This document shows positions 1 to 64,000 of a DNA stretch of 64,000 nucleotides, piece after piece. The notes under the pieces were generated by a model. The model saw only the letters and a program-made list of their open reading frames with translations, had not been told where the DNA came from and did not search any database. Position numbers and translations under genes: made by a program. Every line of letters starts with the position of its first letter. Positions within the stretch are counted from its first letter, which is position 1. The DNA is taken from assembly GCF_018967865.2 (NCBI RefSeq), contig NZ_JAHLZY020000003.1:85501-149500 (forward strand). Reading direction: 5' to 3'. Source of the DNA: Hymenobacter siberiensis. GTDB taxonomy: Bacteria; Bacteroidota; Bacteroidia; Cytophagales; Hymenobacteraceae.

Positions 1-20
1 GTGACTTTCTAAACAACTCC
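1..20. repeat. Edge of a palindromic repeat (half copy)
   Basis: The first 20 bases are identical to positions 3140-3159, the right end of the palindromic element described there, and resemble the arms of the perfect palindrome at 18283-18361. The rest of this copy probably lies upstream of the window. From 21 to 258 I see no gene. Confidence 0.6.
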
Positions 21-258
21 ATTGACAAAAGGAGCGTCGACCCGCCCCGAGCCCGTTTGCAGACGGGTGGTCGGAAATAGGAAAAAATCCTTGCAATTGG
101 AATACCTTTTATTTGTCCGGCCCGGCAACACCCCGCACCGGGCGGGCGTACTCGGGGTAGAACCATTGGGCTGAAATGCCTCTGGCCCTCCCTTTTGATG
201 ACCAAATGTGGGAAATCGACCGATGATTGCCCCCTCCTTTCAGCTTAGTACTTAACGC

Positions 259-1035
259 ATGCCATCTGCCGTCCCCACCCCTGTGCTTTTACCCCGTGTT
301 CCGGCGGGTTATGGGGCCGGGGACATCGCGGTGGCAACGGTCAGCATCATCATTCCGACTTACAACGAAGCCCCCGGTATCGGGGCGCTGCTGGTCTGTC
401 TGCGCCAGGCCACGGCCGATGAGCCGGACCTGGAAATCATTGTGGTCGACGGGGGCAGCACCGACGACACCCGGGGGCTGGCCCGGCGGGCGGGCGCGGC
501 CGTGGTGCGCAGCCCGCGCAAGGGCCGCGCCGCCCAGCTCAACTACGGCGCCAGCCATGCCAGCGGCGACATCCTTTATTTCCTGCATGCCGACTCTTAC
601 CCCCCGCCCGGCTTCGTAGCCGACTTGCGGCGGGCCCGGCGACAGGGCTACGGCAGCGGCTGCTACCGCCTGGCTTTCGACCACGGGCACTGGTTCCTGC
701 GCTTCAGCGCCTGGTGCACGCGCCTACCCCTGCTGCTGGTGCGCTTCGGCGACCAAAGCCTGTTCGTGCAGCGCGAGCTGTTCGCGCAGATAAGCGGCTT
801 TCGCGAGGACCTGCTACTGATGGAGGACCAGGAAATTGTGCAGCGACTGCAGGCGCACGGGCCGTTTCAAATAATGCCGCGCGCCGTTATCACCTCCGCC
901 CGCAAGTACCTCGATAACGGGGTGTATCGCCTGCAGGCGGCCTTTACCCTGCTGGCTGGGCTCTACTGGCTGGGGGTATCGCAGGCGCGGCTGGTAGAAC
1001 TCTACCAGCGGCTTATTCGGCAGGACAAGCTGTAG
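259..1035 (+). CDS. TIGR04283-type family 2 glycosyltransferase
   Basis: Predicted cytoplasmic GT-A fold glycosyltransferase of 258 residues. IIPTYNE at about residues 31-37 opens the nucleotide-binding fold, DGGSTDD (64-70) is the typical GT2 acidic loop, and HADS (110-113) sits where the metal-binding DxD motif is expected. FGDQSLF and LLMEDQE further on match the TIGR04283 subgroup. That subgroup is often named for arsenosugar biosynthesis, but no arsenic or radical-SAM partner is visible here, so the substrate is unknown. The gene stands alone, with a convergent oxidoreductase downstream. The start is uncertain: the first 25 residues are low in homology and no clear ribosome binding site is seen, as is common in Bacteroidota. 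Confidence 0.85.
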   Translation: MPSAVPTPVLLPRVPAGYGAGDIAVATVSIIIPTYNEAPGIGALLVCLRQATADEPDLEIIVVDGGSTDDTRGLARRAGAAVVRSPRKGRAAQLNYGASHASGDILYFLHADSYPPPGFVADLRRARRQGYGSGCYRLAFDHGHWFLRFSAWCTRLPLLLVRFGDQSLFVQRELFAQISGFREDLLLMEDQEIVQRLQAHGPFQIMPRAVITSARKYLDNGVYRLQAAFTLLAGLYWLGVSQARLVELYQRLIRQDKL

Positions 1036-1178
1036 GCTATGATGGCAGGTGGCCGCAGCGACAGAGCACAGCCGCTTAAACACCAGTAGTTGGGATAAGC
1101 CGGCTGTGCTGCTATCGAGCTGCTGCCAGATGCTTCACTCAAATAAACAACTACTCCGAACGTCGAACAAACGATGCC

Positions 1179-2531
1179 TCATAGCATGTAAATAATGTCC
1201 GAAGCAGCCGTTGGGTAGGCGAAAATGAGTTGCTTCACCTCATTGGCCGGCAGCTTGGCGTGCATGGCCAGCATGAACAGGTTGATGACTTCCTCGGCGT
1301 TGGGGCTCAACAGGTGGGCACCCAGAATCTGGTCGGTATCCTCGTCTACCAGCAGCTTGTAGGCCGAAACGGGCGTGCTCAGCCGGCGGGAAGTAAACCA
1401 GCCGGTGGTCACGTCGGTCTTCACCCGGAATTTGAGGCCCTGCTTGGTGGCCTCCGCCTCGGTAAGGCCCACGCTGGCCAGCACCGGGTGGGTGAACACG
1501 GCCGAGGGAATAACGCCGTAGTCAACAGTTTTGTGGTTGCCTTGCAGCAGGTTGGCGGCCACTACGTGCGAAGCCTTGCCGGCTACCGGCGTCAGGGGCA
1601 GCCCGGAGGCGGCCGCGTCGCCGGCGGCGTACACGTCGGGGTGGGTGGTGCTCTGCAGGTACTCGTTCACCGTCACGCCGTGGCGGGTGCAGGCCACGCC
1701 GGCGGCTTCCAGGTTCAGCTCGGCCAGGGCCGGTTCGCGGCCGGCCGCGTGAATGGCCAGGCTGGCCGTCAGCTCTCCGGCCTGCCCTTGGGCGGTGGTG
1801 CGCAGCCGCAGGCGGCCGTCGGGCAGGCGCTCCACGCCCGCTACTTCGGTGTCCAGCACCACCTCGATGCCCGCTTCCCGGGTGGCTGTGAGCAGGTGGC
1901 CGACCAGGTCGGCATCGAAGTTTTCGAGCGGCCGTGGGCCCCGGTGAATGATGCGCGCCTGCACCCCGCAGCGGGCCACGAGGTGGGCAAACTCGAAGGC
2001 GATGTAGCCGCCCCCCACAAACGTCATATCGGCGGGCAGCGTCGGCAGCTCCATAAAGTCGCTGCTGTCGAGCAACAGCTCCTCGCCCGGAATGCCCAGC
2101 GGCCGGGGCCGCGCCCCGGTGGCAATCACAAACTGCGCGGCTTCGAGCACCTGCTCGCCTACCTGCACCGTGTGCGGCCCCGTGAAGCGGGCCACACCAT
2201 GAAACGTGCGAATCCCGGCCTGCTCGAAGCTGGCTTCCTTCTTTGCCGGTACCGACTCGATGAACGTGCGCTTGAAGGCCACCAGCTCGGGCCAGCTGAT
2301 GACGGCTTCCTGCGTCAGGCCGTGGCCCAGCAGCTGCCGCGAGCGGGCCACGGCCTCGGCCGCACCGAGCAGTACCTTTTTGGGGTCGCAGCCGCGCAGG
2401 GCGCAGGTGCCGCCGAAGGGCAGCGCATCTACAATGGCCACGCGCTTGCCGGCGGCCGCGCATTTGCGGGCGGCCACGCTGCCGCCGCCGCCAGTACCAA
2501 TTACCAGGATATCAAAGGTGTGTTGCGACAT
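1179..2531 (-). CDS. Glutathione reductase / lipoamide dehydrogenase-like flavoprotein
   Basis: 450-residue class I pyridine nucleotide-disulfide oxidoreductase. Seen in order: FAD-binding GTGGGG (12-17), redox disulfide GGTCALRGCDPKK with Cys43 and Cys48, a second Rossmann motif GGGYIA (173-178) for NAD(P)H, the AGD motif (303-305) and a dimerisation domain. In true glutathione and lipoamide reductases the C-terminus carries a His-Pro-Thr...Glu acid-base dyad; here the matching stretch reads AYPTAASD, so the usual histidine and glutamate are absent. The protein may therefore reduce another substrate. It runs convergent to the glycosyltransferase. The specific substrate cannot be assigned. 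Confidence 0.85.
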   Translation of the reverse strand: MSQHTFDILVIGTGGGGSVAARKCAAAGKRVAIVDALPFGGTCALRGCDPKKVLLGAAEAVARSRQLLGHGLTQEAVISWPELVAFKRTFIESVPAKKEASFEQAGIRTFHGVARFTGPHTVQVGEQVLEAAQFVIATGARPRPLGIPGEELLLDSSDFMELPTLPADMTFVGGGYIAFEFAHLVARCGVQARIIHRGPRPLENFDADLVGHLLTATREAGIEVVLDTEVAGVERLPDGRLRLRTTAQGQAGELTASLAIHAAGREPALAELNLEAAGVACTRHGVTVNEYLQSTTHPDVYAAGDAAASGLPLTPVAGKASHVVAANLLQGNHKTVDYGVIPSAVFTHPVLASVGLTEAEATKQGLKFRVKTDVTTGWFTSRRLSTPVSAYKLLVDEDTDQILGAHLLSPNAEEVINLFMLAMHAKLPANEVKQLIFAYPTAASDIIYML

Positions 2532-3015
2532 AATTCGGGAGAACAGGGAAGGTGGGAAATGAGAGAAAAAACCGAATATTTCTCGCTAAAATGCTAGCTT
2601 ATAGCTTTGTTAAGCGGCTGATTATGGAGAATATAAACATCTAATGGCCAAAGTTTAAGAGTCGGCAAGCAGCAGCCTCAGTGCTGGTCCGACATTACCG
2701 ACAGTCGCACTACTAAGGCTGCACCTTACAGCGGCTACCGAAAAACCAGCCGGCTTTTCAATTTCGAAGAAAAAATGCCCGGTCCTGTAAGGCCGCCCCC
2801 GGGCCAACGACTGCCGCCGCAAAGTGCAGGCTGCAAGACCAACGGCGACCTTACCGGGGCTTATCCATCCGGCAGGGAGCTACCGCTCTGCTTTCGCTAC
2901 CTCCGGCCCCGGCCGCAGGGGCGGCGCTGCCTTCGCTTAGATATTACACTTGTTCCCGAATAAGAAACGGCTGAAATTCTTCGCTGGTTTAGGCAATAAG
3001 CTATTCTTTTCAGCG
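2532..3015. other. Intergenic region, no gene recognised
   Basis: About 480 bases between the oxidoreductase start and the repeat at 3016. Short open frames occur (for example 2775-2963) but have no recognisable protein signature. The part next to 2531 is AT-richer and probably holds the oxidoreductase promoter. Nothing else stands out. Confidence 0.5.
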
Positions 3016-3159
3016 AAGCTGTTTAGAAAGTCCCCGAACGGTCATGCAGCGCGCAGCGAAGCATCTTGCTCGTATCGTCAGGCCCGTTCAACGAGGCGAG
3101 CAAGATGCTGCGCGCTGCATGACCGTTTGAGTACCTTTTGTGACTTTCTAAACAACTCC
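3016..3159. repeat. Composite palindromic repeat (MITE/REP-like)
   Basis: Outer arms contain GTTTAGAAAGT (from about 3021) and ACTTTCTAAAC (about 3143-3153). Inner arms pair CGGTCATGCAGCGCGCAGC with GCTGCGCGCTGCATGACCG around a short unique centre. The left arm is shared with the perfect palindrome at 18283-18361 and the right end with bases 1-20. It has no coding capacity and could form a long hairpin. It lies directly upstream of the truncated sigma-factor gene. Confidence 0.75.
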
Positions 3160-3326
3160 AGCTTGGTCAAGCCAGTATCCGTTGATTCTGTGAGCATCCA
3201 TTGTTTCTGGCCCCAAATACGGCTTAGAAGACAGCCGATTTCTTATTCGGGAACAAGTCTATTATACGTCTTATGCTTCCTGCCCCCGCTCCTACTGCTG
3301 CGACCACGCCTGAGCCCCACTTGTGA

Positions 3327-3863
3327 CTGAGCCGCTACGGCAACGAAATGTTCCGCTTTGCCCGCCACCGGGTGGCCACGGTGGCCGCCGCCGAGGAGCT
3401 GGTGCAGGAAACCATCGTGAGTACGTTGGGCACGCTGGCTTCGTTCAGGCAGGAGTCGTCGGAGTGTACCTGGCTGTTCGTGATTCTGCGCCGCAAGCTC
3501 ATCGACTACTACCGCCAGCAGGCCCGCTCGCCGCTGGTGCCGCTGCTCGGCGCGGCCGATGAGGCCGGCAACGGCACCTACTTCGAAACCGGAGCCCGCA
3601 CGCAGTGGCGCAAAGCCCCGGGAATGGGCTGCCGCCGACACCCAGCTCGAACAGCGCGAGCTGGCCGAGCAGCTGCTCGGCTGCCAGGGCCGGCTGCCCG
3701 CCCAGCACCAGGCCGTGTTCAGCCTGCGCTTCGTGGAAGAAATGTCGGGCGAGGAAATCTGTCAGCAGCTGGCCATCTCGCCGGCCAACTACTGGGTATC
3801 ATTCACCGGGCCAAGCTGCAGCTGCGCAAGTGTCTGGAAAAGCACTGGTTTTCGGGCTCCTAA
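3327..3863 (+). pseudogene. Broken ECF-type sigma-70 factor
   Basis: The reading frame opens only after an in-frame TGA at 3324-3326 and lacks a normal start. The first part, with FRFARHRV and AEELVQETI, matches sigma region 2. Near 3620 the similarity moves to another frame (QLEQRELAEQLL ... FSLRFVEEMSGEEICQQL, matching region 4), and near 3795 it returns to the first frame (IIHRAKLQLRKCLE). Two frameshifts plus a missing 5' end mean it is almost certainly inactive. Sequencing errors could explain one shift but hardly all three lesions. It precedes a broken anti-sigma-like gene, as in functional sigma/anti-sigma pairs. Confidence 0.75.
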
Positions 3864-3888
3864 TACCTCCCTATCGTTTCTTATCGCT

Positions 3889-4147
3889 ATGTCAGCCTGA
3901 TTCAACTGCAACGGTGCCTGCTCATCGAGAAGCGGGCCGAGCTGCCCCTCTCCCCCACCGAGCGTGCCAGCGTGTGGCCCACCTAAGCATGTGCGTGCTG
4001 TGCCGCCGCTATGCCCAGCAAACGCAGGTAGTGGCGCGGCTGGCCCGGCGGTTGGGGCAACCCGATGAAACCCTCTCGCCCGAACTGGCGCAGCAGCTCG
4101 ACCAGCTCATTCGCCAGGCCGGCTATTCCGGCCCGGCGGCGAGCTAG
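3889..4147 (+). pseudogene. Broken zinc-finger anti-sigma-factor-like gene
   Basis: Frame one gives SLIQLQRCLLIEKRAELPL and then stops near 3985. The neighbouring frame continues with HLSMCVLCRRY, an HxxxCxxC zinc-finger-like motif found in small anti-sigma proteins that follow ECF sigma factors, then a helical tail ending at 4147. One frameshift near 3975 separates the halves. Position directly after a degraded sigma factor supports the assignment. Family identity is an inference from the motif and context. Confidence 0.55.
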
Positions 4148-4298
4148 GCGGCTTACGGGGCCGGTGGCGGGCCGGGTACTTTCCGGCCCATATGTCTGGA
4201 AGGCGCTCGTGCACCCGCCGCCGGTAAGCGTCGTAAAAATGGCTATACGCATCAAAAGCCGGCAAGCCGACTTTTGAGGTCAATCGTAGAATAGCCAT

Positions 4299-4340
4299 GC
4301 GTTGAACAAGAGAGAATAATTCTTCTTTCTTGTTCAACGC
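4299..4340 (-). terminator. Inverted repeat after the AhpD-like gene
   Basis: A 13-bp perfect stem (GCGTTGAACAAGA with TCTTGTTCAACGC) around an AT-rich loop lies 4 bases beyond the stop of the minus-strand gene ending at 4345. It lacks an obvious U-tract, so it may be a weak or rho-assisted terminator. Confidence 0.5.
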
Positions 4341-4344
4341 ACCA

Positions 4345-4902
4345 TTAGACCGTTGCCGGCTGCCAGGCAAACTTCTGGAAAGCGGCATCCACCGGCGTTT
4401 CAGCAACGTGGTTGGTGTAGTTGCTAATCACCTTCTGGGACAAGCCCAGGATAATGTCCAGCACTTGGCGCTGAGTGTAGCCGGCGGCGTAGAAGGCCTC
4501 CTGCTCCTGCTCGGAAACGCGGCCCCGGTTCCGGACCATCGACAGCGTGAAATCGTGCAAAGCCTGTAGCTTTTCGGTGGGCAGCGCCGTTTTGTTGCGC
4601 AGCGCTTCGGTAATGGCCGGGTCTACCTTCATCATGTGGGCAATACCGGTGTGGGCCGGAACACAGTAGTGGCACTCGTGCTCCACGTTGATGGTCTGCC
4701 ACACCACCGTCTGCTCGTCGTTGTTGAACGACGACTCGGTGAACAGCTTGTGCAGCATCTGGTAGGCTTCCAACAGCCCGGGCGATTCGGCCAGCGCGCC
4801 ATGCAGGCCGGGAATCATGCCAAACGACTTCAGGGAGTTTTCCAGAAATGGCTTACTTTTTTCGGGGGCCGTTTCGAGGGTGTGAATTGGGAAAGTGCTC
4901 AT
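4345..4902 (-). CDS. Carboxymuconolactone decarboxylase / AhpD-like protein
   Basis: 185 residues. The AhpD-type active-site region is clear: Glu-His-Glu-Cys-His-Tyr-Cys at 74-80 followed by His84, giving the Cys-x-x-Cys...His arrangement of alkylhydroperoxidase D-like proteins. Family members act as peroxidase-like thiol enzymes or lactone decarboxylases; which applies cannot be told. No signal peptide is seen, so it should be cytoplasmic. The AraC-type regulator at 5113-5988 lies upstream on the same strand, about 210 bases away, and might control it. Confidence 0.85.
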   Translation of the reverse strand: MSTFPIHTLETAPEKSKPFLENSLKSFGMIPGLHGALAESPGLLEAYQMLHKLFTESSFNNDEQTVVWQTINVEHECHYCVPAHTGIAHMMKVDPAITEALRNKTALPTEKLQALHDFTLSMVRNRGRVSEQEQEAFYAAGYTQRQVLDIILGLSQKVISNYTNHVAETPVDAAFQKFAWQPATV

Positions 4903-5112
4903 GAGATTCTGATTTAAAAAAGTGAATAGGCGCTGCTCAAAGGCGAGGCCTTCTTGGTGGCAGCTTGCTTATCACAAAGGTACCGGCCGCCCAGAGCGGT
5001 CAAATGGACAATACGTTCTACGTTATGGACATTTGGGCCACGGCTGGTTTTGTCGGGGCTTGCGGGAGGAACCGGCATGCCCGACGCAGCCGGGCGGCCC
5101 GTGCCACCAGCG

Positions 5113-5988
5113 TTAGCCTACCCGGGCGTCGTTGCCCTCCGGCGAATACAGGGCGTGCGTGGCCCGGTAATTACTGGGCGTGACGCCTTCTTTTTTGCCA
5201 AACAACCGGGTGAAATATAACGGGTCGTTAAATCCGGATTCGTAAGCAATTTCCCCAATCGATAAATCGGAAATGATAAGCAGCTCCTTGGCTTTCCGCA
5301 GCTTTTCATTAATGAAATAGTGCGTCGGATTATCGTTGTATATTTTCTTAAATGCCCGTTTAAAAGCCGATAAGCTCAGGCTGCATAGCGCGGCCAGCTC
5401 CTCGATACTCAGATTGGAGTGCTTATGCAGGTCGATAATATTTTTAACATTGATATTTCGCGAAGAATATAAGTCGGTTACTAATTCCAGAATAGAGGCT
5501 GCATTTTTAGTCTGCACCAATAGCAGAACCAGCTCCTTTATCTTTAATTCCAGCAAGTCATCGTTGACCAGCGCGGGGTTCTGGAAATAAAATTCCAAAG
5601 ATTCGATATACCGGGAAATTACGCTCTCATTGGCAATAACGTTGCTTTTGCCGTCGTAGGCGCGCTTCTCAATCAGGGCCGGCAGCTCGGTGCTGTATAT
5701 TTGCTTTAGAATATCGGGGTATAAATGAATGGCTAGAACTTCAACCGTATCGCCCGCTATTTTATTGATAAAATCCAGAAAATAAGTCCCGCATTTCATC
5801 AGCACCGCCTCCTGATTTTCTATCAGCAGGCTGTCTTCCACTGAAAGCAGCTTGGTGCCGGCTCCCCTTATCTGGATAAAGCAGCCTTCGTTATGAAAAA
5901 TAGCTTCGTACCGATAAGGGGCGCTAATCAGTACCTTTTCAATGATGACTTTTTCCTTGTATGAAAAAGTTTTTCGTTCGATAATCAT
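5113..5988 (-). CDS. AraC-family transcriptional regulator
   Basis: 291 residues. The C-terminal ~100 residues form the double helix-turn-helix of AraC/XylS proteins: SIEELAALCSLSLSAFKRAF (first HTH) and IGEIAYESGFNDPLYFTRLF (second HTH), followed by the usual GVTPSNYR. The N-terminal ~180 residues look like a ligand-sensing domain without a recognised name. The gene is visibly richer in A/T codons than its neighbours, which may indicate recent transfer. It is divergent from the exported HAD hydrolase at 6273, with 284 bases between them, so that gene and the AhpD-like gene downstream are candidate targets. Confidence 0.88.
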   Translation of the reverse strand: MIIERKTFSYKEKVIIEKVLISAPYRYEAIFHNEGCFIQIRGAGTKLLSVEDSLLIENQEAVLMKCGTYFLDFINKIAGDTVEVLAIHLYPDILKQIYSTELPALIEKRAYDGKSNVIANESVISRYIESLEFYFQNPALVNDDLLELKIKELVLLLVQTKNAASILELVTDLYSSRNINVKNIIDLHKHSNLSIEELAALCSLSLSAFKRAFKKIYNDNPTHYFINEKLRKAKELLIISDLSIGEIAYESGFNDPLYFTRLFGKKEGVTPSNYRATHALYSPEGNDARVG

Positions 5989-6272
5989 AGGGAAATGGAA
6001 TAGTAGCCGGGCATTGTTTGGTGCCCCTGACTCGTTTGGTGCCCCGCGCCGGTAGCAAAGTATTGGCGGCCCGCCGTGCTGGCCGGACGGGCGAGGCGGC
6101 AGCCCGCTACAAGCAGTGCAGGCGGGCCACCGCGAGCAACTGGATTAGCAGAAACTGCGGGGCACTGCATAAGGTTGTCGGGCCGTGGCCCTTGGCCAGC
6201 GAAGGCAGGCTTTTGCAAAAAAAAACTGCGGTTTTAGCCAGCCCGATGCTGCCGGGCTGCGTAAGCAGGGCC

Positions 6273-7034
6273 ATGGTTACCCGACGTTTTGTTTTATCCT
6301 CCCTCGCCCTGGTCACTGCCGCTGCGGCCCTGCCCATTTCCATGTCCGCCATGGCTGAAGCCCCCAACCGCCCCAAGCTGCTGATTTTCGACGTCAACGA
6401 AACCATGCTCGACCTGGGCAAGCTGCAGCGGGCCGTCAACCAGGAATTTAAGTCCGAAACGGCCTTCAAGCAGTGGTTTTCGCTGCTGCTGCAATACTCG
6501 CTGGTCGATACTGTGACCGGTAACTACCACAACTTCGGGCAGATTGGCGATGCCGCCCTCGACATGCTGGCCCAGGCCCTGGGCCAGCCGGCGCGCCCGG
6601 CCGCCCGCAAAAAGGAGCTGCTCACGCTCATCACCGAGCTGCCCCCGCATCCCGATATCATTCCCGGTCTCACGGCGCTGCAAAAGGCGGGCTTCCGCAT
6701 GGTCACGCTCACCAACTCGCCCGATGCCACGGTGCAAAAGCAGATGGCCTACGCCGGCCTCACCGGCTTTTTCGAGCAACTGCTCAGCATCGACGCGCTC
6801 AAGCGCTACAAGCCCCACCCCGACACTTACCACAGCACCTGCGAGAAGTTGAAAGTGGCTCCCGCCCAGGCCATGCTGGTGGCCGCCCACGGCTGGGACA
6901 CGGCCGGGGCGCAGCTGGCCGGCCTGCAGGCGGCTTTTATTGCCCGCCCCGGCCAGCAAATCTACCCGCTGGCCCCCGCGCCCACCCTCACCGGCCCCAC
7001 CCTGCCCGACATTGCCCGGCAGCTGCTGAGCTAA
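6273..7034 (+). CDS. Exported HAD-superfamily hydrolase, haloacid dehalogenase type II-like
   Basis: 253 residues from the ATG at 6273. The frame is open further upstream, but this start yields an N-terminal export signal, TRRFVLSSLAL followed by an alanine-rich stretch, close to a twin-arginine motif. HAD motifs: nucleophile in FDVNETMLD (Asp40), TNSPDA (motif II), RYKPHPDTY (motif III lysine) and AAHGWDTAGA (motif IV). FDVNE-type sequences occur in proteins annotated as type II haloacid dehalogenases, but the true substrate is unknown. Periplasmic location is unusual for this family. Divergent from the AraC regulator; followed by a strong terminator. Confidence 0.8.
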   Translation: MVTRRFVLSSLALVTAAAALPISMSAMAEAPNRPKLLIFDVNETMLDLGKLQRAVNQEFKSETAFKQWFSLLLQYSLVDTVTGNYHNFGQIGDAALDMLAQALGQPARPAARKKELLTLITELPPHPDIIPGLTALQKAGFRMVTLTNSPDATVQKQMAYAGLTGFFEQLLSIDALKRYKPHPDTYHSTCEKLKVAPAQAMLVAAHGWDTAGAQLAGLQAAFIARPGQQIYPLAPAPTLTGPTLPDIARQLLS

Positions 7035-7066
7035 GCCCGCCGTCGGTTGCGGTTCAAACACCAAAG

Positions 7067-7120
7067 CCGCTGGGCCGCCCGGATACACTGATTGTATCCG
7101 GGCGGCCCAGCGGTGTTTTT
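7067..7120 (+). terminator. Strong rho-independent terminator
   Basis: A 21-bp perfect GC-rich stem (7067-7087 with 7093-7113), a 5-base loop and a following T-run, 32 bases after the HAD hydrolase stop codon. Confidence 0.85.
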
Positions 7121-7176
7121 TTAGGGCGTGGTCAGGGTGTCAACGCCAACGGGTAAGCCTGGCGAGGCAAAACAGG

Positions 7177-7574
7177 CTAGGCCAACGGGTGCGCGACGGT
7201 AGCGCGCTGGGTGCTGAAAAAGCCGCCCAGCACGACCCCAAACACCAGGCGGCCCAGCAGACCCATGGCCCGCATAAGAGCAAACATCACCTGGGCCATT
7301 GCAAATACCAGCATGCCGTAGGCCGCGCCCCGCGCCACGGGGCTGCCGATGGGCAAACGCTGGTTGAAGAAAAAGGCATAGGCGGCGGTGAAGACCACCC
7401 CAATCATAAAATGCATCATCCAGCCCACCATGTCTGAGGTGCCCAGCATGCCGCCGAGCATGGCCCCAATATTCATGGGGGGCATGCCCATCATCGGGGC
7501 CATCAGAGCATCAGCAGGGTCATGGCACCAGTGGCCACCAGGCCGGCTACGAGAATTTTTATGGGAGTAGTCAT
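7177..7574 (-). pseudogene. Small four-helix membrane protein gene with a frameshift
   Basis: From ATG 7574-7572 the protein begins MTTPIKILVAGLVATGAMTL, a typical first membrane helix, and stops at about 7504. The neighbouring frame continues without a break as MAPMMGMPPMNIGAMLGG, VGWMMHFMIGVVF and further hydrophobic segments to 7177. A single-base indel near 7504-7512 in a GATGCTCTGATG context joins the halves. Similar ~130-residue Bacteroidota membrane proteins keep both parts together. Alternatives are a sequencing error, or restart at the internal ATG at 7504, which would lack the first helix. Function unknown. Confidence 0.6.
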
Positions 7575-7825
7575 GGCAATAATTGAAAAAGGTTGGAGTG
7601 TGTGTGGCCCCGGCCGTTCCGGAGACAGGGCAGTAGTTCAACTCTTTTGCCCTAACCTTACAATTGCGCGCAAACTTTTTTCATCAGTTCCGCTCCTGGC
7701 TGGTCATGCCTTGCCGCCGGCTCCTGTGCTTACCACCTGCCCTGAGACGGAAAATGCACCATCTCCAGCCAATGCCGGCGGGTATCGGTGCGCCGCCGCA
7801 CAATTGCCCCGCTCTGGCCAGGGTC

Positions 7826-9271
7826 TTATTGCAGCTTAAAAGCCACATCGAGCGCCGTTTGCAGCAGCGACGATACTTCCTGGTGCTCCACGATGAGCTT
7901 CTGGTTGATGCGGGCCGCCACCGGGTACGGGTACACTTTGTCGAAAATCTCGCTGATGCCCAGCCCGCTGGCATTGGCCAGAATCAGCTCCTGAATGAGC
8001 TCGCCCGCGCCAGGGGCTACCATGGCTCCACCCAGAATGCGGCGCTTGCGGCCGGGCAGCGGCAGGGCATTCTTCTCGATAAAGAGCAGCAGGCGGCCGT
8101 CGCGGTAGCTGTCCACCACGGCCCGGTCGTCGTCGGCAAAGTCGGTTTCCCAGCGTTCGTAGGCCGTGCCGCGCTTGTCGAGCTCGGCGGCATCAAGGCC
8201 GAAGTGCGCCACCTCGGGGTCGGTGAAAGTGACCCAGGAGAAATGGTCATAGCTCAGCTTTTTCTTCAGGGGCGAGAAGAAATTGAATAGCAGCAGGCGC
8301 ACGTGCAATTCGGCCCCGTGGCTGAATTTGAGTGAATTGGCCGCATCGCCAGCCACAAAAATATCGGGATTGGTGGTTTGTAGGTGCTCGTTGAGCCGGA
8401 TGTGGCCTTTCTCGTCCACTTCCACTCCGGCCTGCTCCAGCTGCAGCCCTTCAAAGCTCACGTGCCGCCCAATGGCCACGTACACCACGTCGAAATTCAC
8501 CGAAAGCGAGTCGCCGGCTTTGGGCTTCACGCGGGCCTGCGAGGCCGACGTGAAAGCCTCCACTTCGGCCTCCAGGTGAATGGTAAGGCCCTCGGCCCGC
8601 AGCCGCTCGGCCAGTACGGCCCGGATGACGGGGTCCTCCTTTTCGAGGATGCTGGCCCCGTGGTGCACGATGGTCACCTGCGACCCCAGCCGCTGCATGG
8701 CCTGGCCCAATTCCACGCCGTTGGGGCCGCCGCCCACCACCAGCAGGCGCCCGGGCAGCTCGCGCAGGTCCCACACGCGCTGGTTGTCATAAAGACGCAC
8801 CTGCGCCGCGCCGGGCACCTCCAGCTGCTGCGGGCGCGAGCCGGTGGCTACCACCAGCTTGCGCCCGGTGTAGGTGTGGCCGTTGATTTCCACGGCGTGG
8901 TCGCCCACAAACCGGGGCGTGCCGATTTCGACGGTGATGCCCAACCCGCGCAAATAGTCCGGGTTTTCGTGGTGCCGAATGATATCCTGCCGGCCCTGCA
9001 CGTAGGCCATTACTTTTTCCATGTCGGCGGGGCCGCTCACCTGCAAGCCAAACTGGGTGGCCTGCCGGGCCTGGTGCACCTGCCGCGCGGCATGAATAAG
9101 GGCCTTGCTGGGCACGCAGCCGTGGTTTAGGCAGTCGCCACCCACATCTTCGGGGGTCAGGTCGATGAGTAGCACCCGCAACTTGATGCGGGCCATAAAC
9201 AGGGCCAGTCCCAGCCCGGCCGAACCGGCCCCAAGCACAATCAGGTCAAAATCAGCAGCATCTTCGGCCAT
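7826..9271 (-). CDS. Mercuric-reductase-like pyridine nucleotide-disulfide oxidoreductase
   Basis: 481 residues. FAD motif GAGSAG (14-19), redox centre GGDCLNHGCVPSKAL with Cys47 and Cys52, NAD(P)H motif VGGGPNG (179-185), AGDAANS, then the dimerisation domain. It resembles the MerA/dihydrolipoamide dehydrogenase branch but has no N-terminal heavy-metal domain and no C-terminal cysteine pair, and the usual His-Pro-Thr acid-base motif reads YPYPVAARI. Mercury reduction is therefore unlikely; a quinone, disulfide or other oxidant is possible. An IS701-like element lies about 11 bases upstream of the start, so the native promoter has been displaced. Confidence 0.85.
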   Translation of the reverse strand: MAEDAADFDLIVLGAGSAGLGLALFMARIKLRVLLIDLTPEDVGGDCLNHGCVPSKALIHAARQVHQARQATQFGLQVSGPADMEKVMAYVQGRQDIIRHHENPDYLRGLGITVEIGTPRFVGDHAVEINGHTYTGRKLVVATGSRPQQLEVPGAAQVRLYDNQRVWDLRELPGRLLVVGGGPNGVELGQAMQRLGSQVTIVHHGASILEKEDPVIRAVLAERLRAEGLTIHLEAEVEAFTSASQARVKPKAGDSLSVNFDVVYVAIGRHVSFEGLQLEQAGVEVDEKGHIRLNEHLQTTNPDIFVAGDAANSLKFSHGAELHVRLLLFNFFSPLKKKLSYDHFSWVTFTDPEVAHFGLDAAELDKRGTAYERWETDFADDDRAVVDSYRDGRLLLFIEKNALPLPGRKRRILGGAMVAPGAGELIQELILANASGLGISEIFDKVYPYPVAARINQKLIVEHQEVSSLLQTALDVAFKLQ

Positions 9272-9282
9272 AATATCTTTAG

Positions 9283-10347
9283 TAGGACTTACGCATTTTG
9301 GGGTACTTTAAGCAAAACCGCCCGCTCATGCCGACTCAAACTGCTTGCATCGAGTACCTGCTCAGTACGTCCACGAACTGCACCTGCACGCATTTGGCCG
9401 CCCATCTGCCCGATGTAAGCCACGACCAGGTGAATCGGTTTTTGCGCACGAGCACACTGCCAATCAATTTGTTGTACGAATTAGTTCAGCCCTTGTTCCA
9501 CGATTCGCCGGAGGCTTTTCTGCTCGTCGACGACAGCGTACAAGACCAACGCTACCGCCGCTTTATCGCCCTGGCCAAGCGGCAGTATTCGGGCAACGTG
9601 CACGGCATGGTCACCGGCATTGGGCTGGTCAATTTGGTGCATAGCAGCGGCGAAGCCGGGGATTTCCTCCCCCTGGATTACCGCATCTACGCGCCCGACC
9701 AAGACGAACAGACGAAAAACGACCATTTTCTGGCCATGTTTGACCAGGTTGTGGCGGAGGGCAAACTACTGGCACGTACCATTTTATTTGATTCCTGGTA
9801 TGCGGGCAGCACGAATTTGAAACGCATTCATCGTGCTGGTTGGACGTTTTTCGCGACCCTGAAAGGCAATCGGTTGGTGAGCCTGGCCAAAGAAAGCGGC
9901 TACCAAGGCCTGACTACGCTAGCGCCGCCGCCCGGCGGTTGGAGTCAGGGCGTGGAAGTGCGCCTGAAAGAAGTGCCCTTTGGCGTAAAACGCTTCAAGC
10001 TAGTGACCACGAACGGCGATACTTAATGATTCATTGCCAATTACTTGGCTGCTCATCTGACCCGCGAAATAGTAATTGAAGCCGTGCAGGTGCGTTGGCA
10101 GGTAGAGGAGTTTCTCCGCAGCTTCAAACAGTTGACGGGGTCGGAGAAGTGCCAGTGCCGGAAGGAGGTGGCGCAACGCAACTACTTGACCTGTTGTTAC
10201 TGGGCGTGGGTATCGCTGCGTCAACACGCCCGCCGCATGGGGCAAACTATTTATCAGGCGCACCAACAGCAATGGGCACCCGACCTGCGGCAGTTACTCC
10301 AAAAGCCACTCATTTAAGCACTTGTATAGTCGAGTGCGTAAGTCCTA
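9283..10347 (+). mobile_element. IS701/IS4-type insertion sequence, decayed
   Basis: About 1065 bases bounded by inverted ends TAGGACTTACGCA (left, from 9283) and TGCGTAAGTCCTA (right, to 10347). It carries one DDE transposase gene that has acquired stop codons. I see no clean target duplication. It sits immediately upstream of the mercuric-reductase-like gene. Confidence 0.75.
9328..10317 (+). pseudogene. DDE transposase (IS701-like) with two adjacent stop codons
   Basis: Start chosen at ATG 9328 (MPTQTACIEYLLS); an upstream ATG at 9298 lies in the terminal repeat. LLVDDSVQDQRY and TILFDSWYAGSTNL carry the catalytic aspartates; QVRWQVEEFLRSFKQ near the C-terminus supplies the glutamate region. 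At 10024-10029 the frame reads TAA TGA, then continues in the same frame with intact family sequence to 10317. GAA TGG would be the simplest ancestral pair, so two substitutions probably inactivated it. Confidence 0.75.
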
Positions 10348-10594
10348 TTAAAAAAGGTCAGGGTTCAACGTTAACAAGTCGTTTTCGTCTCATTAAGTCA
10401 TCTATTGCGGTCTTTAATGGCCACTGATTAACGAGATAGCTAGAACGTGCGCTTTCAAAGGGCAAAAGGTGCTCGTCAGGCGAAGCTGCCCTAAACACCT
10501 TAAAACGGCCTTCTTACGAGATGCCTCGCCCGCCACAAAACCAGGGGACTCCAACCCGGCCGGCCAGTGCTCCCTACTGTTGTTTTCCGTTTCT

Positions 10595-10713
10595 ACTATT
10601 GTGAGCCCCCAAACAGCCGCCGCACCAGCGGCACCAGCAGCAGTACGAGCAACAGGCGGCCCGGTGCGGCCCCAGTCAGGAAGGCGGCGGCTAAGAGATT
10701 ATTCAGATAGGCT
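10595..10713 (-). pseudogene. Possible C-terminal gene fragment cut by the MITE
   Basis: On the minus strand the frame reads YLNNLLAAAFLTGAAPG and then a hydrophobic tail LLLVLLLVPLVRRLFGG ending in TAG at 10597-10595. It looks like the C-terminal membrane anchor of a protein whose upstream part is replaced by the repeat at 10714. The parent is not recognised. The rest of 10348-10594 shows nothing. Confidence 0.25.
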
Positions 10714-10771
10714 TTAACTCTACTTTGGCAGGTTGTTGGTTGGGTGTAGGGGCGGGGGTCGTACCCGCCCC
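10714..10771. repeat. Left half of a palindromic MITE interrupted by an IS
   Basis: Starts TTAACTCTACTTTGGCAGG and continues with a GGGTGTAGGGGCGGGG block. It matches the reverse complement of the intact copy at 36405-36523. It ends with ACCCGCCCC (10763-10771), which is repeated at 11974-11982 beyond the insertion sequence. Confidence 0.85.
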
Positions 10772-11973
10772 TACTCTACCCTACTATTTTTAGTAATTGA
10801 TTTTTAGCAAGTTGCCTCGTAATCCAGTTCAGTAGCGTTTCAACCAAGCGGGCCAATGGGTCCTCGGGCAGGGTCAGCGGGCGGGCGAGTTGGCGGAGCA
10901 GATTGAGGCCGTGGCGGCTCAGGCTGGCGGCCCGGTAGCCGTGGTTTTTGCGGGCAATGGGCTGGCGGCCGCCGTGGGCGGCCGCGCCCACGCCCAGACA
11001 AAACGCGTAGGCCAGGCTGACCAGGGCCACGAGCTTGCGCAGCTTTTGGAAACAGCGCAAGTGGGTGGCTTCCAGGTTAAAGCCCCGCCCTTTCAGATTT
11101 TGAAAGCATTGCTCAATCGTCCAGCGCTTGGCATAGAGTTGCTCGAGGTGGTTCAGACCGGCCGTGGCAAACAGGAAGACAAACGCGTCCGCCGCCACGG
11201 CCTTGACCCAGACCTGCCCCCAGACTCCGTCGACCTGCACGTGGGCGAAGCGGCGCACCTGCCCCGGCACCAGGCCCAGGTCGGCCACGGCCTGCCGCCG
11301 GCCGTCGGCGTGGGTCAGGCAGTGGTGCTTGGGCAGGCGCATGACAAAATTAAGCCCATTGTCTTTGAGCCACTTGAACCACGCATGGCCGACAAATTCC
11401 CGGTCGCCCACGACCAGGCCGATGCGGTCTTTGCCCAGCAAGGCCAGGCACTTTTCGAGCACCGCGATGCGGTCGGCGGCGTTGGAGTTGCCGCTGCGGT
11501 TGTCGAGCAGGTGCCAATAAAGGGGCACGTGGACCTCGCCCGTGCCGACGGTGACGAGCAGGATGTTCACTTGGCACTGGCCGAAGTCCCACTCCGTGCG
11601 GTCGAGGCATAAGCGCAGCTTGCCCTGCGCAGGCAACAAACTCAGTAAAATCCTGGCCACCAGTACGTAATTGAGGTCTACTTCGCGGAAAAAGTCCTGA
11701 ATGCGCGTTTCGTTCGAGGCGGGCTTGGCCGCGTCATTGAGGTGCTGGGCCACCTCGCCGAATTGCACGTTGCGGCTCTTTATCAGGCCAAGAATAAACT
11801 GGCCCACAAACTTTTGGCGGGACAAGTGGCCCACAAACGGGGCCTGCTGCAAAAGCGTCGTAATTTTAGCGGCGAAGTGTTGCTTCACGGGGCAGAACGG
11901 GTTTTTGGTGGTGTCGTAACCCCAAAGGTCGGGCTGCCCCGTTTTTGTACCTGAAAAATAGTAGGGTAGAGTA
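10772..11973 (-). mobile_element. IS4-type insertion sequence with 9-bp target duplication
   Basis: 1202 bases. Perfect 20-bp terminal inverted repeats, TACTCTACCCTACTATTTTT at 10772-10791 and its complement at 11954-11973. It is flanked by direct repeats ACCCGCCCC at 10763-10771 and 11974-11982. The intact ends, uninterrupted transposase and clean duplication suggest a recent insertion. The target was itself a MITE copy. Confidence 0.9.
10776..11888 (-). CDS. IS4-type DDE transposase
   Basis: 370 residues, apparently intact. LCLDRTEWDFG holds the first catalytic Asp, IGLVVGDREFVGH the second, and YAKRWTIEQCFQNLKGRGFNLE the Y-(2)-R-(3)-E-(6)-K signature of IS4-family enzymes with the catalytic Glu. 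The stop codon lies inside the left terminal repeat. It acts on the ends of its own element at 10772-11973. Confidence 0.92.
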   Translation of the reverse strand: MKQHFAAKITTLLQQAPFVGHLSRQKFVGQFILGLIKSRNVQFGEVAQHLNDAAKPASNETRIQDFFREVDLNYVLVARILLSLLPAQGKLRLCLDRTEWDFGQCQVNILLVTVGTGEVHVPLYWHLLDNRSGNSNAADRIAVLEKCLALLGKDRIGLVVGDREFVGHAWFKWLKDNGLNFVMRLPKHHCLTHADGRRQAVADLGLVPGQVRRFAHVQVDGVWGQVWVKAVAADAFVFLFATAGLNHLEQLYAKRWTIEQCFQNLKGRGFNLEATHLRCFQKLRKLVALVSLAYAFCLGVGAAAHGGRQPIARKNHGYRAASLSRHGLNLLRQLARPLTLPEDPLARLVETLLNWITRQLAKNQLLKIVG

Positions 11974-12029
11974 ACCCGCCCCTACACCCCGGAAGCCCCA
12001 ATTAGCTCAATCTGCCAAAGTAGAGTTAA
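11974..12029. repeat. Right half of the interrupted MITE
   Basis: Begins with the duplicated ACCCGCCCC, carries the block GGAAGCCCCAATTAGCTCAA that is also present in the copy at 36405-36523, and ends CTGCCAAAGTAGAGTTAA. The last bases supply the TAA stop codon of the minus-strand gene ending at 12026. Confidence 0.85.
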
Positions 12030-13342
12030 GTCGTCTGCTCCCGGATGGTGCGCAGAATCTGGTCGGCGGCCTCGTCGCTGGACACGCCGTAGCCGTTCAC
12101 CAGCGTGCCTTTGAGATTGAAGCGGGCGGAGGAAATGGCGTATAGCACGGCTTCATCGGCCGGGTCGGTAGGGCCTTCGAAGCGGAAGTGCTGGTCCACC
12201 ACAAACTCCTCGGGGGCCAGCAAAATAGCCGAGCGCTGCCCAGCCAGGTAGGCTCCGTGCAGGTTGAAGTCCTCGGTGTAGCCCTCCTTTTTGAGTCGGG
12301 CCAGTGTTTGGGAAAGCGTCGTTAGCGTGTGCATCGGGGACAGGAAAAAAAGACGAGGTGATGGGTGATTGGGGCATACTGCGGGGGCATTTTTAGCCCG
12401 TTCGGGGGCCGGCGCCAGGGTTTCAGGGGCCGCTAGTTGCTGTTGCAGCTGCCGGGCTGTCTGGCCCGAGTTGTTGGGGGCCCAGCCGGGCGGGTAAAAC
12501 ACGTATTTCAGCTTGTCGGACCACGAAGCGGCCTGCCGCACGTCGTGCCCGAGGTGCTGAAACTCGTGGGCAAAAATCGTCCAGGGATGGAACGAGGCGG
12601 GTGGTGAGAGCACCCCAAACTGCCGCACCTCGGGATGGCGGCTGTCGAGGTAGGTGCCAAAGAGCCGGTCCCAGATGATGAGGATGCCGCCGTGGTTTTT
12701 ATCCAGAAAAGCGTGGTTGCAGGAGTGGTGCACCTGGTGCAGCTGCGGGGTATTGAACACCTTCTCTGCCCATCCCAGATGCGGGATTTTCTGCGAGTGC
12801 AGGAAGAACTGGTAGAGCGAGCTAATCGACATGGCCAGCACCACCATCACCGGCGGGAAGCCCAGCGCCGGCAGCCACAGCCAGAAAACGGGCTTGTAGA
12901 AGAAAATCACCCAGCCGTTGCGAAACGCCGTGCCCAGGTTGAAGTGCTGCGACGAGTGATGCACCACGTGCGCCGCCCACAGCACCCGCACCGTGTGGCT
13001 GAGCCGGTGGTGCCAGTAGAAGCTCAAATCGTCGCCGAGGATAACCAGCACCCAGACCACGGCCGAGGCCGCGCTCAGCGCGTCGTAGCCCAGCCAGCGC
13101 TGCCGCACGGGGCTTAGCGCCGTGAACACGACGTAGAACACAACCAGCGTCCCGGCCTTGGTGGCAATGCCCAGCAGCGTGGCCACCAGCCCCATGCCAG
13201 CACTGGCGGCCGAGTCGCGCCACTCGTAAAGGTGCTCGTCGTGCCGGGCGCTCAACACCGCTTCCAGCAGAATCAGCGCTATGCCCAGCGGCACCAAGTA
13301 AACTTTCGGGTCCTGGAATTCTATTAAGAGTAGCATAGACAT
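12026..13342 (-). CDS. Sterol desaturase-type membrane hydroxylase fused to a small C-terminal domain
   Basis: 438 residues from MSMLLLIEF at 13342 (the frame is open to 13396, but the extra residues look non-native). The N-terminal ~320 residues have several membrane helices and the di-iron histidine boxes of the fatty acid hydroxylase superfamily: HHRLSH, HVVHHSSQH and HQVHHSCNH. Substrate unknown. After a Pro/Ala-rich linker a second unit starts at an internal Met (12334), HTLTTLSQTLARLKKEGYTE to the end, about 100 residues. It matches a small stand-alone Bacteroidota protein often labelled phosphoribosylpyrophosphate synthetase. No stop separates the two, so this is a real fusion or a lost stop codon. 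The 3' end runs into the MITE. Confidence 0.75.
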   Translation of the reverse strand: MSMLLLIEFQDPKVYLVPLGIALILLEAVLSARHDEHLYEWRDSAASAGMGLVATLLGIATKAGTLVVFYVVFTALSPVRQRWLGYDALSAASAVVWVLVILGDDLSFYWHHRLSHTVRVLWAAHVVHHSSQHFNLGTAFRNGWVIFFYKPVFWLWLPALGFPPVMVVLAMSISSLYQFFLHSQKIPHLGWAEKVFNTPQLHQVHHSCNHAFLDKNHGGILIIWDRLFGTYLDSRHPEVRQFGVLSPPASFHPWTIFAHEFQHLGHDVRQAASWSDKLKYVFYPPGWAPNNSGQTARQLQQQLAAPETLAPAPERAKNAPAVCPNHPSPRLFFLSPMHTLTTLSQTLARLKKEGYTEDFNLHGAYLAGQRSAILLAPEEFVVDQHFRFEGPTDPADEAVLYAISSARFNLKGTLVNGYGVSSDEAADQILRTIREQTT

Positions 13343-13653
13343 AGGAGCAGAATAGGCGGAGCGGTGGCCATGCGGGGAGAATGCTATGGGTGCCAAATCG
13401 GTGTTTGGGAAGGAGGTAGTCCCTCATGCCCGCGAACCAGCTCATAGGCGTCAGTTAGCGATGAAGCTACTGCAGCTCGGGAGCGGTATTGGGCTTAGGG
13501 GCAGCTGGTATAGGCGTCAGGTGACTGGTAAACTTGTACTCCCTATCCGCCGTCAAACTGGCATCGGCATCCCGCTCCAGTTCCCGGCTGGTCGGGTCCA
13601 GGGGGAGGAAGGATTCGGCCCGGCTCCCGGGCTGGCCGCTCAGGGCGGTGCCG
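13343..13653. other. Intergenic stretch with a doubtful small frame
   Basis: About 310 bases. A 66-codon minus-strand frame (13667-13467) overlaps the end of the BON gene and has no recognisable features. Otherwise nothing is seen except the probable promoter region of the desaturase. Confidence 0.35.
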
Positions 13654-14118
13654 CTAGCGGCGCGCATCGACGCTGAACTTCAGGGTTGCAGTGGCTTGCG
13701 GCTCGTAGGCAGCCGGTTCCACCGGGGCTGGCACGCGCAGGCAGGTGTTTCTGGCATGGGCCCCGGCAACTAGCGTGGACTGGTGAATGCCAGAGTCGGG
13801 CGCCATATAGGCAGGCCTTATTTTCAGCAGGTTATGAACGGTGTGCACGCCGGCCACCTGGCAGGCACCGTGCTCAGCTTCCTGGTGGGCACGCCGGCTG
13901 CTCACCGTGCCCATGAGCGTCACGATACCCCGGTGGGCCTGCACCAGCATTTCGGAGCCGTGCCCGCGCGGGTTGCCAAGCAAGGTCTCCCGCACCTTAT
14001 GGACGATGGCCTCGTCGGGGCGAGGGGCGAAATTATCGCCCCGCAGCTCACTGCCCGGTGCCCGGTAGGCTCCGAGCAAATGGAGGGCATTGAGCAGGGG
14101 TTGGTTACGGGCTTGCAT
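13654..14118 (-). CDS. BON-domain protein
   Basis: 154 residues. The central part, AIVHKVRETLLGNP through GIVTLMGTVSSRRAHQEAEH to VHTVHNLLKI, is one BON domain, a small fold linked to membrane or phospholipid association in OsmY and secretin-type proteins. No signal peptide is obvious, in contrast to OsmY, so it may be cytoplasmic or the start may be misplaced. Single gene, divergent from cheB. A role in envelope or osmotic stress is inference from the family and from the stress genes nearby. Confidence 0.7.
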   Translation of the reverse strand: MQARNQPLLNALHLLGAYRAPGSELRGDNFAPRPDEAIVHKVRETLLGNPRGHGSEMLVQAHRGIVTLMGTVSSRRAHQEAEHGACQVAGVHTVHNLLKIRPAYMAPDSGIHQSTLVAGAHARNTCLRVPAPVEPAAYEPQATATLKFSVDARR

Positions 14119-14372
14119 GGGGCTGGGAGTCGATGATTACAGTGCTGCAAAAGTCCGCTGAAGCGGTAGCCCTTCCCATAACATTATTCGGCGCATTGGA
14201 TGACATCCATCAAATGGCCCGCTCGCAACGAGATTTCCTGCCCGGCACTTTTTAAGGTTCTCGTTTATTCAGCAGCCCGCACCACCCGTGCCCGCAGGCG
14301 GCCGCCCAACCGTCCGCCATGGCGTCTAATCCGTAAGCCCGGGCACCACGCTCTTTTCTAAACCTGACTGCT

Positions 14373-15431
14373 ATGGCGACCTCATCACCCCCCAAAACCC
14401 GCCGGCCCCGCCGCGATATTATCGTCATCGGCGCGTCGGCCGGGGGCGTGACCGCGCTGCTGGCGCTGGCCAAAACGCTACCGGCCGATTTTCCCGCCCC
14501 CATTTTCGTGGTGCTGCACGTAGCCCCCGATTCGCTCAGCATCATGCCGCAGCTGCTCAACTCGGTGTCGGCGCTGCACGCCAAGCACCCGCAAAACGGG
14601 GAAGTGGTACAGCCGGGCACCATCTACTTGGCCCCGCCCAACCACCACCTGCTGCTGGAGGATGACCGGGTGCTGGTGACGCGGGGGCCCAAGGAAAATC
14701 GCTTCCGACCCTCCATCGACGCGCTGTTTCGCTCGGCGGCCTACACCTACGGTCCCCGCGTGCTGGGCGTGGTGCTCACCGGATATCTGGATGACGGTAC
14801 CTCCGGTCTGTGGTCGGTGCAGCGCATGGGCGGGCTGGCCATCGTGCAAGACCCGCACGACGCCGAGCAGCCCGCCATGCCCACCAATGCCCTCGAATTT
14901 GTGGAGGTCGACTACCTCGTGCCCCTGGCCGAGCTCGGGCCCCTGCTGGTGCGCCTGACCCTGGAGCCCGCCAAGACGCGCCTGCCCGCCGCGCAGCTCG
15001 ACCTGCTCAAAATCGAATTGACCATCGCCAAGCAGGGCGGCGGCTTCGAGATGGGCATTATCGACAAGGGTGAGCTCACGCCCTTCACCTGCCCCGACTG
15101 CCACGGCGCGCTTACGCAGTTAATTGAAGGCAAGCTGATTCGCTACCGCTGCCACACGGGCCACGCCTACACCGTGAGCGCGCTGCTGAGCGAAGTCAGC
15201 GCCTCGGTGGAAAGCCTGCTCTACCAGTCCCTGCGCGGCCTGGAAGAAACCCAGCTGCTGCTCCAAAACCTGGGCGGGCATTTTCAGGCAGAAAAACAGG
15301 CGGCAGTGGCCGAGTTATTCATCCAAAAAGCGGCCGAAACCGGCGAGCGGGCCAAACCAGTGCATGCCTCTATCCTGCAACACGAGGCCCTGAGCGGCGA
15401 CTTCCAATATTACCAAAAAAAACTGGCGTAA
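14373..15431 (+). CDS. CheB-type protein-glutamate methylesterase without receiver domain
   Basis: 352 residues. The CheB methylesterase fold occupies residues ~15-200 with catalytic Ser22 (GASAGG), His49 (VVLHV) and Asp141 (TGYLDDGTSG). There is no N-terminal receiver, so it is not controlled by phosphorylation in the classical way. Residues ~230-260 hold a Cys/His cluster (FTCPDCHGAL ... RYRCHTGHAY), probably a zinc ribbon, followed by a helical tail. No CheR methyltransferase or chemoreceptor is present in the window. The multi-PAS kinase starts 46 bases downstream on the same strand, suggesting a two-gene signalling operon rather than flagellar chemotaxis. Confidence 0.85.
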   Translation: MATSSPPKTRRPRRDIIVIGASAGGVTALLALAKTLPADFPAPIFVVLHVAPDSLSIMPQLLNSVSALHAKHPQNGEVVQPGTIYLAPPNHHLLLEDDRVLVTRGPKENRFRPSIDALFRSAAYTYGPRVLGVVLTGYLDDGTSGLWSVQRMGGLAIVQDPHDAEQPAMPTNALEFVEVDYLVPLAELGPLLVRLTLEPAKTRLPAAQLDLLKIELTIAKQGGGFEMGIIDKGELTPFTCPDCHGALTQLIEGKLIRYRCHTGHAYTVSALLSEVSASVESLLYQSLRGLEETQLLLQNLGGHFQAEKQAAVAELFIQKAAETGERAKPVHASILQHEALSGDFQYYQKKLA

Positions 15432-15477
15432 TATTATTTACTGGCAACTACCACCAGATGCCCTATGCTTCCCGACA

Positions 15478-18126
15478 ATGTCTCAGAAAACAACCCCCGC
15501 CGCCCCCTCAGATACTCCGGCGGAAACGACGGGGCAGCCCCAGCAGCTCGCCGCTTTGCTGCGGGATTCGCCCACCGGCCTGGCGAGTCTGGCCGGGCCC
15601 GCCCACCAGGTCACGGTGACCAATGAGCTGTTTCGGCAGCTGTTTGATAAGCGGCCGCTGGCTGGCCTGCGCTTGAGCGAGGCGCTGCCCGAGCTGGCCG
15701 ACCAGTCTTTTTTCGCGCTGCTCGACGAGGCGTACCGCACCGGCACCACCTGCTTTGGTCACGAGGCCGTGGCCTTCCAAAGCGCCACCCAGCCGGCCCC
15801 CGGCGGGCCAGTTTACTTCACCTTTATCGCCCAAGCCGTGCGCGACGCGGCGGGCGCGGTCAGTGGCCTGCTGCTGTTCGCCTATAACGTGAGTACCCAC
15901 ATGCGCGCCCGGCAGCCAGCCGGCAGCGCCCCGCCGGCCAGCACGGCCCAGCAGCTGGCCATGGCCAACGAACAGCTCGCCGTGGCCAATGAAGAGCTGG
16001 ACGTGACCAACGAGGAACTGCACGTCAGCAACGAGGAGCTTCAGGTATCGAACCACCAGCTGCTGACTGCCAACGAGGCGCTGCGTACTCAGGCCGACGA
16101 GCTGCGCCAGTCCCAGCAGGCCGTGGAGCTGCTCAACAACGAGCTGACCCTTACCAATGCCGGGCTGGTAGATACCATCATCGATAGCCTGCAGGCCACC
16201 GAGGCGGCCCGCGCCGAGGCCGAGGCCCAGCGCCAGCGCCTGCACCGGCTCGTGGCCGAGGCCCCGGCCATGATTGCCGTGCTCACCGGCCCCGACCACG
16301 TGGTGGAGCTGGCCAACGACGACTATCGGGCCATGGTAGGCCATCGCGAGCTGGTGGGCCGACCCTTTCGCCAGGCCCTGCCGGAGCTGGAAGGGCAACC
16401 CTTTTTCGACCAGCTGGACGAGGTGTACCGCACCGGGGAAACCTACACCGACACCGACGTGCCGGTAACGCTGGACCGCACGCATTCCGGCCAGCTGGAA
16501 CACCTGTTTGCCACCTACATCTTACAGGCTACCCGCGACGGAGCGGGCCAGATTACGGGTATCTTGATTTTCGCTTACGAAGTAACGGAACTGGTTCGCG
16601 CCCGGCAGGAGCGGGAAGATATTGCCCGGCAGCGGCAGCTCGTGACCGATGCGCTGCCGGCGCTCATCTCCTACGTGGACCAGGACCGGCGCTACCAGTT
16701 CACCAACCAGGCCTACGAAGGGTGGTTCCAGCAGTCGCCGGCCCAGCTGCGGGGCCAGCGCGTGCGCGACGTGGTGGGCGAGCCGTCCTACGCGGCGGCG
16801 GCCCCCTACATGGCGCGGGCCCTGGCCGGCGAGCGGGTAGACTTTGAAGCGCGGATGCCCTACCGCAACGACTTAATCAAGCACATCCGCACCAGCTTCG
16901 TGCCCGATGTGCAGCAGGAGCAGGTGGTGGGCTTTTACTGCCTCATCACCGACATCACGGAGCAGGTAACGGCCCGCGCCGAAGTGGAGCGCCAGCAGCG
17001 GCAGCAGCACGAGCTGTTCATGGCCGCGCCGGGGCCCATTGCCATCCTGGCCGGGCCGGACCTGGTTTTCGAGCTGGTGAACCCGGCGTACCAGCAGGTT
17101 TTTCCCGGCCGGGAGTTATTCGGCAAATCCCTGCTCGACGTCTTGCCGGAGCTGGCCAACACCGAGATTCCTGGCCTGTGCCACCAGGTGTACGCCACGG
17201 GCGAAACCTACGTGGCCGAGGAACTGCCCCTGCAACTGGCCCGCCACACCGATGGCCCGCTGGAGGAAGCCTACTGGACCTTCACCTACCAGGCCCGCCG
17301 CAACGCGCAGGATGTAATAGATGGTGTGGTCGTCTTCGCCTACGACGTGAGCAGCCAGGTGCGCGCCCGCCAGCAAGTGCAGACCCTTAACCAGCAACTG
17401 ACCACCCACAACACCGACCTGGACGACACCAACCAGCAGCTGGTGCGTACCAACGTGGACCTGGATTCCTTCGTCTACACCGCTTCCCACGACCTGCAAG
17501 GCCCACTCAATAACCTCGACGGCCTGCTCCAGGCGCTCCGCCAAGAGTTGCCCGGCACCGAGCGCTCGGTGCCGGTGGCCCACCTCCTGGAGCTGCTGCA
17601 CGATTCCGTCGAACGCTTTCAGCACACGCTGACGCACCTGAGCGCCATTGCCCGCACGCAGGCCGAGGCCGGCCCCCAGGCCCCGCTCGTGCCGCTGGCC
17701 GACGTGGTGCGCGACGTGCTGCTGGACCTGGCCCTGCCCATCGCCGAGGCCGGCGCGCAAGTCAGCGTAGACATAGCGGACTGCCCCGCCGTTCGGCTGG
17801 CGGAAAAACACCTGCGCTCGGTGGTGTACAACCTGCTCAGCAACGCCGTGAAATACCGCCACCCCGACCGCGTGCCCCAGGTGCGGGTGCAGTGCCGCAC
17901 GGAGGAGCACCGCTGGGCGCTGGAAGTGCAGGACAACGGCCTGGGTCTGGCCTTGCCGCCCGGCCGCCCCGTCTTCGGCCTGTTCCAGCGCTTCCACACC
18001 CACGTCGACGGCTCGGGCGTGGGCCTCTACATGGCGCAAAAACTGGTAGAGAACGAAGGAGGAGCGTTGGAAGTGGTCAGCCAGGTTGGGGAGGGTTCTA
18101 CCTTCACCGTCTACCTGCCGCGCTAG
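15478..18126 (+). CDS. Multi-PAS sensor histidine kinase
   Basis: 882 residues with no membrane helices, thus a soluble sensor. PAS-like domains lie at roughly 25-145, 260-380, 390-510 and 515-635. Between the first and second, residues ~160-225 form a long coiled coil built on repeats of ANEELxVxNEEL type. The kinase core starts with TASHDLQGPL (phospho-acceptor His671), then NLLSNAVKYRH (N box), VQDNGLGL (G1) and GSGVGLYMAQKLVE (G2). Several PAS units repeat the same motif, as if internally duplicated. Signals and partner response regulator are unknown. It follows the CheB-like gene in an apparent operon. Confidence 0.88.
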   Translation: MSQKTTPAAPSDTPAETTGQPQQLAALLRDSPTGLASLAGPAHQVTVTNELFRQLFDKRPLAGLRLSEALPELADQSFFALLDEAYRTGTTCFGHEAVAFQSATQPAPGGPVYFTFIAQAVRDAAGAVSGLLLFAYNVSTHMRARQPAGSAPPASTAQQLAMANEQLAVANEELDVTNEELHVSNEELQVSNHQLLTANEALRTQADELRQSQQAVELLNNELTLTNAGLVDTIIDSLQATEAARAEAEAQRQRLHRLVAEAPAMIAVLTGPDHVVELANDDYRAMVGHRELVGRPFRQALPELEGQPFFDQLDEVYRTGETYTDTDVPVTLDRTHSGQLEHLFATYILQATRDGAGQITGILIFAYEVTELVRARQEREDIARQRQLVTDALPALISYVDQDRRYQFTNQAYEGWFQQSPAQLRGQRVRDVVGEPSYAAAAPYMARALAGERVDFEARMPYRNDLIKHIRTSFVPDVQQEQVVGFYCLITDITEQVTARAEVERQQRQQHELFMAAPGPIAILAGPDLVFELVNPAYQQVFPGRELFGKSLLDVLPELANTEIPGLCHQVYATGETYVAEELPLQLARHTDGPLEEAYWTFTYQARRNAQDVIDGVVVFAYDVSSQVRARQQVQTLNQQLTTHNTDLDDTNQQLVRTNVDLDSFVYTASHDLQGPLNNLDGLLQALRQELPGTERSVPVAHLLELLHDSVERFQHTLTHLSAIARTQAEAGPQAPLVPLADVVRDVLLDLALPIAEAGAQVSVDIADCPAVRLAEKHLRSVVYNLLSNAVKYRHPDRVPQVRVQCRTEEHRWALEVQDNGLGLALPPGRPVFGLFQRFHTHVDGSGVGLYMAQKLVENEGGALEVVSQVGEGSTFTVYLPR

Positions 18127-18282
18127 CCGCTGGCCAGGAGCACATCAAGATGCAGCCTGGACGGTAGGAGTCCGCGTGTGCCTGGCGTCGTACAGACTAA
18201 CCGCATTTAAAAAGCTGACCTGCCCTAGTTGCTTCAAATGGTCCTTTTTGCTTCTGTAGATTCTCTCGTTTCTCCTAATCCT

Positions 18283-18361
18283 GAAGCTGTTTAGAAAGTC
18301 CCCGAACGGTCATGCAGAGCGCAGCGAAGCATGACCGTTCGGGGACTTTCTAAACAGCTTC
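18283..18361. repeat. Perfect palindromic repeat, 32-bp arms
   Basis: 79 bases: arm 18283-18314 (starting GAAGCTGTTTAGAAAGTCC), 15-base loop, and its perfect complement 18330-18361. The arm is shared with the composite repeat at 3016-3159 and in part with 1-20 and 35818-35834. It lies between two convergent genes (kinase and protease) in a 379-base gap that otherwise holds no gene, so it could also act as a bidirectional terminator. Confidence 0.85.
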
Positions 18362-18505
18362 AATAGCCCGCCGCCATAAACCTCACCAGTTTCGCCCCAT
18401 CCCCAAAGGGGAAATCATTTCGTGTGCGACAACGAAAAGTGCTCCTAACCCAAGGCTAGAGGCACTTTCTGGGCAATGAGCACCCTTGCTGAACCAGCGG
18501 CCCGG

Positions 18506-20023
18506 CTACGTACCCAGCGAAAAGTCGAAGACCACGCGGGAGCCATCGGGGGCAATGGCCAGCAGCTGAATCAGGCCCCGCTGGGCGGCCAGCAGCGCCG
18601 CGTCGATATCCTGGGGCGTGCTGATGGGCTGACCATTAATAAAGGCGATAACCGTGCCGCGGGGAATGCCCAGCTGCGCAAAGAAGCCGCCCGCGCGCAC
18701 ATCGGTCACCACCACCCCCGCCCGGAGCTGGAGCCGCTGCCGGAGCGCGTCGGACAGCGGCGCAAAGCTGGCCCCCAGCTTCTGCCGAATGGTGGCCAGC
18801 GCGGCCGGGTTGCTGGCCGGGGCCGGGGCCGTTGCTGCCGCCGGTTCACCTTTCAGCGTGGCCGACACGGTGGCGGGGGCGCGGTTGCGCAGGTAGGTGA
18901 GCTGCACCACATCGCCCGGCTGGTGCCGGGCAATGCGCTCCGAGAACTCCGCCGATGAGTTAAGCGTCACCCCGTCAATACGCTGAATAACATCGCCAGC
19001 GCGCAGGCCGGCCCCGGCGGCGGCACTGCCCGGCAGCACCCCCGTGATGTACACCCCGTTCACCGCGCCCGGCTGCAAGCCCTGCTGGCTCAGGTACTGC
19101 TCTTCGGCGGCCGGGGCCGGAAACGCCACCCCGAGCACCCCCCGCCGCACCGCGCCGTACTGCTGCAAATCGCCCAAAATCTTCTTGGCCAGGTTCACCG
19201 GAATGGCAAACGCGTAGCCCGCGTAGCTGCCGGTTTGCGAGGCAATGGCCGAGTTGATGCCCACCAGCTCGCCTTGGGTATTGACAAGCGCGCCGCCGCT
19301 GTTGCCGGGGTTGATGGCCGCGTCGGTCTGGATGAAGGACTCTACCCCGGTGTTGCCAGCGGCCTTGCCTTGCCCATCATCGCTGCGGCTGGGCCGGTTG
19401 ATGATGCCAATACTGCGGGCTTTGGCACTGACAATACCGGCTGTGACGGTGGTATTCAGCGAAAACGGGTAGCCCACGGCCACTACCCACTGGCCCACCT
19501 GCACGCTGTCGGAATTACCAAATTGCAGCGTGGGCAGGTCGGTGGCCTCGATTTTCAGCAGGGCCAGGTCGGTATTGGGGTCGCGGCCCACCAGCCTGGC
19601 GGCAAACTGGCGCTTATCGGGCAGGATGACCTGAATGGTGGCCGCGTTTTCCACCACGTGGTTGTTGGTGGCGATGTAGCCGTTGGCCGCAATCAGAATG
19701 CCCGAGCCGGAGGCCCGCGCCACCTGGCCGCCGCCGCGAGCACCGCTGGGTCGGCCGTAGATATTATCGTACCCACTTGAAGGCGGGTAGCTGGTTTTGA
19801 TGTGCACGACGGCGGGACTGGCCACGCGGGCAGCCACGACAAAGTCGCCCATGGTGCTCGGCCCCCTGCCCGTCGGGGCAGTGGCTTTCTGCAAGGGTTC
19901 GGGGGCGGCAGAGGCCGCAACCTCCGCAGCCGGGCTTTTCTTACTGGAGCAGCTGACGCCCAGGAGCTGCACCAAACCCAGCATACTGCCCAGCAGCAAA
20001 GTGGCCGATTTTGTCATTTTCAT
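18506..20023 (-). CDS. HtrA/Deg-type serine protease (S1C) with two PDZ domains
   Basis: About 505 residues from MKMTKSATLL at 20023 (the frame extends nine codons upstream). The N-terminus has a hydrophobic signal ending LLGVSC, compatible with a lipoprotein anchor, so it acts in the periplasm. The trypsin-like domain shows the triad His in TNNHVVENA, Asp in DPNTDLALLKI and Ser in NPGNSGGALV. Two C-terminal PDZ domains follow, with GVLPGSAAAGAGLRAGDVI in the first and VRAGGFFAQLGI in the second. Such proteases degrade or refold damaged envelope proteins under stress. Convergent with the kinase; a DUF4136 lipoprotein gene lies upstream. Confidence 0.9.
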   Translation of the reverse strand: MKMTKSATLLLGSMLGLVQLLGVSCSSKKSPAAEVAASAAPEPLQKATAPTGRGPSTMGDFVVAARVASPAVVHIKTSYPPSSGYDNIYGRPSGARGGGQVARASGSGILIAANGYIATNNHVVENAATIQVILPDKRQFAARLVGRDPNTDLALLKIEATDLPTLQFGNSDSVQVGQWVVAVGYPFSLNTTVTAGIVSAKARSIGIINRPSRSDDGQGKAAGNTGVESFIQTDAAINPGNSGGALVNTQGELVGINSAIASQTGSYAGYAFAIPVNLAKKILGDLQQYGAVRRGVLGVAFPAPAAEEQYLSQQGLQPGAVNGVYITGVLPGSAAAGAGLRAGDVIQRIDGVTLNSSAEFSERIARHQPGDVVQLTYLRNRAPATVSATLKGEPAAATAPAPASNPAALATIRQKLGASFAPLSDALRQRLQLRAGVVVTDVRAGGFFAQLGIPRGTVIAFINGQPISTPQDIDAALLAAQRGLIQLLAIAPDGSRVVFDFSLGT

Positions 20024-20206
20024 GCAATTGGGTGTGAATACGGAATGCACTTTTCGATGAGCCGTCGGCAGCGGCGGTGTGGGTGTGGGTCGCGCTGGCC
20101 GCGTTTTGCCGGCGAGCCGCCACCGTAGCAGCCTGCTTTAGCACGTGGTACAGGGCCCCGGCAGCACCGGGGTGGGGGCGTCACCTGCAAGCAGGCAGCT
20201 CGCCGC

Positions 20207-20830
20207 TTATAGCTTATCTCCGCGGTGGTTGTATTCCTTGAAAATCTGGCCGACGGCCACATATACTTTGTCCTTGCGTTTATCAAAAACATTGCCGTCG
20301 GTGAGGCCCGACGCATAGCCCTGCCACACTGCTACGCCTTTTACCCGGTCAATCATTTGTACCAGAATACTGCCTTTGTCGAGCTTCACTTTCTGCTTGC
20401 TATCGTAGGCGTACGGCTCTTCGGAAGCCCAGTACCCGGTGCCCAGGTTATCGTTGCTCATAATCTCGACTGGCACGTCGAAGGACCGGAAATTGACCAC
20501 CAGGTCGGCACCGGTCGGCTGGTAGGTATAGCCTTTGGCCGCCATTTCGTGTTCCACGGCATCGCGCACCATGCTCTTAAAAAGCAAGTCATTAAGGAAA
20601 TACGTGCTGTTTTTCGGGTTGGTAACCTGCGAGGCCCAGGAGTACGTTTTGTACTTGCTGAAGTCGGGGCCGCTGTTGGCAGTACTGGTGAATAGGCCGG
20701 CTCCTGCGTTCGAATTGGTGCCGCCACGCTGGTCGCTACCGACCACGACATCCGACCCCGAATGCTGGGCGCAGCCCGCGGCAAGGGCGGCAAAGAAAGT
20801 GAGGAGCAAAAAAGGATGAGAAGTTTTCAT
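20207..20830 (-). CDS. DUF4136 lipoprotein
   Basis: 207 residues. Signal peptide ending LAAGC marks a lipoprotein, so it is anchored in an envelope membrane. DUF4136 features are FSKYKTYSWA near residue 60 and VQMIDRVKGVAVWQGYASG towards the end. Function of the domain is not known. A second, distantly similar member lies at 27071-27691. Same strand as the HtrA-type gene, about 180 bases upstream of it. Confidence 0.85.
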   Translation of the reverse strand: MKTSHPFLLLTFFAALAAGCAQHSGSDVVVGSDQRGGTNSNAGAGLFTSTANSGPDFSKYKTYSWASQVTNPKNSTYFLNDLLFKSMVRDAVEHEMAAKGYTYQPTGADLVVNFRSFDVPVEIMSNDNLGTGYWASEEPYAYDSKQKVKLDKGSILVQMIDRVKGVAVWQGYASGLTDGNVFDKRKDKVYVAVGQIFKEYNHRGDKL

Positions 20831-20967
20831 GATTGTCTAGGTGTTAAAAAAAGTTGGGTTATGCACTGTAAGTTGGTTCGGAGATGCGGGTTCGGGTAGC
20901 GAACCCAGGCAGCAACTAGTAGCTGCTTGGTTCATCGGTCAGAAAGGAAAAATCCGGCGCATCCGCC

Positions 20968-21423
20968 CTAGCCGGGGCCGGGCAATACCGGGGGTTGCCC
21001 GGCTGCTGGCGGCGCGGCCCCGGCTGGCGGCGTGGCAAGGCGCTCGTAATGCAGCTCCTCGCGGCGCAGCTCCACGGCCTGTGGGGCGTGGATGGTGAGC
21101 GTCTGGGTGCGGACGTGCACTTCCTCCACCAGCAGCAGGCGCTTGGTCACCACCAGCTCCTCGCGGAGTACGGGCACAATCATGGTACCGCCCTCGTAGC
21201 GTACGGCGGGGGCCTCGTCTACGTAGCGGCCCACGGCCACGCGCTGCACCTGCACCTGCTCTTCGCGCAGGGGCACGTCGGCGGTCTGGGTTTCGACGTG
21301 CACGGTTTTGTGCAGTACCACGCGGCCGGTTTCCACCACCTGCTTGTCCACGCGCAGCGTTTCGGCTACCACGGGAATGCGCACCGGCAGTCCATCATCG
21401 GGTGGCAAATCAGGGGTTTGCAT
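20968..21423 (-). CDS. DUF2382 (YsnF/AvaK-type) stress protein, short form
   Basis: 151 residues from MQTPDLPPDDG at 21423; the upstream 15 codons look spurious. RIPVVAETLRVDKQVVETGR followed by LREEQVQVQRVAVGRYVDE is the DUF2382 signature, here twice in tandem (second copy VLREELVVTKRLLLVEEVHV). The domain is linked to general stress proteins but has no known biochemistry. A longer DUF2382 gene lies just upstream on the same strand, suggesting a stress operon. Confidence 0.8.
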   Translation of the reverse strand: MQTPDLPPDDGLPVRIPVVAETLRVDKQVVETGRVVLHKTVHVETQTADVPLREEQVQVQRVAVGRYVDEAPAVRYEGGTMIVPVLREELVVTKRLLLVEEVHVRTQTLTIHAPQAVELRREELHYERLATPPAGAAPPAAGQPPVLPGPG

Positions 21424-21605
21424 GGGCGGACGGGATGTGTGCGGAGTGGAGAAAAGGGCTGGCAACAAGTACGCTAGTCAACTACCGCACTGGCTGGTGG
21501 TCGGGAGGACGAGCCAGAGGCAGTTGGCACCACGATTTCGGAGAAATAGATTCGGCTGCGGCGGGGAGCCACAGCCGAATCAGATTGTTAGTGGTTAGAA
21601 AGCGG

Positions 21606-22460
21606 TTAGGTATTTTTGGGACTGCCCGGCTGGTTAGCGTTGCCGCTGGCCATCTTTCTCGGAATCTGCTCCACGTCCACCTCGGTGTTGCGCACCGTTT
21701 CGCGGACGGTTTCCTCCCGCTCGGTTACCCGCTTGCCCAGCGACACTTCTTCCACCACGTGGGCTTGTTTGGCTACCACGGCGCGCTCGGCGCTTTCGGT
21801 CATGGTCACGTCACCTTCCTTAAAGGTCTTGAAATCAGCATCCGTGGCAGGGCGGTTTACGGGGGTACGCTGCACCGTCACGTGCTCTTCGCGCAGGCGC
21901 ACGCTGGCTTCCACGGGCTTTTCCACGATGCGCGAGCGCAGGCGCACGCCACCGGTTTGCTCGGTGCGCTTGCTCACGTTCAGCTTTTCTTTGATGACCT
22001 TGGCTGTCATGCCGTCGGCCTGGTCGCGCTTGCTGCCGTCGCGGCCGGCGGTGTAGCTGTTCTTTACGCCGTACTCGGTAGCTTTGCTATCCACGTCAAT
22101 TGCGCCGGCATTATCCAGAATATCAGCGGCTTTGCGGGCCTGCTCGGCCGTGTCGACTTGTGCCGTTACCAGCGAGTGGCCGCTGCGGGTCACCTCGGCG
22201 TAGGTATGGGCTTCGTCGCTATCGCTGCCGAAAAGCGAGCTAAAGAAGCCGCCGACATTATCACTGGTGCGGCCGGCTGCGTCGCCGGCAGCTTTGGCGG
22301 TAGTGCCGTTGGTGGAGGAGTTGTTGCTGCCTGCGTCGCTCGACGAGGCCTGCGAAACGTCCAAGAAATCCAGCTCGAAGCCGGCGCTTTTAAGTTCCTG
22401 CACAGCGTGTTTGGCTTCGGTAGCAGTATTGAAGATGCCAATTACGGTTTGGTTTTTCAT
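21606..22460 (-). CDS. General stress protein 17M-like / DUF2382 protein, long form
   Basis: 284 residues from MKNQTVIGIF at 22460. Residues 1-120 hold the YflT/GsiB-like general stress domain (VIGIFNTATEAKHAVQELKS; VTAQVDTAEQARKAADIL), a central Ser/Gly-rich linker, then a C-terminal DUF2382 region (VRLREEHVTVQRTPVNRPA; VVEEVSLGKRVTEREETVR). It shares the C-terminal domain with the gene downstream. Highly charged and probably soluble. Role in osmotic or oxidative stress is inferred from the family only. Confidence 0.82.
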   Translation of the reverse strand: MKNQTVIGIFNTATEAKHAVQELKSAGFELDFLDVSQASSSDAGSNNSSTNGTTAKAAGDAAGRTSDNVGGFFSSLFGSDSDEAHTYAEVTRSGHSLVTAQVDTAEQARKAADILDNAGAIDVDSKATEYGVKNSYTAGRDGSKRDQADGMTAKVIKEKLNVSKRTEQTGGVRLRSRIVEKPVEASVRLREEHVTVQRTPVNRPATDADFKTFKEGDVTMTESAERAVVAKQAHVVEEVSLGKRVTEREETVRETVRNTEVDVEQIPRKMASGNANQPGSPKNT

Positions 22461-22755
22461 GTCAGAAATAGTATAAAGGTGAAAGGTATTGAGTAGTGCT
22501 AAATCGACTAGGCGCTGCACGGCCAGGTCCCAATCGGTACTTGGCTACTAGTTTGAAAACCCCCACACAAGGGCACTCGGCCAGGAAAAGGAAGCGGGGA
22601 AAACACGGCCGATACCCCGATAATGGAAGTAGGTCAAAGGTCCGGCACCATCTGCCGGCAGGCCATGAGATACTTCATGCCGCGCCATGAGTTTGCTTAA
22701 GCCGCCGCATTACCGGCATCATGCTCATTGGGGAGTAGGGCGCTCAACGACGGGA

Positions 22756-22800
22756 GTATTTTGGCTATTTAGCTCATAATAAGATAAGTAGCCAAAATAC
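22756..22800 (-). terminator. Hairpin after the receiver-CRP gene
   Basis: Perfect 12-bp stem (GTATTTTGGCTA with TAGCCAAAATAC) 8 bases beyond the stop at 22808. The AT-rich stem base can serve in place of a separate U-tract. Between 22461 and 22755 no gene is seen. Confidence 0.55.
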
Positions 22801-22807
22801 TAAACCA

Positions 22808-23860
22808 CTACCACTTCCCCCGGCGCAGCTGGTCGGGGTGCAGCAGGCGCACGTTGCCGGGCGTGAGCTCCACCAGGCCCTCCTGCCGAAACTCGTTGAG
22901 CGTGCGGCTTAGCGACTCGGGGGGCGTGCCCACCAGGGCCGATAAATCCTCGCGGGTAATGGTGATGCCCGCCGCCGGGTCGGCATCGGCGCGGGCGTGC
23001 AGGTGCAGCAGGGCATCGGCCACGCGGCGGCGCAACGAAGCGTAGGCCATGCCCACCAGCTGCAATTCGCGGGCCCGCACCCGGCCGGCCAGCAGCCGGA
23101 TAAACTGCTGGCTAACGTCGGGGTCGCGCAGCAGTAGGGCCATAAAATCGGCCTGCGGCAGGTACACCAGCTCGGTGTCTTCCACCGTCACGGCGGTGTC
23201 GAAATGCGAGGTGCCGTCGAGCAGGGGCAGATAGCCGAAGAACTCGCCGGGGCCGTAAAACTCGGTAATCAGCTCTTTGCCGGCCGCCGTGCTGTGCATC
23301 GTTTTCACGCGGCCGCTGCGCACCAGGTAGGCCCGCAGGGGCTCGTCGCCGGCCTGGAAAATGTCCTGCTTCTTGCGGAAGGCGTGCACTTTCTGCTTGT
23401 CGGCCAGCTCGTCGAGCTGGCCGACTACGCGGGCATCGGCCAGAAACTCGCACCAGCCCCCGGCCTGCAGGTCGTAGTCGGGGCGCAGGTGGCGGAAGCG
23501 GGCCAGCCGGCCCCCGATGGCGCTCAGCAGCTCGGCCTTGTTGAAGGGCTTGGTGAGGTAGTCGTCGGCCCCCAGCTCCATGCCCCGGCGCTGGTCGGTG
23601 CGCTCAGTTTTGGCGGTGAGGAAGATGAAGGGCACGCCCGCCAGCCGCTCGTTCTGGTTGAAAATTTGGAGCACGCCGTAGCCGTCCAGCACCGGCATCA
23701 TGATGTCGCACACCACCAGGTTGGGCCGGGTTTCCAGGGCCAGCGCGACGCCTAGCTGGCCGTTTTCGGCCACCAGCACCGCGTAGCCGGCCAGCTTCAG
23801 CAGCTCGGCCGTGTTGGCGCGAATGAGGGCGTTGTCGTCAATCAGCAGAATGGTCAGCAT
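22808..23860 (-). CDS. Response regulator with CRP/FNR output domain
   Basis: 350 residues from MLTILLIDDN at 23860. Receiver domain 1-120 with Asp8/Asp9, phospho-acceptor Asp52 (CDIMMP), Thr82 and Lys104 (LTKPF). It continues into a cyclic-nucleotide-binding-like fold (QDIFQAGDEPLRAYLVRSGR ... EFFGYLPLLDG) and a winged helix (ITREDLSALVGTPPESLSRTL). A CRP-type DNA-binding output on a receiver is a rarer arrangement than OmpR or NarL outputs. The start overlaps the end of the kinase gene (23838) by 23 bases, so the two are co-translated and very likely a cognate pair. Confidence 0.9.
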   Translation of the reverse strand: MLTILLIDDNALIRANTAELLKLAGYAVLVAENGQLGVALALETRPNLVVCDIMMPVLDGYGVLQIFNQNERLAGVPFIFLTAKTERTDQRRGMELGADDYLTKPFNKAELLSAIGGRLARFRHLRPDYDLQAGGWCEFLADARVVGQLDELADKQKVHAFRKKQDIFQAGDEPLRAYLVRSGRVKTMHSTAAGKELITEFYGPGEFFGYLPLLDGTSHFDTAVTVEDTELVYLPQADFMALLLRDPDVSQQFIRLLAGRVRARELQLVGMAYASLRRRVADALLHLHARADADPAAGITITREDLSALVGTPPESLSRTLNEFRQEGLVELTPGNVRLLHPDQLRRGKW

Positions 23861-25529
23861 AGGGAATGGTAACGGTGAAGGTGGTGCCAACGCCCAGCTC
23901 GCTGTGCAGGGCAATGTGGCCGTCCATCAGCTCCAGGTACTTGGCAATAATGAAAAGGCCCAGCCCGGTGCCGGGCAGCTCGGTGGCATTGTGAGCCCGA
24001 AAAAACCGCTCGAACAAGTGCTCTTGGTCGGCCGGCGAAATGCCGATGCCCTGGTCCTGAACCTTGAGCAGCAGCTCATTATTTCGGCACTCCATCGCCA
24101 CGGTCACCACGGCGTTTTCGCCGGAATACTTGAGGGCATTGGACAGCAGGTTGAGCAGAATTTTGCGTAGCAGCGAATCATCGAGCCGAATGGCCCCGTC
24201 GTAGGCCTGCACCACAATGGTCTGGCCGGCCTTGCGCAGGCCCTGCACGGCGGCCACGGTTTCGACCAGCAGGGCGGCCGGGTCGCAGTTGGCGGGGTGG
24301 GCCACGAGCTTGCCTTCCTCCAGGCGGTCGGCCGACAGGAATTCTTCCAGCAGGTCGTTGAGGTGCTCCACGGCCGTACGAATGTGCGCCACGTGCCGCA
24401 GGCGGTCGGGCTGCTGGTCGGCGGCGGGGTATTCGGCAATGAGGTCGGCCGAGGTGAGCACCACCGTGAGGGGCGTGCGAAACTCGTGTGAGGCCATGCT
24501 CACGAAGCGCGATTTCAGCTCGCCCAGCGCCTGCTCAGCGGCCAGGGCCTGGGTCAGCTCGCGGCCCCGGCGCTCCAACTGCTGCAGCGTCACGAGCAGG
24601 GCGTGGGTACGGTCGGTTACTTGGTGTTCCAGCTCGGCGTTGCTCAGGCGCAGCTCCTCGTTGAGGGCCTGCACCCGCTGGCGGGCCAGCACCAGCGCGG
24701 TCACGTCGGTGGCGATGATTAGCACGCCGCTCACTTCCCCGGTCGCCTCGCGGGTGGCCTGGTACACGAAGTTGTAGTAAAACGGGTCGAGCTGGCCCGA
24801 GTTGGTCTGGTCGAGGTGCACGAGCATTTCGCTGGCCCGAAAGGCCTCGCCCGTGCGGTACACCGCATCGAGGTGCTCGAACAGGTGCTGGTCAGCCAGC
24901 TCGGGGGCAGCCGCGCGGTAGGTGCGCCCCACCAGCGGGCGGTGGCCAAAGGCCCGCCGGAAGCCCTCGTTGGCCAGTTCAATGACATGCGTGGGACCTT
25001 GTAGCAGGGCAATTACCACCGGCGCCTGCCCGATGAGGCCCAGGAGGCGCTGGCGCTGGGCTTCGGCCGTGGCCCCGGCCGCCCATTCGCGGGCCTGGCT
25101 TTCGCGCAGGGCCTTCTCTAGGGCGCCACGGGGCTGCTCGGCCGTGTCAGTAAAGCTCACCAGCAGCCACGGCCCCTGCCGCCGGGCGGCCACGTAGAAA
25201 TAGCTATCGAAGCCATTGGTCTGGGAATGGACTTCGTAGCGGCCGGGCGTGTCGGTTTCGAAGACCTGGCGGTAAAAATCCAGCACCCCACTGGCTGGCA
25301 GGTGCGGGAAATACTTCAGCAGGGTGCCCCCCGGCCGCTCGGGCTGCCCCCAGTTGCGCTGCGCGGCCGGGCTCAGGTACTCCACCGCAAAATCGGCCGG
25401 TTTGCCCCCGCCCGGCGTGTACACCGGGCGCAGCAGCAGCACCGCCGCCAGCGATACGTCCAGCAACGCGGGCAGTAGCTCGGCCGGAAAGGCCGCGCCG
25501 GGGGGCAGCAGAGGGATAGGAGCAACCAT
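23838..25529 (-). CDS. PAS sensor histidine kinase, partner of the receiver-CRP protein
   Basis: 563 residues, no membrane helix. Two PAS-type domains (about 20-135 and 160-280), a coiled coil (LNEELRLSNAELEHQVTDRT), then SMASHEFRTPLTVVL with the phospho-acceptor His, KILLNLLSNALKYSGE (N box), VQDQGIGISP (G1), HLFERFFRA (F) and GTGLGLFIIAKYLE (G2). The core is complete. The gene ends inside the response regulator's start, so phosphotransfer between them is the natural reading. The signal is unknown. Confidence 0.9.
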   Translation of the reverse strand: MVAPIPLLPPGAAFPAELLPALLDVSLAAVLLLRPVYTPGGGKPADFAVEYLSPAAQRNWGQPERPGGTLLKYFPHLPASGVLDFYRQVFETDTPGRYEVHSQTNGFDSYFYVAARRQGPWLLVSFTDTAEQPRGALEKALRESQAREWAAGATAEAQRQRLLGLIGQAPVVIALLQGPTHVIELANEGFRRAFGHRPLVGRTYRAAAPELADQHLFEHLDAVYRTGEAFRASEMLVHLDQTNSGQLDPFYYNFVYQATREATGEVSGVLIIATDVTALVLARQRVQALNEELRLSNAELEHQVTDRTHALLVTLQQLERRGRELTQALAAEQALGELKSRFVSMASHEFRTPLTVVLTSADLIAEYPAADQQPDRLRHVAHIRTAVEHLNDLLEEFLSADRLEEGKLVAHPANCDPAALLVETVAAVQGLRKAGQTIVVQAYDGAIRLDDSLLRKILLNLLSNALKYSGENAVVTVAMECRNNELLLKVQDQGIGISPADQEHLFERFFRAHNATELPGTGLGLFIIAKYLELMDGHIALHSELGVGTTFTVTIPYADHSAD

Positions 25530-25682
25530 AAAAGAGCAGGAAAACCGGCCCGCGTACGGCTGGCGCTTAAAAAGTATATGTGATAATCTGTTACTTATAC
25601 GCGGCTACCGCCCCGATAGCCGGCATAACGAGCATTAGCCTGCGGCATAACCTGCCTCATGGGAGCGGCCACAGCGGCGGCC

Positions 25683-25690
25683 TACCTTTG
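25683..25690 (+). promoter_or_regulatory. Bacteroidota-type -7 element
   Basis: TACCTTTG fits the TAnnTTTG consensus used by the main sigma factor of Bacteroidota and lies 28 bases before the ATG at 25718. A convincing -33 TTG was not found, so this is moderate evidence. Confidence 0.5.
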
Positions 25691-25717
25691 AATTTGTGCC
25701 CCTGGTGGGCCTTCTCC

Positions 25718-26053
25718 ATGCCACTTCGCCCCCTCGTATCCCTTCCCCCGTTGGCCGCCGCCGTGCTGCTGGTGCTGCTGCCGCTGGTAGGCAGCGCCGG
25801 GGTGGAGGCTACCCAGCACCGGCTGGCAGCGCTCCAACGCCGCCTGGGGGACGCCATTTTCGTACTCGTGGTGGACGAGGCCAGCCACCCCGACGTGGTG
25901 CGCAGCTTCCAGCCGGCCGGGCTGCCCATGTGCGTGCTCGTGCAACAGGGCCAGGAGCTGTGGCGGCAGCCAGGCCTACCCGAAGAGGAGTTGCTGGCCG
26001 AGCAGCTGCTGGGCCGTTTGCGCCCGGCTGCCAGCGGCCCGGCGGTAGCCTAA
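25718..26053 (+). CDS. Small exported thioredoxin-fold-like protein without CxxC
   Basis: 111 residues from ATG 25718, chosen because the hydrophobic leader (VSLPPLAAAVLLVLLPLVG) and a -7 promoter element fit it. After the leader, LGDAIFVLVVDEASHPDVV and FQPAGLPMCVLVQQGQELW resemble the central part of a thioredoxin fold with the cis-Pro region (LPMCVLV), but no CxxC redox centre is present. Probably periplasmic or membrane-anchored. Divergent from the PAS kinase. The assignment rests on pattern only. Confidence 0.5.
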   Translation: MPLRPLVSLPPLAAAVLLVLLPLVGSAGVEATQHRLAALQRRLGDAIFVLVVDEASHPDVVRSFQPAGLPMCVLVQQGQELWRQPGLPEEELLAEQLLGRLRPAASGPAVA

Positions 26054-26262
26054 GGCGCAACCAGCCTGCTTTTCAGCGGTACCAGCCCATTACCCGCGTA
26101 ACTATCTGTAAAAGAGATAGTCAATCGTGCTGCTGGCGGGGTTCCCGGCCCGGAAGCGGGAGTACGCGGCGCGGCCTTTTGTAAGGCCGGCATGAGGAGG
26201 ATTATCTGGTATCATAAGCTGGCTCATGGCACCACGGTAGGGGCTGCCGCTACTTTTGACCT

Positions 26263-26304
26263 GTCCGATACGGCGCTGCGAGGGTTTACTGCGCCGTATC
26301 GGAC
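26263..26304. repeat. Short inverted repeat
   Basis: GTCCGATACGGCGC (26263-26276) and its perfect complement (26291-26304) around a 14-base loop. It lies between the thioredoxin-like gene and the small lipoprotein and could be a terminator or an operator; no T-run follows. Confidence 0.45.
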
Positions 26305-26355
26305 TTCACTGGTTGCCCCGCACCCTGGCGGCTTCTGCCATTCCTCTGATACTTT

Positions 26356-26616
26356 ATGGTTACCAAGTATTTAGGGCCTATTACTTTGCTCTGGACCGGG
26401 GTCAGCCTGCTGGTGGTAGCCTGCAACGGCTCGCCGGCCTCTCCGGCTCCCCCTGCCAACCTGCCGCCCGGCAAGGTAGCTGCAGCTGCCCCTCCCCAAA
26501 CGGCCGCCGCCGACTCGGCCGCTCCATCGGCTTCCGCAGGCCAGCCGGTGCCTTTTGTAGGCCGCCCAACGGTAGGGGCGTCCATCCGGGCGGCCCAGGC
26601 CAATGCTGCCCGCTAA
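26356..26616 (+). CDS. Small Ala/Pro-rich lipoprotein
   Basis: 86 residues. Leader WTGVSLLVVACNGS contains a lipobox with Cys23; the mature part is low-complexity Ala/Pro/Ser and has no domain. Probably anchored in the envelope. Hypothetical; supported by a credible signal peptide and GC-rich codon use like the neighbours. Confidence 0.5.
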   Translation: MVTKYLGPITLLWTGVSLLVVACNGSPASPAPPANLPPGKVAAAAPPQTAAADSAAPSASAGQPVPFVGRPTVGASIRAAQANAAR

Positions 26617-26723
26617 CCCGGTGGCCGCCCCGGCCCAGGTCGCGCCTGTTGTGAGCACATTTTAAGCTTTTCGTGCGACGCTGCACGCGACTCACTTTGG
26701 CGAGCTAGTCTAATCCTTTTTCC

Positions 26724-27038
26724 ATGAAAATCTCCTCTCCTGCCGCGGCCCTACCCGCCACCACCGTGGCGCAGAAGCCCTTGTACCTGGCTGGCTTAAC
26801 GCCCAAACAGCTGGCGTGCCTGCTGCTCGCCCCGCCGGCGCACCTCTCCGTCGATTGTCGGGAGCAGTTGGTGCCGCACCCGCAGGGCGTGTGTCGCTTT
26901 GTGACGCAGCTGCTGGTCATCCGCAGCCGGGGCACGTGCATCCAATTATGCCAGGTCCATCCCGTGTTGCACCGCTGCCTGCACCTGTTGGCGCTGGGGC
27001 CGGTGTTTCACTTAGAGGCCATTCAAAACAGGCAGTAG
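26724..27038 (+). CDS. STAS-like small protein
   Basis: 104 residues. From residue ~23 it reads LAGLTPKQLACLLLAPPAHL then LSVDCREQLVPHPQGVCRFV and LRCLHLLALGPVFHLE-like segments; an acidic/Cys turn (VDC) followed by a helix and an alternating strand/helix pattern resembles anti-anti-sigma STAS domains. No phosphorylatable Ser/Thr could be pinned down. A TCACTTTG stretch about 25 bases upstream is a near match to the -7 element. A second, broken copy of this gene lies at 27734-27939, just after the next gene. Confidence 0.5.
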   Translation: MKISSPAAALPATTVAQKPLYLAGLTPKQLACLLLAPPAHLSVDCREQLVPHPQGVCRFVTQLLVIRSRGTCIQLCQVHPVLHRCLHLLALGPVFHLEAIQNRQ

Positions 27039-27070
27039 TCAAGTAATTCTTTCACTTCATTCCTTTCTCA

Positions 27071-27691
27071 ATGAAATATTTTCTCATAGGCCTCGCGCTT
27101 GCATTGAGCGGTGGGCTGAGCGGCTGTACCGCTATTTCCGGCGTTAATGTAGAGCAGCGCGATAATGTCAACTTCAGTAAGTACCGCACCTTCGACTTTG
27201 CCGAGACGCAAGTGAAAACCAACGGCAACCAAAATCCGTTGTTGCGCAGCCCCATTGCCCAGGACCATATTAAGCAGGTCATTGGCGGTGAGCTGGCCAG
27301 GCGTGGCCTGCGGCAGGTAGACAACAATCCTGACCTTCTTATTACGACCCACACCTACATCGATGAAGCGGAGCGCACGGTTTATCGTAACGCCTACCCA
27401 GGGGCGAACTTTGCCTACCCTTACTCCGTGGGCTACCACGGGGCGTATCTGCCCATCAACTACGGCTATTGGTATTCGCCCGCTTACTACCAGCGGCCTT
27501 ACTACCAGCAGCAGCATACGGAGCAGTACACCCAGGGTACGCTCATTATCGACTTCATCGACCGCCGCACTAATAACCTCGTGTGGCGCGGCTCGCTGGC
27601 CGACCCCGTGAATGACCCCGGCCGCCTGGGCAGCGAGTTCAGCGTATCGGCCAAAGACATTCTGGACCAGTTTCCGATTAAGGTAAAGTAG
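27071..27691 (+). CDS. DUF4136 lipoprotein
   Basis: 206 residues with lipoprotein signal GGLSGC. FSKYRTFDFAETQVK and LIIDFIDRRTNNLVWRGSLA are the DUF4136 hallmarks, and the middle is Tyr-rich (YGYWYSPAYYQRPYYQQQ). Starts 32 bases after the STAS-like gene and may be co-transcribed. Distinct from, but of the same family as, the gene at 20207-20830. Envelope location inferred; function unknown. Confidence 0.85.
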   Translation: MKYFLIGLALALSGGLSGCTAISGVNVEQRDNVNFSKYRTFDFAETQVKTNGNQNPLLRSPIAQDHIKQVIGGELARRGLRQVDNNPDLLITTHTYIDEAERTVYRNAYPGANFAYPYSVGYHGAYLPINYGYWYSPAYYQRPYYQQQHTEQYTQGTLIIDFIDRRTNNLVWRGSLADPVNDPGRLGSEFSVSAKDILDQFPIKVK

Positions 27692-27733
27692 CCGCCCGCA
27701 ACCACGCGCAAGGCCTGTAACCAACGCAACGAG

Positions 27734-27939
27734 CCGGCTGCTTGCCCCGCCCGTGCACCTCGCCGTCGATTGTCGGGGACTGTTGGCGCCGCACTTGCCG
27801 GGCGTGTACCGCTTTGTGGCGCAGCTGCTTGTCATTCGCAGCCGGGGCGCGTGTATCCGAATTGTGCCAGGTTCGTCCCGTGCTGCAACGCTGCCTGCAC
27901 CGCCTGGCGCTGGGGCCGGTGTTCCACTTAACTAAATAA
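27734..27939 (+). pseudogene. Broken second copy of the STAS-like gene
   Basis: RLLAPPVHLAVDCRGLLAPH and GVYRFVAQLLVIRSRGACIR follow the gene at 26724-27038 closely; after about 27855 similarity continues in another frame (ELCQVRPVLQRCLHRLALG ... FHLTK). The 5' third is missing. Truncation and one frameshift mark it as a decayed duplicate flanking the DUF4136 gene. Confidence 0.7.
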
Positions 27940-27991
27940 GCGACGACCTCCACTCTGAGCGCAAGAAGCTGGCGCGAGCCAGCCGTTACTT

Positions 27992-29096
27992 ATGGTTGCT
28001 TCCCTGAAATTCTCCACCGCCAACGGTGCGACTTTTTACGCCACCCTGCGCGAGCGGGTGGATGCTTATTTTCAGTCGCGGTAGCTCTCGCGCCACGCCA
28101 ACGGGCGCATGTGGGCCAAAACGAGCTTCTTTCTGGCGAGTTTCTGCCTGCTCTATGGCCTGGTTGTGTTCGGGCCGGTTAGCCCGGGCCTCCGGCTGGT
28201 GCTAGCCGGGCTGCTGGGCGCGTGCAATGCCGGCATCGGCTTCAATATCTGTCACGATGCCCTGCATGGCGCGTTCTCCGCCAACAAGCGGGTCAACCAG
28301 GTTTTCAGCCTGCTCTTCAACCTGGTGGTGGCCAATTCCTACGTGTGGAACCTCACCCACAACGTGGTGCACCACACCTATACTAACATTCCCGGGCACG
28401 ACGAGGACATTGAAGTGGCGCCGGGCCTGATTCGCCTGTCGCCCGAGGAGCTGTGGCGGCCGTGGCAGCGCTACCAACACCTCTACGCTTTGCCGCTCTA
28501 CGGGCTGGCATCCCTCTCGTGGCTGTTCCGCAAAGACTACGTGAAGTTTTGTCAGGCCCAAATCGGGGCGCACGTTTCCCACCACCTGCGCCCCGAGTAC
28601 GTCAACCTGTTCGGTTACAAAGCACTCTACTACCTGCTCTTCATTGCCCAGTGCCGCTGCCCTGGGGCAGGTGCTGCTTGGCTTTCTGGTGCTGCACCTG
28701 GTCGAGGGCGTGGTGATGGGCCTGGTGTTTCAACTGGCGCACGTGGTGGAAGGAACGACTTTTTCCACCCCCGACGGCAGCGGCACGATGCAGGACGCCT
28801 GGGCCGTGCACCAGCTGCAGACCACGGCCAACTTCGCGCCCCACAACGGGCTGGCTAGCTTCTTCTGCGGGGGGCTGAACCGCCAGATTGAGTACCACCT
28901 GTTTCCGCGCGTGTGCCACATTCACTACCCGCCCCTGGCGTCCATCGTGCGGCAAACGGCGCGCGAATTTGGGCTGCCCTACCTGGAAAACCCCTCCTTT
29001 GGGTCGGCCCTGCGCTCGCACTACCGCCTCTTGCGCCGCCTGAGCCAGCCGGCCATAGTGGCGAAACCGGCTCGTTTGGTAGCCGTCTACGCGTAA
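27992..29096 (+). pseudogene. Front-end fatty acid desaturase with amber stop and frameshift
   Basis: From ATG 27992 the frame reads MVASLKFSTANGATFYATLR and so on to TAG at 28082, then resumes in the same frame at LSRHANGRMWAKTSF. Histidine boxes HDALHG and HNVVHH follow. Near 28640 the frame shifts, after FGYKALYYLLFIAQ, to GQVLLGFLVLHLVEG, which leads to the third box QIEYHLFP and the C-terminus. Joined, the ~367 residues would be a complete linoleoyl-CoA/delta-6-type membrane desaturase. Two independent lesions argue for a pseudogene. Loss of a desaturase could affect membrane unsaturation. Confidence 0.8.
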
Positions 29097-29307
29097 GGCT
29101 AAGCTACTCCGTAGAGCAAGAGAGCCTCAGAAAAACGAGGTTGTCTTGTGCTTGAATATTAAAACCCTCGTTTAAGTGAATAAAACAGCGAGTAGGTTGC
29201 GCTACCAGAAAAGCCAGGCAAAGCTATCGGAATTGGTTCAGAAAACTTGTTCAGCAATCTAAGTACAGCAAAGGGTATCTTCGTGATGAGAACCCTCTAC
29301 TTTAACG

Positions 29308-29919
29308 ATGAATATCGGCTACGCCCGCGTCTCAACCCGCGACCAGAACCTGGAACTACAACTCGACGCCCTGAACAAGGCCGGCTGTGAAACCATCTTC
29401 CAGGAGAAAGCTTCTGGGGCCACCAAAGCACGGCCTGAACTCGACCGGATGCTGGCGGGGCTGCGACCTGGCGACACGGTCTACATTTATAAACTCGACC
29501 GGTTGGGGCGCTCCCTGAAACACTTGCTCGACATGGTGGCAGAGTTGGAGTTTCGGGGCGTGGGCCTGGTTTCGCTCACCGATGCCATCAACACCACCTC
29601 GGCCCAGGGGCGGCTCGTATTTAACCTGTTCGCCTCCCTGGCCGAGTTTGAGCGGGAGCTAATTCGCGAGCGCACCCACGCGGGGCTGGCCTCGGCCCGG
29701 GCGCGAGGCCGGGTGGGCGGCCGCCGGCGGGGACTATCGGAAGAAGCGGAACGCACGGCCATCGTCGCTGAGACGCTTTATCGCGAACAGCAGCTCGGGG
29801 TGAACGAGATTGCTCAGCGCCTGCGCATCTCCAAGGTTACGCTCTATAAATACCTGCGCCACCGGGGCGTCGTCATTCACAGTCATCGAAAAGCCGCCGC
29901 AGCCAAGTCGACCGAGTGA
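29308..29919 (+). CDS. Serine recombinase (Tn3-type resolvase / invertase)
   Basis: 203 residues, intact. Catalytic Ser10 in YARVSTRDQN; conserved VYIYKLDRLGRSLKHLL and FNLFASLAEFERELIRERT, then a C-terminal helix-turn-helix (GVNEIAQRLRISKVTLYKYL). Members resolve cointegrates of Tn3-type transposons or invert DNA segments. A Tn3-type terminal repeat lies 28 bases downstream, which supports the resolvase role, but no TnpA transposase is in the window. Its res site could lie in the AT-richer 29097-29307 gap, which holds no gene. Confidence 0.92.
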   Translation: MNIGYARVSTRDQNLELQLDALNKAGCETIFQEKASGATKARPELDRMLAGLRPGDTVYIYKLDRLGRSLKHLLDMVAELEFRGVGLVSLTDAINTTSAQGRLVFNLFASLAEFERELIRERTHAGLASARARGRVGGRRRGLSEEAERTAIVAETLYREQQLGVNEIAQRLRISKVTLYKYLRHRGVVIHSHRKAAAAKSTE

Positions 29920-29947
29920 ATTTTGCGCCACCCTTTCGGTCAAAATC

Positions 29948-29987
29948 CTTAACGTGCTATTTATTCCGTTTTCTGAGAGCACCTCTG
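29948..29987 (-). repeat. Tn3-family terminal inverted repeat
   Basis: On the minus strand this reads from the outer end CTCAGAAAACGGAATAAATA then GCACGTTAAG, the conserved inner pattern of 38-bp Tn3/Tn21-family inverted repeats (CTCAGAAAACGG...GCACG(C/T)TAAG as I remember it). The interior of the element would lie to the left, with the resolvase. The partner repeat was not found with confidence. Confidence 0.6.
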
Positions 29988-30183
29988 GCAGGACGCGAAC
30001 ATTCTTCGAAAACTGCCGGCTCCAGGATGCCCGACGCCGACAGCGCGTGCGTGCTGCAACGCTACGCGGCAAGCCCGGCCGCTGGCCATCCCCGACTGCT
30101 GTACGCTGGCACCAGTACCGGCCGCTGCCCCTCACTACCCTACACCAACCGAATCTCAGCCCTTGAACCGTGACCAAAACTGA

Positions 30184-30652
30184 ATTTTGTCGTTGCTTGT
30201 GCTGGTTATGGGCCTGCTCAACGTGGGCCTGCTGACGATGCTCTGGTTCGGGTGGCCCAGCCACCAGGCCCTGCTGCACCAAGGCGCCAGTCCCGTGGTC
30301 GCCACCTTGGTAAGCGAGCTAAAGCTGACGGCCTCGCAGCACCAGCAGTTCAGCACGTTGCGCTAGGAGCACCAGGCCTAGGTGCAGGCGCTACTTCGGC
30401 AGCTGACGGCGCGGCGCGAGGAGCTATTCGCCCGCGCTGCTGGCCCGCATCGGCGGTTTGCAGCGCCAGACTGACTCCCTCACCTACGCCCACTTTGCCG
30501 CCCTGGGCCACCTGCTCACGCCAGCGCAACTGCCCCGTTGGCAACAGCTGGCCCCCACCCTACCGCGCCGCCTGCAGCAGCCGGGACCAGGGCCGGGACC
30601 GGACGAGCAGCGTTCCGGCCAGCGGGGGTGGCCCCGGCGGCCCGCCGCCTGA
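30184..30652 (+). pseudogene. Spy/CpxP-like periplasmic stress or metal-resistance protein, broken
   Basis: A hydrophobic leader (VMGLLNVGLLTMLWFGW) is followed by LVSELKLTASQHQQFSTLR, then in-frame TAG at 30364 and again at 30379, then VQALLRQLTARREELFAR. The rest continues one frame over as LLARIGGLQRQTDSLTYAHF and LLTPAQLPRWQQLAP. The repeated LTxxQxxxF helix pattern is typical of Spy/CpxP and CnrX-like proteins. Two stops and one frameshift make it a pseudogene. The 29988-30183 stretch before it shows no identifiable gene. Confidence 0.6.
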
Positions 30653-30786
30653 GGGGGCACCATTCGGTCCGCCCAAATAAATCGTCGAGGTATCGGCAGG
30701 TCAGTGGTGGGCGATGTTTGCTTCGGGATGAGTTTGTTTTATGTAACCCACTGATTAAAATCGGGTTTATCATAAGTTAACAACTT

Positions 30787-30980
30787 ATGAAATACTTCTA
30801 CCCTGGCCGTCTTTAGCTGTTTTAGCCCTGCTGCTGGCCTTTTACTCGCCGGCCCGGCAAACGGTGGGCTGGCAGCTGCATATGGTCGGTGCCACCGATG
30901 ACGGCTACGTGCTGCTGGCCCCCATTCAGTACACCCAAACATAGTTGATTGATGCTGCGCCCGGGCGCGCCGTCTAATAA
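30787..30980 (+). pseudogene. N-terminal remnant of an arylsulfotransferase-like gene
   Basis: After a short MKYFYPG start the frame shifts near 30808 to a hydrophobic leader (SLAVLALLLAFYSPA), then GWQLHMVGATDDGYVLLAPI, TAG at 30944, then LIDAAPGRAV. GYVLLAP...T-LID--GR-V resembles the beginning of secreted ASST-type sulfotransferases. Only the first ~60 codons survive. The family call is tentative. Confidence 0.35.
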
Positions 30981-31020
30981 GGGTCCGCACCAGACTAAGA
31001 ACGGAAAACAACGTTAAGGC

Positions 31021-31478
31021 ATCCTGACCTAGCGGTCTATCTCAGAAAACGTGCGTTTAAAAACTGCCAAGGCGACTTTCGAGAGAATCAGGTTCTGGCT
31101 GGGCTGGCGTGCAGCTTTTGCTTATTTCACATATCAACGACTTGGTTTGGCTTGAATAACTGACCTGGTGAGACAAATCAACTCGTCTTTGGTGGTCAAG
31201 CGAGCTTAGAGTTGTTTTCCGTTCCTAGCCTAACTAATGCGACCCCATAACCAACAGGTTTGAAAGTAATAGAAAGCACAAACACTCAATCCGATTAGTA
31301 CCTTTTTATGCCCATGATTCGCTAGTAGCTGAGGACACTTAGAGATACTTAAGAAACAACAATTTTTGTGCTCAATTGACTAATCAATTTGGTATTAACT
31401 AATTTTTTGAGGCATTTTATGCCAATTAAAACGAAAGCTTTACCACCGCCCCAGATAAGCAAATTAGGATTGTAGCAC
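31021..31478. other. AT-rich non-coding region
   Basis: About 460 bases of clearly lower GC than the surroundings, with no open frame of note. Fragments such as ATCTCAGAAAACG near 31040 recall Tn3-type ends but are too short to call. It ends at the ISKra4-type element. Confidence 0.5.
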
Positions 31479-32679
31479 TTGGGTGTAATTCAGAACTACG
31501 CGGTTGGTTTTTTAAACAGGTCCGTGAGCAGGTACATTTGGGGGCTTTTCAGTGCCGAGCGTAAGCGTACGAGCCGGTCGAGTCCGCCATTGGACCAGCG
31601 CTGCCCGCTTCGTTTGAGTCGGACCTGCAGCAGGGTGCGGTGGACAGCCTCGACGGGTCCGCTGCCGCAAAGCAGCCCGCGTTGGCGGAACCGGTCGTAG
31701 CGCAAGCGGGTCCGGTTAGTGGCCAGGTAGGCGCCGAGTTGAGCAGCCACCGAGCCAGCCAAGCCGAGCAACTCGGCCACGGCCTGTTCCACGGCCGAGC
31801 TTTGGCCGGCCCAGAGGCGGGCGTATTGGGCCGGCAGCCAGGAAGCGGGCGCGTCGGCGGCCTGGGCGGCAGCGGCGAGTTTTTCGGCCACGTGGTAGAA
31901 GTCCAGGATATGGGTGGCGTGGGGGTAAGCATCTTGTAACCAGCGGTGAATCCACTGCGCCCCGTCGGTGACAAACACCTGGTCGGCCGCCGCGTCCGGC
32001 GGCAGGGCTTGATCAAAGCGTTGGGTGAAGATGGCGAAGGGCCCGCGCTGGGCCACGTACTGCGACGGTCCCATCGTCCCGGCCGGGGCGCTGTGCTGGA
32101 AGATGCGGCCGACTTTGACTTCCTGCCAGCCCCTGTCAGTGAAGAGCATCGAGCCGTCGACCGGCCCCGGGTCGGCGCGCACCACCGGGCAGGGCGCATC
32201 GAGCGCGGCGGCCGGCAAGGCCTTGACCGCGGCTTGGGTGCGGCGGTACACCTGCGTCGTGCTCACCCGGATGCCCAGCAGCGATTCGACCAGCGGCGGC
32301 ACGTGGGCAAAAACGTGCTCAGCGGCCAGTAAAACCAGTTTCGCTTGTAGGTAGGGGCTGGTGCGCGAGCCCAGCACCGGGGCAATGAACGGGTTCGTCC
32401 TGGCGATGGCTACGCGCCCGAACCGGGTCTGGACAACGTTTTTTTTGCTTGTTGGCCGGCACCGACTCCAGGGTATGCTCCAGAACCGAACGTCCCAGCG
32501 CCGTCCACAACTGGTCGAATTTCTCTTCCAGCGTGTAAAAACCGGGCTCTTGGCCAATGCTTCTCAACTCGTCGTATTGCGCGGCGGCAAGCGCTAGGTA
32601 GGCTTCTTTCGTCATGACCAAAAGGAAGTAGAGCCTGCCTAAGTTACGGCCCCGGCGCGTAGTTTTGAATTACACCCAA
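31479..32679 (-). mobile_element. ISKra4-type insertion sequence
   Basis: 1201 bases with imperfect terminal inverted repeats of about 24 bp (TTGGGTGTAATTCAGAACTA at 31479 and the complement of TTGGGTGTAATTCAAAACTA ending at 32679). One transposase region fills it. No clear target duplication. Between 32680 and 32828 nothing is seen. Confidence 0.85.
31496..32615 (-). pseudogene. ISKra4-type transposase, split by a shift at an A8 run
   Basis: Translation from ATG 32615 gives MTKEAYLALAAAQYDELRS to VPANKQKK. At a run of eight A (minus strand, about 32443-32450) the family sequence moves to the +1 frame: KNVVQTRFGRVAIARTNPF, then SMLFTDRGWQEVKVGRIF, VFVTDGAQWIHRWL and CGSGPVEAVHRTL to the stop at 31496. 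Seven A would restore one frame of about 373 residues. This may be an inactivating insertion, a sequencing error, or a programmed slippage site; the IS630 element at 41721 has the same arrangement. Confidence 0.75.
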
Positions 32680-32828
32680 TTCAAACGGGGTTTCGTAAAA
32701 TTTGATTGATAGACGAGTTTCTTAAACTCGACACCCACACAAAATAGTTGGTCCAGGCTTCGACGGGACTTGCCGGCTGGTTAGTTTAGCGGTTCAGGAA
32801 AAGGAGGGTTTCAATTTGCGAACAAAAA

Positions 32829-35774
32829 TCATTCTAGCAAAAGTCGGGACACTTGGCCAGAATGGTTTAGCTGTACCAAGTACACTCCATTTGGTAAAGC
32901 CGTTAAATTCAGATTCAGCGTTCCATCAACTGATGGACGCGCGGGTGCTTTGTACACGCACCGCCCTACTACGTCGTGTATTTCGACAGTCGTTAGGCCG
33001 GTAAAGCTCCCCTGCACCCGAACGAGTCCAGTAGACGGATTTGGAGCCAATGACCAACTGGTGGGAGCGGCCCCAGCCGGCACCGTACTCAACGTCGACG
33101 ATACCCGAACAGTGAAATCACGCACTTGTCCCAGTTCTTCCTGGCGGCGGCACGGGTCGGGAACCGTCGTGAGCCGAGTGTTGAAGGGCATGCCCCAGCA
33201 GGCGACGCGCAACCGCAGGGGCTGGTTGAGCAGCGTGGTCGCGGGCACCGTGATGATGCCGCGAAACGTACCCCCGATGAATCCGGTGGCCAACGAATTA
33301 AACAGCAACTCTTGCGGAGCCTCGAAGAGGCCGTTATCGTTCGCATCGAGCCACACAAAGCAAGCGGTCCCGCTGTAGTTGGAATCGGCAAAATAGAAGG
33401 AGGCGCTGGCCCCTGCCGTAAGTGCAATGGCGACCTGCGTGCAGGTCTCGTCCCGGTAACCGGGCGCATTCGCGGGTTGATGATAGGTGAAAACCGGCCC
33501 AATTTCCAAGGTGCCCATGCCATGTCCCACGCCCGTGGTGCCTGCCGTTGGGGAAGGCAAGCAGGATGCCGGCCGGGGGCCACTTGTCGAGGCGCTCACG
33601 GATACGTAACCGGAGCGGGTGGCCGTGTTGGTGCCGTATTGGTTGCCGGCCTGCAGGGTCACCGTGTAGGTACCCGGCGCGGCGTAGGTGTGCAACGGGT
33701 GTTGCAGGGTGGACGTGCCGCCGTCGCCAAACGACCACTGCCACCGATTGGGGGCGGCCACGCTCTGGTCCCGAAACTGCACCAGGGGGTTGCAGCTGGC
33801 CGGTTGGTCGGCGGCAAAAGCTGCCGTGGGGGCCACGGGGGGCGGCACGATGACCACCGTGTAATCCTCCACGGCGGCGTTTATAAATCCCGGGGTGCAC
33901 GTGCTGGTGGGCACAAAACTCGTGACGCTGTGCATGATGGCCCGCAGCCGGGTGGCTCCAGCTTTGGCCGCGGCGGGAATGGTGATACTCACGCTTTGGG
34001 GGCTGAACTGGGGCTGCGAGCTCACTTGCTCGGAGGGACCGAACTCGCCGTCCTGATTGTAGTCAATCCACGCCTCCACGGCCACCCACGGGCCGGGACC
34101 CGAGAAAATCCACGGCAGCGACTCGGCCCGCACGGTGTAGCTCTGGCCGGCTTGCACCATCGCGTAGCGGGCCGTAAAATCGCGGTAGCCCACCCCAGGA
34201 CCCCGAAAGTCGGTGTTGTCCAGGTTGGCGAATTGAAAGTGCGTGAAGTAGGCCGGGCCGGCGCTGCTGCTGCCCCCCCCGGCGGCGCAGTAGCTGGGGC
34301 AGGCGGTGGCCACGGCCACCCGCTGCCGAGCCGTGTCGCGCCCAAAAGCATTCTGCGCGACGAGTTGCACCTCGTACACCCCCGCCGTCAGGTAGAGATG
34401 AGCAGGAGGTGCCGCAGCCGTAGAAGTCGTTCCATCGCCAAAGTTCCAGTGGTAGCTGGTTGCCCCGCCCACCGAGGTATTGGCAAATGCCACCCGCACG
34501 GAATCACACAGGCGCTCGTAGTGCGCCGTAAAGGCCGAAGCAGGAGGCGCGGCATTCGGTACCACGACGAGGGAATAGTCTTCGGCCTGGCCGGCCTGCA
34601 CGGGGCCACAGGCGCTAGTAGCAGTGCTGCCGGCAATGTCGGCCACGATGCGCAGCCGCAGGGCTTTGTTATAGACCAGAGCCCAAGCCGAGGAAATCGT
34701 GAGTGGCACGACCGGGCTGCGCACGGACAAGCCCTGGTAAAGTAACTCGGCTGCGCCACTAAACTGGCCGTCGTCGTTTAGGTCCAGGTACACGCGCACG
34801 TCGTGGGCGCTGGGGCCTGTGGTGAGCCGTAGCGTGTCGGGCCGGTCGGCGGTGAGTGTGGCACGCTGGGCGCAGCTGAAATCTTCGTAGCCGGCTTGTC
34901 CGTCGACTGAGGCATTATTTAGGCCGGCCAGGCGCACGCGGATAAGCCCAAACTGACAGCAGTAGGCCAGTGTGGCCGGTTGGCAACTACTGGTGCGCGG
35001 GCCATCGGTACGTACCCGCACGTAGGCTGGTCGGGTGAGCGAGTCGCAACCGCTGGGGTTGCACACGCGCAACGACACGGCATAGGTACCGGCCGCCGCG
35101 TAGGTATGGGTCGGGTGCTGTTGGGTGCTGGTCGTGCCGTCGCCAAATCGCCAGCGCCAGGCCACCGGCGTATTAAAGGAGTTGTCCCGAAGGGCGACCA
35201 CGCCGGAGCACGTAATGGAATCGACCGCCGCGAAGTGCGCCACTGGGGCCGCGTTGCCGGCCATAATGCGCACCTGGTAGTCCTCGGTTTGGGAGTATTG
35301 GGGAGTCGAACAAGCCGTGGGGATGGGACTATTCGCGTAGTCAGCGGCAATGCGCAGTCGTAAGGCCTGATTGAGTATGGCCGTAGCGGGCACAGTGAAG
35401 TTAACCGTGTGAGTCCGGGCATTCAGGGAGTAAAGGATACGCTCACCAGCGGCAAACATCCCGTCATTATTGTAGTCCAGCCACGCAACTGCGTTTTCGG
35501 CCGCCGAGGTTCCGGTTTGCACGCGCAGGGTGTAGGTCGAACCTTGCAACAGGTTTGCTCGGCGCTGGCAACTGTAGTCGCGGTAGCCGTCGGCACTGCC
35601 GTTGGTGATTGTATCGAGATTGGCCAGCCGAACCCGGTAGATGCCCATGCCAAATTGGGTATTGGCTGATGAAGCCGAACCGGGAGTGCAGTTAACTGCT
35701 GGCGGACATTGGGCCTTCGATAATAATGATGTTAATAATAACAACGCAGGCCACAACAAGGCATTTTTCATCAA
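32829..35774 (-). CDS. Large secreted GEVED/PKD protein with T9SS sorting domain
   Basis: 981 residues. Signal peptide ([18 protein letters not shown]), then four GEVED-type repeats, each with YRDYS/YEDFS...LTxG and [12 protein letters not shown] calcium-site motifs (about 40-175, 270-410, 505-690, 790-905), alternating with three PKD domains (for example [20 protein letters not shown]). The last ~70 residues ([17 protein letters not shown] ... [19 protein letters not shown]) are a type A sorting domain for the type IX secretion system. It should be exported to the cell surface; role could be adhesion or polymer binding. Single gene. Confidence 0.9.
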
Positions 35775-35817
35775 TTCACTGCCTATTCAGGTGAAATATA
35801 CCAATTCCCACACAGTG

Positions 35818-35834
35818 AAACTGTTTAGAAAGTC
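35818..35834. repeat. Half-site of the GTTTAGAAAGTC repeat
   Basis: AAACTGTTTAGAAAGTC matches the outer arm of the palindromes at 3016-3159 and 18283-18361. The partner arm is missing, replaced by the IS5 remnant; a loosely similar GCACTTTCTAA occurs at 36398. Confidence 0.5.
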
Positions 35835-35894
35835 AAAGGACTCCCAAAAAAGCGTGAAATTTGAGATGTAACACTCCTTTTTTCGCATTTTAAT

Positions 35895-36346
35895 GTAAGT
35901 CCTGTCCAAAGCTATGATTCGCCAATGGATTCTGCCCGCGCTCCCGTTCTCGACCCACGGCCGCCCCTCGGTCGTGGAGCCGGTTGAGTTGGTAGAAGTC
36001 ATTCTCTACAAGCTCAACAGCGGCTGTCAGTGGCGCTTATTGCCGGTCAAACAGTTTTTTACGGGCGCATCCCTGACCTGGCAGGGCGTATACGCCCGCT
36101 TTAATGCCTGGCGCAAGGACGGGTCCTGGCAAGCGGTGTGGCTCCGTTTGTTGCGCCAAAACGGGGCCCACCTCGACTGTTCCAGCGTCCAGCTGGACGG
36201 CAGCAACACGCCCGACAAGAACGGGGGGAAGCCGTCGGCTACCAGGGCCGCAAAAAAGCCCGCACCACCACGACCCTCTTCCTAGCCGACAACCGGGGCC
36301 AGCCCCTGGCCTGCGCCAGCCCGCAGGCGGACAACCACCACGATTG
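35895..36346 (+). mobile_element. Truncated IS5-family element
   Basis: Starts near GTAAGTCCTGTCCAAAG, probably the left terminal repeat, and contains the first transposase frame and the beginning of the second. The catalytic C-terminal part and right end are missing; from about 36347 the sequence turns into other repeat DNA. Remnant only. Confidence 0.7.
35914..36346 (+). pseudogene. IS5-family transposase, 3'-truncated, with G6 slippery site
   Basis: The first frame (MIRQWILPALPFSTHGRPS ... NSGCQWRLLPVKQF ... FNAWRKDGSWQAVW) is the usual OrfA of two-frame IS5 elements. At a GGGGGG run near 36222-36227 a -1 shift leads into GEAVGYQGRKKARTTTTLFL and GQPLACASPQADNHHD, where the element is cut off. 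The -1 shift on G6 is typical of the programmed frameshift in this group, but the missing catalytic end makes it inactive. Confidence 0.75.
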
Positions 36347-36404
36347 ACGCGAGATTCCTCGCCTGCGCTCGGAATGACGTTCTTTACTATTTTCGGGCAC
36401 TTTC

Positions 36405-36523
36405 TAACTCAACTTTGGCAGGTTGAGCTAATTGGGGCTTCCAGGATGTAGGGGCGGGGACAAGCCCTACCGGGTACGACCCCGCCCCTACACCCAACCG
36501 ACAACCTGCCAAAGTAGAGTTAA
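36405..36523. repeat. Intact palindromic MITE copy
   Basis: 119 bases with terminal inverted repeats (TAACTCAACTTTGGCAGGTT and the complement of TTAACTCTACTTTGGCAGGT) and an inner GTAGGGGCGGGG / CCCCGCCCCTAC stem. It matches, in reverse orientation, the copy at 10714-12029 that was split by the IS4 element. No coding capacity. Confidence 0.85.
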
Positions 36524-36525
36524 AG

Positions 36526-36537
36526 CCCCCCCCCCCC
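36526..36537. repeat. C12 homopolymer
   Basis: Twelve consecutive C directly after the MITE and 9 bases beyond the stop of the helD-like gene. Non-coding; a likely site of length variation or sequencing error. Confidence 0.7.
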
Positions 36538-36546
36538 GAAACGATG

Positions 36547-38592
36547 TTATGACAAGGCTAAAAAAGCCGTGATATCGCCGGTATGCGTTAGTGTGAGCTG
36601 GTGCATGGCCCGGGTGCAGGCCACGTAGAGCATGCTTTTATCGACCTCCGTTTTGTAATTGCGGGCGGAAACAAAGGGCAGAATAACCTCATCGAATTCC
36701 AGGCCCTTGGCCAGGTGAGCCGTGGTGATGATGACGCCTTCCTTGAAGGTGGTGGACTCGTCGGTGAGCAGGTAAATACCGGGCGCTTCCAGCGTCTGGT
36801 ATACCTCTTCGGCCTGCCGCAGGGTTTTACAGATGATGCCCAGGGAATGATTTCCGGAGCTGAAAAAGGCCGTGAGCAACTGCCTAACGGCCTGAAATTC
36901 ATCGTCTTTACTCGTGAAGCGCGCCACCACAGGCTCCTGCCCATGGCGCTCCAGGGGGATGATGTGGGGGTTGGGGGTGATGCGCTGCGCGAAGGCCGTA
37001 ATCTCGACGGTAGAGCGGTAGCTGCGGTACAGCTTCACCACATCGGCCTGCGGGAATACGCGCTCGATGGTTTCGGCCGAGGAAGAGCTGTACGGGTTCA
37101 CCGTCTGGCTGACATCGCCGAGAATAGTTTTGCGGCACAGGAATATGCGCGAAAGCACGGCATACTGCACGGGGGTGTAGTCCTGCATCTCGTCCACCAG
37201 CAAGTGCTTCACGTGGTCGTAGGTGCTGATGCCTTCCAGGCGCAGGCGCAGGTAGATGAGGGCAAAAACATCGGCGTATTCCAGGTGCAGGCGGTGGTCG
37301 ATGTTGAATAGGTCGGGCTTGCCCAGCCAGCGGTAAAAATCCCGGTACAGGTCCAGCACCTGATGGAAGCGGAACATGCGGGGAATGGCCTCTCCAATTA
37401 TGTTTTTTTCGTGCCCAGTGAGCTTGCGGCGGGTGGCATCGCGCACGTAGGCCCGTACTTCCTCGGCCACCAGCGCAAACCGTTTCAGGAGCGGCACCCG
37501 GTGGAAGGTCTTGAACTTGGCCAGCATAAACGGCAGGGGAACCAGGGTGCTGCCCACCCGCAGCTCCTTCACCGTAAAGTAGTTGTTCTCGACGTAGATA
37601 AGGTACTGGTTGAGCTGGCTGAGGAATTCAAACGACGACTTGAACCGGATACGCTCAATAAACGCCTGGTCGTGGTTGTCGAGCAGCGCGGAAACCTGCT
37701 CGAAAAAGGTCTGGAACGAGTAGCGGTGGTCGAGCAAATCGGCCGCCAGCTCTTCCATGCCCAGCTCGGGAATGTGCTCTTCGCCCAGCTCGGGCAGCAC
37801 ATTGGAGATATAGTCGGCGAACACCTTATTTGGCGAGATGATGAGCACGTCCTTCGCCCCAATGGTTTCGCGGTAGCGGTAGAGCAGGAACGCAATGCGG
37901 TGCAGAGCAATGGAGGTTTTGCCCGAGCCGGCCACGCCCTGAATGACCATCACCTGCGCGGTTTCGTTGCGAATCACCGCGTTCTGGTCGCGCTGAATGG
38001 TGGCCACGATGTTCTTCAGCTTGTCGTCGGAGGACTTGGCCAACTCGCGCTGCAGCACGTCGTCGTGAATGTTCACGTCGTTTTCGAGCATGAACTCCAG
38101 TCGGCCATCCCGGATTTTGTACTGCCGCTTCAGCTCAATGGTGCCCTGAATCATGCCCGAAGGCGTGGCGAAGGCGGCTTCGCCCAGCTCGAAGTCGTAA
38201 AACATGGACGAAACCGGCGCCCGCCAGTCGTAGATGAGGCTGCGGCGCTGCTCATCCATAAAGGAATACACCCCGATGTACACCGGCAGTTTAGCCTGCC
38301 CCTGGGGCACAAAGTCAATGCGGCCGAAGTAGGGCGACTGCCCCAGCTTGAGCAGCTTCCGTTTCCGGCCCACGGCTGCTTCGCCGGTAAAGGCCATGCG
38401 GTCAATGGACTGACCAGCAGACACCATGTCGGCATCGTCCATGCCGGACTGGTGCTCATGGATGTACTCCTTTTTCTCCCGCAGCTCGTCGGAAAACTGC
38501 CGGACGGAGCCATCTATCCGCCGAATGGCCAGCGTCAGCTTCTCCTTAATTACTTCCAGGTATTCTTTCTCTTCTTGTTGCGTTGCGTTCAT
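36547..38592 (-). CDS. helD: HelD/HelR-like UvrD-family ATPase
   Basis: 681 residues. N-terminal coiled-coil arm (about 1-55, Glu/Lys-rich), then a domain with FGRIDF and YDWRAPVSSMFYDFELG, a strongly conserved HelD stretch. Walker A GVAGSGKTS (219-227), LLVDEMQDYTPVQYAVL (motif II), GDVSQTVNPY (motif III), SYRSTVEI (motif IV) and TTAHLAKGLEFDEVIL (motif V). HelD proteins bind RNA polymerase, release it from stalled complexes or DNA, and in some species protect against rifampicin. A near-consensus CACCTTTG -7 box lies on the minus strand at about 38625-38618. Single gene; symbol given by family resemblance. Confidence 0.85.
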   Translation of the reverse strand: MNATQQEEKEYLEVIKEKLTLAIRRIDGSVRQFSDELREKKEYIHEHQSGMDDADMVSAGQSIDRMAFTGEAAVGRKRKLLKLGQSPYFGRIDFVPQGQAKLPVYIGVYSFMDEQRRSLIYDWRAPVSSMFYDFELGEAAFATPSGMIQGTIELKRQYKIRDGRLEFMLENDVNIHDDVLQRELAKSSDDKLKNIVATIQRDQNAVIRNETAQVMVIQGVAGSGKTSIALHRIAFLLYRYRETIGAKDVLIISPNKVFADYISNVLPELGEEHIPELGMEELAADLLDHRYSFQTFFEQVSALLDNHDQAFIERIRFKSSFEFLSQLNQYLIYVENNYFTVKELRVGSTLVPLPFMLAKFKTFHRVPLLKRFALVAEEVRAYVRDATRRKLTGHEKNIIGEAIPRMFRFHQVLDLYRDFYRWLGKPDLFNIDHRLHLEYADVFALIYLRLRLEGISTYDHVKHLLVDEMQDYTPVQYAVLSRIFLCRKTILGDVSQTVNPYSSSSAETIERVFPQADVVKLYRSYRSTVEITAFAQRITPNPHIIPLERHGQEPVVARFTSKDDEFQAVRQLLTAFFSSGNHSLGIICKTLRQAEEVYQTLEAPGIYLLTDESTTFKEGVIITTAHLAKGLEFDEVILPFVSARNYKTEVDKSMLYVACTRAMHQLTLTHTGDITAFLALS

Positions 38593-38950
38593 CCCGACAG
38601 TGCTTGGAAATAGCCCGCAAAGGTGAGGTCAAATTTCGGTCCGGCGAATTTTGGGTATAACCTTTTCAATCAGCCCGGTATTTATATGGGGCTGCTGCTA
38701 GTACTTCGCCCGCATCAGGCGCCTTAAGGTTTGCTTAGAATGTAGCCGCAATGCTCGCGCCTGCGTTTAACCGGGGATGCCATTGAGGGATTTTCTTATG
38801 CATTAGCATGTGCCATTTGCCTGAGCTTGTGACCAGGGTAAGGGCAGCAGCGATTTTTGATTCACAATAACCTGAAGCGTTGCTGTTTAGTGATGCAGCG
38901 GCGCGCCACCAACGGCCTAACAAGATTCGACGACATTTCACGAAACCAGT
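38593..38950. other. Intergenic region between helD-like and katG
   Basis: About 360 bases separating divergent genes. It should hold both promoters: a candidate -7 element for helD near 38618-38625, and an AT-rich patch (GCGATTTTTGATTCACAATA, about 38851) upstream of katG. I see no OxyR- or PerR-type operator that I could defend, and no gene. Confidence 0.4.
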
Positions 38951-41245
38951 ATGATGCACATAACCAACGACAAGACCGACACCAAAACATTCGAAATGGG
39001 CGGAAAATGTCCCTTCGGCGGCGACCGCATCGGCGGCGCCGAAGGCGCTTCGCCCACCCTGTCCGACTGGTACCCCAACCGGCTGCGCGTGGAGCTGCTG
39101 CACCACAATGCCCCGGGTGCCAATCCGCTCGGTGAAGATTTCAACTATACCGAGGCATTCAACGCCATCGACCTGGAGGCGCTGAAGCAGGAAATCAAAG
39201 GCTTCCTGACTTCTTCGGTGGATTGGTGGCCGTCGGACTACGGCAACTACGGCCCGCAGATGGTTCGCATGGCCTGGCACTCGGCCGGTACCTACCGCAT
39301 TGCCGACGGCCGCGGGGGTGCCGGGGAGGCGCTGCAGCGCTTCGCACCCATCAGCAGCTGGTGGGACAATGGCAACACCGACAAGTCGCGCCGCCTCATC
39401 TGGCCCATCAAGCAGAAATACGGCAGCGCCCTGTCCTGGGCCGACCTTATTGTGCTGACTGGTAACTGCGCGTTAGAAATCATGGGCTTCCCCACCTACG
39501 GTTTCGCCGGTGGCCGCCATGATGCCTGGGAGGCCGACGACGCCACTTATTGGGGCCCCGAGGTGTGGGACGGCAAGAAAGTAAACACGCCCGACAGCAT
39601 GGTGTCGCGCGACAAGCGCTGGCGCGGCCAGAACGGCGATGCCGACTACGACCTCGAAAACCCGCTGGCAGCTTCCTTCCAATCCCTGATTTACGTGAAT
39701 CCCGAAGGCCCCTACGGGAAGGGCGACCCGCTGGGCTCGGCCCATGATATTCGGATTACGTTCACTCGCATGGCCATGAACGACGAGGAAACCGTGGCCC
39801 TTATTGCCGGCGGCCACGCCTTCGGCAAGAGCCACGGCATGGTGCCAGCCGCCGAAATCGGGGCACAGCCCGAGATTGCGCCGATGGAGCAGATGGGCCT
39901 GGGCTGGCACAACCCCAAAGGTTCGGGCAATGCCGAAAACACGATGACCAACGGCATTGAGGGCAGCTGGACGCCAAACCCCACCCAGTGGGACAACGAC
40001 TACCTCATCAACCTGTTCAAGTTTGAATGGGAGCAGACCAAGAGCCCGGCCGGTGCCCTGCAGTGGACCCCGGTTGACAAGAATGCGCCCAAAACGCCCG
40101 ACGCGCACATCCCCGGCCAGATGAATGCCCTGATGATGATGACGACCGATATCGCCCTTAAGGAGGACCCCGAATACCGCAAGGTGTGCGAGAAATTCCT
40201 TAACGATTTCGACGCCTTCACCCAGGCCTTTTCCAAGGCCTGGTACAAGCTAACCCACCGCGATATGGGCCCGCGCGAGCGCTACCTCGGGGCCGAGAAG
40301 GTGAACGAGAACGACCTGCTCTGGCAGGACCCCATCCCGGTGGCCGACTACCCTGTAATCGAAGCAGCGGAAATCGCGGCGCTGAAGAAGTCGATTATGG
40401 CAGCGGGTATTTCCGGGTCTGATTTGGTGTACACCGCGTTTTCGGCCGCCGTCACGCACCGCAGCAGCGACAAGCGCGGCGGGGCCAATGGCGGGCGGCT
40501 CGCGCTGGCCCCGCAAAAAGATTGGGCGGTCAACCGCCGCACGGTGCCGGTTATTGCGGCCCTGCGCACGGTAATGGACGAATTTAACGGCCAGCAGCAG
40601 GGTGGCAAGAAAGTATCGCTCGCCGACCTCATCGTGCTGGGCGGCTGCGCCACGCTCGAGAAAGCAGCGGCCGATGCGGGCGTTGCAACCGAGGTGCCCT
40701 TCACGCCGGGCCGCCGCGACACCACGCAGGAACTCACCGACATTGAGATGTTTACGTGGCTCAAGCCCGTGGCCGATGGATTCCGCAACTACCTCGACAA
40801 GGGGTTTGGCGAAATTTCGCAGGACGTTTCTCCAGAAGAGATGTTCCTCGATAAGGCGCAGCTCCTCTCGCTCACCTCGCCGGAGTGGGTAGCGCTGACG
40901 GGCGGCTTGCGGGCCATGAACGCCAACCACGACGGCTCCCCCTACGGCATCTTTACCGACCGCGTGGGGGTGCTTACCAATGATTTCTTCACCGTACTCA
41001 CAAGCACGGAATTCGATTGGAAGAAGGCGGACGCGAAGGGCATGACCTTCTCGCTCGACAACCGCGCGACGGGTGAAAGCCGCTTCGTGGCCACTCGGTC
41101 CGACCTCATCTTCGGCTCCAACGGCCAGTTGCGCGCCGTGGCGGAAGTGTACGCTGGCAGCGATGGTCACAAGCGCTTCGTGAAGGCCTTTGTGAAGGCG
41201 TGGGATAAGGTGATGATGCTCGACCGCTACGACGTGAAAGTTTAA
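38951..41245 (+). CDS. katG: Catalase-peroxidase KatG
   Basis: 764 residues, close to the usual ~740. Bifunctional haem enzyme that breaks down hydrogen peroxide. N-terminal active site [12 protein letters not shown] with Arg106, Trp109 and His110; proximal haem ligand His289 in [10 protein letters not shown]. The Trp-Tyr-Met adduct residues Trp109, Tyr248 (SLIYVNPEG) and Met274 (TRMAMND) are all present, so catalase activity is expected. The second half is the usual haem-free duplicate. Start could be Met1 or Met2. No signal peptide. Followed by a long perfect hairpin at 41268. Confidence 0.95.
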
Positions 41246-41267
41246 CGCCGACTCCACCGGAGATTAT

Positions 41268-41328
41268 GAGGCCCTGTCTTTATTGAAAACGATGCCCTTT
41301 GCGTCGTTTTCAATAAAGACAGGGCCTC
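41268..41328 (+). terminator. Terminator hairpin after katG
   Basis: Perfect 25-bp arms (41268-41292 and 41304-41328) around an 11-base loop, 22 bases after the katG stop. The long stem without a strong T-run may equally be a palindromic repeat. Confidence 0.7.
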
Positions 41329-41509
41329 TTGCTCTTTGCTGCTTTCCCTGATGCAACTCAATTCCCGGCTACCGATGCTGGAACAATACGCCACACTCAG
41401 GAGAAACAATCAACTGAAATAATTAGCAATAACCTGTCTATCAGGTGTTTGTTGATTTAATATTCTTTGGTACCCGGTTGGCCTAGCAACCGGCATCACG
41501 GAATACTTT

Positions 41510-41720
41510 ATGCGATTTTCTTTACCTGGCTCTTGCCTGGTCAGCGCCGCGCTAAGGTGCTTCTGCCTACTGCTTTGCCTGCTGGGCCTGAGTGCAACTG
41601 CCCGCGCCGCCAGCTACTACTGGGTGGGCAAAACCGGCGCCTGGACCGACATGAGCCACTGGGCCAGCACCAGCGGCGGAGCCGGCAATGCCTACGCTAA
41701 CGTGCCGAAAAACACAGTTA
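41510..41720 (+). pseudogene. 5' end of a secreted T9SS-type surface protein gene cut by IS630
   Basis: MRFSLPGSCLVSAALRCF begins a signal peptide (CLLLCLLGLSATARA), followed by ASYYWVGKTGAWTDMSHWAS, the typical opening of large Bacteroidota surface proteins exported by the type IX system. After about 70 codons the IS630 element starts at a TA (41719-41720). Beyond the element I find no continuation of the gene, so a deletion accompanied or followed insertion. Only the exported N-terminus would be made. Confidence 0.7.
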
Positions 41721-42735
41721 GAGCAGTTTCGGTGTTACTGTACATGATATTCGCAATGGTCAAACCAGTTTTTGGCATCCTGGTCGGATATCCACGCGGC
41801 AGCCGCTATAATGGCCTGCTCAAGCGCGTCGCGGGTACGTGCTTTGAGGGGGCGCAACCAGGTTTTGAGCTTGCTGAAGGCCAGCTCAATTGGGTTGAAA
41901 TCGGGCGAATAGGGCGGCAGGTAGCGCAGCCGCACGCCATATCCCCCCCCGATTTCGGCCAGGCCATCCACTTTATGCACCGACAGATTATCGAGGACCA
42001 CCACGTCACCCCGCCGCAGGGTGGGGCCGAGCACCTGGTCGAGATAGGCGGCAAACACGTCGCCATTAACGGCTCCCTCGACGGTGAGCAGCGCCCCGAG
42101 GCCCTCAGGGGTGAGGGCGGCGATGAGCGTCCCGTTCGGACCGCCGTGCAGCGGCACGGCCTGGCCCAGACGCTGGCCGGCTGGGGCCCGGCCGTAGCGG
42201 CGGCAATAGGTCAGGTTCGTGCTCGTCTCACCTACGAAGACAAAACGAGTCACCTCTTCTTCCTGGATGGCTTCGATAAACAAGCGGCGCAAGGCGACGA
42301 CGCGCGCGGTATCGCGTTCTGCGGCGTGGACGCTTTTTTTTGCGTCCCCAGCCCAGGCGTTCCACGGCCTGCCACACGGCCGTGCGCTGCAACGAGGGGC
42401 CGCCGGCCGCCACCAGCGCCTGCCCGATTTCGGCCAGCGTGGCATCGGGTTGCGCCCGCAGGCAGGCCAGCAGGCGCTCGTCGCCCGCCGCGTCCAGGCG
42501 CGGGACCGGGCCGGGATGACGGGGCAACTCGGCCACCGAGCCGCTCGTGCGTTGGCGGCGCAAGAGCTTGTCGGTGAACAATAGGGACACGCAAAAACGA
42601 GCCGCGACCTGGTATGTTTTGGCCCCCGGCTCGGCGCATGCCGCCGCCACGCGTTCCCGCAAATCTTGTGAATACGCTTTCATTTCCGAATATATGCCTA
42701 AAGCTAAAGCACGTACACTATCTTCGAAACCGCTC
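41721..42735 (-). mobile_element. IS630-family insertion sequence
   Basis: 1015 bases between TA dinucleotides at 41719-41720 and 42736-42737, the TA duplication expected of IS630/Tc1-mariner elements. Ends are GAGCAGTTTCG (left) and the complement of GAGCGGTTTCG (right). One two-frame transposase gene on the minus strand. Confidence 0.85.
41735..42683 (-). pseudogene. IS630 transposase in two frames joined at an A8 run
   Basis: First frame: MKAYSQDLRERVAAACAEPG with a helix-turn-helix N-terminus, to VERLGWGRKKK. At eight consecutive A (minus strand, about 42335-42342) the sequence continues in the +1 frame: KKSVHAAERDTARV, then FVGETSTNLTYCRRYG, VVVLDNLSVHKVDGL and LPPYSPDFNPIELAFSKLK, which carry the DDE catalytic residues. 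Removing one A gives a single protein of about 315 residues. Expression by slippage on the A run is possible and known for some IS630 elements; otherwise it is a pseudogene. Confidence 0.78.
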
Positions 42736-43017
42736 TAAGCAGTCCTCAGTTACCTGGAGCCCGCTGGGCCGAACCGGCTCATGCTGTCTGATACCGAGCC
42801 GGTTTCGAAGTAGTAGGGCAAGTGGACGGACAGGGGCGCACTGAAATGATACGCTCGTTTGCCATTCCGACCACTTTGGCACCCCTTTTCAGAACAAGGC
42901 CGGCCCGTACTTACTTTTAGCCCCGCCGGGAACGGGGCAGTGGCCTCCGCTGCTCTGCAACCCCGCCTTAAACGGCAGGGGCCACATCCGCTCGCTTTCG
43001 CTCAACGCTTCGCTCTT

Positions 43018-43920
43018 ATGCACTCCCCCCTGATTTGGCTCCGCGTGGCCGCTACGATGGCCACGGCCTCCTGTTCCATGAAACTGGCGGCCGTGGCCGA
43101 CAAAACCCCGGACCAAGTTCAGACTACCTACGTCGTGACCAAGGATGTGCCCTATGGGGCCGACAAGGAGCAGACCATGGACGTTTACCGCTCGGCCGAC
43201 GGTGCGAAGCGCCACGCCAAAAACTACACCGTTGTTTTCCTGCATGGCGGAGGATATTACCTCAGCGACAAAGCCAGGGAAGAACGGTACATTCAGCCTT
43301 ATTTGAAGAAAGGCGTCACCGTCGTTAACCTCAACTACCGGCTCAAGCGGGGCATTCCCGTGGCCTCGGAAGATTTAACGCTGGCCCTCAACTTCCTGGC
43401 GGCGCACCGTAGCGCCTACCCCCTGAACCTGGAGCGGGTTGTGCTGACGGGCTTTTCCGCTGGTGCCCACATCGCCAGCCTGGTGGCCGTGACCGCCAAT
43501 GACCCCGCCTACCCGCACCCCCTCGTGCCAGGCATCCACATTGCCGGCGTGGTCAACTTTTCCGGCCCGGTGGGCGGGCTTGACGTCGTGGAGGCGGTTT
43601 TCATGAATCATCCGGTGCCCGTCATGAAAGAAATCGGTCTGGCGCTGTTCCCCGAAACCCTCGGGTACGCGCCAAAAGAAACAACCCGGCAATACGAACC
43701 CCTCACTTATCTGGACCCGCGCGACCCGCCCTTTTTTATCTGGCACGGGGGCCAGGATGACCAGGTACCGCCCGTTACGTTTACCCGCTTTGTGGACCAG
43801 CTCCAGCAGGACCGGAAAAAAAACACCGTGCTCTACGTGCCGGAGGGTCACCATAGCCCTTCCGCGAGCGAGCTGGAGGAGGCGTACCGGAAGATATTCC
43901 TGTTTTTAGATCAGAAGTAG
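43018..43920 (+). CDS. Exported alpha/beta-hydrolase (esterase/lipase-like)
   Basis: 300 residues from MHSPLIWLRV at 43018; this start gives a signal with a possible lipobox (ATASC), whereas the longer frame to 42859 has a non-hydrophobic extension. Oxyanion motif HGGGYY, nucleophile Ser in GFSAGAH, Asp in HGGQDDQVPP and His in EGHHSPS complete a hormone-sensitive-lipase-like triad. Likely a periplasmic or outer-membrane carboxylesterase. Stands alone behind the IS630 element; native upstream sequence may have been altered. Confidence 0.8.
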   Translation: MHSPLIWLRVAATMATASCSMKLAAVADKTPDQVQTTYVVTKDVPYGADKEQTMDVYRSADGAKRHAKNYTVVFLHGGGYYLSDKAREERYIQPYLKKGVTVVNLNYRLKRGIPVASEDLTLALNFLAAHRSAYPLNLERVVLTGFSAGAHIASLVAVTANDPAYPHPLVPGIHIAGVVNFSGPVGGLDVVEAVFMNHPVPVMKEIGLALFPETLGYAPKETTRQYEPLTYLDPRDPPFFIWHGGQDDQVPPVTFTRFVDQLQQDRKKNTVLYVPEGHHSPSASELEEAYRKIFLFLDQK

Positions 43921-44226
43921 AGCCGAAGAGAACTAATTGGGCCGTTTTCCGGAACCATTAAACGGCTATCGTGGTACGGACGCTACGCTTCAATACTGAT
44001 TGGTCAGTGACGAGGACCAACCCTGCTCAAGCCGCTGTTATTACCCTTGTCGTTAGGGACACCTTGGGTATCTTTGGGCTGTTCGCAGCCCTCTTTGGGT
44101 TGCTTTTTTTCCGCAGCGCGTTTATCATACCCCTCCAAATGTGCGTAGGCGTTAAACGAAGGCCGAGAAGCTCCACGGGAGCAACTCGGCCCGAATAACA
44201 GTCCACCGCCCTATCTTCCCTGCGCT
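43921..44226. other. Intergenic, no convincing gene
   Basis: About 305 bases. A 75-codon frame at 43971-44198 with a hydrophobic middle lacks any family signature and I do not call it. CTATCTTCC near 44211 is a weak -7-like element for the GAF gene. Confidence 0.4.
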
Positions 44227-44787
44227 ATGATAACGACCATTGGAACGACCCCGGAAGCCGCGCGCCTGCAGGTGTTGAGGCGCTACAATATTCTGGATAC
44301 GCCGGAAGATGGCAGCATGAACCGCCTGGCCGGGCTGGCGGCCAAGGTTTTTAACATGCCCATAGCCCTCATTAGCCTGGTAGACGAGGACCGTATCTGG
44401 TTTAAGTCGCGCCACGGCCTGGACGCGGCGCAGATTGACCGGGGCGGAGGGCTGTGCGACTCAGCTATTCTTTCGCAGGAGGTTTAGATTGTGGAGGATG
44501 CCCGCCGCGACCCGCGTAACCTGGCCAACCCACTGGTAGCAGGCGAGTTTGGCCTACGGTTTTACGCCGCCGCCCCGCTACAGACCCACGACGGCCACAT
44601 GCTGGGCACGTTTTGCCTCATCGACCAGAAGCAGCGCTACCTGACCGAGGGCCAGAAACTAATATTGCAGGACATGGCCGCTATTGCGATGGACGAGATT
44701 GAGCTACGCCTGGCCGCACGACTGGCGGCGCAGGAGAATGACCGGCAGCTGACCGAGTTAAAGCAGCAACTGGCCCGCAAGGCCTGA
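44227..44787 (+). pseudogene. GAF-domain protein interrupted by an in-frame amber codon
   Basis: The frame MITTIGTTPEAARLQVLRRY, LDTPEDGSMNRLAGLAAKVF, ISLVDEDRIWFKSRHGLD is the start of a GAF domain of the kind found before kinases. TAG at 44485-44487 follows SAILSQEV; the same frame continues IVEDARRDPRNLANPLV, YAAAPLQTHDGHMLGTFCLI and a C-terminal coiled coil. Tyr (TAC/TAT) at the stop would restore a 186-residue stand-alone GAF protein. Restart at GTG 44491 would make only the second half. Confidence 0.75.
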
Positions 44788-44869
44788 ACCCGGCAAATAG
44801 TCTGCACCAAAAAGCGGCAGGTGCCAGGGGCTTAAGGCGAAGCAAAAAAGCCAGGGGCACCATTCGCCA

Positions 44870-45343
44870 TCACATACTGCGAAGCCACTCGGAGGCAGTG
44901 GACAGGTCGGAAAACGACATAAAAATTATGCCGGCAGCGGTTTGTTCCACGGCCAGCTCGGCCGAAAGCTGGCTGTAGCGCTCGGCCGAATGCACCCACG
45001 AGAAGTAGCGGCAGCCAACCGCGTAGAGCTGCGGAAAAAATATGTCGCTCCCCCATTTGGCTGCATCGGCCCATAGGCCGGAAACGTGGGTGTTGTCATT
45101 CAGCACTTTGGCGCACCGCTCCTGCTGCAGTAGCTCAAGCACTTTGAGGGCGCCAGCCATCACGGACTCGTCATCGAGCTTGCCGGGCCAGTCGAGGTAC
45201 AGCCAGTCGTCGGCGTAGCTGTAGGAGATGGTGAGGCTGGGGGTATCGTGAAGAATGCGCTGGGCCGACAGAAAATCACTAAGCGGGTATACGGCACCAC
45301 CCACGCAGCATTGGGGCGAGGGGCAATGAGGTTTGTTAAGCAA
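44870..45343 (-). CDS. SpoIIAA/STAS-like hypothetical protein
   Basis: 157 residues. Residues ~35-157 (TISYSYADDWLYLDWPGKLD, CAKVLNDNTHVSGLWADAAK, YFSWVHSAERYSQLSAELAV, FMSFSDLSTASEWLRSM) have the strand-helix order of SpoIIAA-like domains that are common in Hymenobacter-type genomes. The first ~30 residues are Cys/Pro-rich and may not be translated; the true start could be further in. Cytoplasmic, function unknown. Confidence 0.6.
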   Translation of the reverse strand: MLNKPHCPSPQCCVGGAVYPLSDFLSAQRILHDTPSLTISYSYADDWLYLDWPGKLDDESVMAGALKVLELLQQERCAKVLNDNTHVSGLWADAAKWGSDIFFPQLYAVGCRYFSWVHSAERYSQLSAELAVEQTAAGIIFMSFSDLSTASEWLRSM

Positions 45344-45437
45344 AGATGCACACTGGTTGATGCACTGTGGCCAGTAACCCCCAGGAACTGGCAGCCAGCC
45401 GGTGCCAGTTCTGTGATTGCTGACTACTTATGACTGA

Positions 45438-46649
45438 CTACCTGCTAAGCAGGTCCGCGCATTGCCGCGCAATCTCCAACTCTTCGGCCGTTGGAATAAC
45501 CAGGATTTTTACCCGGCTTTCCGGCCGGTTCAACTCCCGTAGGCCGGGCAGGCGCTGCTGGTTTTTATCCTCGTCCAGGGTGAGCCCGAAAAACTCCATA
45601 TTTTCACAGACCCGCGTGCGAACCAGCGCATCGTTTTCGCCTACGCCCGCCGTGAAAACAATGGCATCCAGTCCGTTGAGTACGGCTGCATAGGCCCCGA
45701 TGTACTGACGAATGCGGTAGGCGTATACGTCGTAGGCCAGCGCGGCACGAGCATCGCCGGCGGCCAGCGCCGCGCCGATGTCGCGCATGTCGTTGGAGCC
45801 GGCCAGGCCCAGCATGCCGCTTTCCTTGTTGAGCAGGGTGTTCACTTGCTCCGTGGTGTAGCCCAGCGGCCCCAGCAGGTACAGCAGCACCGAAGGGTCG
45901 ATATCCCCCGAGCGGGTGCCCATCACCAGGCCCGCCAACGGGCTGAAGCCCATGGTTGTATCTAGTGACTGCCCGCCCCGCACGGCGGCCATGCTGCACC
46001 CGTTGCCCAGGTGAATGGTGATGAGCCGGGCATCGGGCTTTTGGAGGTAAGCGGCAGCCTGCGCGGCCACGTACTGGTGGCTGGTGCCGTGAAAGCCGTA
46101 CTTGCGGATGCGCTGCTCGGTGTAGAGGGCCGTGGGCAGAGCGTAGCGAAACGCGTGTTCGGGCAGGGTCTGGTGAAACGCCGTATCGAACACCGCTACT
46201 TGCCGGGCCTGCGCAAACACGCGCTCGGCCACCTCAATGCCCACATAGTTGGCCGGATTGTGCAGCGGGGCCAGCGCAAACAGCCGCTTGATTTCGACCT
46301 TCACCGCGGCCGTGATGCGCGTGGCTGCCGCGTAGGTTTCGCCCCCGTGCACCACCCGGTGGCCGACTATCGCAATGTCGGCCGGGTCTGCAATAATGCC
46401 GCCGGGCGCGGCCGTGAGCAGGCGCACCACTTCGTGCAGGCCCGCTTCGTGGTCGGCCAGCGGCAGGGTTAGCTTGGTTTCGGCCGGCGGGTTGGCGGGG
46501 GCCTGCAGGTCGAAAACCTGGTGGGTAATGGTGGCCTGCGCCGAGCCGACGCGCTCCACCAGTCCGCTGCACACGGGCCGCTCGGCCGGCCAGCGAAACA
46601 GCTGATACTTAATGGAGCTGCTGCCGGAATTGAGAACGAAAATGTTCAC
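45438..46649 (-). CDS. ackA: Acetate kinase
   Basis: 403 residues, full length for the family. MNIFVLNSGSSSIKYQLF opens the ASKHA fold with the conserved Asn7 and Ser/Lys; VVHGGETY, FDTAFHQTLPEHAF, YGFHGTSHQYV, GNGCSMAAV, TMGFSPLAGLVMGTRSGDID and FTAGVGEND are all present. It interconverts acetyl phosphate + ADP and acetate + ATP in the cytoplasm. It follows pta by 97 bases on the same strand, forming the usual pta-ackA operon for acetate overflow or uptake. No lesion seen. Confidence 0.95.
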   Translation of the reverse strand: MNIFVLNSGSSSIKYQLFRWPAERPVCSGLVERVGSAQATITHQVFDLQAPANPPAETKLTLPLADHEAGLHEVVRLLTAAPGGIIADPADIAIVGHRVVHGGETYAAATRITAAVKVEIKRLFALAPLHNPANYVGIEVAERVFAQARQVAVFDTAFHQTLPEHAFRYALPTALYTEQRIRKYGFHGTSHQYVAAQAAAYLQKPDARLITIHLGNGCSMAAVRGGQSLDTTMGFSPLAGLVMGTRSGDIDPSVLLYLLGPLGYTTEQVNTLLNKESGMLGLAGSNDMRDIGAALAAGDARAALAYDVYAYRIRQYIGAYAAVLNGLDAIVFTAGVGENDALVRTRVCENMEFFGLTLDEDKNQQRLPGLRELNRPESRVKILVIPTAEELEIARQCADLLSR

Positions 46650-46746
46650 TATTAATCAATTATGAATTTGAAATCGCTGAGCAGTGCCACATCATGCTGA
46701 GCGAAGCATAACGTTTGAGTAATTGGGATTAGCTCGCATAATCAAA

Positions 46747-48840
46747 TCAGCCCTGCTGGCTTTGAATGGCGGTAATAACAACGGTATTGAATACATCGTC
46801 CACGGTGCAGCCCCGGCTCAGGTCGTTCACCGGCTTGTTCAGGCCCTGCAGGACCGGGCCAATGGCCAGCGCGCCGGTTTCGCGCTGCACGGCTTTGTAG
46901 GTGTTGTTGCCGGTGTTCAAATCGGGGAAGATGAACACGCTGGCCTGACCGGCCACTTCCGAATCGGGTAGTTTCAGGCGGCCCACGAGCGGGTCTACGG
47001 CCGCGTCGTACTGAATGGGGCCTTCCACTTTCAGGTCGGGGCGGCGCTGGCGCACCAGCTCGGTGGCTTGGCGCACCTTCTCTACATCAGCCCCCGCGCC
47101 GGAGGTGCCCGACGAATACGAGAGCATGGCCACCCGGGGCTCGATGCCAAAGACCGCGCTGCTATCGGCCGAGGAAATGGCGATTTCGGCCAGCTGCTCG
47201 GCGGTGGGGTTGGGATTCACGGCGCAGTCGCCGAACACCGCCACGCGGTCGGGCAGGCACATGAAAAATACCGACGACACCACCGACACGCCGGGCTTGG
47301 TTTTGATGAACTGCAGCGCCGGCCGGATGGTGTGCTGCGTGGTGTGCACCGCCCCCGAAACCATGCCGTCGGCATCGCCCATATACACCATCATCGAGCC
47401 GAAGTACGACACGTCGCGCAGCAGGTCGCGGGCCATGTCGTGGTTCATACCCTTGTCCTTGCGCAGCTCGTAAAATGTCTCCACGTAGCCGGCGTACAGG
47501 GCCGAGTTCACCGGGTCGATGATGCGCAGGTGCTCGGGTGGCATGGTGAGGCCCAGACGCTTGATGGCGGCGGCCACCGTGGCCGGGTCACCCAGAATGG
47601 TGAGGTCCACCACGTTCTGGTGCAACAGCAGGGCGGCGGCCCGCAGAATGCGGTCGTCGTTGCCCTCGGGCAGCACGATGTGGCGGCGCGAGCGCCGGGC
47701 CCATTGCAGGAGCCGGTACTGGAACATGTGGGGCGTGAGCCCCTCGGACTGGAAGCTGACCAGCTTTTCCCGCAGCGCCGACACGTCCACGTAACGGTCG
47801 AAGGTGCTGATAGCCAGCTGAATTTTCCGGGGATTGTCGGGAGTGAGGCGCGAGCGGATGGCGCTCACCCGCGTGGTGGTTTCGAAGGTGCCAGTGGCTA
47901 CGGCCAGAATGGGTACGGTATCGGGCAGGCCCTCCAGCAGCAACCGCACGGGCTCGTCGGGCTCCGTGCCGGTGGAGAGCACAATGCCCGCCACCTTGGG
48001 GTAATTGGCCGACAAATCCGCCTGCAGGGCGCACACGATGATGTCGCCCCGGTCGCCAGGCGTCACAATCAGCACATTCTCCTTGAGGTAGTTGAGGAAG
48101 TTGGGCACCTGCATAGCCCCAATCACGTAGTTATCGACCTGGTTGCCCAGGCCCGCCTCCCCAAACAGCAGCTTGCCCCCCAGCCCAGCCTGGATTTCGC
48201 GCATGGTCGGGTGCAGCAGGTTTGGGTAGTCGGGGATGATGGCGAGCAGCACTTCGGCCGGCAGCTGGTCGCGCAGCAGCGCCTGCACATCGGCCACCTG
48301 GGCCGGGGCAATGCGGTTGGCCACCACTTGCAGCACGGGCACCTCGCGGCTCTCAAAGTTGCGCAGCGTGGTGAGCACGGCGCTCACGACCTGGGCCGTG
48401 CTCTTGCCCTGCCCCGACACCACCAGGATAACGGGCACGCCCAGGTTTTTGGCAATCGAGACGTTGGCGTCGAACTCAAACGCCGTGCCCGGCCCCACGA
48501 AGTCGCTGCCCTCCACCACCGTGAAATCACAGGTGTCTTCCCAGTACTTAAACCGGCGAATCACGGTGTCAATCAGCTCGCCCTGCGCGCCGGTTTCCAT
48601 TAGTGCCAGAGCCTCGGCGCGGGTGTAGGCATAGGTATCGGCTGCGGGCAACGGCAGCTTGAAGTAGCTGCTGATGGTGGCCAGGCGCGGGTCGGGCTCC
48701 TGGGCGGGGTCATAGTCGATGAGCGGCTTAAAGTAGCCCACCTGTCGCGTTTGGCCCAGCAGCATATTTACCAGCCCCAGCGTAATCAGCGATTTTCCGC
48801 TGTAGGGCTCGGCGGCGGCAATGAAAACAGCTTTCGTCAT
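46747..48840 (-). CDS. pta: Phosphate acetyltransferase, long form
   Basis: 697 residues. N-terminal BioD-like P-loop domain (VFIAAAEPYSGKSLITLGL), a central DRTGG domain (LIVTPGDRGDIIVCALQ), and the catalytic C-terminal half (VLPEGNDDRILRAA; SSVFFMCLPDRVAVFGDCAV; SYSSGTSGAG; VFIFPDLNTGN). The enzyme converts acetyl-CoA + phosphate to acetyl phosphate + CoA. The three-part architecture is the long, enterobacterial-type Pta, often subject to allosteric control through the N-terminal parts. First gene of the pta-ackA operon. Confidence 0.95.
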   Translation of the reverse strand: MTKAVFIAAAEPYSGKSLITLGLVNMLLGQTRQVGYFKPLIDYDPAQEPDPRLATISSYFKLPLPAADTYAYTRAEALALMETGAQGELIDTVIRRFKYWEDTCDFTVVEGSDFVGPGTAFEFDANVSIAKNLGVPVILVVSGQGKSTAQVVSAVLTTLRNFESREVPVLQVVANRIAPAQVADVQALLRDQLPAEVLLAIIPDYPNLLHPTMREIQAGLGGKLLFGEAGLGNQVDNYVIGAMQVPNFLNYLKENVLIVTPGDRGDIIVCALQADLSANYPKVAGIVLSTGTEPDEPVRLLLEGLPDTVPILAVATGTFETTTRVSAIRSRLTPDNPRKIQLAISTFDRYVDVSALREKLVSFQSEGLTPHMFQYRLLQWARRSRRHIVLPEGNDDRILRAAALLLHQNVVDLTILGDPATVAAAIKRLGLTMPPEHLRIIDPVNSALYAGYVETFYELRKDKGMNHDMARDLLRDVSYFGSMMVYMGDADGMVSGAVHTTQHTIRPALQFIKTKPGVSVVSSVFFMCLPDRVAVFGDCAVNPNPTAEQLAEIAISSADSSAVFGIEPRVAMLSYSSGTSGAGADVEKVRQATELVRQRRPDLKVEGPIQYDAAVDPLVGRLKLPDSEVAGQASVFIFPDLNTGNNTYKAVQRETGALAIGPVLQGLNKPVNDLSRGCTVDDVFNTVVITAIQSQQG

Positions 48841-48924
48841 GCTTACCTAACGCAGTCCTGCCTGCATCCGTTGACCAATGGCTGAGCTTATGCTGTAACA
48901 ACTGCATTTTTTAATTAGGTCATG

Positions 48925-49365
48925 CTATATTTTCCGCTCTCTGAACGCCCCCTCGCTGAGCGGCTTTGCGTCCAGGCGGTGAAGCTGGTAAAACACCGCC
49001 ACGAAGAAGAGAAAGAAGATAAAGTCGTTGAGCCCGTAAACCGAGTAGAACACGCCGGCGAACAAGTCCCTGGCGTACACGGCGCCCACCTCGTGGGTCG
49101 TAATCCAACGGAACCAGACCACGGCGTACACCAGCTTTTCGACCACGAATGCGCCCACGGCCCACTTCACGTACTGGTAGCGGGTAGCCACGGCCAGAAA
49201 AACCAGCCCCCAGACGGCAATCATCAGCAAGCCAAAATTGGACATGACTACCGGGTCGGTTTCCGGAATAACCGCATTCGTGAAAGCCCGCGACAGGAAC
49301 AGCACGGCCAGAATATTGACCAGTCCGGCGGCAATGAATCCGTTGCGGATAAAAGTATTACGCAT
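48925..49365 (-). CDS. Small four-helix membrane protein
   Basis: 146 residues from MRNTFIRNGF at 49365. Four hydrophobic segments (GFIAAGLVNILAVLFLS; FGLLMIAVWGLVFLAVA; WAVGAFVVEKLVYAVVW; FIFFLFFVAVFYQL) with short loops. Similar proteins of unknown function are frequent in Bacteroidota, and I recognise no motif with an assigned role. Convergent or tandem with the pta operon; ends 84 bases from the pta start. Confidence 0.65.
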   Translation of the reverse strand: MRNTFIRNGFIAAGLVNILAVLFLSRAFTNAVIPETDPVVMSNFGLLMIAVWGLVFLAVATRYQYVKWAVGAFVVEKLVYAVVWFRWITTHEVGAVYARDLFAGVFYSVYGLNDFIFFLFFVAVFYQLHRLDAKPLSEGAFRERKI

Positions 49366-49758
49366 GCTTGGTGGGTTCGTTTTCTCAGAAAGGAAGCCGA
49401 CAATGGCATCGACACAGACGAGCAGCAGGCTCAATCCTGGCGGCTATACGGAAAACATGAACACGGGGGGCAGCGCGTCGCAGTCGCTCGCCAACGGCCG
49501 ACTGCGCAAGTCCTGAAAGAAATAGTTTTGAAGCAGACGCCGACAGTGCGGCCAGCTTGCCGGGCCTTTTGCCGGTTTGGTACCGAACTCCCTCCCGCAA
49601 AGGGACGGATTTACCTACAAGGCTTCAACGCAGCTCTTACCCGAACTTCCGGCCAGCGCCTGGCAGCCTGGCGAACGGGGAAAAATTGGCCGCCGCCGCC
49701 GACACTTTGGTGTCCTTGCGGGCGGCGGCTAAAATTCGGGGTATGGCCGCGCGGGTCC
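49366..49758. other. Intergenic, no gene seen
   Basis: About 390 bases between the membrane-protein start and the kup stop. Short frames exist on both strands without signature or consistent codon use. Confidence 0.5.
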
Positions 49759-51801
49759 TCAAATCTTAAGGGCCAGCTCCTCGGCGGCCAGGGCGGCAGC
49801 CGGCACCGGGTCCGAAACGTTTTCCGGAGCCACGCGCTGCAGCTCCAGCGGGCGGTGGGGCTGAATGGTGAGGGGCACCAGCTCCACGGCCACGTCGCTG
49901 GTGTCCAGGCCAAAGGCTTGCTGGTCGCTGATGGCCAGCTTGTTGAACAGGAAGTAGCCTTGCAGGATAATCCGTTCCTTCAACGACAGCTGGTTGTCGA
50001 AGCTGAGCACTTTGTCGAGCACCACGAAGCGGAAGTCGCCGGGCATGCGGTGCTTTTGCAGCGTGGCATAGCGCGAGGTGATGTCGATTTCGCCCTTGCC
50101 GGCCATGTCCTCCAGCACGCGCCGGAACAGCAGGTTGATGCGCGGCTGAATGCGGAAGCCCAGCTGGAAGTTGATTTTGTAGGCCACGTCGGGCACCAAC
50201 GTTTCCAGGGTGTAGCGCATGCCGAAGGGCTCATTCAGCATGCTGATGTTGAGGAACCAGTACCGGTCGGCGCGCTTGGGTTTCTTACGCAGGATGGAGT
50301 AGAGAATGCGGGCCTCAATCTGGCGGGCGTTTTTGCTGCGCGTGAGGTACACCAGGTTCGAGGCGTACTTGCTCACGGTCTGGTCCTGGCTCAGTTCCTG
50401 CAAAATGGGCAAGTTTTCGGCCCAGTCGGTCATGTCGAGGTAGCGGTTCTTAATCTGGCGGCCCTTGTAGCCCATCCACATGCCCAGAATCAGGCCCCAC
50501 TCGAAGACGAGGATGCCCAGCCGGTTGAGCAGCTTGGTGATGTTGGCGATGAGAAACGACAACTCCACCGTCAGAAACACCAGCATGATTAGGCCCACCA
50601 CCGGGATGGCCCAGTGCTTCACGCCGCGCAGGTACTGCGAGAGCAAAATGCTGGTCATCAGCATGGCCACCGTGATGGAGAAGCCGTAGGCCGCCTCCAT
50701 GTTGCTGCTGGTCTGGAACCAGAGCTGCACGCACACGCAGCCGAACCACAGCAGCCAGTTGATGCTCGGCACGTAAATCTGCCCGCGCTGGTCGGTAGGA
50801 AACAGGATGCGCACCTTGGGCCAGAAGTTCAAACTCACCGCTTCGGAAATCAGCGTGTACGAGCCCGAAATCAGGGCCTGCGAGGCGATGATGGTGGCCA
50901 TGGTGGCGATGATAATCAGCGGAATCAGGCCCCAGGTGGGCGCAATCAGGAAGAAGGGATTCTGGGCGCTGCTCAGCACCTGGCCCATGTGGTCCATGGT
51001 CCAGGCGGCCTGGCCCAGGTAGTTGAGCACGAGGGCCGTTTTCACAAAGAGCCAGGCCGTCCGAATATTCTTACGCCCGCAGTGGCCCAGGTCTGAATAC
51101 AGCGCCTCGGCGCCCGTGGTGCACAGAAACACCGCGCCCAGCAGCCAGAAACCCTTGGGGTACACCGTCAGCAGCTCGATGGCGTACCGCGGGTTCAGCG
51201 CCTGGAGAATGGCGGGGTGGTGGAAAATCTGAATCAGCCCCAGCGAGCCAATGGTGCTGAACCACACCAGCATGATGGGCCCGAACGAAGCCCCTACCAC
51301 CTTGGTGCCAAACTGCTGAAACGCGAACAGCAGCGTGATAATGACCAGCACGATGGTGATAATAGTCGTTTCGGTCAACGTGGGGTCCAGCAGCCTCAGC
51401 CCCTCAATGGCCGACGACACCGAAATGGGCGGCGTGATGATGCCATCGGCCAGCAGCGTGCCCGCCCCGATGATGGCCGGCCATAGCAGCCACCGGCCCC
51501 GGTGCTTCACCAGCGAATAGAGCGAGAAAATGCCGCCCTCGCCGTGGTTATCGGCCTCCAGCGTGAGCAGGATGTACTTGATGCTGGTTTGGAGCGTGAG
51601 CGTCCAGAAAACGGCCGACACGCCGCCGTACACGAGCAGCTCGCTCACGGGCCGGTCGCCGAGAATGGACTTGAACACGTACAGCGGCGAGGTGCCGATG
51701 TCGCCGAAAATGATGCCGAGCGTAACCAGCAGGCCGGCCACCGTGATGCTGCGTTTGTGAATGCTGATTTCCGTGGGAAGCGCAGCCGTGAGCGTGGACA
51801 T
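49759..51801 (-). CDS. kup: KUP/HAK-type potassium uptake transporter
   Basis: 680 residues. GIIFGDIGTSPLYVFKSILG near residue 30 is the signature of the KUP family, followed by EADNHGEGGIFSLY and DGIITPPISVSSAIEGL. About twelve membrane helices span residues 20-450; the C-terminal ~230 residues form the usual cytoplasmic tail. Takes up K+ with protons across the inner membrane. The gene lies 33 bases downstream of the HAMP-PAS kinase on the same strand, so transcription from a common promoter is likely. Confidence 0.93.
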   Translation of the reverse strand: MSTLTAALPTEISIHKRSITVAGLLVTLGIIFGDIGTSPLYVFKSILGDRPVSELLVYGGVSAVFWTLTLQTSIKYILLTLEADNHGEGGIFSLYSLVKHRGRWLLWPAIIGAGTLLADGIITPPISVSSAIEGLRLLDPTLTETTIITIVLVIITLLFAFQQFGTKVVGASFGPIMLVWFSTIGSLGLIQIFHHPAILQALNPRYAIELLTVYPKGFWLLGAVFLCTTGAEALYSDLGHCGRKNIRTAWLFVKTALVLNYLGQAAWTMDHMGQVLSSAQNPFFLIAPTWGLIPLIIIATMATIIASQALISGSYTLISEAVSLNFWPKVRILFPTDQRGQIYVPSINWLLWFGCVCVQLWFQTSSNMEAAYGFSITVAMLMTSILLSQYLRGVKHWAIPVVGLIMLVFLTVELSFLIANITKLLNRLGILVFEWGLILGMWMGYKGRQIKNRYLDMTDWAENLPILQELSQDQTVSKYASNLVYLTRSKNARQIEARILYSILRKKPKRADRYWFLNISMLNEPFGMRYTLETLVPDVAYKINFQLGFRIQPRINLLFRRVLEDMAGKGEIDITSRYATLQKHRMPGDFRFVVLDKVLSFDNQLSLKERIILQGYFLFNKLAISDQQAFGLDTSDVAVELVPLTIQPHRPLELQRVAPENVSDPVPAAALAAEELALKI

Positions 51802-51834
51802 AACGAAAAGAGATTAGAAAGAATCGGGTGGCCG

Positions 51835-53595
51835 CTAGGCCACGGGCAAAGTGAAATAGAAGGTGCTGCCAGCACCGGGCGTGCTTTCCACGCCCAGCGT
51901 GCCGCCCTGGTTGGTGATGAATTCGCGGGAGATGCTCAGACCCAGGCCGGTACCAGCGGCCGCTTCCGGCCCCGCGCCGGGGCCCTGCGCAAACCGCTCG
52001 AAAATGCGCTGCTGGTGCTCCGGGGCAATGCCCGGGCCGTCGTCCTGCACCTGCACCCGCACCGCCTGGCCGTCGGGCTCGGCGGCGGCCGAAACGATAA
52101 TCCGGCCACCCTCGGGCGAGTAGCGCACGGCGTTGGCCAGCAGATTGAGCAGCACCCAGGCCGACTTTTCCAGGTCGGCGCGCACCGGCGGCAGGTTGGG
52201 GGGCAGCTGCACGTCCAGCACCAGGTGCTTGGGGCGCAGCTGCAGCTGCAGGGGCTCGGTGGCGGCGGCCACCAGCGCGGCCAGCGCGGTGGGGCGCATG
52301 TCGAGGGCAATGGTGGCGCCTGCTTCCAGGCGGGCCACCGTCAGCAGCTCGCTCACCAGGAGCAGCAGGCGCTGGTTTTCCTGCCGCAGGCTGCTCACGA
52401 TGTCGGCCTGCTCGGCATTGAGCGGCCCGATGCGCTGGTCGAGCAGCAGCTTGAGGTTGAAATTGCTGCTCGACAGCGGCGTTTTCAGCTCGTGTGAGAT
52501 GGTGGCCAGGAAGTCGGACTTGGTCTGGTCCAGCTTCTTGAAGGCCGACACGTTGTGCAGCGCCAGGATGGAGCCGATGAACTCCATGCGGTCAGTGGCC
52601 GCGTTAAATGAAACGGCCTCGTGCAGGCCCACCTGGTAGAATACGGCCTCAGCCCCTTCTCCCACGGTGAGGGCCAGGGGCGTGCTGCCCCGCTGGGCGG
52701 CGGGCTGCTGCACGTAGGCCAGCAGCTGGCCAAACACCGGGTTGGCCTGCGCCAGCTCCTCGGCCGGCCGGGCCACCACCTCGGCCTCCGACAGCCCCAG
52801 CAGGGCACAGGCCACGGGGTTGGCCACAATCACCTGCCGGCTTTCATCGAGCAGCAGCAGGCCCTCTTTCAGCGTCTGCACGATGCTGGCCACCCGGTTG
52901 CGCTCGGTCAGCAGCTCGGCCAGGTTGGCCGTGCGGTACTCGTTGAGGTGCATCAGCAAACCATTAAAGGCCCGGGTCACACTGCCAAACTCGTCGGTAC
53001 TTTCCTGTGGGATGCTGGCCGAAAAATTGCCCGCCGCCGCGTGGTCGATGCTGGCCGTGAGCTTGCGCAGGCCGCCCACGGCCGCTTCCGGCACGCTCAG
53101 CACCAGGGCCAGGGCTAGCAGCGCGCCCAGGGTCAGCAGGGTTACCAGAAAGCGGGTGGCGGCGGTGGCCGTGCGGTTGGCCTGCTCGTTTTTGCGGGTG
53201 AGGGCGGCCATGTTCAGGGCCACCATGTGGTGGGTGTGCCGACGCAGCTCGGCCACGGTGGCTGCCCGGGTGACCGGGGCATCCTCGTAGCGGCCCAGGG
53301 TCTGCACCATGCTGTCGACGAGCTGCTGCTCGCCGGGCTCCGTGATATTGCCGGCCTCGCGGGTAAGCGCCGTGCTGTAGCGGTTCAAGGCGGCTGGCGC
53401 GGCGGCTGGGGTGGCCAGCTCATCCAACGCCTGCAACATGCGCTGGCCCAGCTGCACCGAGTAGAAATTGTCCTGCAGAATAGCGCGCGAATTCCGGTCC
53501 AGCTGGTGCACGGTATCGAAGGCGTAGCCCCCCAGCCCGACCAGCAGGACCAGCATGGCCACGAATCCCCAGGTGATTTTTGCTTTGAGTGACAT
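51835..53595 (-). CDS. Transmembrane HAMP-PAS sensor histidine kinase
   Basis: 586 residues. First helix (WGFVAMLVLLVGLGGYAF), a ~130-residue periplasmic four-helix-type sensor region, second helix (FLVTLLTLGALLALALVLSV), HAMP linker to about residue 235, PAS domain (SIVQTLKEGLLLLDESRQVI), then TISHELKTPLSSSNF with the phospho-acceptor His, VLLNLLANAVRYSPEGG, VQDDGPGIAP and GTGLGLSISREFI. Core complete. No response regulator follows; the next gene is kup, which hints that the kinase senses osmotic or K+ status. Upstream promoter region is 53596 onward. Confidence 0.9.
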   Translation of the reverse strand: MSLKAKITWGFVAMLVLLVGLGGYAFDTVHQLDRNSRAILQDNFYSVQLGQRMLQALDELATPAAAPAALNRYSTALTREAGNITEPGEQQLVDSMVQTLGRYEDAPVTRAATVAELRRHTHHMVALNMAALTRKNEQANRTATAATRFLVTLLTLGALLALALVLSVPEAAVGGLRKLTASIDHAAAGNFSASIPQESTDEFGSVTRAFNGLLMHLNEYRTANLAELLTERNRVASIVQTLKEGLLLLDESRQVIVANPVACALLGLSEAEVVARPAEELAQANPVFGQLLAYVQQPAAQRGSTPLALTVGEGAEAVFYQVGLHEAVSFNAATDRMEFIGSILALHNVSAFKKLDQTKSDFLATISHELKTPLSSSNFNLKLLLDQRIGPLNAEQADIVSSLRQENQRLLLLVSELLTVARLEAGATIALDMRPTALAALVAAATEPLQLQLRPKHLVLDVQLPPNLPPVRADLEKSAWVLLNLLANAVRYSPEGGRIIVSAAAEPDGQAVRVQVQDDGPGIAPEHQQRIFERFAQGPGAGPEAAAGTGLGLSISREFITNQGGTLGVESTPGAGSTFYFTLPVA

Positions 53596-54113
53596 AAGGC
53601 GGCCGGCTAAGAGAATGGGAACACCCCAGGACTGCGCCGGCCGCAGCGAATGCCAGACCAGAACGGGCCAGGCGTGCTACAATTACTATAACCAAAATAT
53701 AGTCAGTAGGTTATATTTATTCAAAGCGCTGCCGCTACCGCTCAAAGGCCGCGCACCGGGCCATTATGACCCGGTGCGTTTGTCATAATGATATGCTTGC
53801 GGGTCGGGGCACCGGGTTCCGCCCCCAGCAATGGGGCGGCAGCGCGTGTTGAGGCCGCCGCCCAGTGCCGGGCTGCCGGCATTTTTGGCGGTCATCACAG
53901 AATAAATAGCGGCCCTTCTTCCAGCCGTTAGGACTGGCTTCCATTAACTGGCCCAGGCCAATACTTCAGCATATCAACATCTGGCGGGACGTGGTTTGCA
54001 ACAGTCAGCCGGTCGGCTGGAAAGGAGTTGTTCCGAGTAATTAAACGGAGTCTGGCTTCCGCCATCGAATCCACCATCCGCTTGTTGTGTCTGCTCATTG
54101 CTGTCGCTTACCT
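53596..54113. other. Divergent promoter region before the synthetase operon
   Basis: About 520 bases between the kinase (minus) and the synthetase (plus). AT-rich patches such as GGTTATATTTATTC near 53710 and AGTAATTAAACGG near 54036 may carry promoters; I cannot fix a -7/-33 pair. No gene, tRNA or riboswitch is recognised. Confidence 0.45.
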
Positions 54114-57100
54114 ATGAACCCCACCGAAACGCTTGCCAACGGTAGTACCGACACCTTAGTCCTGCCCGTACCCTTTGCCGCTTTAACCGCCTCGGTTACC
54201 GCCTATGCGCTCGTGCACTACCGCTACCAACCCGAGCGCACGGCCACCGTGCTGCCCGTGGCCGTGCGGCTGGGCGCGCCGGCTGATTTGCTGGCTCCGG
54301 TGCTCCAGCTGCATCTTTCGCTGGATGATGCGCAGCGGGTGAGCACGCTGACTGCCGAGGCCGCACAGCAAATCCGCACGGCGCTGGCGGCATTGCCACC
54401 TGATTGGGAGCCGGCAATGCAGCCCTGGCACCTGCAAATGACGCCCGACAGCGCCGACACACCACCCGCCTGGGAAAGCAAAGTTACGTTTTTGGATGAT
54501 GACGTGACGTTTGCCGTCGCCGACCGGCCCGCTACTGCCGGCCATTTGCAGGCTGTATTCGAGCAGCTCGGGCCCACTACCGAAACCACGGTGGGCCGGC
54601 TACAATTTCTGGGTACCGCCGAGCTGATGCAGCTAGCCGAATTTGCCCAGAGCCCGGTGCAGCTGCCCGCCGGCGCTCCCGCGCGGCTGCACGAGTGGTT
54701 TGAAGCCAGCGTGCAGCAGTACCCCACACGGCCGGCCCTGCTGGGGCCCGCCGGCCCCGTGAGCTACCGCGAGCTGGACGAGCGCGCCAACGCGCTGGCC
54801 GACTATCTGCGCGCCACGGGCGTACAACCCGGCGATTTCGTAGGCCTGTTCATCGCAAAATCGACGGAGCTGTACGTGGCCATGCTGGCCGTGCTCAAGG
54901 CCGGGGCCGCCTACGTGCCCCTGGACTTAAGCTTTCCGGCCGAGCGGGTGGCCTTCATTCTGAGCGACTGCGGGGCGCGCCTGCTGCTGACGGCCGGGCC
55001 GCCCCCCGCTCCCGGCGAGTGGGCCGGCACCGCCCTGAACCTGCACCAGCTACCGGCTTATCCGGCCGAGAGCCGGCCGGCCGCCCCCGCCCCCGTGCTT
55101 TCGCCCGACTCGCCGGCCTACGTCATCTACACGTCTGGCACCACCGGCCTGCCCAAGGGCGTGGTGCTGCCGCACCGCAGCATTGGCCATTTGGTGCAGG
55201 CCGAGCAGGCCTTGTTTCAGCCGACTGCCGACGACCGGGTAGCGCAGGGCTTTTCGGTGGCTTTTGATGCTTCGCTGGAAGAAATCTGGCTGGCCTGGGC
55301 CGCCGGCGCGGCGCTGGTGCCGGTGCCCGACGAGGTGATGAAAGCGCCCGACGCGCTGCCAGCGTTTCTACTGGCCCAAGGCGTCACGGTGTTTTCCACG
55401 GTGCCCACGCTGCTCTCGCTGCTCGATGCGCCGGTGGCCACGGTGCGCCTACTCATTCTGGGCGGCGAAGTGTGTCCGGCCGAGCTGCTGACGGCCTGGG
55501 GCGGGACCAGCCGGCGCATCGTGAACACCTACGGGCCCACGGAGGCCACCGTCATCGCCACCAGCGCCGACTACGTGCCGGGCCGGCCGCTCACCATTGG
55601 CCGGCCGGTGCCGGGCTACGTGGTGCGGCTGCTCGACCAGGCCGGGCAGGCCGTTGCCCCGGGCCTGGAAGGCGAAATCTGCCTGGGCGGGGCCGCGCTG
55701 GCCACCGGCTACCTCAACCGCCCCGAGCTGACGGCCAGCAAGTTTATTGAAGCAGATGCCCCCCAGCCGGCGTTGCGCGGCCGCTTCTATCGCACTGGCG
55801 ATTTGGGCCGCTTCACGACCGGCGGCGAAGTGGAGTTTCTGGGCCGCATCGACACGCAGGTGAAGCTGCGCGGCTACCGCATAGAGCTGGCCGAAATCGA
55901 GGCGCTGCTGTTGCAGTTTCCGGGCGTGCGCAACGCCGCCGTGGCCCTCAAAACCGGTCCCGACGACGTGCCCCGGCTTATTGCCTACCTCATTCTGGCC
56001 GCCGGCCACGCGCTGGACGAAGCCGCGCTGCGCCCCTTCCTGCGCACCCGGCTGGCCGCCTACATGGTGCCGGCCCTGTTCGTGGAAATGGGCAGCTTCC
56101 CGGCCCTGACCAGCGGCAAAGTCGACCGCAAGGCCCTGCCCTACCCGCAGGGCACCGCAGCGGAGTCGGACCGCGTGCTGGTGGCCCCGCGCACGCCCGC
56201 CGAAGCGGCCCTGCTGCCCATGTGGCAGCAGCGCTTCGGCACGAAGGCCATTTCCGTCATCGACGACTTTTTTGACCTCGGCGGCAACTCGCTGCTGGCT
56301 TCGCTACTGGTATCGGAGCTGCGGCGGCGGCCTGAGTTTGCCGGCCTCTCGGTGCGCGACCTCTACGCCGGCCGCACCATCGAGGGCCTGGCCCGCTGCG
56401 CGGTAACGCCCACCGAAGCCGATGCGCCCACGACCGGCTTCAGCACTGAGCCGACCGCCACCAGCCCCGCCGCTTCGACGGGCGTGCGGGCGGTCACGGC
56501 GGGACTGCAGCTGCTTTCGGCTACTTTATTCTACGCGCTGCCCGTCACCACGCTGCTGTTTTCGTTGCGCCGCACAGGCATGGCGCACTGGCACTGGCTG
56601 CCGCTGCTGGGCCTGTCCCTGGCCTCGCTGCTGGCCTATCTGCCCCTGTATGGCCTGCTGGTAGTGGCGGTGAAGTGGCTCGTTATCGGCCGGTTTCGGG
56701 CGGGCAACTACCCGCTGTGGGGCTTCTATTACCTGCGCTTCTGGCTAGTGAAGAAGGCCGTCGAATCGGTGCCCGCCTACCTGCTCACCGGCACGCCTTA
56801 CCTCAATGCCTTCTACCGCCTGCTGGGGGCACACATTGGCCCGCACGTCCACCTCAACTCCAACCGTCTGCTGGCCTTCGACCTGATTACCATCGGCGCG
56901 GGCGCCAGCATTGCCCCCGAGGCCGGCCTGCTAGGCTACCGCGTGGAAGCCGGCCGCCTGCTGCTGGGCCCCATCGAAGTAGGTGAGAATGCCTACGTGG
57001 GCCTGCGGGCGGTGCTGCGCAACAATTCGCGCCTCGGGGCCGAGGCCGTGCTCGAAGACCTTTCGGCCCTGGCCGCCGGCCACGAAGTGCCCGCCTACGA

Positions 57101-58568
57101 GGTGTGGGCCGGCTCGCCGGCCCGGCGCGTGCGCACCCTGGCCCCGGCCGACTGCCCGCCCGTGCTTCGGCCCGGCCAAAGCACCCGCCTGGGCTTCCTG
57201 GCCCTGCAAACCGGCGCGCTGCTGCTGGTGCAGCTATTACCAGCGGGCAGCGCCCTGCCGGTGGTGGGCTTGTTCTACGAGGCCGTGCTGCGCTACGGCT
57301 GGCTGGCGGCGCTGGCGCTGCTGCTGCCCCTCTCCACGCTCTACGTGGTGCTTTCCATCCTGGTCTCGGCCCTGTTTGTGCGGGTGGGCACCAGCCGGCG
57401 CGGCGCGGCCACGCACTCGCTCTACAGCCGGGCCTACGTGCAGCAATGGTTCGTCGATGCCATTCTGGCCGAGAGCCTGCGCCTGTTGCGGCCGCTGTAC
57501 GCCACCATCTACACGCCATTTTACCTGCGCCTGCTGGGCGCGCGCATTGGCCGGCGGGCCGAAGTTTCTACGCTAAATCACCTCTCGGTCGACCAGCTGA
57601 CGGTGGGCGCGGAGGCTTTTCTGGCCGATTCGGTCAGCATCGGCGCGCCGCGGGTGCAGCGCGGGGTGCTCACCATCGCGCCCACCGTTATCGGGGCGCG
57701 CTCGTTTATCGGCAACAGCGCAGTGGTGCCCGGCGGCACCACGCTGGGCAGCGGCGTCTTGATTGGGGCACTATCCACAGCCCCGGCAACCACGCCCGCC
57801 GACGATACCTCGTGGGTGGGCTCGCCGGCCTTTGCCCTGCCCAACCGGCCGGTCAGCCACGCTTTTCCGGCCAGCCTCACCTTTGCCCCGCCGCGCCGGC
57901 TGGTGCTGGCCCGGGGGCTGATTGAGTTCTTCAAAATAACGCTCCCCTATTGCTTCGCTTTCCTGAGCTTCGGCCTACTCTATCACTACTGCGTCGAGCA
58001 CCCGGCGCTGCCCTTCTGGCGCGTGGTGCTGGGCGGCACCGGTATTTTTCTGACCTCCATTTTCAGCCTGACCCTGCTCACGGTGGCGCTCAAATGGACG
58101 ATAATCGGACGCTACGTGCCGGCCGAGAAGCCGTTGTGGTCGTCCTTCGTCTGGCGCAGCGAATTGGTTAATTCCCTGTGCGAAAGCTACGTGTATCCGT
58201 TCTGGGAGGCGCTGCTGCTGGGTACGCCGTTCGCGGCCATTTTCTTTCGCTGGATGGGTTCTGACTTTGGCAAGCGTGTCTATCTGGATACCACCGAAAT
58301 TACGGAGTTTGACCTGGCCCACGTCGGCGACCAAGCCGAGCTGGCCAGCGGCGTCACCGTCCAGACCCACCTCTTTGAGGACCGGGTGATGAAGATGTCG
58401 CACCTGCGCATTGGAGCCGGGGCCTCGGTGGGCGTGTCGGCCGTGGTACTCTACGATTCGGAGATGGAGGCCGGGGCCCGCCTGCGCAGCCTCTCGCTGC
58501 TGATGAAGGGCGAACGGCTGCCCGCCCACACTACCTGGCAGGGCATTCCGTGCTCGTTCGTGCCGTAG
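54114..58568 (+). CDS. Pls/PosA-type single-module peptide synthetase with three beta-helix domains
   Basis: 1484 residues from MNPTETLANG at 54114. Residues ~1-180 look like the leftover end of a condensation domain (AGHLQAVFEQLG ... GRLQFLGTAELMQLAEF). Adenylation domain ~190-690: YTSGTTGLPKG (A3), SVAFDASLEEIWLAW (A4), NTYGPTEATVIAT (A5), YRTGDLGRF (A7), GRIDTQVKLRGYRIEL (A8), LTSGKVDRKAL (A10). Carrier domain with Ser726 (DLGGNSLLASLLV). Then three units of two membrane helices plus a left-handed beta-helix domain, the last ending at the C-terminus. This is the layout of epsilon-polylysine synthetase Pls and related enzymes, which polymerise one amino acid at the inner membrane without a classical condensation domain. 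Hand alignment with GrsA suggests the pocket D-A-E-S-I-G-T-V-I. First gene of a three-gene overlapping cassette. Confidence 0.85.
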   Translation: MNPTETLANGSTDTLVLPVPFAALTASVTAYALVHYRYQPERTATVLPVAVRLGAPADLLAPVLQLHLSLDDAQRVSTLTAEAAQQIRTALAALPPDWEPAMQPWHLQMTPDSADTPPAWESKVTFLDDDVTFAVADRPATAGHLQAVFEQLGPTTETTVGRLQFLGTAELMQLAEFAQSPVQLPAGAPARLHEWFEASVQQYPTRPALLGPAGPVSYRELDERANALADYLRATGVQPGDFVGLFIAKSTELYVAMLAVLKAGAAYVPLDLSFPAERVAFILSDCGARLLLTAGPPPAPGEWAGTALNLHQLPAYPAESRPAAPAPVLSPDSPAYVIYTSGTTGLPKGVVLPHRSIGHLVQAEQALFQPTADDRVAQGFSVAFDASLEEIWLAWAAGAALVPVPDEVMKAPDALPAFLLAQGVTVFSTVPTLLSLLDAPVATVRLLILGGEVCPAELLTAWGGTSRRIVNTYGPTEATVIATSADYVPGRPLTIGRPVPGYVVRLLDQAGQAVAPGLEGEICLGGAALATGYLNRPELTASKFIEADAPQPALRGRFYRTGDLGRFTTGGEVEFLGRIDTQVKLRGYRIELAEIEALLLQFPGVRNAAVALKTGPDDVPRLIAYLILAAGHALDEAALRPFLRTRLAAYMVPALFVEMGSFPALTSGKVDRKALPYPQGTAAESDRVLVAPRTPAEAALLPMWQQRFGTKAISVIDDFFDLGGNSLLASLLVSELRRRPEFAGLSVRDLYAGRTIEGLARCAVTPTEADAPTTGFSTEPTATSPAASTGVRAVTAGLQLLSATLFYALPVTTLLFSLRRTGMAHWHWLPLLGLSLASLLAYLPLYGLLVVAVKWLVIGRFRAGNYPLWGFYYLRFWLVKKAVESVPAYLLTGTPYLNAFYRLLGAHIGPHVHLNSNRLLAFDLITIGAGASIAPEAGLLGYRVEAGRLLLGPIEVGENAYVGLRAVLRNNSRLGAEAVLEDLSALAAGHEVPAYEVWAGSPARRVRTLAPADCPPVLRPGQSTRLGFLALQTGALLLVQLLPAGSALPVVGLFYEAVLRYGWLAALALLLPLSTLYVVLSILVSALFVRVGTSRRGAATHSLYSRAYVQQWFVDAILAESLRLLRPLYATIYTPFYLRLLGARIGRRAEVSTLNHLSVDQLTVGAEAFLADSVSIGAPRVQRGVLTIAPTVIGARSFIGNSAVVPGGTTLGSGVLIGALSTAPATTPADDTSWVGSPAFALPNRPVSHAFPASLTFAPPRRLVLARGLIEFFKITLPYCFAFLSFGLLYHYCVEHPALPFWRVVLGGTGIFLTSIFSLTLLTVALKWTIIGRYVPAEKPLWSSFVWRSELVNSLCESYVYPFWEALLLGTPFAAIFFRWMGSDFGKRVYLDTTEITEFDLAHVGDQAELASGVTVQTHLFEDRVMKMSHLRIGAGASVGVSAVVLYDSEMEAGARLRSLSLLMKGERLPAHTTWQGIPCSFVP

Positions 58569-59275
58569 TGGCGGCATCCCCGTTGCCGTTTTATCACTGC
58601 TGGCGGACCCGCCTCGGCCCGGTGACCCCGGCCGCGCTGGCCAAACTGTCGGCTGCTGAGCAGGCCCGGCATGCGCGGTTTCTGGCAGCCGGACCCGCGC
58701 AGGCTTATGCCGGGGCGCACGTCTTTTTGCGGGCCGTGCTGGGGCACTACACCCACCAGCCCCCGGCCGCGCTGGCCCTGGGCGTGGACGCCCGGCAAAA
58801 GCCTATCCTGACCACGGACCCGCCCTTGTGGTTCAACCTGAGCTACCGCGCCGACTGGGCCTTGCTGGCCGTTTCCAACCAGGGCGAGGTGGGCGTTGAC
58901 CTCGAAGCCATCCGGCCCGTGGCCGGGGCGGCAGCCCTGGTCGACTACCTGTTTTCGCCGGCCGAGCGCGCCGTGCTGCGGGCGGCGGGGCGCTCCGCGT
59001 GGCGGGCGCTGTTCTACGCCATCTGGACCCGCAAGGAAGCCTGGGCCAAGTGCTCGGGCATGGGACTGGCGCTGCCGTTCGCGGGCTTCTCGGTGGCGCG
59101 GCGGCGCGGTTCGGCCATTGCCTGGCAAGTGCCCGGCCCCGGCCAGCTCCAAGGCTTCGCGGTGAACGAGGACCACGCGGGCGCGCTGGCCTGCGCGGCA
59201 CCAACGGCCGTTTGCTGGCAGCATTTTGATTTTCCATCCCGGCTGCCGGTGGCGGCCATTCCATTTCCCAGATGA
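58550..59275 (+). CDS. Sfp-type 4'-phosphopantetheinyl transferase
   Basis: 241 residues. GTG start at 58550 lies inside the synthetase gene (19-base overlap), which indicates translational coupling. The catalytic motifs WFNLSYRADWALLAVS, GEVGVDLEAIRP (metal-binding Asp and Glu) and YAIWTRKEAWAKCSGMGL are those of Sfp-type enzymes, and the length fits. It should convert the apo carrier domain of the upstream synthetase to the holo form using coenzyme A. A dedicated transferase next to a single-carrier synthetase is a strong functional link. Cytoplasmic. Confidence 0.92.
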   Translation: MLVRAVVAASPLPFYHCWRTRLGPVTPAALAKLSAAEQARHARFLAAGPAQAYAGAHVFLRAVLGHYTHQPPAALALGVDARQKPILTTDPPLWFNLSYRADWALLAVSNQGEVGVDLEAIRPVAGAAALVDYLFSPAERAVLRAAGRSAWRALFYAIWTRKEAWAKCSGMGLALPFAGFSVARRRGSAIAWQVPGPGQLQGFAVNEDHAGALACAAPTAVCWQHFDFPSRLPVAAIPFPR

Positions 59276-60120
59276 AGTTTTTCGTGGCCCTGTTGTGGGC
59301 ATTGCCGTTTTTTGCTGCCGGCCAGGTGCTGCCGCCCGCTGCCCCCAACCCAGCCCCGCCCGTGGCGGCGGCCGACAGCAGCGCCGGCTGGGAGCTACGG
59401 CTCGATTATGAGGCGCGTACCAGCTACCTGGGCCGCGAATACGGCAGCCACGCCTACTCCCTCAACCCTCAGGTGAGCTACTCGGCCGCCAATGGCCTTT
59501 ACGGTCGGCTCGAAGGCCTGTATTTCAGCCCCGTGCGGCCGGGCTACGTGTACACCAGCCTGGAGCTGGGCTACGCCGGCGAGTTTACCGATAACTGGAG
59601 CTACTCGCTGTCGGGCAGCCGCACGTTCTACGCCGAGCGCATCACCAAAAAGGATTCCGTGCTGCGCAATAACCTGGAAGCCTACACCCAATATACCCTT
59701 GGCCCAGTGGCGCTGGGCCTGGACTACAACTTCCTGTTCGACCATTTCCAAGCCCATACGCTTGGTCTGAACCTAAGCCTGCCGCTGGAAAAAGCGCACT
59801 GGCTGGGCTTTGATAAGGTGAGCTTTACGCCAGCGGCGGAGCTCGACTGGGGCTCGTCGCTGGCGCTGCTGCGCTTCGGCACCCTGGCCACGCCGCTCGA
59901 CCAGAACTTTGCCAAAATCGACCAGCCCACCCTGCGGCTGGTGCCGCTGGCCTACGAGTTCAGCTTTCCGCTGGAAGTGCAGCGCGGCCACCTGGCCCTG
60001 AACCTAGCCGGCCACCTGCTGGCCCCGCTGCGCGTACGCGGCGAAACCCAGGCTCCGCCCTCGTTCGGCTACCTGAGCGCGGCCCTTATTCTCCGGCTGC
60101 CCGCAAAACCGGCAGAGTAG
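59272..60120 (+). CDS. Predicted outer-membrane beta-barrel protein
   Basis: 282 residues; ATG overlaps the transferase TGA (ATGA, 59272-59275). Signal peptide FFVALLWALPFFAAGQ, a Pro/Ala-rich spacer, then about 220 residues of alternating amphipathic strands rich in Tyr and Gly (LRLDYEARTSYLGREYGSH; YTSLELGYAGEFTDNWSYSL; YTLGPVALGLDYNFLFDHF), ending in a strand FGYLSAALILRL. The pattern fits a ten- to twelve-strand barrel. No family recognised. Translational coupling to the synthetase and its activator suggests a role in export, surface retention or uptake of the product; this is inference. Confidence 0.65.
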   Translation: MKFFVALLWALPFFAAGQVLPPAAPNPAPPVAAADSSAGWELRLDYEARTSYLGREYGSHAYSLNPQVSYSAANGLYGRLEGLYFSPVRPGYVYTSLELGYAGEFTDNWSYSLSGSRTFYAERITKKDSVLRNNLEAYTQYTLGPVALGLDYNFLFDHFQAHTLGLNLSLPLEKAHWLGFDKVSFTPAAELDWGSSLALLRFGTLATPLDQNFAKIDQPTLRLVPLAYEFSFPLEVQRGHLALNLAGHLLAPLRVRGETQAPPSFGYLSAALILRLPAKPAE

Positions 60121-60410
60121 CCAGACGTTGGAACGTATCGAAAAGTGTGGGCAATACCGCCGTAGGAGATGCTACGATTCGATGCTGCCCAAATTAACCA
60201 GGTCCTACGGCTGCCCAAGGCTTTTTAAGGCCCTCGCAACGTTTCGGTTTTTCATCCCGGCGACCAGTGGGGGTTGGTGGCCGGAACCGCACAAGATGTA
60301 CGGTTTTGGGAGTAGCCGGCGGGTGGGTGTGCCCTGCGACAGAAACCCTACGAGTGAGGAGCCGGCCATTTCCCCATGTGGCCACGCCGAGCAAAGGCCT
60401 TCCACGAGGC

Positions 60411-61130
60411 TCACACCAAAGAATTTATATTACTGAGGATAAGGGCGACCAGGCTATGGGCCAGCACCCGATGGGCAGTTTCGTTGAGGTGCGACGTGTC
60501 GACGAACATCTGGCGGTCGGGACGCAGCACCCGGTGCGAATCCAGCCAGTACCGGTTGGGCAGGTTGGCCAGAAGCCCCCGAAATAGCCAGCCGCCGAAA
60601 TTCCGCAGTGCGTTGTCGGCCGGAACGAGGCAGGGAAACGGCGACAAAAAGACAAACGCCGTATTGGGGTGCTGCCGCATGCAGTCGTTCAGGGCCCGAA
60701 AGCTACGGCGGTATCGGGCCGAAAATACCCACAGCGCCGCCGTGAGCAGGCCCGTGGCCGTGATGCGGACGTAGTAGGCCAATCGGCCGATGGGAAGGGC
60801 CGGCCCCACGCTGCTCATTGGCTGGGCCGCGCCGGCGAGGGGCTTTTTGCTACTGGGTCGGATGCCCAATGCCCGGCACAGCTGGTGCCCCAGGCTCCGC
60901 CAGCTGGCCGAGAACTCGTGGTTGCCCAACTGCAGCACCACATGCGAGGGGTGCAGTGCGCTAATGGCTGCCAGGTGCTCGGGCAGTTGCACAAAGGACA
61001 GGTTAGGCACCTGCGCCACCACTTCGCCCTGGAGCAGTTCGGCGAGCAGTTTCGGAAAAGCATGGTCGGAGGAGATTGCATAGCCCGCCACGTGGCAGCC
61101 ACCCAGGACAATTATTTCAATACGCTTCAT
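60411..61130 (-). CDS. SGNH/GDSL-like protein with altered nucleophile block
   Basis: 239 residues. IIVLGGCHVAGYAIS lies where SGNH hydrolases carry GDSxxxG; here the Asp is Gly and the Ser is Cys. VLQLGNHEFSASW matches block III (GxN) and VDTSHLNETAH matches block V (DxxH). A hydrophobic stretch (YYVRITATGLLTAALWVFSA) sits in the middle. It is either a Cys-nucleophile variant or an inactive relative acting on an acyl or carbohydrate ligand. Convergent with the barrel gene, 290 bases apart with no gene between. Confidence 0.55.
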   Translation of the reverse strand: MKRIEIIVLGGCHVAGYAISSDHAFPKLLAELLQGEVVAQVPNLSFVQLPEHLAAISALHPSHVVLQLGNHEFSASWRSLGHQLCRALGIRPSSKKPLAGAAQPMSSVGPALPIGRLAYYVRITATGLLTAALWVFSARYRRSFRALNDCMRQHPNTAFVFLSPFPCLVPADNALRNFGGWLFRGLLANLPNRYWLDSHRVLRPDRQMFVDTSHLNETAHRVLAHSLVALILSNINSLV

Positions 61131-61431
61131 GCGGCAGAATGGGGGGAAAGCCCCTTTAAGAAGTCAGTTAAGTGCTTGCTCCAAATTAAACAGTTGATGC
61201 ATTTGACACAACTAACTGATAATAAACAAGTAAAAAATACTATCAGCTAAAAGCTAATGGTTCGGCACTTAGAAATTAGAATCGATAGAAGATGCAAGAT
61301 GCACTCGATTTTCTGAACTGCACTATATTCTGTTTAAATTATCTTTTTTCTACAAATCCTTGTTTACTTTCAGGGGGTTGTAAGCTATGGAGGTAGTGGC
61401 TAGAGCCAAGGCTTATAACAGATACTACTGT
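61131..61431. other. AT-rich intergenic region
   Basis: About 300 bases upstream of the SGNH-like gene, of low GC, with TAATAAACAAGTAAAAAATA near 61219. Probably its promoter region; no gene seen. Confidence 0.45.
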
Positions 61432-61596
61432 TCAGAATACAGGAACAAGGTCTTGGAACGTCCCCCGGCGCATGGAACAGCCCGTTATTACTTCGTCGGT
61501 GGCGCCGTTGCGGTGCTTGGCCACGTCGAACAATACCGTGTCGTGGGTCGGGCTACCGTCTTCGTATTCGGTAATGTCGTAGTACTTAAAAGCGCC
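61432..61596 (-). pseudogene. Fragment resembling the C-terminus of replicative helicase DnaB
   Basis: On the minus strand the frame reads KYYDITEYEDGSPTHDTVLF then DVAKHRNGATDEV and ends at TGA 61434-61432 after an unrelated tail. AKHRNGxxxxV is a hallmark of the last part of DnaB-type helicases (motif H4 and following). Only about 35 codons match; the rest is missing. A remnant of a chromosomal duplication, plasmid or phage gene. Confidence 0.45.
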
Positions 61597-61611
61597 AACA
61601 AGCAGTTAACT

Positions 61612-61653
61612 AGTCCGGAAAAAGCAGCACGGTTGAGCGGCTTTTTCCGGACT
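61612..61653. repeat. Inverted repeat
   Basis: AGTCCGGAAAAAGC (61612-61625) and its perfect complement (61640-61653) around a 14-base loop, adjacent to the helicase fragment. From 61654 to 61969 I see no gene; a small GC stem (GCCGGCG/CGCCGGC, about 61833-61853) is present. Confidence 0.6.
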
Positions 61654-61969
61654 GGCCGAGAGCGGATGCGGGAACTATCGCAATCAGGGCTGCCGGTGAA
61701 CTGCCGGTGCTGGCCGGCTTCGTCAGTGCAACGTTCGGCGCGCCGAAGGAGCCGCAATGCTATTTACTTCGCCCCGCAGCTAGCGGGAGTGGTTAACTGG
61801 ATATTTAACAACGGGTTATGGCAAAGGTTTAAGCCGGCGCACCCTACGCCGGCAATTCTGGTATGCCGAGCTTAGCCGCTCGCATCGGGCCATGACGTTC
61901 GGGCTGCAGGGAGGCAACTGCGCACCGGAGAGCTGCAGCAATTCAGGCGCCTTTATGGCAGGTTCTGGG

Positions 61970-62677
61970 CTAGAGAATGCTGGAGACGACGTTGACCCCG
62001 AGGGCGACAACGGCGGTGTTGAAGGCAAAGGAGAGCAGGCCGTGGACGAGGGTGAGCTGGCGCATGCGCAGGGAGGTAACGCCGGTGTCGGAGGTCTGGG
62101 CAGTCATGCCAATGGTGAAGGCAAAGTAGGCAAAGTCCCAGTAGCGGGTGGGCGGGTCGCCGGGAAACTGCAGGCCCCCGAGTTCATCCGGCGGGGAAGC
62201 GGTCGGGTCCTTGCTGAAGTACACGTGGGCGTAGCGCAAGGTGAAGAGCGTGTGCAATAGGAACCAGGCCCCTACCACGGCCACCACCGACACCGCCACC
62301 TGCTCGGCCTGCTCGCGCGGGGGTAGGGCCTTGATGCCCCGCAGCAGCAAGGCTACGGCGAAGAGGCTCGCCCCGGCCGCCAGCAGCACGGCCACGAAAG
62401 TCCAGGTGCGGCCGGGGTCCTGGCTGGTGGCCACCCGGCGCAGGTGCTCGGTATCGGCCGTGGCGATGGTGGCCCAGGTCAGAATTAGAAGTACTAAGCA
62501 GAACCCGTCCCAGCCGGCTACCACGCGGGTGCCGGGGTGAAAATCGGCCGGAGCCAAGCCCGCGCAGAGGGCGCCGGCGGCTAGCGCCCAGCCCACCCGT
62601 TGCAGTGCGCGCAGGTTCAGTAGCCGGTGCAGTCGGCGACGCCGCGGTACCCGGGCCGTTATAGCAGAAGAAGCCAT
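61970..62677 (-). CDS. DUF1345 membrane protein
   Basis: 235 residues. Basic N-terminus then six hydrophobic segments; LTWATIATADTEHLRRVA near residue 70 and YWDFAYFAFTIGMTAQTSDT followed by RMRQLTLVHGLLSFAFNTAV are the conserved DUF1345 blocks. The latter resembles a channel-type selectivity/pore loop, but no function is established. Last gene of a minus-strand pair with the DUF2279 gene, 64 bases apart. Confidence 0.85.
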   Translation of the reverse strand: MASSAITARVPRRRRLHRLLNLRALQRVGWALAAGALCAGLAPADFHPGTRVVAGWDGFCLVLLILTWATIATADTEHLRRVATSQDPGRTWTFVAVLLAAGASLFAVALLLRGIKALPPREQAEQVAVSVVAVVGAWFLLHTLFTLRYAHVYFSKDPTASPPDELGGLQFPGDPPTRYWDFAYFAFTIGMTAQTSDTGVTSLRMRQLTLVHGLLSFAFNTAVVALGVNVVSSIL

Positions 62678-62741
62678 TGGATGGCAGGAGAAGAAATTTA
62701 TAGGAAGCAGTACTGGCGTATTTAGACCGCGATACCGCGCG

Positions 62742-63704
62742 TTAATCGGCGGCCGCCCGGAGCGGATGCCAGCGCCAGCCGTCGCGCGGATTAAATTCCA
62801 GGGATGGGGTTGGCAGCTTTAGAAACTGGCTGGCACCTAGCAGCATATGACCGGTGGAACCAATGGGTGCCAGCCGGGCCAGGTCGAAGTCAGGGGCCAG
62901 GTAGAACTGGCGCACGCGCCGGAAAACGAGGGGGCGGCCATCGGCCCCGTATAGCGGCGGGTTGGCGCTACCCCCGGTCATCCCACTGCCACTGTAGCCC
63001 AGGTCGAGGTTTAGCCAGCGCGGAAAAGAGGGACCTACGGGCAGTACGCTCGCTACATTCACCGACAGCCAGTACTGCTGGCCATTGTAGTCCTTCAGCA
63101 GTTGCGCAAAACGGTGGCGGCCCAGCAATTCCGGCCGGTACTGCGGGTAAATACTGCTCCGGAAGCCATAGCGAAGGCTCAGGGGTTGCTGGCCCAAGCC
63201 CACTTGCTGGCCCACAAACAGGGCAATACCAGCCGCATTGGCCGCCATGTCGCCCTTCGAAAACCCCCAGCCTTCGGAATGGCCGTCGAACACTTCAATC
63301 GTGCTCTGAAATAGCAGCGCGATAGCCCCGCCAGTAAGTGCCGCAGTCCGGTCGGGCACGCCGCTCCAACGAAACAGCTCGTATTCGCCCCGGCTGATGG
63401 CGTAGGTCGTGGTGGCGTGGCCCACCTTATCCATTTGCAGCCACTCGTTATTGTCGTTAAAGTAGTGGAAGGGGACGCGCTTGGTGTACCACGTTTTGCC
63501 CAACAGGTAGGTGCTGAGGGCGTATAGTACCGTTGTGCCCACCACGACGCCCACCAGCCGTGCCGAATTGAGGCCATCCTGGGGGGTAATCGGGTCGGTC
63601 AATACCGTGACTGGTGGCAGCGTTTGAGCAGCCACTGGTGCGCGGCCAAAAGTCACGACGGTGCTTCCAAGGCAGGCAATCAGGCGAATGGTGCGATGCA
63701 GCAA
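62742..63704 (-). CDS. DUF2279 envelope protein
   Basis: 320 residues. Signal peptide (IACLGSTVVTFGRAPVAAQ), then a membrane segment (LVGVVVGTTVLYALSTYLLG) and FHYFNDNNEWLQMDKVGHATTT-type sequence, the conserved core of DUF2279, with KVGH and FDGHSEGWGFSKGDMAANAAG motifs. The C-terminal ~150 residues are strand-rich (LRYGFRSSIYPQYRPE; WLNLDLGYSGSG). Probably located in the outer membrane or periplasm. Function unknown. Confidence 0.8.
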   Translation of the reverse strand: MLHRTIRLIACLGSTVVTFGRAPVAAQTLPPVTVLTDPITPQDGLNSARLVGVVVGTTVLYALSTYLLGKTWYTKRVPFHYFNDNNEWLQMDKVGHATTTYAISRGEYELFRWSGVPDRTAALTGGAIALLFQSTIEVFDGHSEGWGFSKGDMAANAAGIALFVGQQVGLGQQPLSLRYGFRSSIYPQYRPELLGRHRFAQLLKDYNGQQYWLSVNVASVLPVGPSFPRWLNLDLGYSGSGMTGGSANPPLYGADGRPLVFRRVRQFYLAPDFDLARLAPIGSTGHMLLGASQFLKLPTPSLEFNPRDGWRWHPLRAAAD

Positions 63705-63718
63705 AGCAGAAGGCTTGC

Positions 63719-63766
63719 ACTCATCGCGAGGTAGGGTACGGGGTCGTACCCTACCTCGCGATGAGT
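63719..63766 (-). terminator. Terminator hairpin behind the RND efflux gene
   Basis: Perfect 21-bp stem (63719-63739 with 63746-63766) and 6-base loop, 18 bases beyond the minus-strand stop at 63785. It separates the efflux gene from DUF2279. Confidence 0.75.
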
Positions 63767-63784
63767 ATAATTAACTGTTTGAAT

Positions 63785-64000
63785 TTACTTCTTGCGAGCC
63801 CGCTCGCTCTTACTGCTGTACACCCATTCGTACACCGTGGGCAAAATCAGCAGGGAGAGAATGGTGGCCGTTATCAGGCCGCCGATGACGACGATGGCCA
63901 GCGGCTTCTGCGTTTCGGAGCCGATGCCGTGGCTGAGGGCGGCCGGCAGCAGGCCCAGCGAGGCCATCAGAGCCGTCATAATAACCGGGCGCAGCCGCGA
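63785..64000 (-). CDS. RND heavy-metal efflux pump, C-terminal end (partial)
   Basis: Only the last ~71 residues are inside the window: RPVIMTALMASLGLLPAALS, GIGSETQKPLAIVVIGGLIT and ILSLLILPTVYEWVYSS. MTALMASLGLLPAALSxGxGSExQxPLAxVVIGGL is the conserved final transmembrane region of CzcA/CusA-type inner-membrane transporters, which expel cations such as Co, Zn, Cd, Cu or Ag with outer-membrane partners. The gene continues past the right edge, so metal specificity cannot be read. Confidence 0.85.
   Translation of the reverse strand, partial: SRLRPVIMTALMASLGLLPAALSHGIGSETQKPLAIVVIGGLITATILSLLILPTVYEWVYSSKSERARKK

Follow-up and report, generated by a model that had tools for sequence, protein, structure and literature searches.

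The window analysed here, a stretch of 64,000 nucleotides, covers the last part of a Hymenobacter siberiensis contig of 149,500 bases, and the reading of its open reading frames (ORFs) identified three genes overlapping in tandem on the + strand (54114-60120), whose features and surroundings are listed in Table 1. As originally predicted from the sequence, the start of the second gene overlaps the end of the first by 19 bases, and the ATG of the third overlaps the stop codon of the second in the 4-base sequence ATGA. Comparison with H. artigasi gave dN/dS values of 0.105 for the synthetase, 0.165 for the 4'-phosphopantetheinyl transferase (PPTase) and 0.062 for the barrel protein, and the three genes are therefore not chance ORFs. 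No further + strand gene adjoins the three among the ORFs retained in the neighbourhood analysis. The window was also scanned with the Bacteroidetes-type promoter pattern, and no match was found near the operon, the single match in the window (0.45 expected) lying elsewhere.

Table 1. Features of the operon and its surroundings (window coordinates)
Feature	Position	Strand	Remarks
Pls/PosA-family synthetase	54114..58568	+	ATG start, 1484 aa; ORF, domain profiles, AlphaFold2
Alternative in-frame GTG of the synthetase	54087	+	upstream of the ATG
N-terminal extension of the synthetase	54114-54710	+	~190 aa, ahead of the adenylation domain
Synthetase C-terminal domain	56499..58565	+	three (helix pair + left-handed beta-helix) units
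PPTase	58550..59275	+	GTG start, 241 aa; ACPS superfamily, read as Sfp type
Putative outer-membrane beta-barrel	59272..60120	+	ATG start, 282 aa; N-terminal signal-like helix; model ~12 strands
K_trans potassium transporter	49759-51801	-	upstream of operon
Histidine kinase	51835-53595	-	upstream of operon
ORF without Pfam match	60411-61130	-	239 aa; downstream of operon
DUF1345 protein and DUF2279 protein		-	downstream of operon
Promoter pattern match	4975-5004		only match in the window

By its sequence the first gene product belongs fully to the Pls/PosA family: the TIGR02353 profile, proposed in the original prediction as a check of the C-terminal region, matched residues 825-1479 with 590 bits against a cut-off of 423.1. 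Pfam placed AMP-binding, AMP-binding_C and PP-binding domains at residues 196-534, 594-669 and 700-762, respectively, and revealed no condensation or thioesterase domain (E 0.1). Modelled with AlphaFold2, residues 796-1484 form three units, each of a helix pair and a beta-helix (mean pLDDT 87.4, pTM 0.87), so that the layout first read from the letters, of adenylation and carrier domains followed by three such units, was reproduced by profiles and model together. The beta-helix part of the model matches hexapeptide acyltransferases in fold comparison, the QTHLFEDR motif sits in the third unit, and the entire C-terminal domain is kept with its invariant motifs. The end of the N-terminal extension resembles, by eye, the last lobe of a condensation domain. 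Relatives of the synthetase were found in at least 585 stretches, and the 80 loci kept from these include Bacteroidota, Proteobacteria, Cyanobacteria, Planctomycetota and Verrucomicrobia; extensions longer than 90 aa occur among them in Hymenobacter, L116, L117, L119, L120, L131 and L173.

The substrate pocket was located by motifs in the window sequence, and its positions were verified by aligning residues 355-519 to the adenylation domain of S. albulus Pls (PDB ID: 7wew), the first PDB match of this region, which covers nine pocket positions and leaves the tenth (K) outside; alignment to 8g97 reproduces the published PosA code at nine positions. The pocket, DAESIGTVIK, is of the lysine type that the proposed likeness to epsilon-polylysine synthetase would entail. 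L-lysine is the likely monomer because only one of the nine positions differs from S. albulus Pls (DAESIGTV(I) versus DAESIGTV(V)), and the adenylation domain quite probably loads lysine, the V to I change being assumed to be silent. Within the genus the pocket is complete in 23 of 24 sequences (that of G118 is incomplete), of which 22 carry DAESIGTVVK or DAESIGTVIK and one DAESIGNVVK. Among five Bacteroidota outside the genus, one has DAESIGTVIK and four (L102-L105) have the PosA-like DMEHNGSVTK or DMEHNGSVSK, which depart from the ornithine-type code at the T/S position and partly at the last variable one. Across the 80 loci kept of at least 585, the code seen most often is DAESIGTV(I/V)K (41 of the 80, with ten incomplete or unreadable). 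Such a pocket reading is not proof of substrate, since DLED- and DIES-type pockets with unknown substrate are reported in PMC10522769.

The PPTase matched the Pfam ACPS family with 61 bits against a cut-off of 25, which together with the TIGR02353 match agrees with a Pls-type synthetase having its own activating transferase; no NCBIfam equivalog cut-off was reached, the best being HetI (88.5 versus 370). One second member of the ACPS superfamily is encoded in the genome, on the chromosome. Among the 59 eligible loci outside Hymenobacter (80 loci kept of at least 585), 18 have a PPTase gene directly behind the synthetase gene and three more a fusion of the two. Eligibility required a synthetase ORF of at least 1000 aa with at least 700 downstream bases, or a fusion, and was reached by 59 of the 70 non-Hymenobacter loci; the profile used derives from Hymenobacter PPTases, and distant members may escape these counts. 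Within the genus the PPTase is near the synthetase in 16 of the 25 synthetase-bearing genomes. The pairing is therefore old and far from universal, and the PPTase very likely activates the synthetase carrier domain. Among the neighbour families of the 80 loci kept of at least 585, the PPTase occurs in 21 and no other family in more than six, the remaining recurrent neighbours being mostly Hymenobacter neighbours or mixed histidine kinases; no second exporter candidate was found among these families. In three Holophagaceae MAGs (L147, L153 and L173) the PPTase and synthetase share one reading frame, and on a contig titled Thaumarchaeota (L163:7976-12710) a Pls-family gene is followed by a PPTase gene.

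The third protein matched no Pfam or NCBIfam family, and the barrel profile reached at best E 0.12 against PDB sequences. Its AlphaFold2 model, made from an alignment of only 5 rows, has about 12 strands (mean pLDDT 71.9, pTM 0.64), and the mean pLDDT of five barrel models ranged from 36.6 to 71.9. Foldseek returned NanC first (E 5.6e-6) and VIA-align scored OmpG at 14.2, CymA at 14.0 and KdgM at 11.9, with autotransporter, FadL and BamA barrels scoring little lower than these small porins. The signal-peptide barrel of the original prediction is thus matched by a weaker model than that of the synthetase, which suggests a small porin-like fold of the same class as the monomeric porins NanC, KdgM, CymA and OmpG; the likeness is one of fold, at an identity of only 7-12%, and does not by itself show a function.

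The contig looks like a circular plasmid, because its ends divide one gene, taken from its position, size and start of sequence to encode an RND-type transporter: 964 codons lie at the start of the contig and 72 at the end of the window, together the 1036 that the H. artigasi homologue (L089) has. A Rep3-type replication protein is encoded at 8597-9046 of the contig, no overlap of the contig ends was found, and H. artigasi has much of the gene block on a contig of 179,873 bases. No plasmid record matched the query over 80% of its length at one place. Other genes on the H. siberiensis contig encode acetate kinase, phosphate acetyltransferase and potassium transporters.

The linkage of barrel and synthetase genes is recurrent, and the proposed search for the three-gene order in other Bacteroidota gave a divided answer. 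The order was found in Hymenobacter, where the barrel gene adjoins the synthetase gene in nine of 25 synthetase-bearing genomes, and as Pls-PPTase-barrel in L117, a Bacteroidetes MAG; in G805 the barrel gene lies 4 bases behind a Pls-family gene with an ornithine-type pocket (DMEHNGSVSK) and no PPTase gene stands beside the pair. Twelve genus loci with a visible downstream side have no barrel gene there, and in the remaining four genomes (G035, G071, G123, G135) the locus is cut, fragmentary or unlinked. A search of 120 Hymenobacter genomes gave barrel matches at E 0.001 or better in 30 and close orthologues (E < 1e-40) in ten, all ten belonging to the 25 synthetase-bearing genomes; matches in other genomes and second copies, at 1.4e-17 or weaker, were read as probable paralogues. 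In G123 the close orthologue lies on another contig beside unrelated genes, and the synthetase-bearing G014, G020 and G071 gave no barrel match in this search. The barrel is therefore not generally required, given these three genomes and the twelve loci without an adjacent copy. In the available flanks of the 70 non-Hymenobacter loci (80 kept of at least 585) and five outgroup loci, the barrel family was found only at L117, and not at L119, the synthetase nearest to it on the tree. A draw of 395 class genomes contained the family in 28, 26 of them outside the genus, and genomes that lack a TIGR02353 match (for example G054, G060, G285 and G324) have it too; of ten neighbourhoods inspected (eight outside the genus and two genus paralogues), only that of G805 was Pls-linked. 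Synthetase-linked rows fall into two groups in the barrel tree (long branches, arbitrary root), one of Hymenobacter and one of G805 with L117, so that the pairing either arose twice or was lost several times.

The synthetase tree of the genus comprises a plasmid clade with the barrel, a clade with the barrel and an AsmA-family gene, and a PUL-linked clade behind SusD-PKD-GH16 genes, in which G123 is counted from one upstream gene. The 12 barrel-less loci lie behind this glucan-utilisation-type locus, and the first branch of the PUL-linked clade, formed by G028 and G123, retains the barrel gene. Most simply read, the genus inherited the three-gene order from its ancestor, and the barrel disappeared once the synthetase gene had come to stand behind the glucan-type locus. 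Thirteen genus genomes have the synthetase gene behind and in line with the SusD-PKD-GH16 locus, some of them with one or two intervening ORFs (L044-L046, L050, L052, L085-L088, L091, L093, L096 and L097); the SusC gene ahead of this locus was named from position, size and start of sequence and is not visible in L050, and in L052 (G005) the synthetase match is split into two overlapping frames with the PPTase gene adjacent. A functional coupling of SusCD-PKD-GH16 to the synthetase was considered and set aside as weakly supported, because PKD protein matches, some partial, occur in 102 of the 120 genus genomes and the arrangement amounts to one event on the tree. H. siberiensis has a locus of this type on its chromosome with no synthetase gene adjacent; its first GH16 measures 289 aa from the first ATG, and the genome has three GH16 places. 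In length it equals GluH, a characterised endo-beta-1,3-glucanase of PAMC 29290 (PMC11480075), and by length and genome it may be this protein. An AsmA-family gene follows the barrel gene in five genomes, in four of which 0.5-2.9 kb separate the synthetase and PPTase genes. This neighbour was rejected as an operon partner, since a homologue occurs in 116 of the 120 genus genomes, which makes it a core gene whose nearness is positional.

Our preferred reading, held at slightly less than an even chance, is that the plasmid-borne operon makes and releases isopeptide-linked poly-L-lysine of the epsilon-polylysine type, with the barrel as its way out through the outer membrane. The PPTase would equip the carrier domain with phosphopantetheine, L-lysine would be loaded by the adenylation domain, and polymerisation would fall to the three-unit membrane domain, which would join the lysines via their side-chain amines in isopeptide linkage; the polymer would pass the inner membrane perhaps via this same domain, and the small porin-like barrel would provide its route across the outer membrane. 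Judged by family, the product is probably a homopolymer with side-chain links. The outlet role of the barrel is plausible but somewhat doubtful, since it is counted against by the 12 genus loci without an adjacent barrel and by L117 being the only case in the available flanks of the non-Hymenobacter loci (80 kept of at least 585). These loci, including most of the PUL-linked clade, together with the unrelated contexts of nine of the ten barrel neighbourhoods, favour instead a general porin travelling as an operon passenger, the polymer leaving otherwise or remaining in the envelope. However, such a passenger is rather unlikely in view of the synthetase in all ten close-orthologue genomes, the adjacency in two separate barrel groups and the strong purifying selection. 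Protection by the barrel, which would preserve the outer membrane from damage by the polycation that the cell makes, or handle polymer fragments, is unlikely, as LpxR is one of many barrels at similar score and the same twelve genus loci lack the barrel. A synthetase whose products stop at short lysine oligomers, or that attaches lysine to a lipid or sugar, would suit the match of its C-terminal beta-helix to sugar, serine and xenobiotic acyltransferases and the 7-12-mers that are the only products given for PosA, but is quite improbable given the complete C-terminal domain with its invariant motifs and the isopeptide polymers, one of them branched, made by the characterised synthetases listed in PMC10522769.

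An extension of the preferred reading, which we regard as improbable, is that the barrel is a dedicated outlet for a cationic isopeptide polymer, paired with Pls-family synthetases at least twice in Bacteroidota (lysine and ornithine types) and given up in most PUL-linked Hymenobacter when the synthetase gene came behind the SusCD/GH16 locus; in that clade, polymer and glucanase together would then serve an attack on glucan-walled cells. In the accessible parts of the literature, no explanation was found for how a strongly cationic polymer passes the producer's own Gram-negative outer membrane in any Pls-family system, and a barrel that tracks the synthetase offers a concrete gene to delete. 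Epsilon-polylysine is a food preservative made with Streptomyces, and the preferred reading would add cold-adapted Bacteroidota as possible makers.

S. albulus Pls has the same order of adenylation, carrier and C-terminal domains, and the adenylation and carrier domains here scored 318 bits to it and 277 to PosA, several other NRPS chains scoring higher; the present system differs in its Gram-negative host, the extra N-terminal part of ~190 aa, the overlapping PPTase gene and the barrel gene. NAPAA is the antiSMASH class for non-alpha poly-amino acids. Such a cluster is listed for Hymenobacter psoromatis PAMC26554, of the same genus, in a table row of PMC11925752 that gives no gene order, barrel or substrate. 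The premise that Pls enzymes belong to Gram-positive actinomycetes is outdated, given the many phyla among the relatives (at least 585 stretches) and the published PosA, the delta-poly-L-ornithine synthetase of Gram-negative Acinetobacter baumannii, which belongs to the same family with, as modelled in its publication, the same C-terminal architecture, has the pocket DMEHNGTVSK (ornithine) in place of DAESIGTVIK and is reported to be encoded by a single-gene operon (PMC10522769). Gram-negative members being already known, the barrel partner is the new element, and no outer-membrane partner of a Pls-family synthetase was found in the literature searched, which lay mostly outside subscription journals. 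On a Streptomyces plasmid (L107:3522-10241), a Pls-family gene accompanies diaminobutyrate transaminase and aspartate kinase genes, a set as expected for a poly-diaminobutyrate cluster, and its pocket begins D-F-x-x-E.
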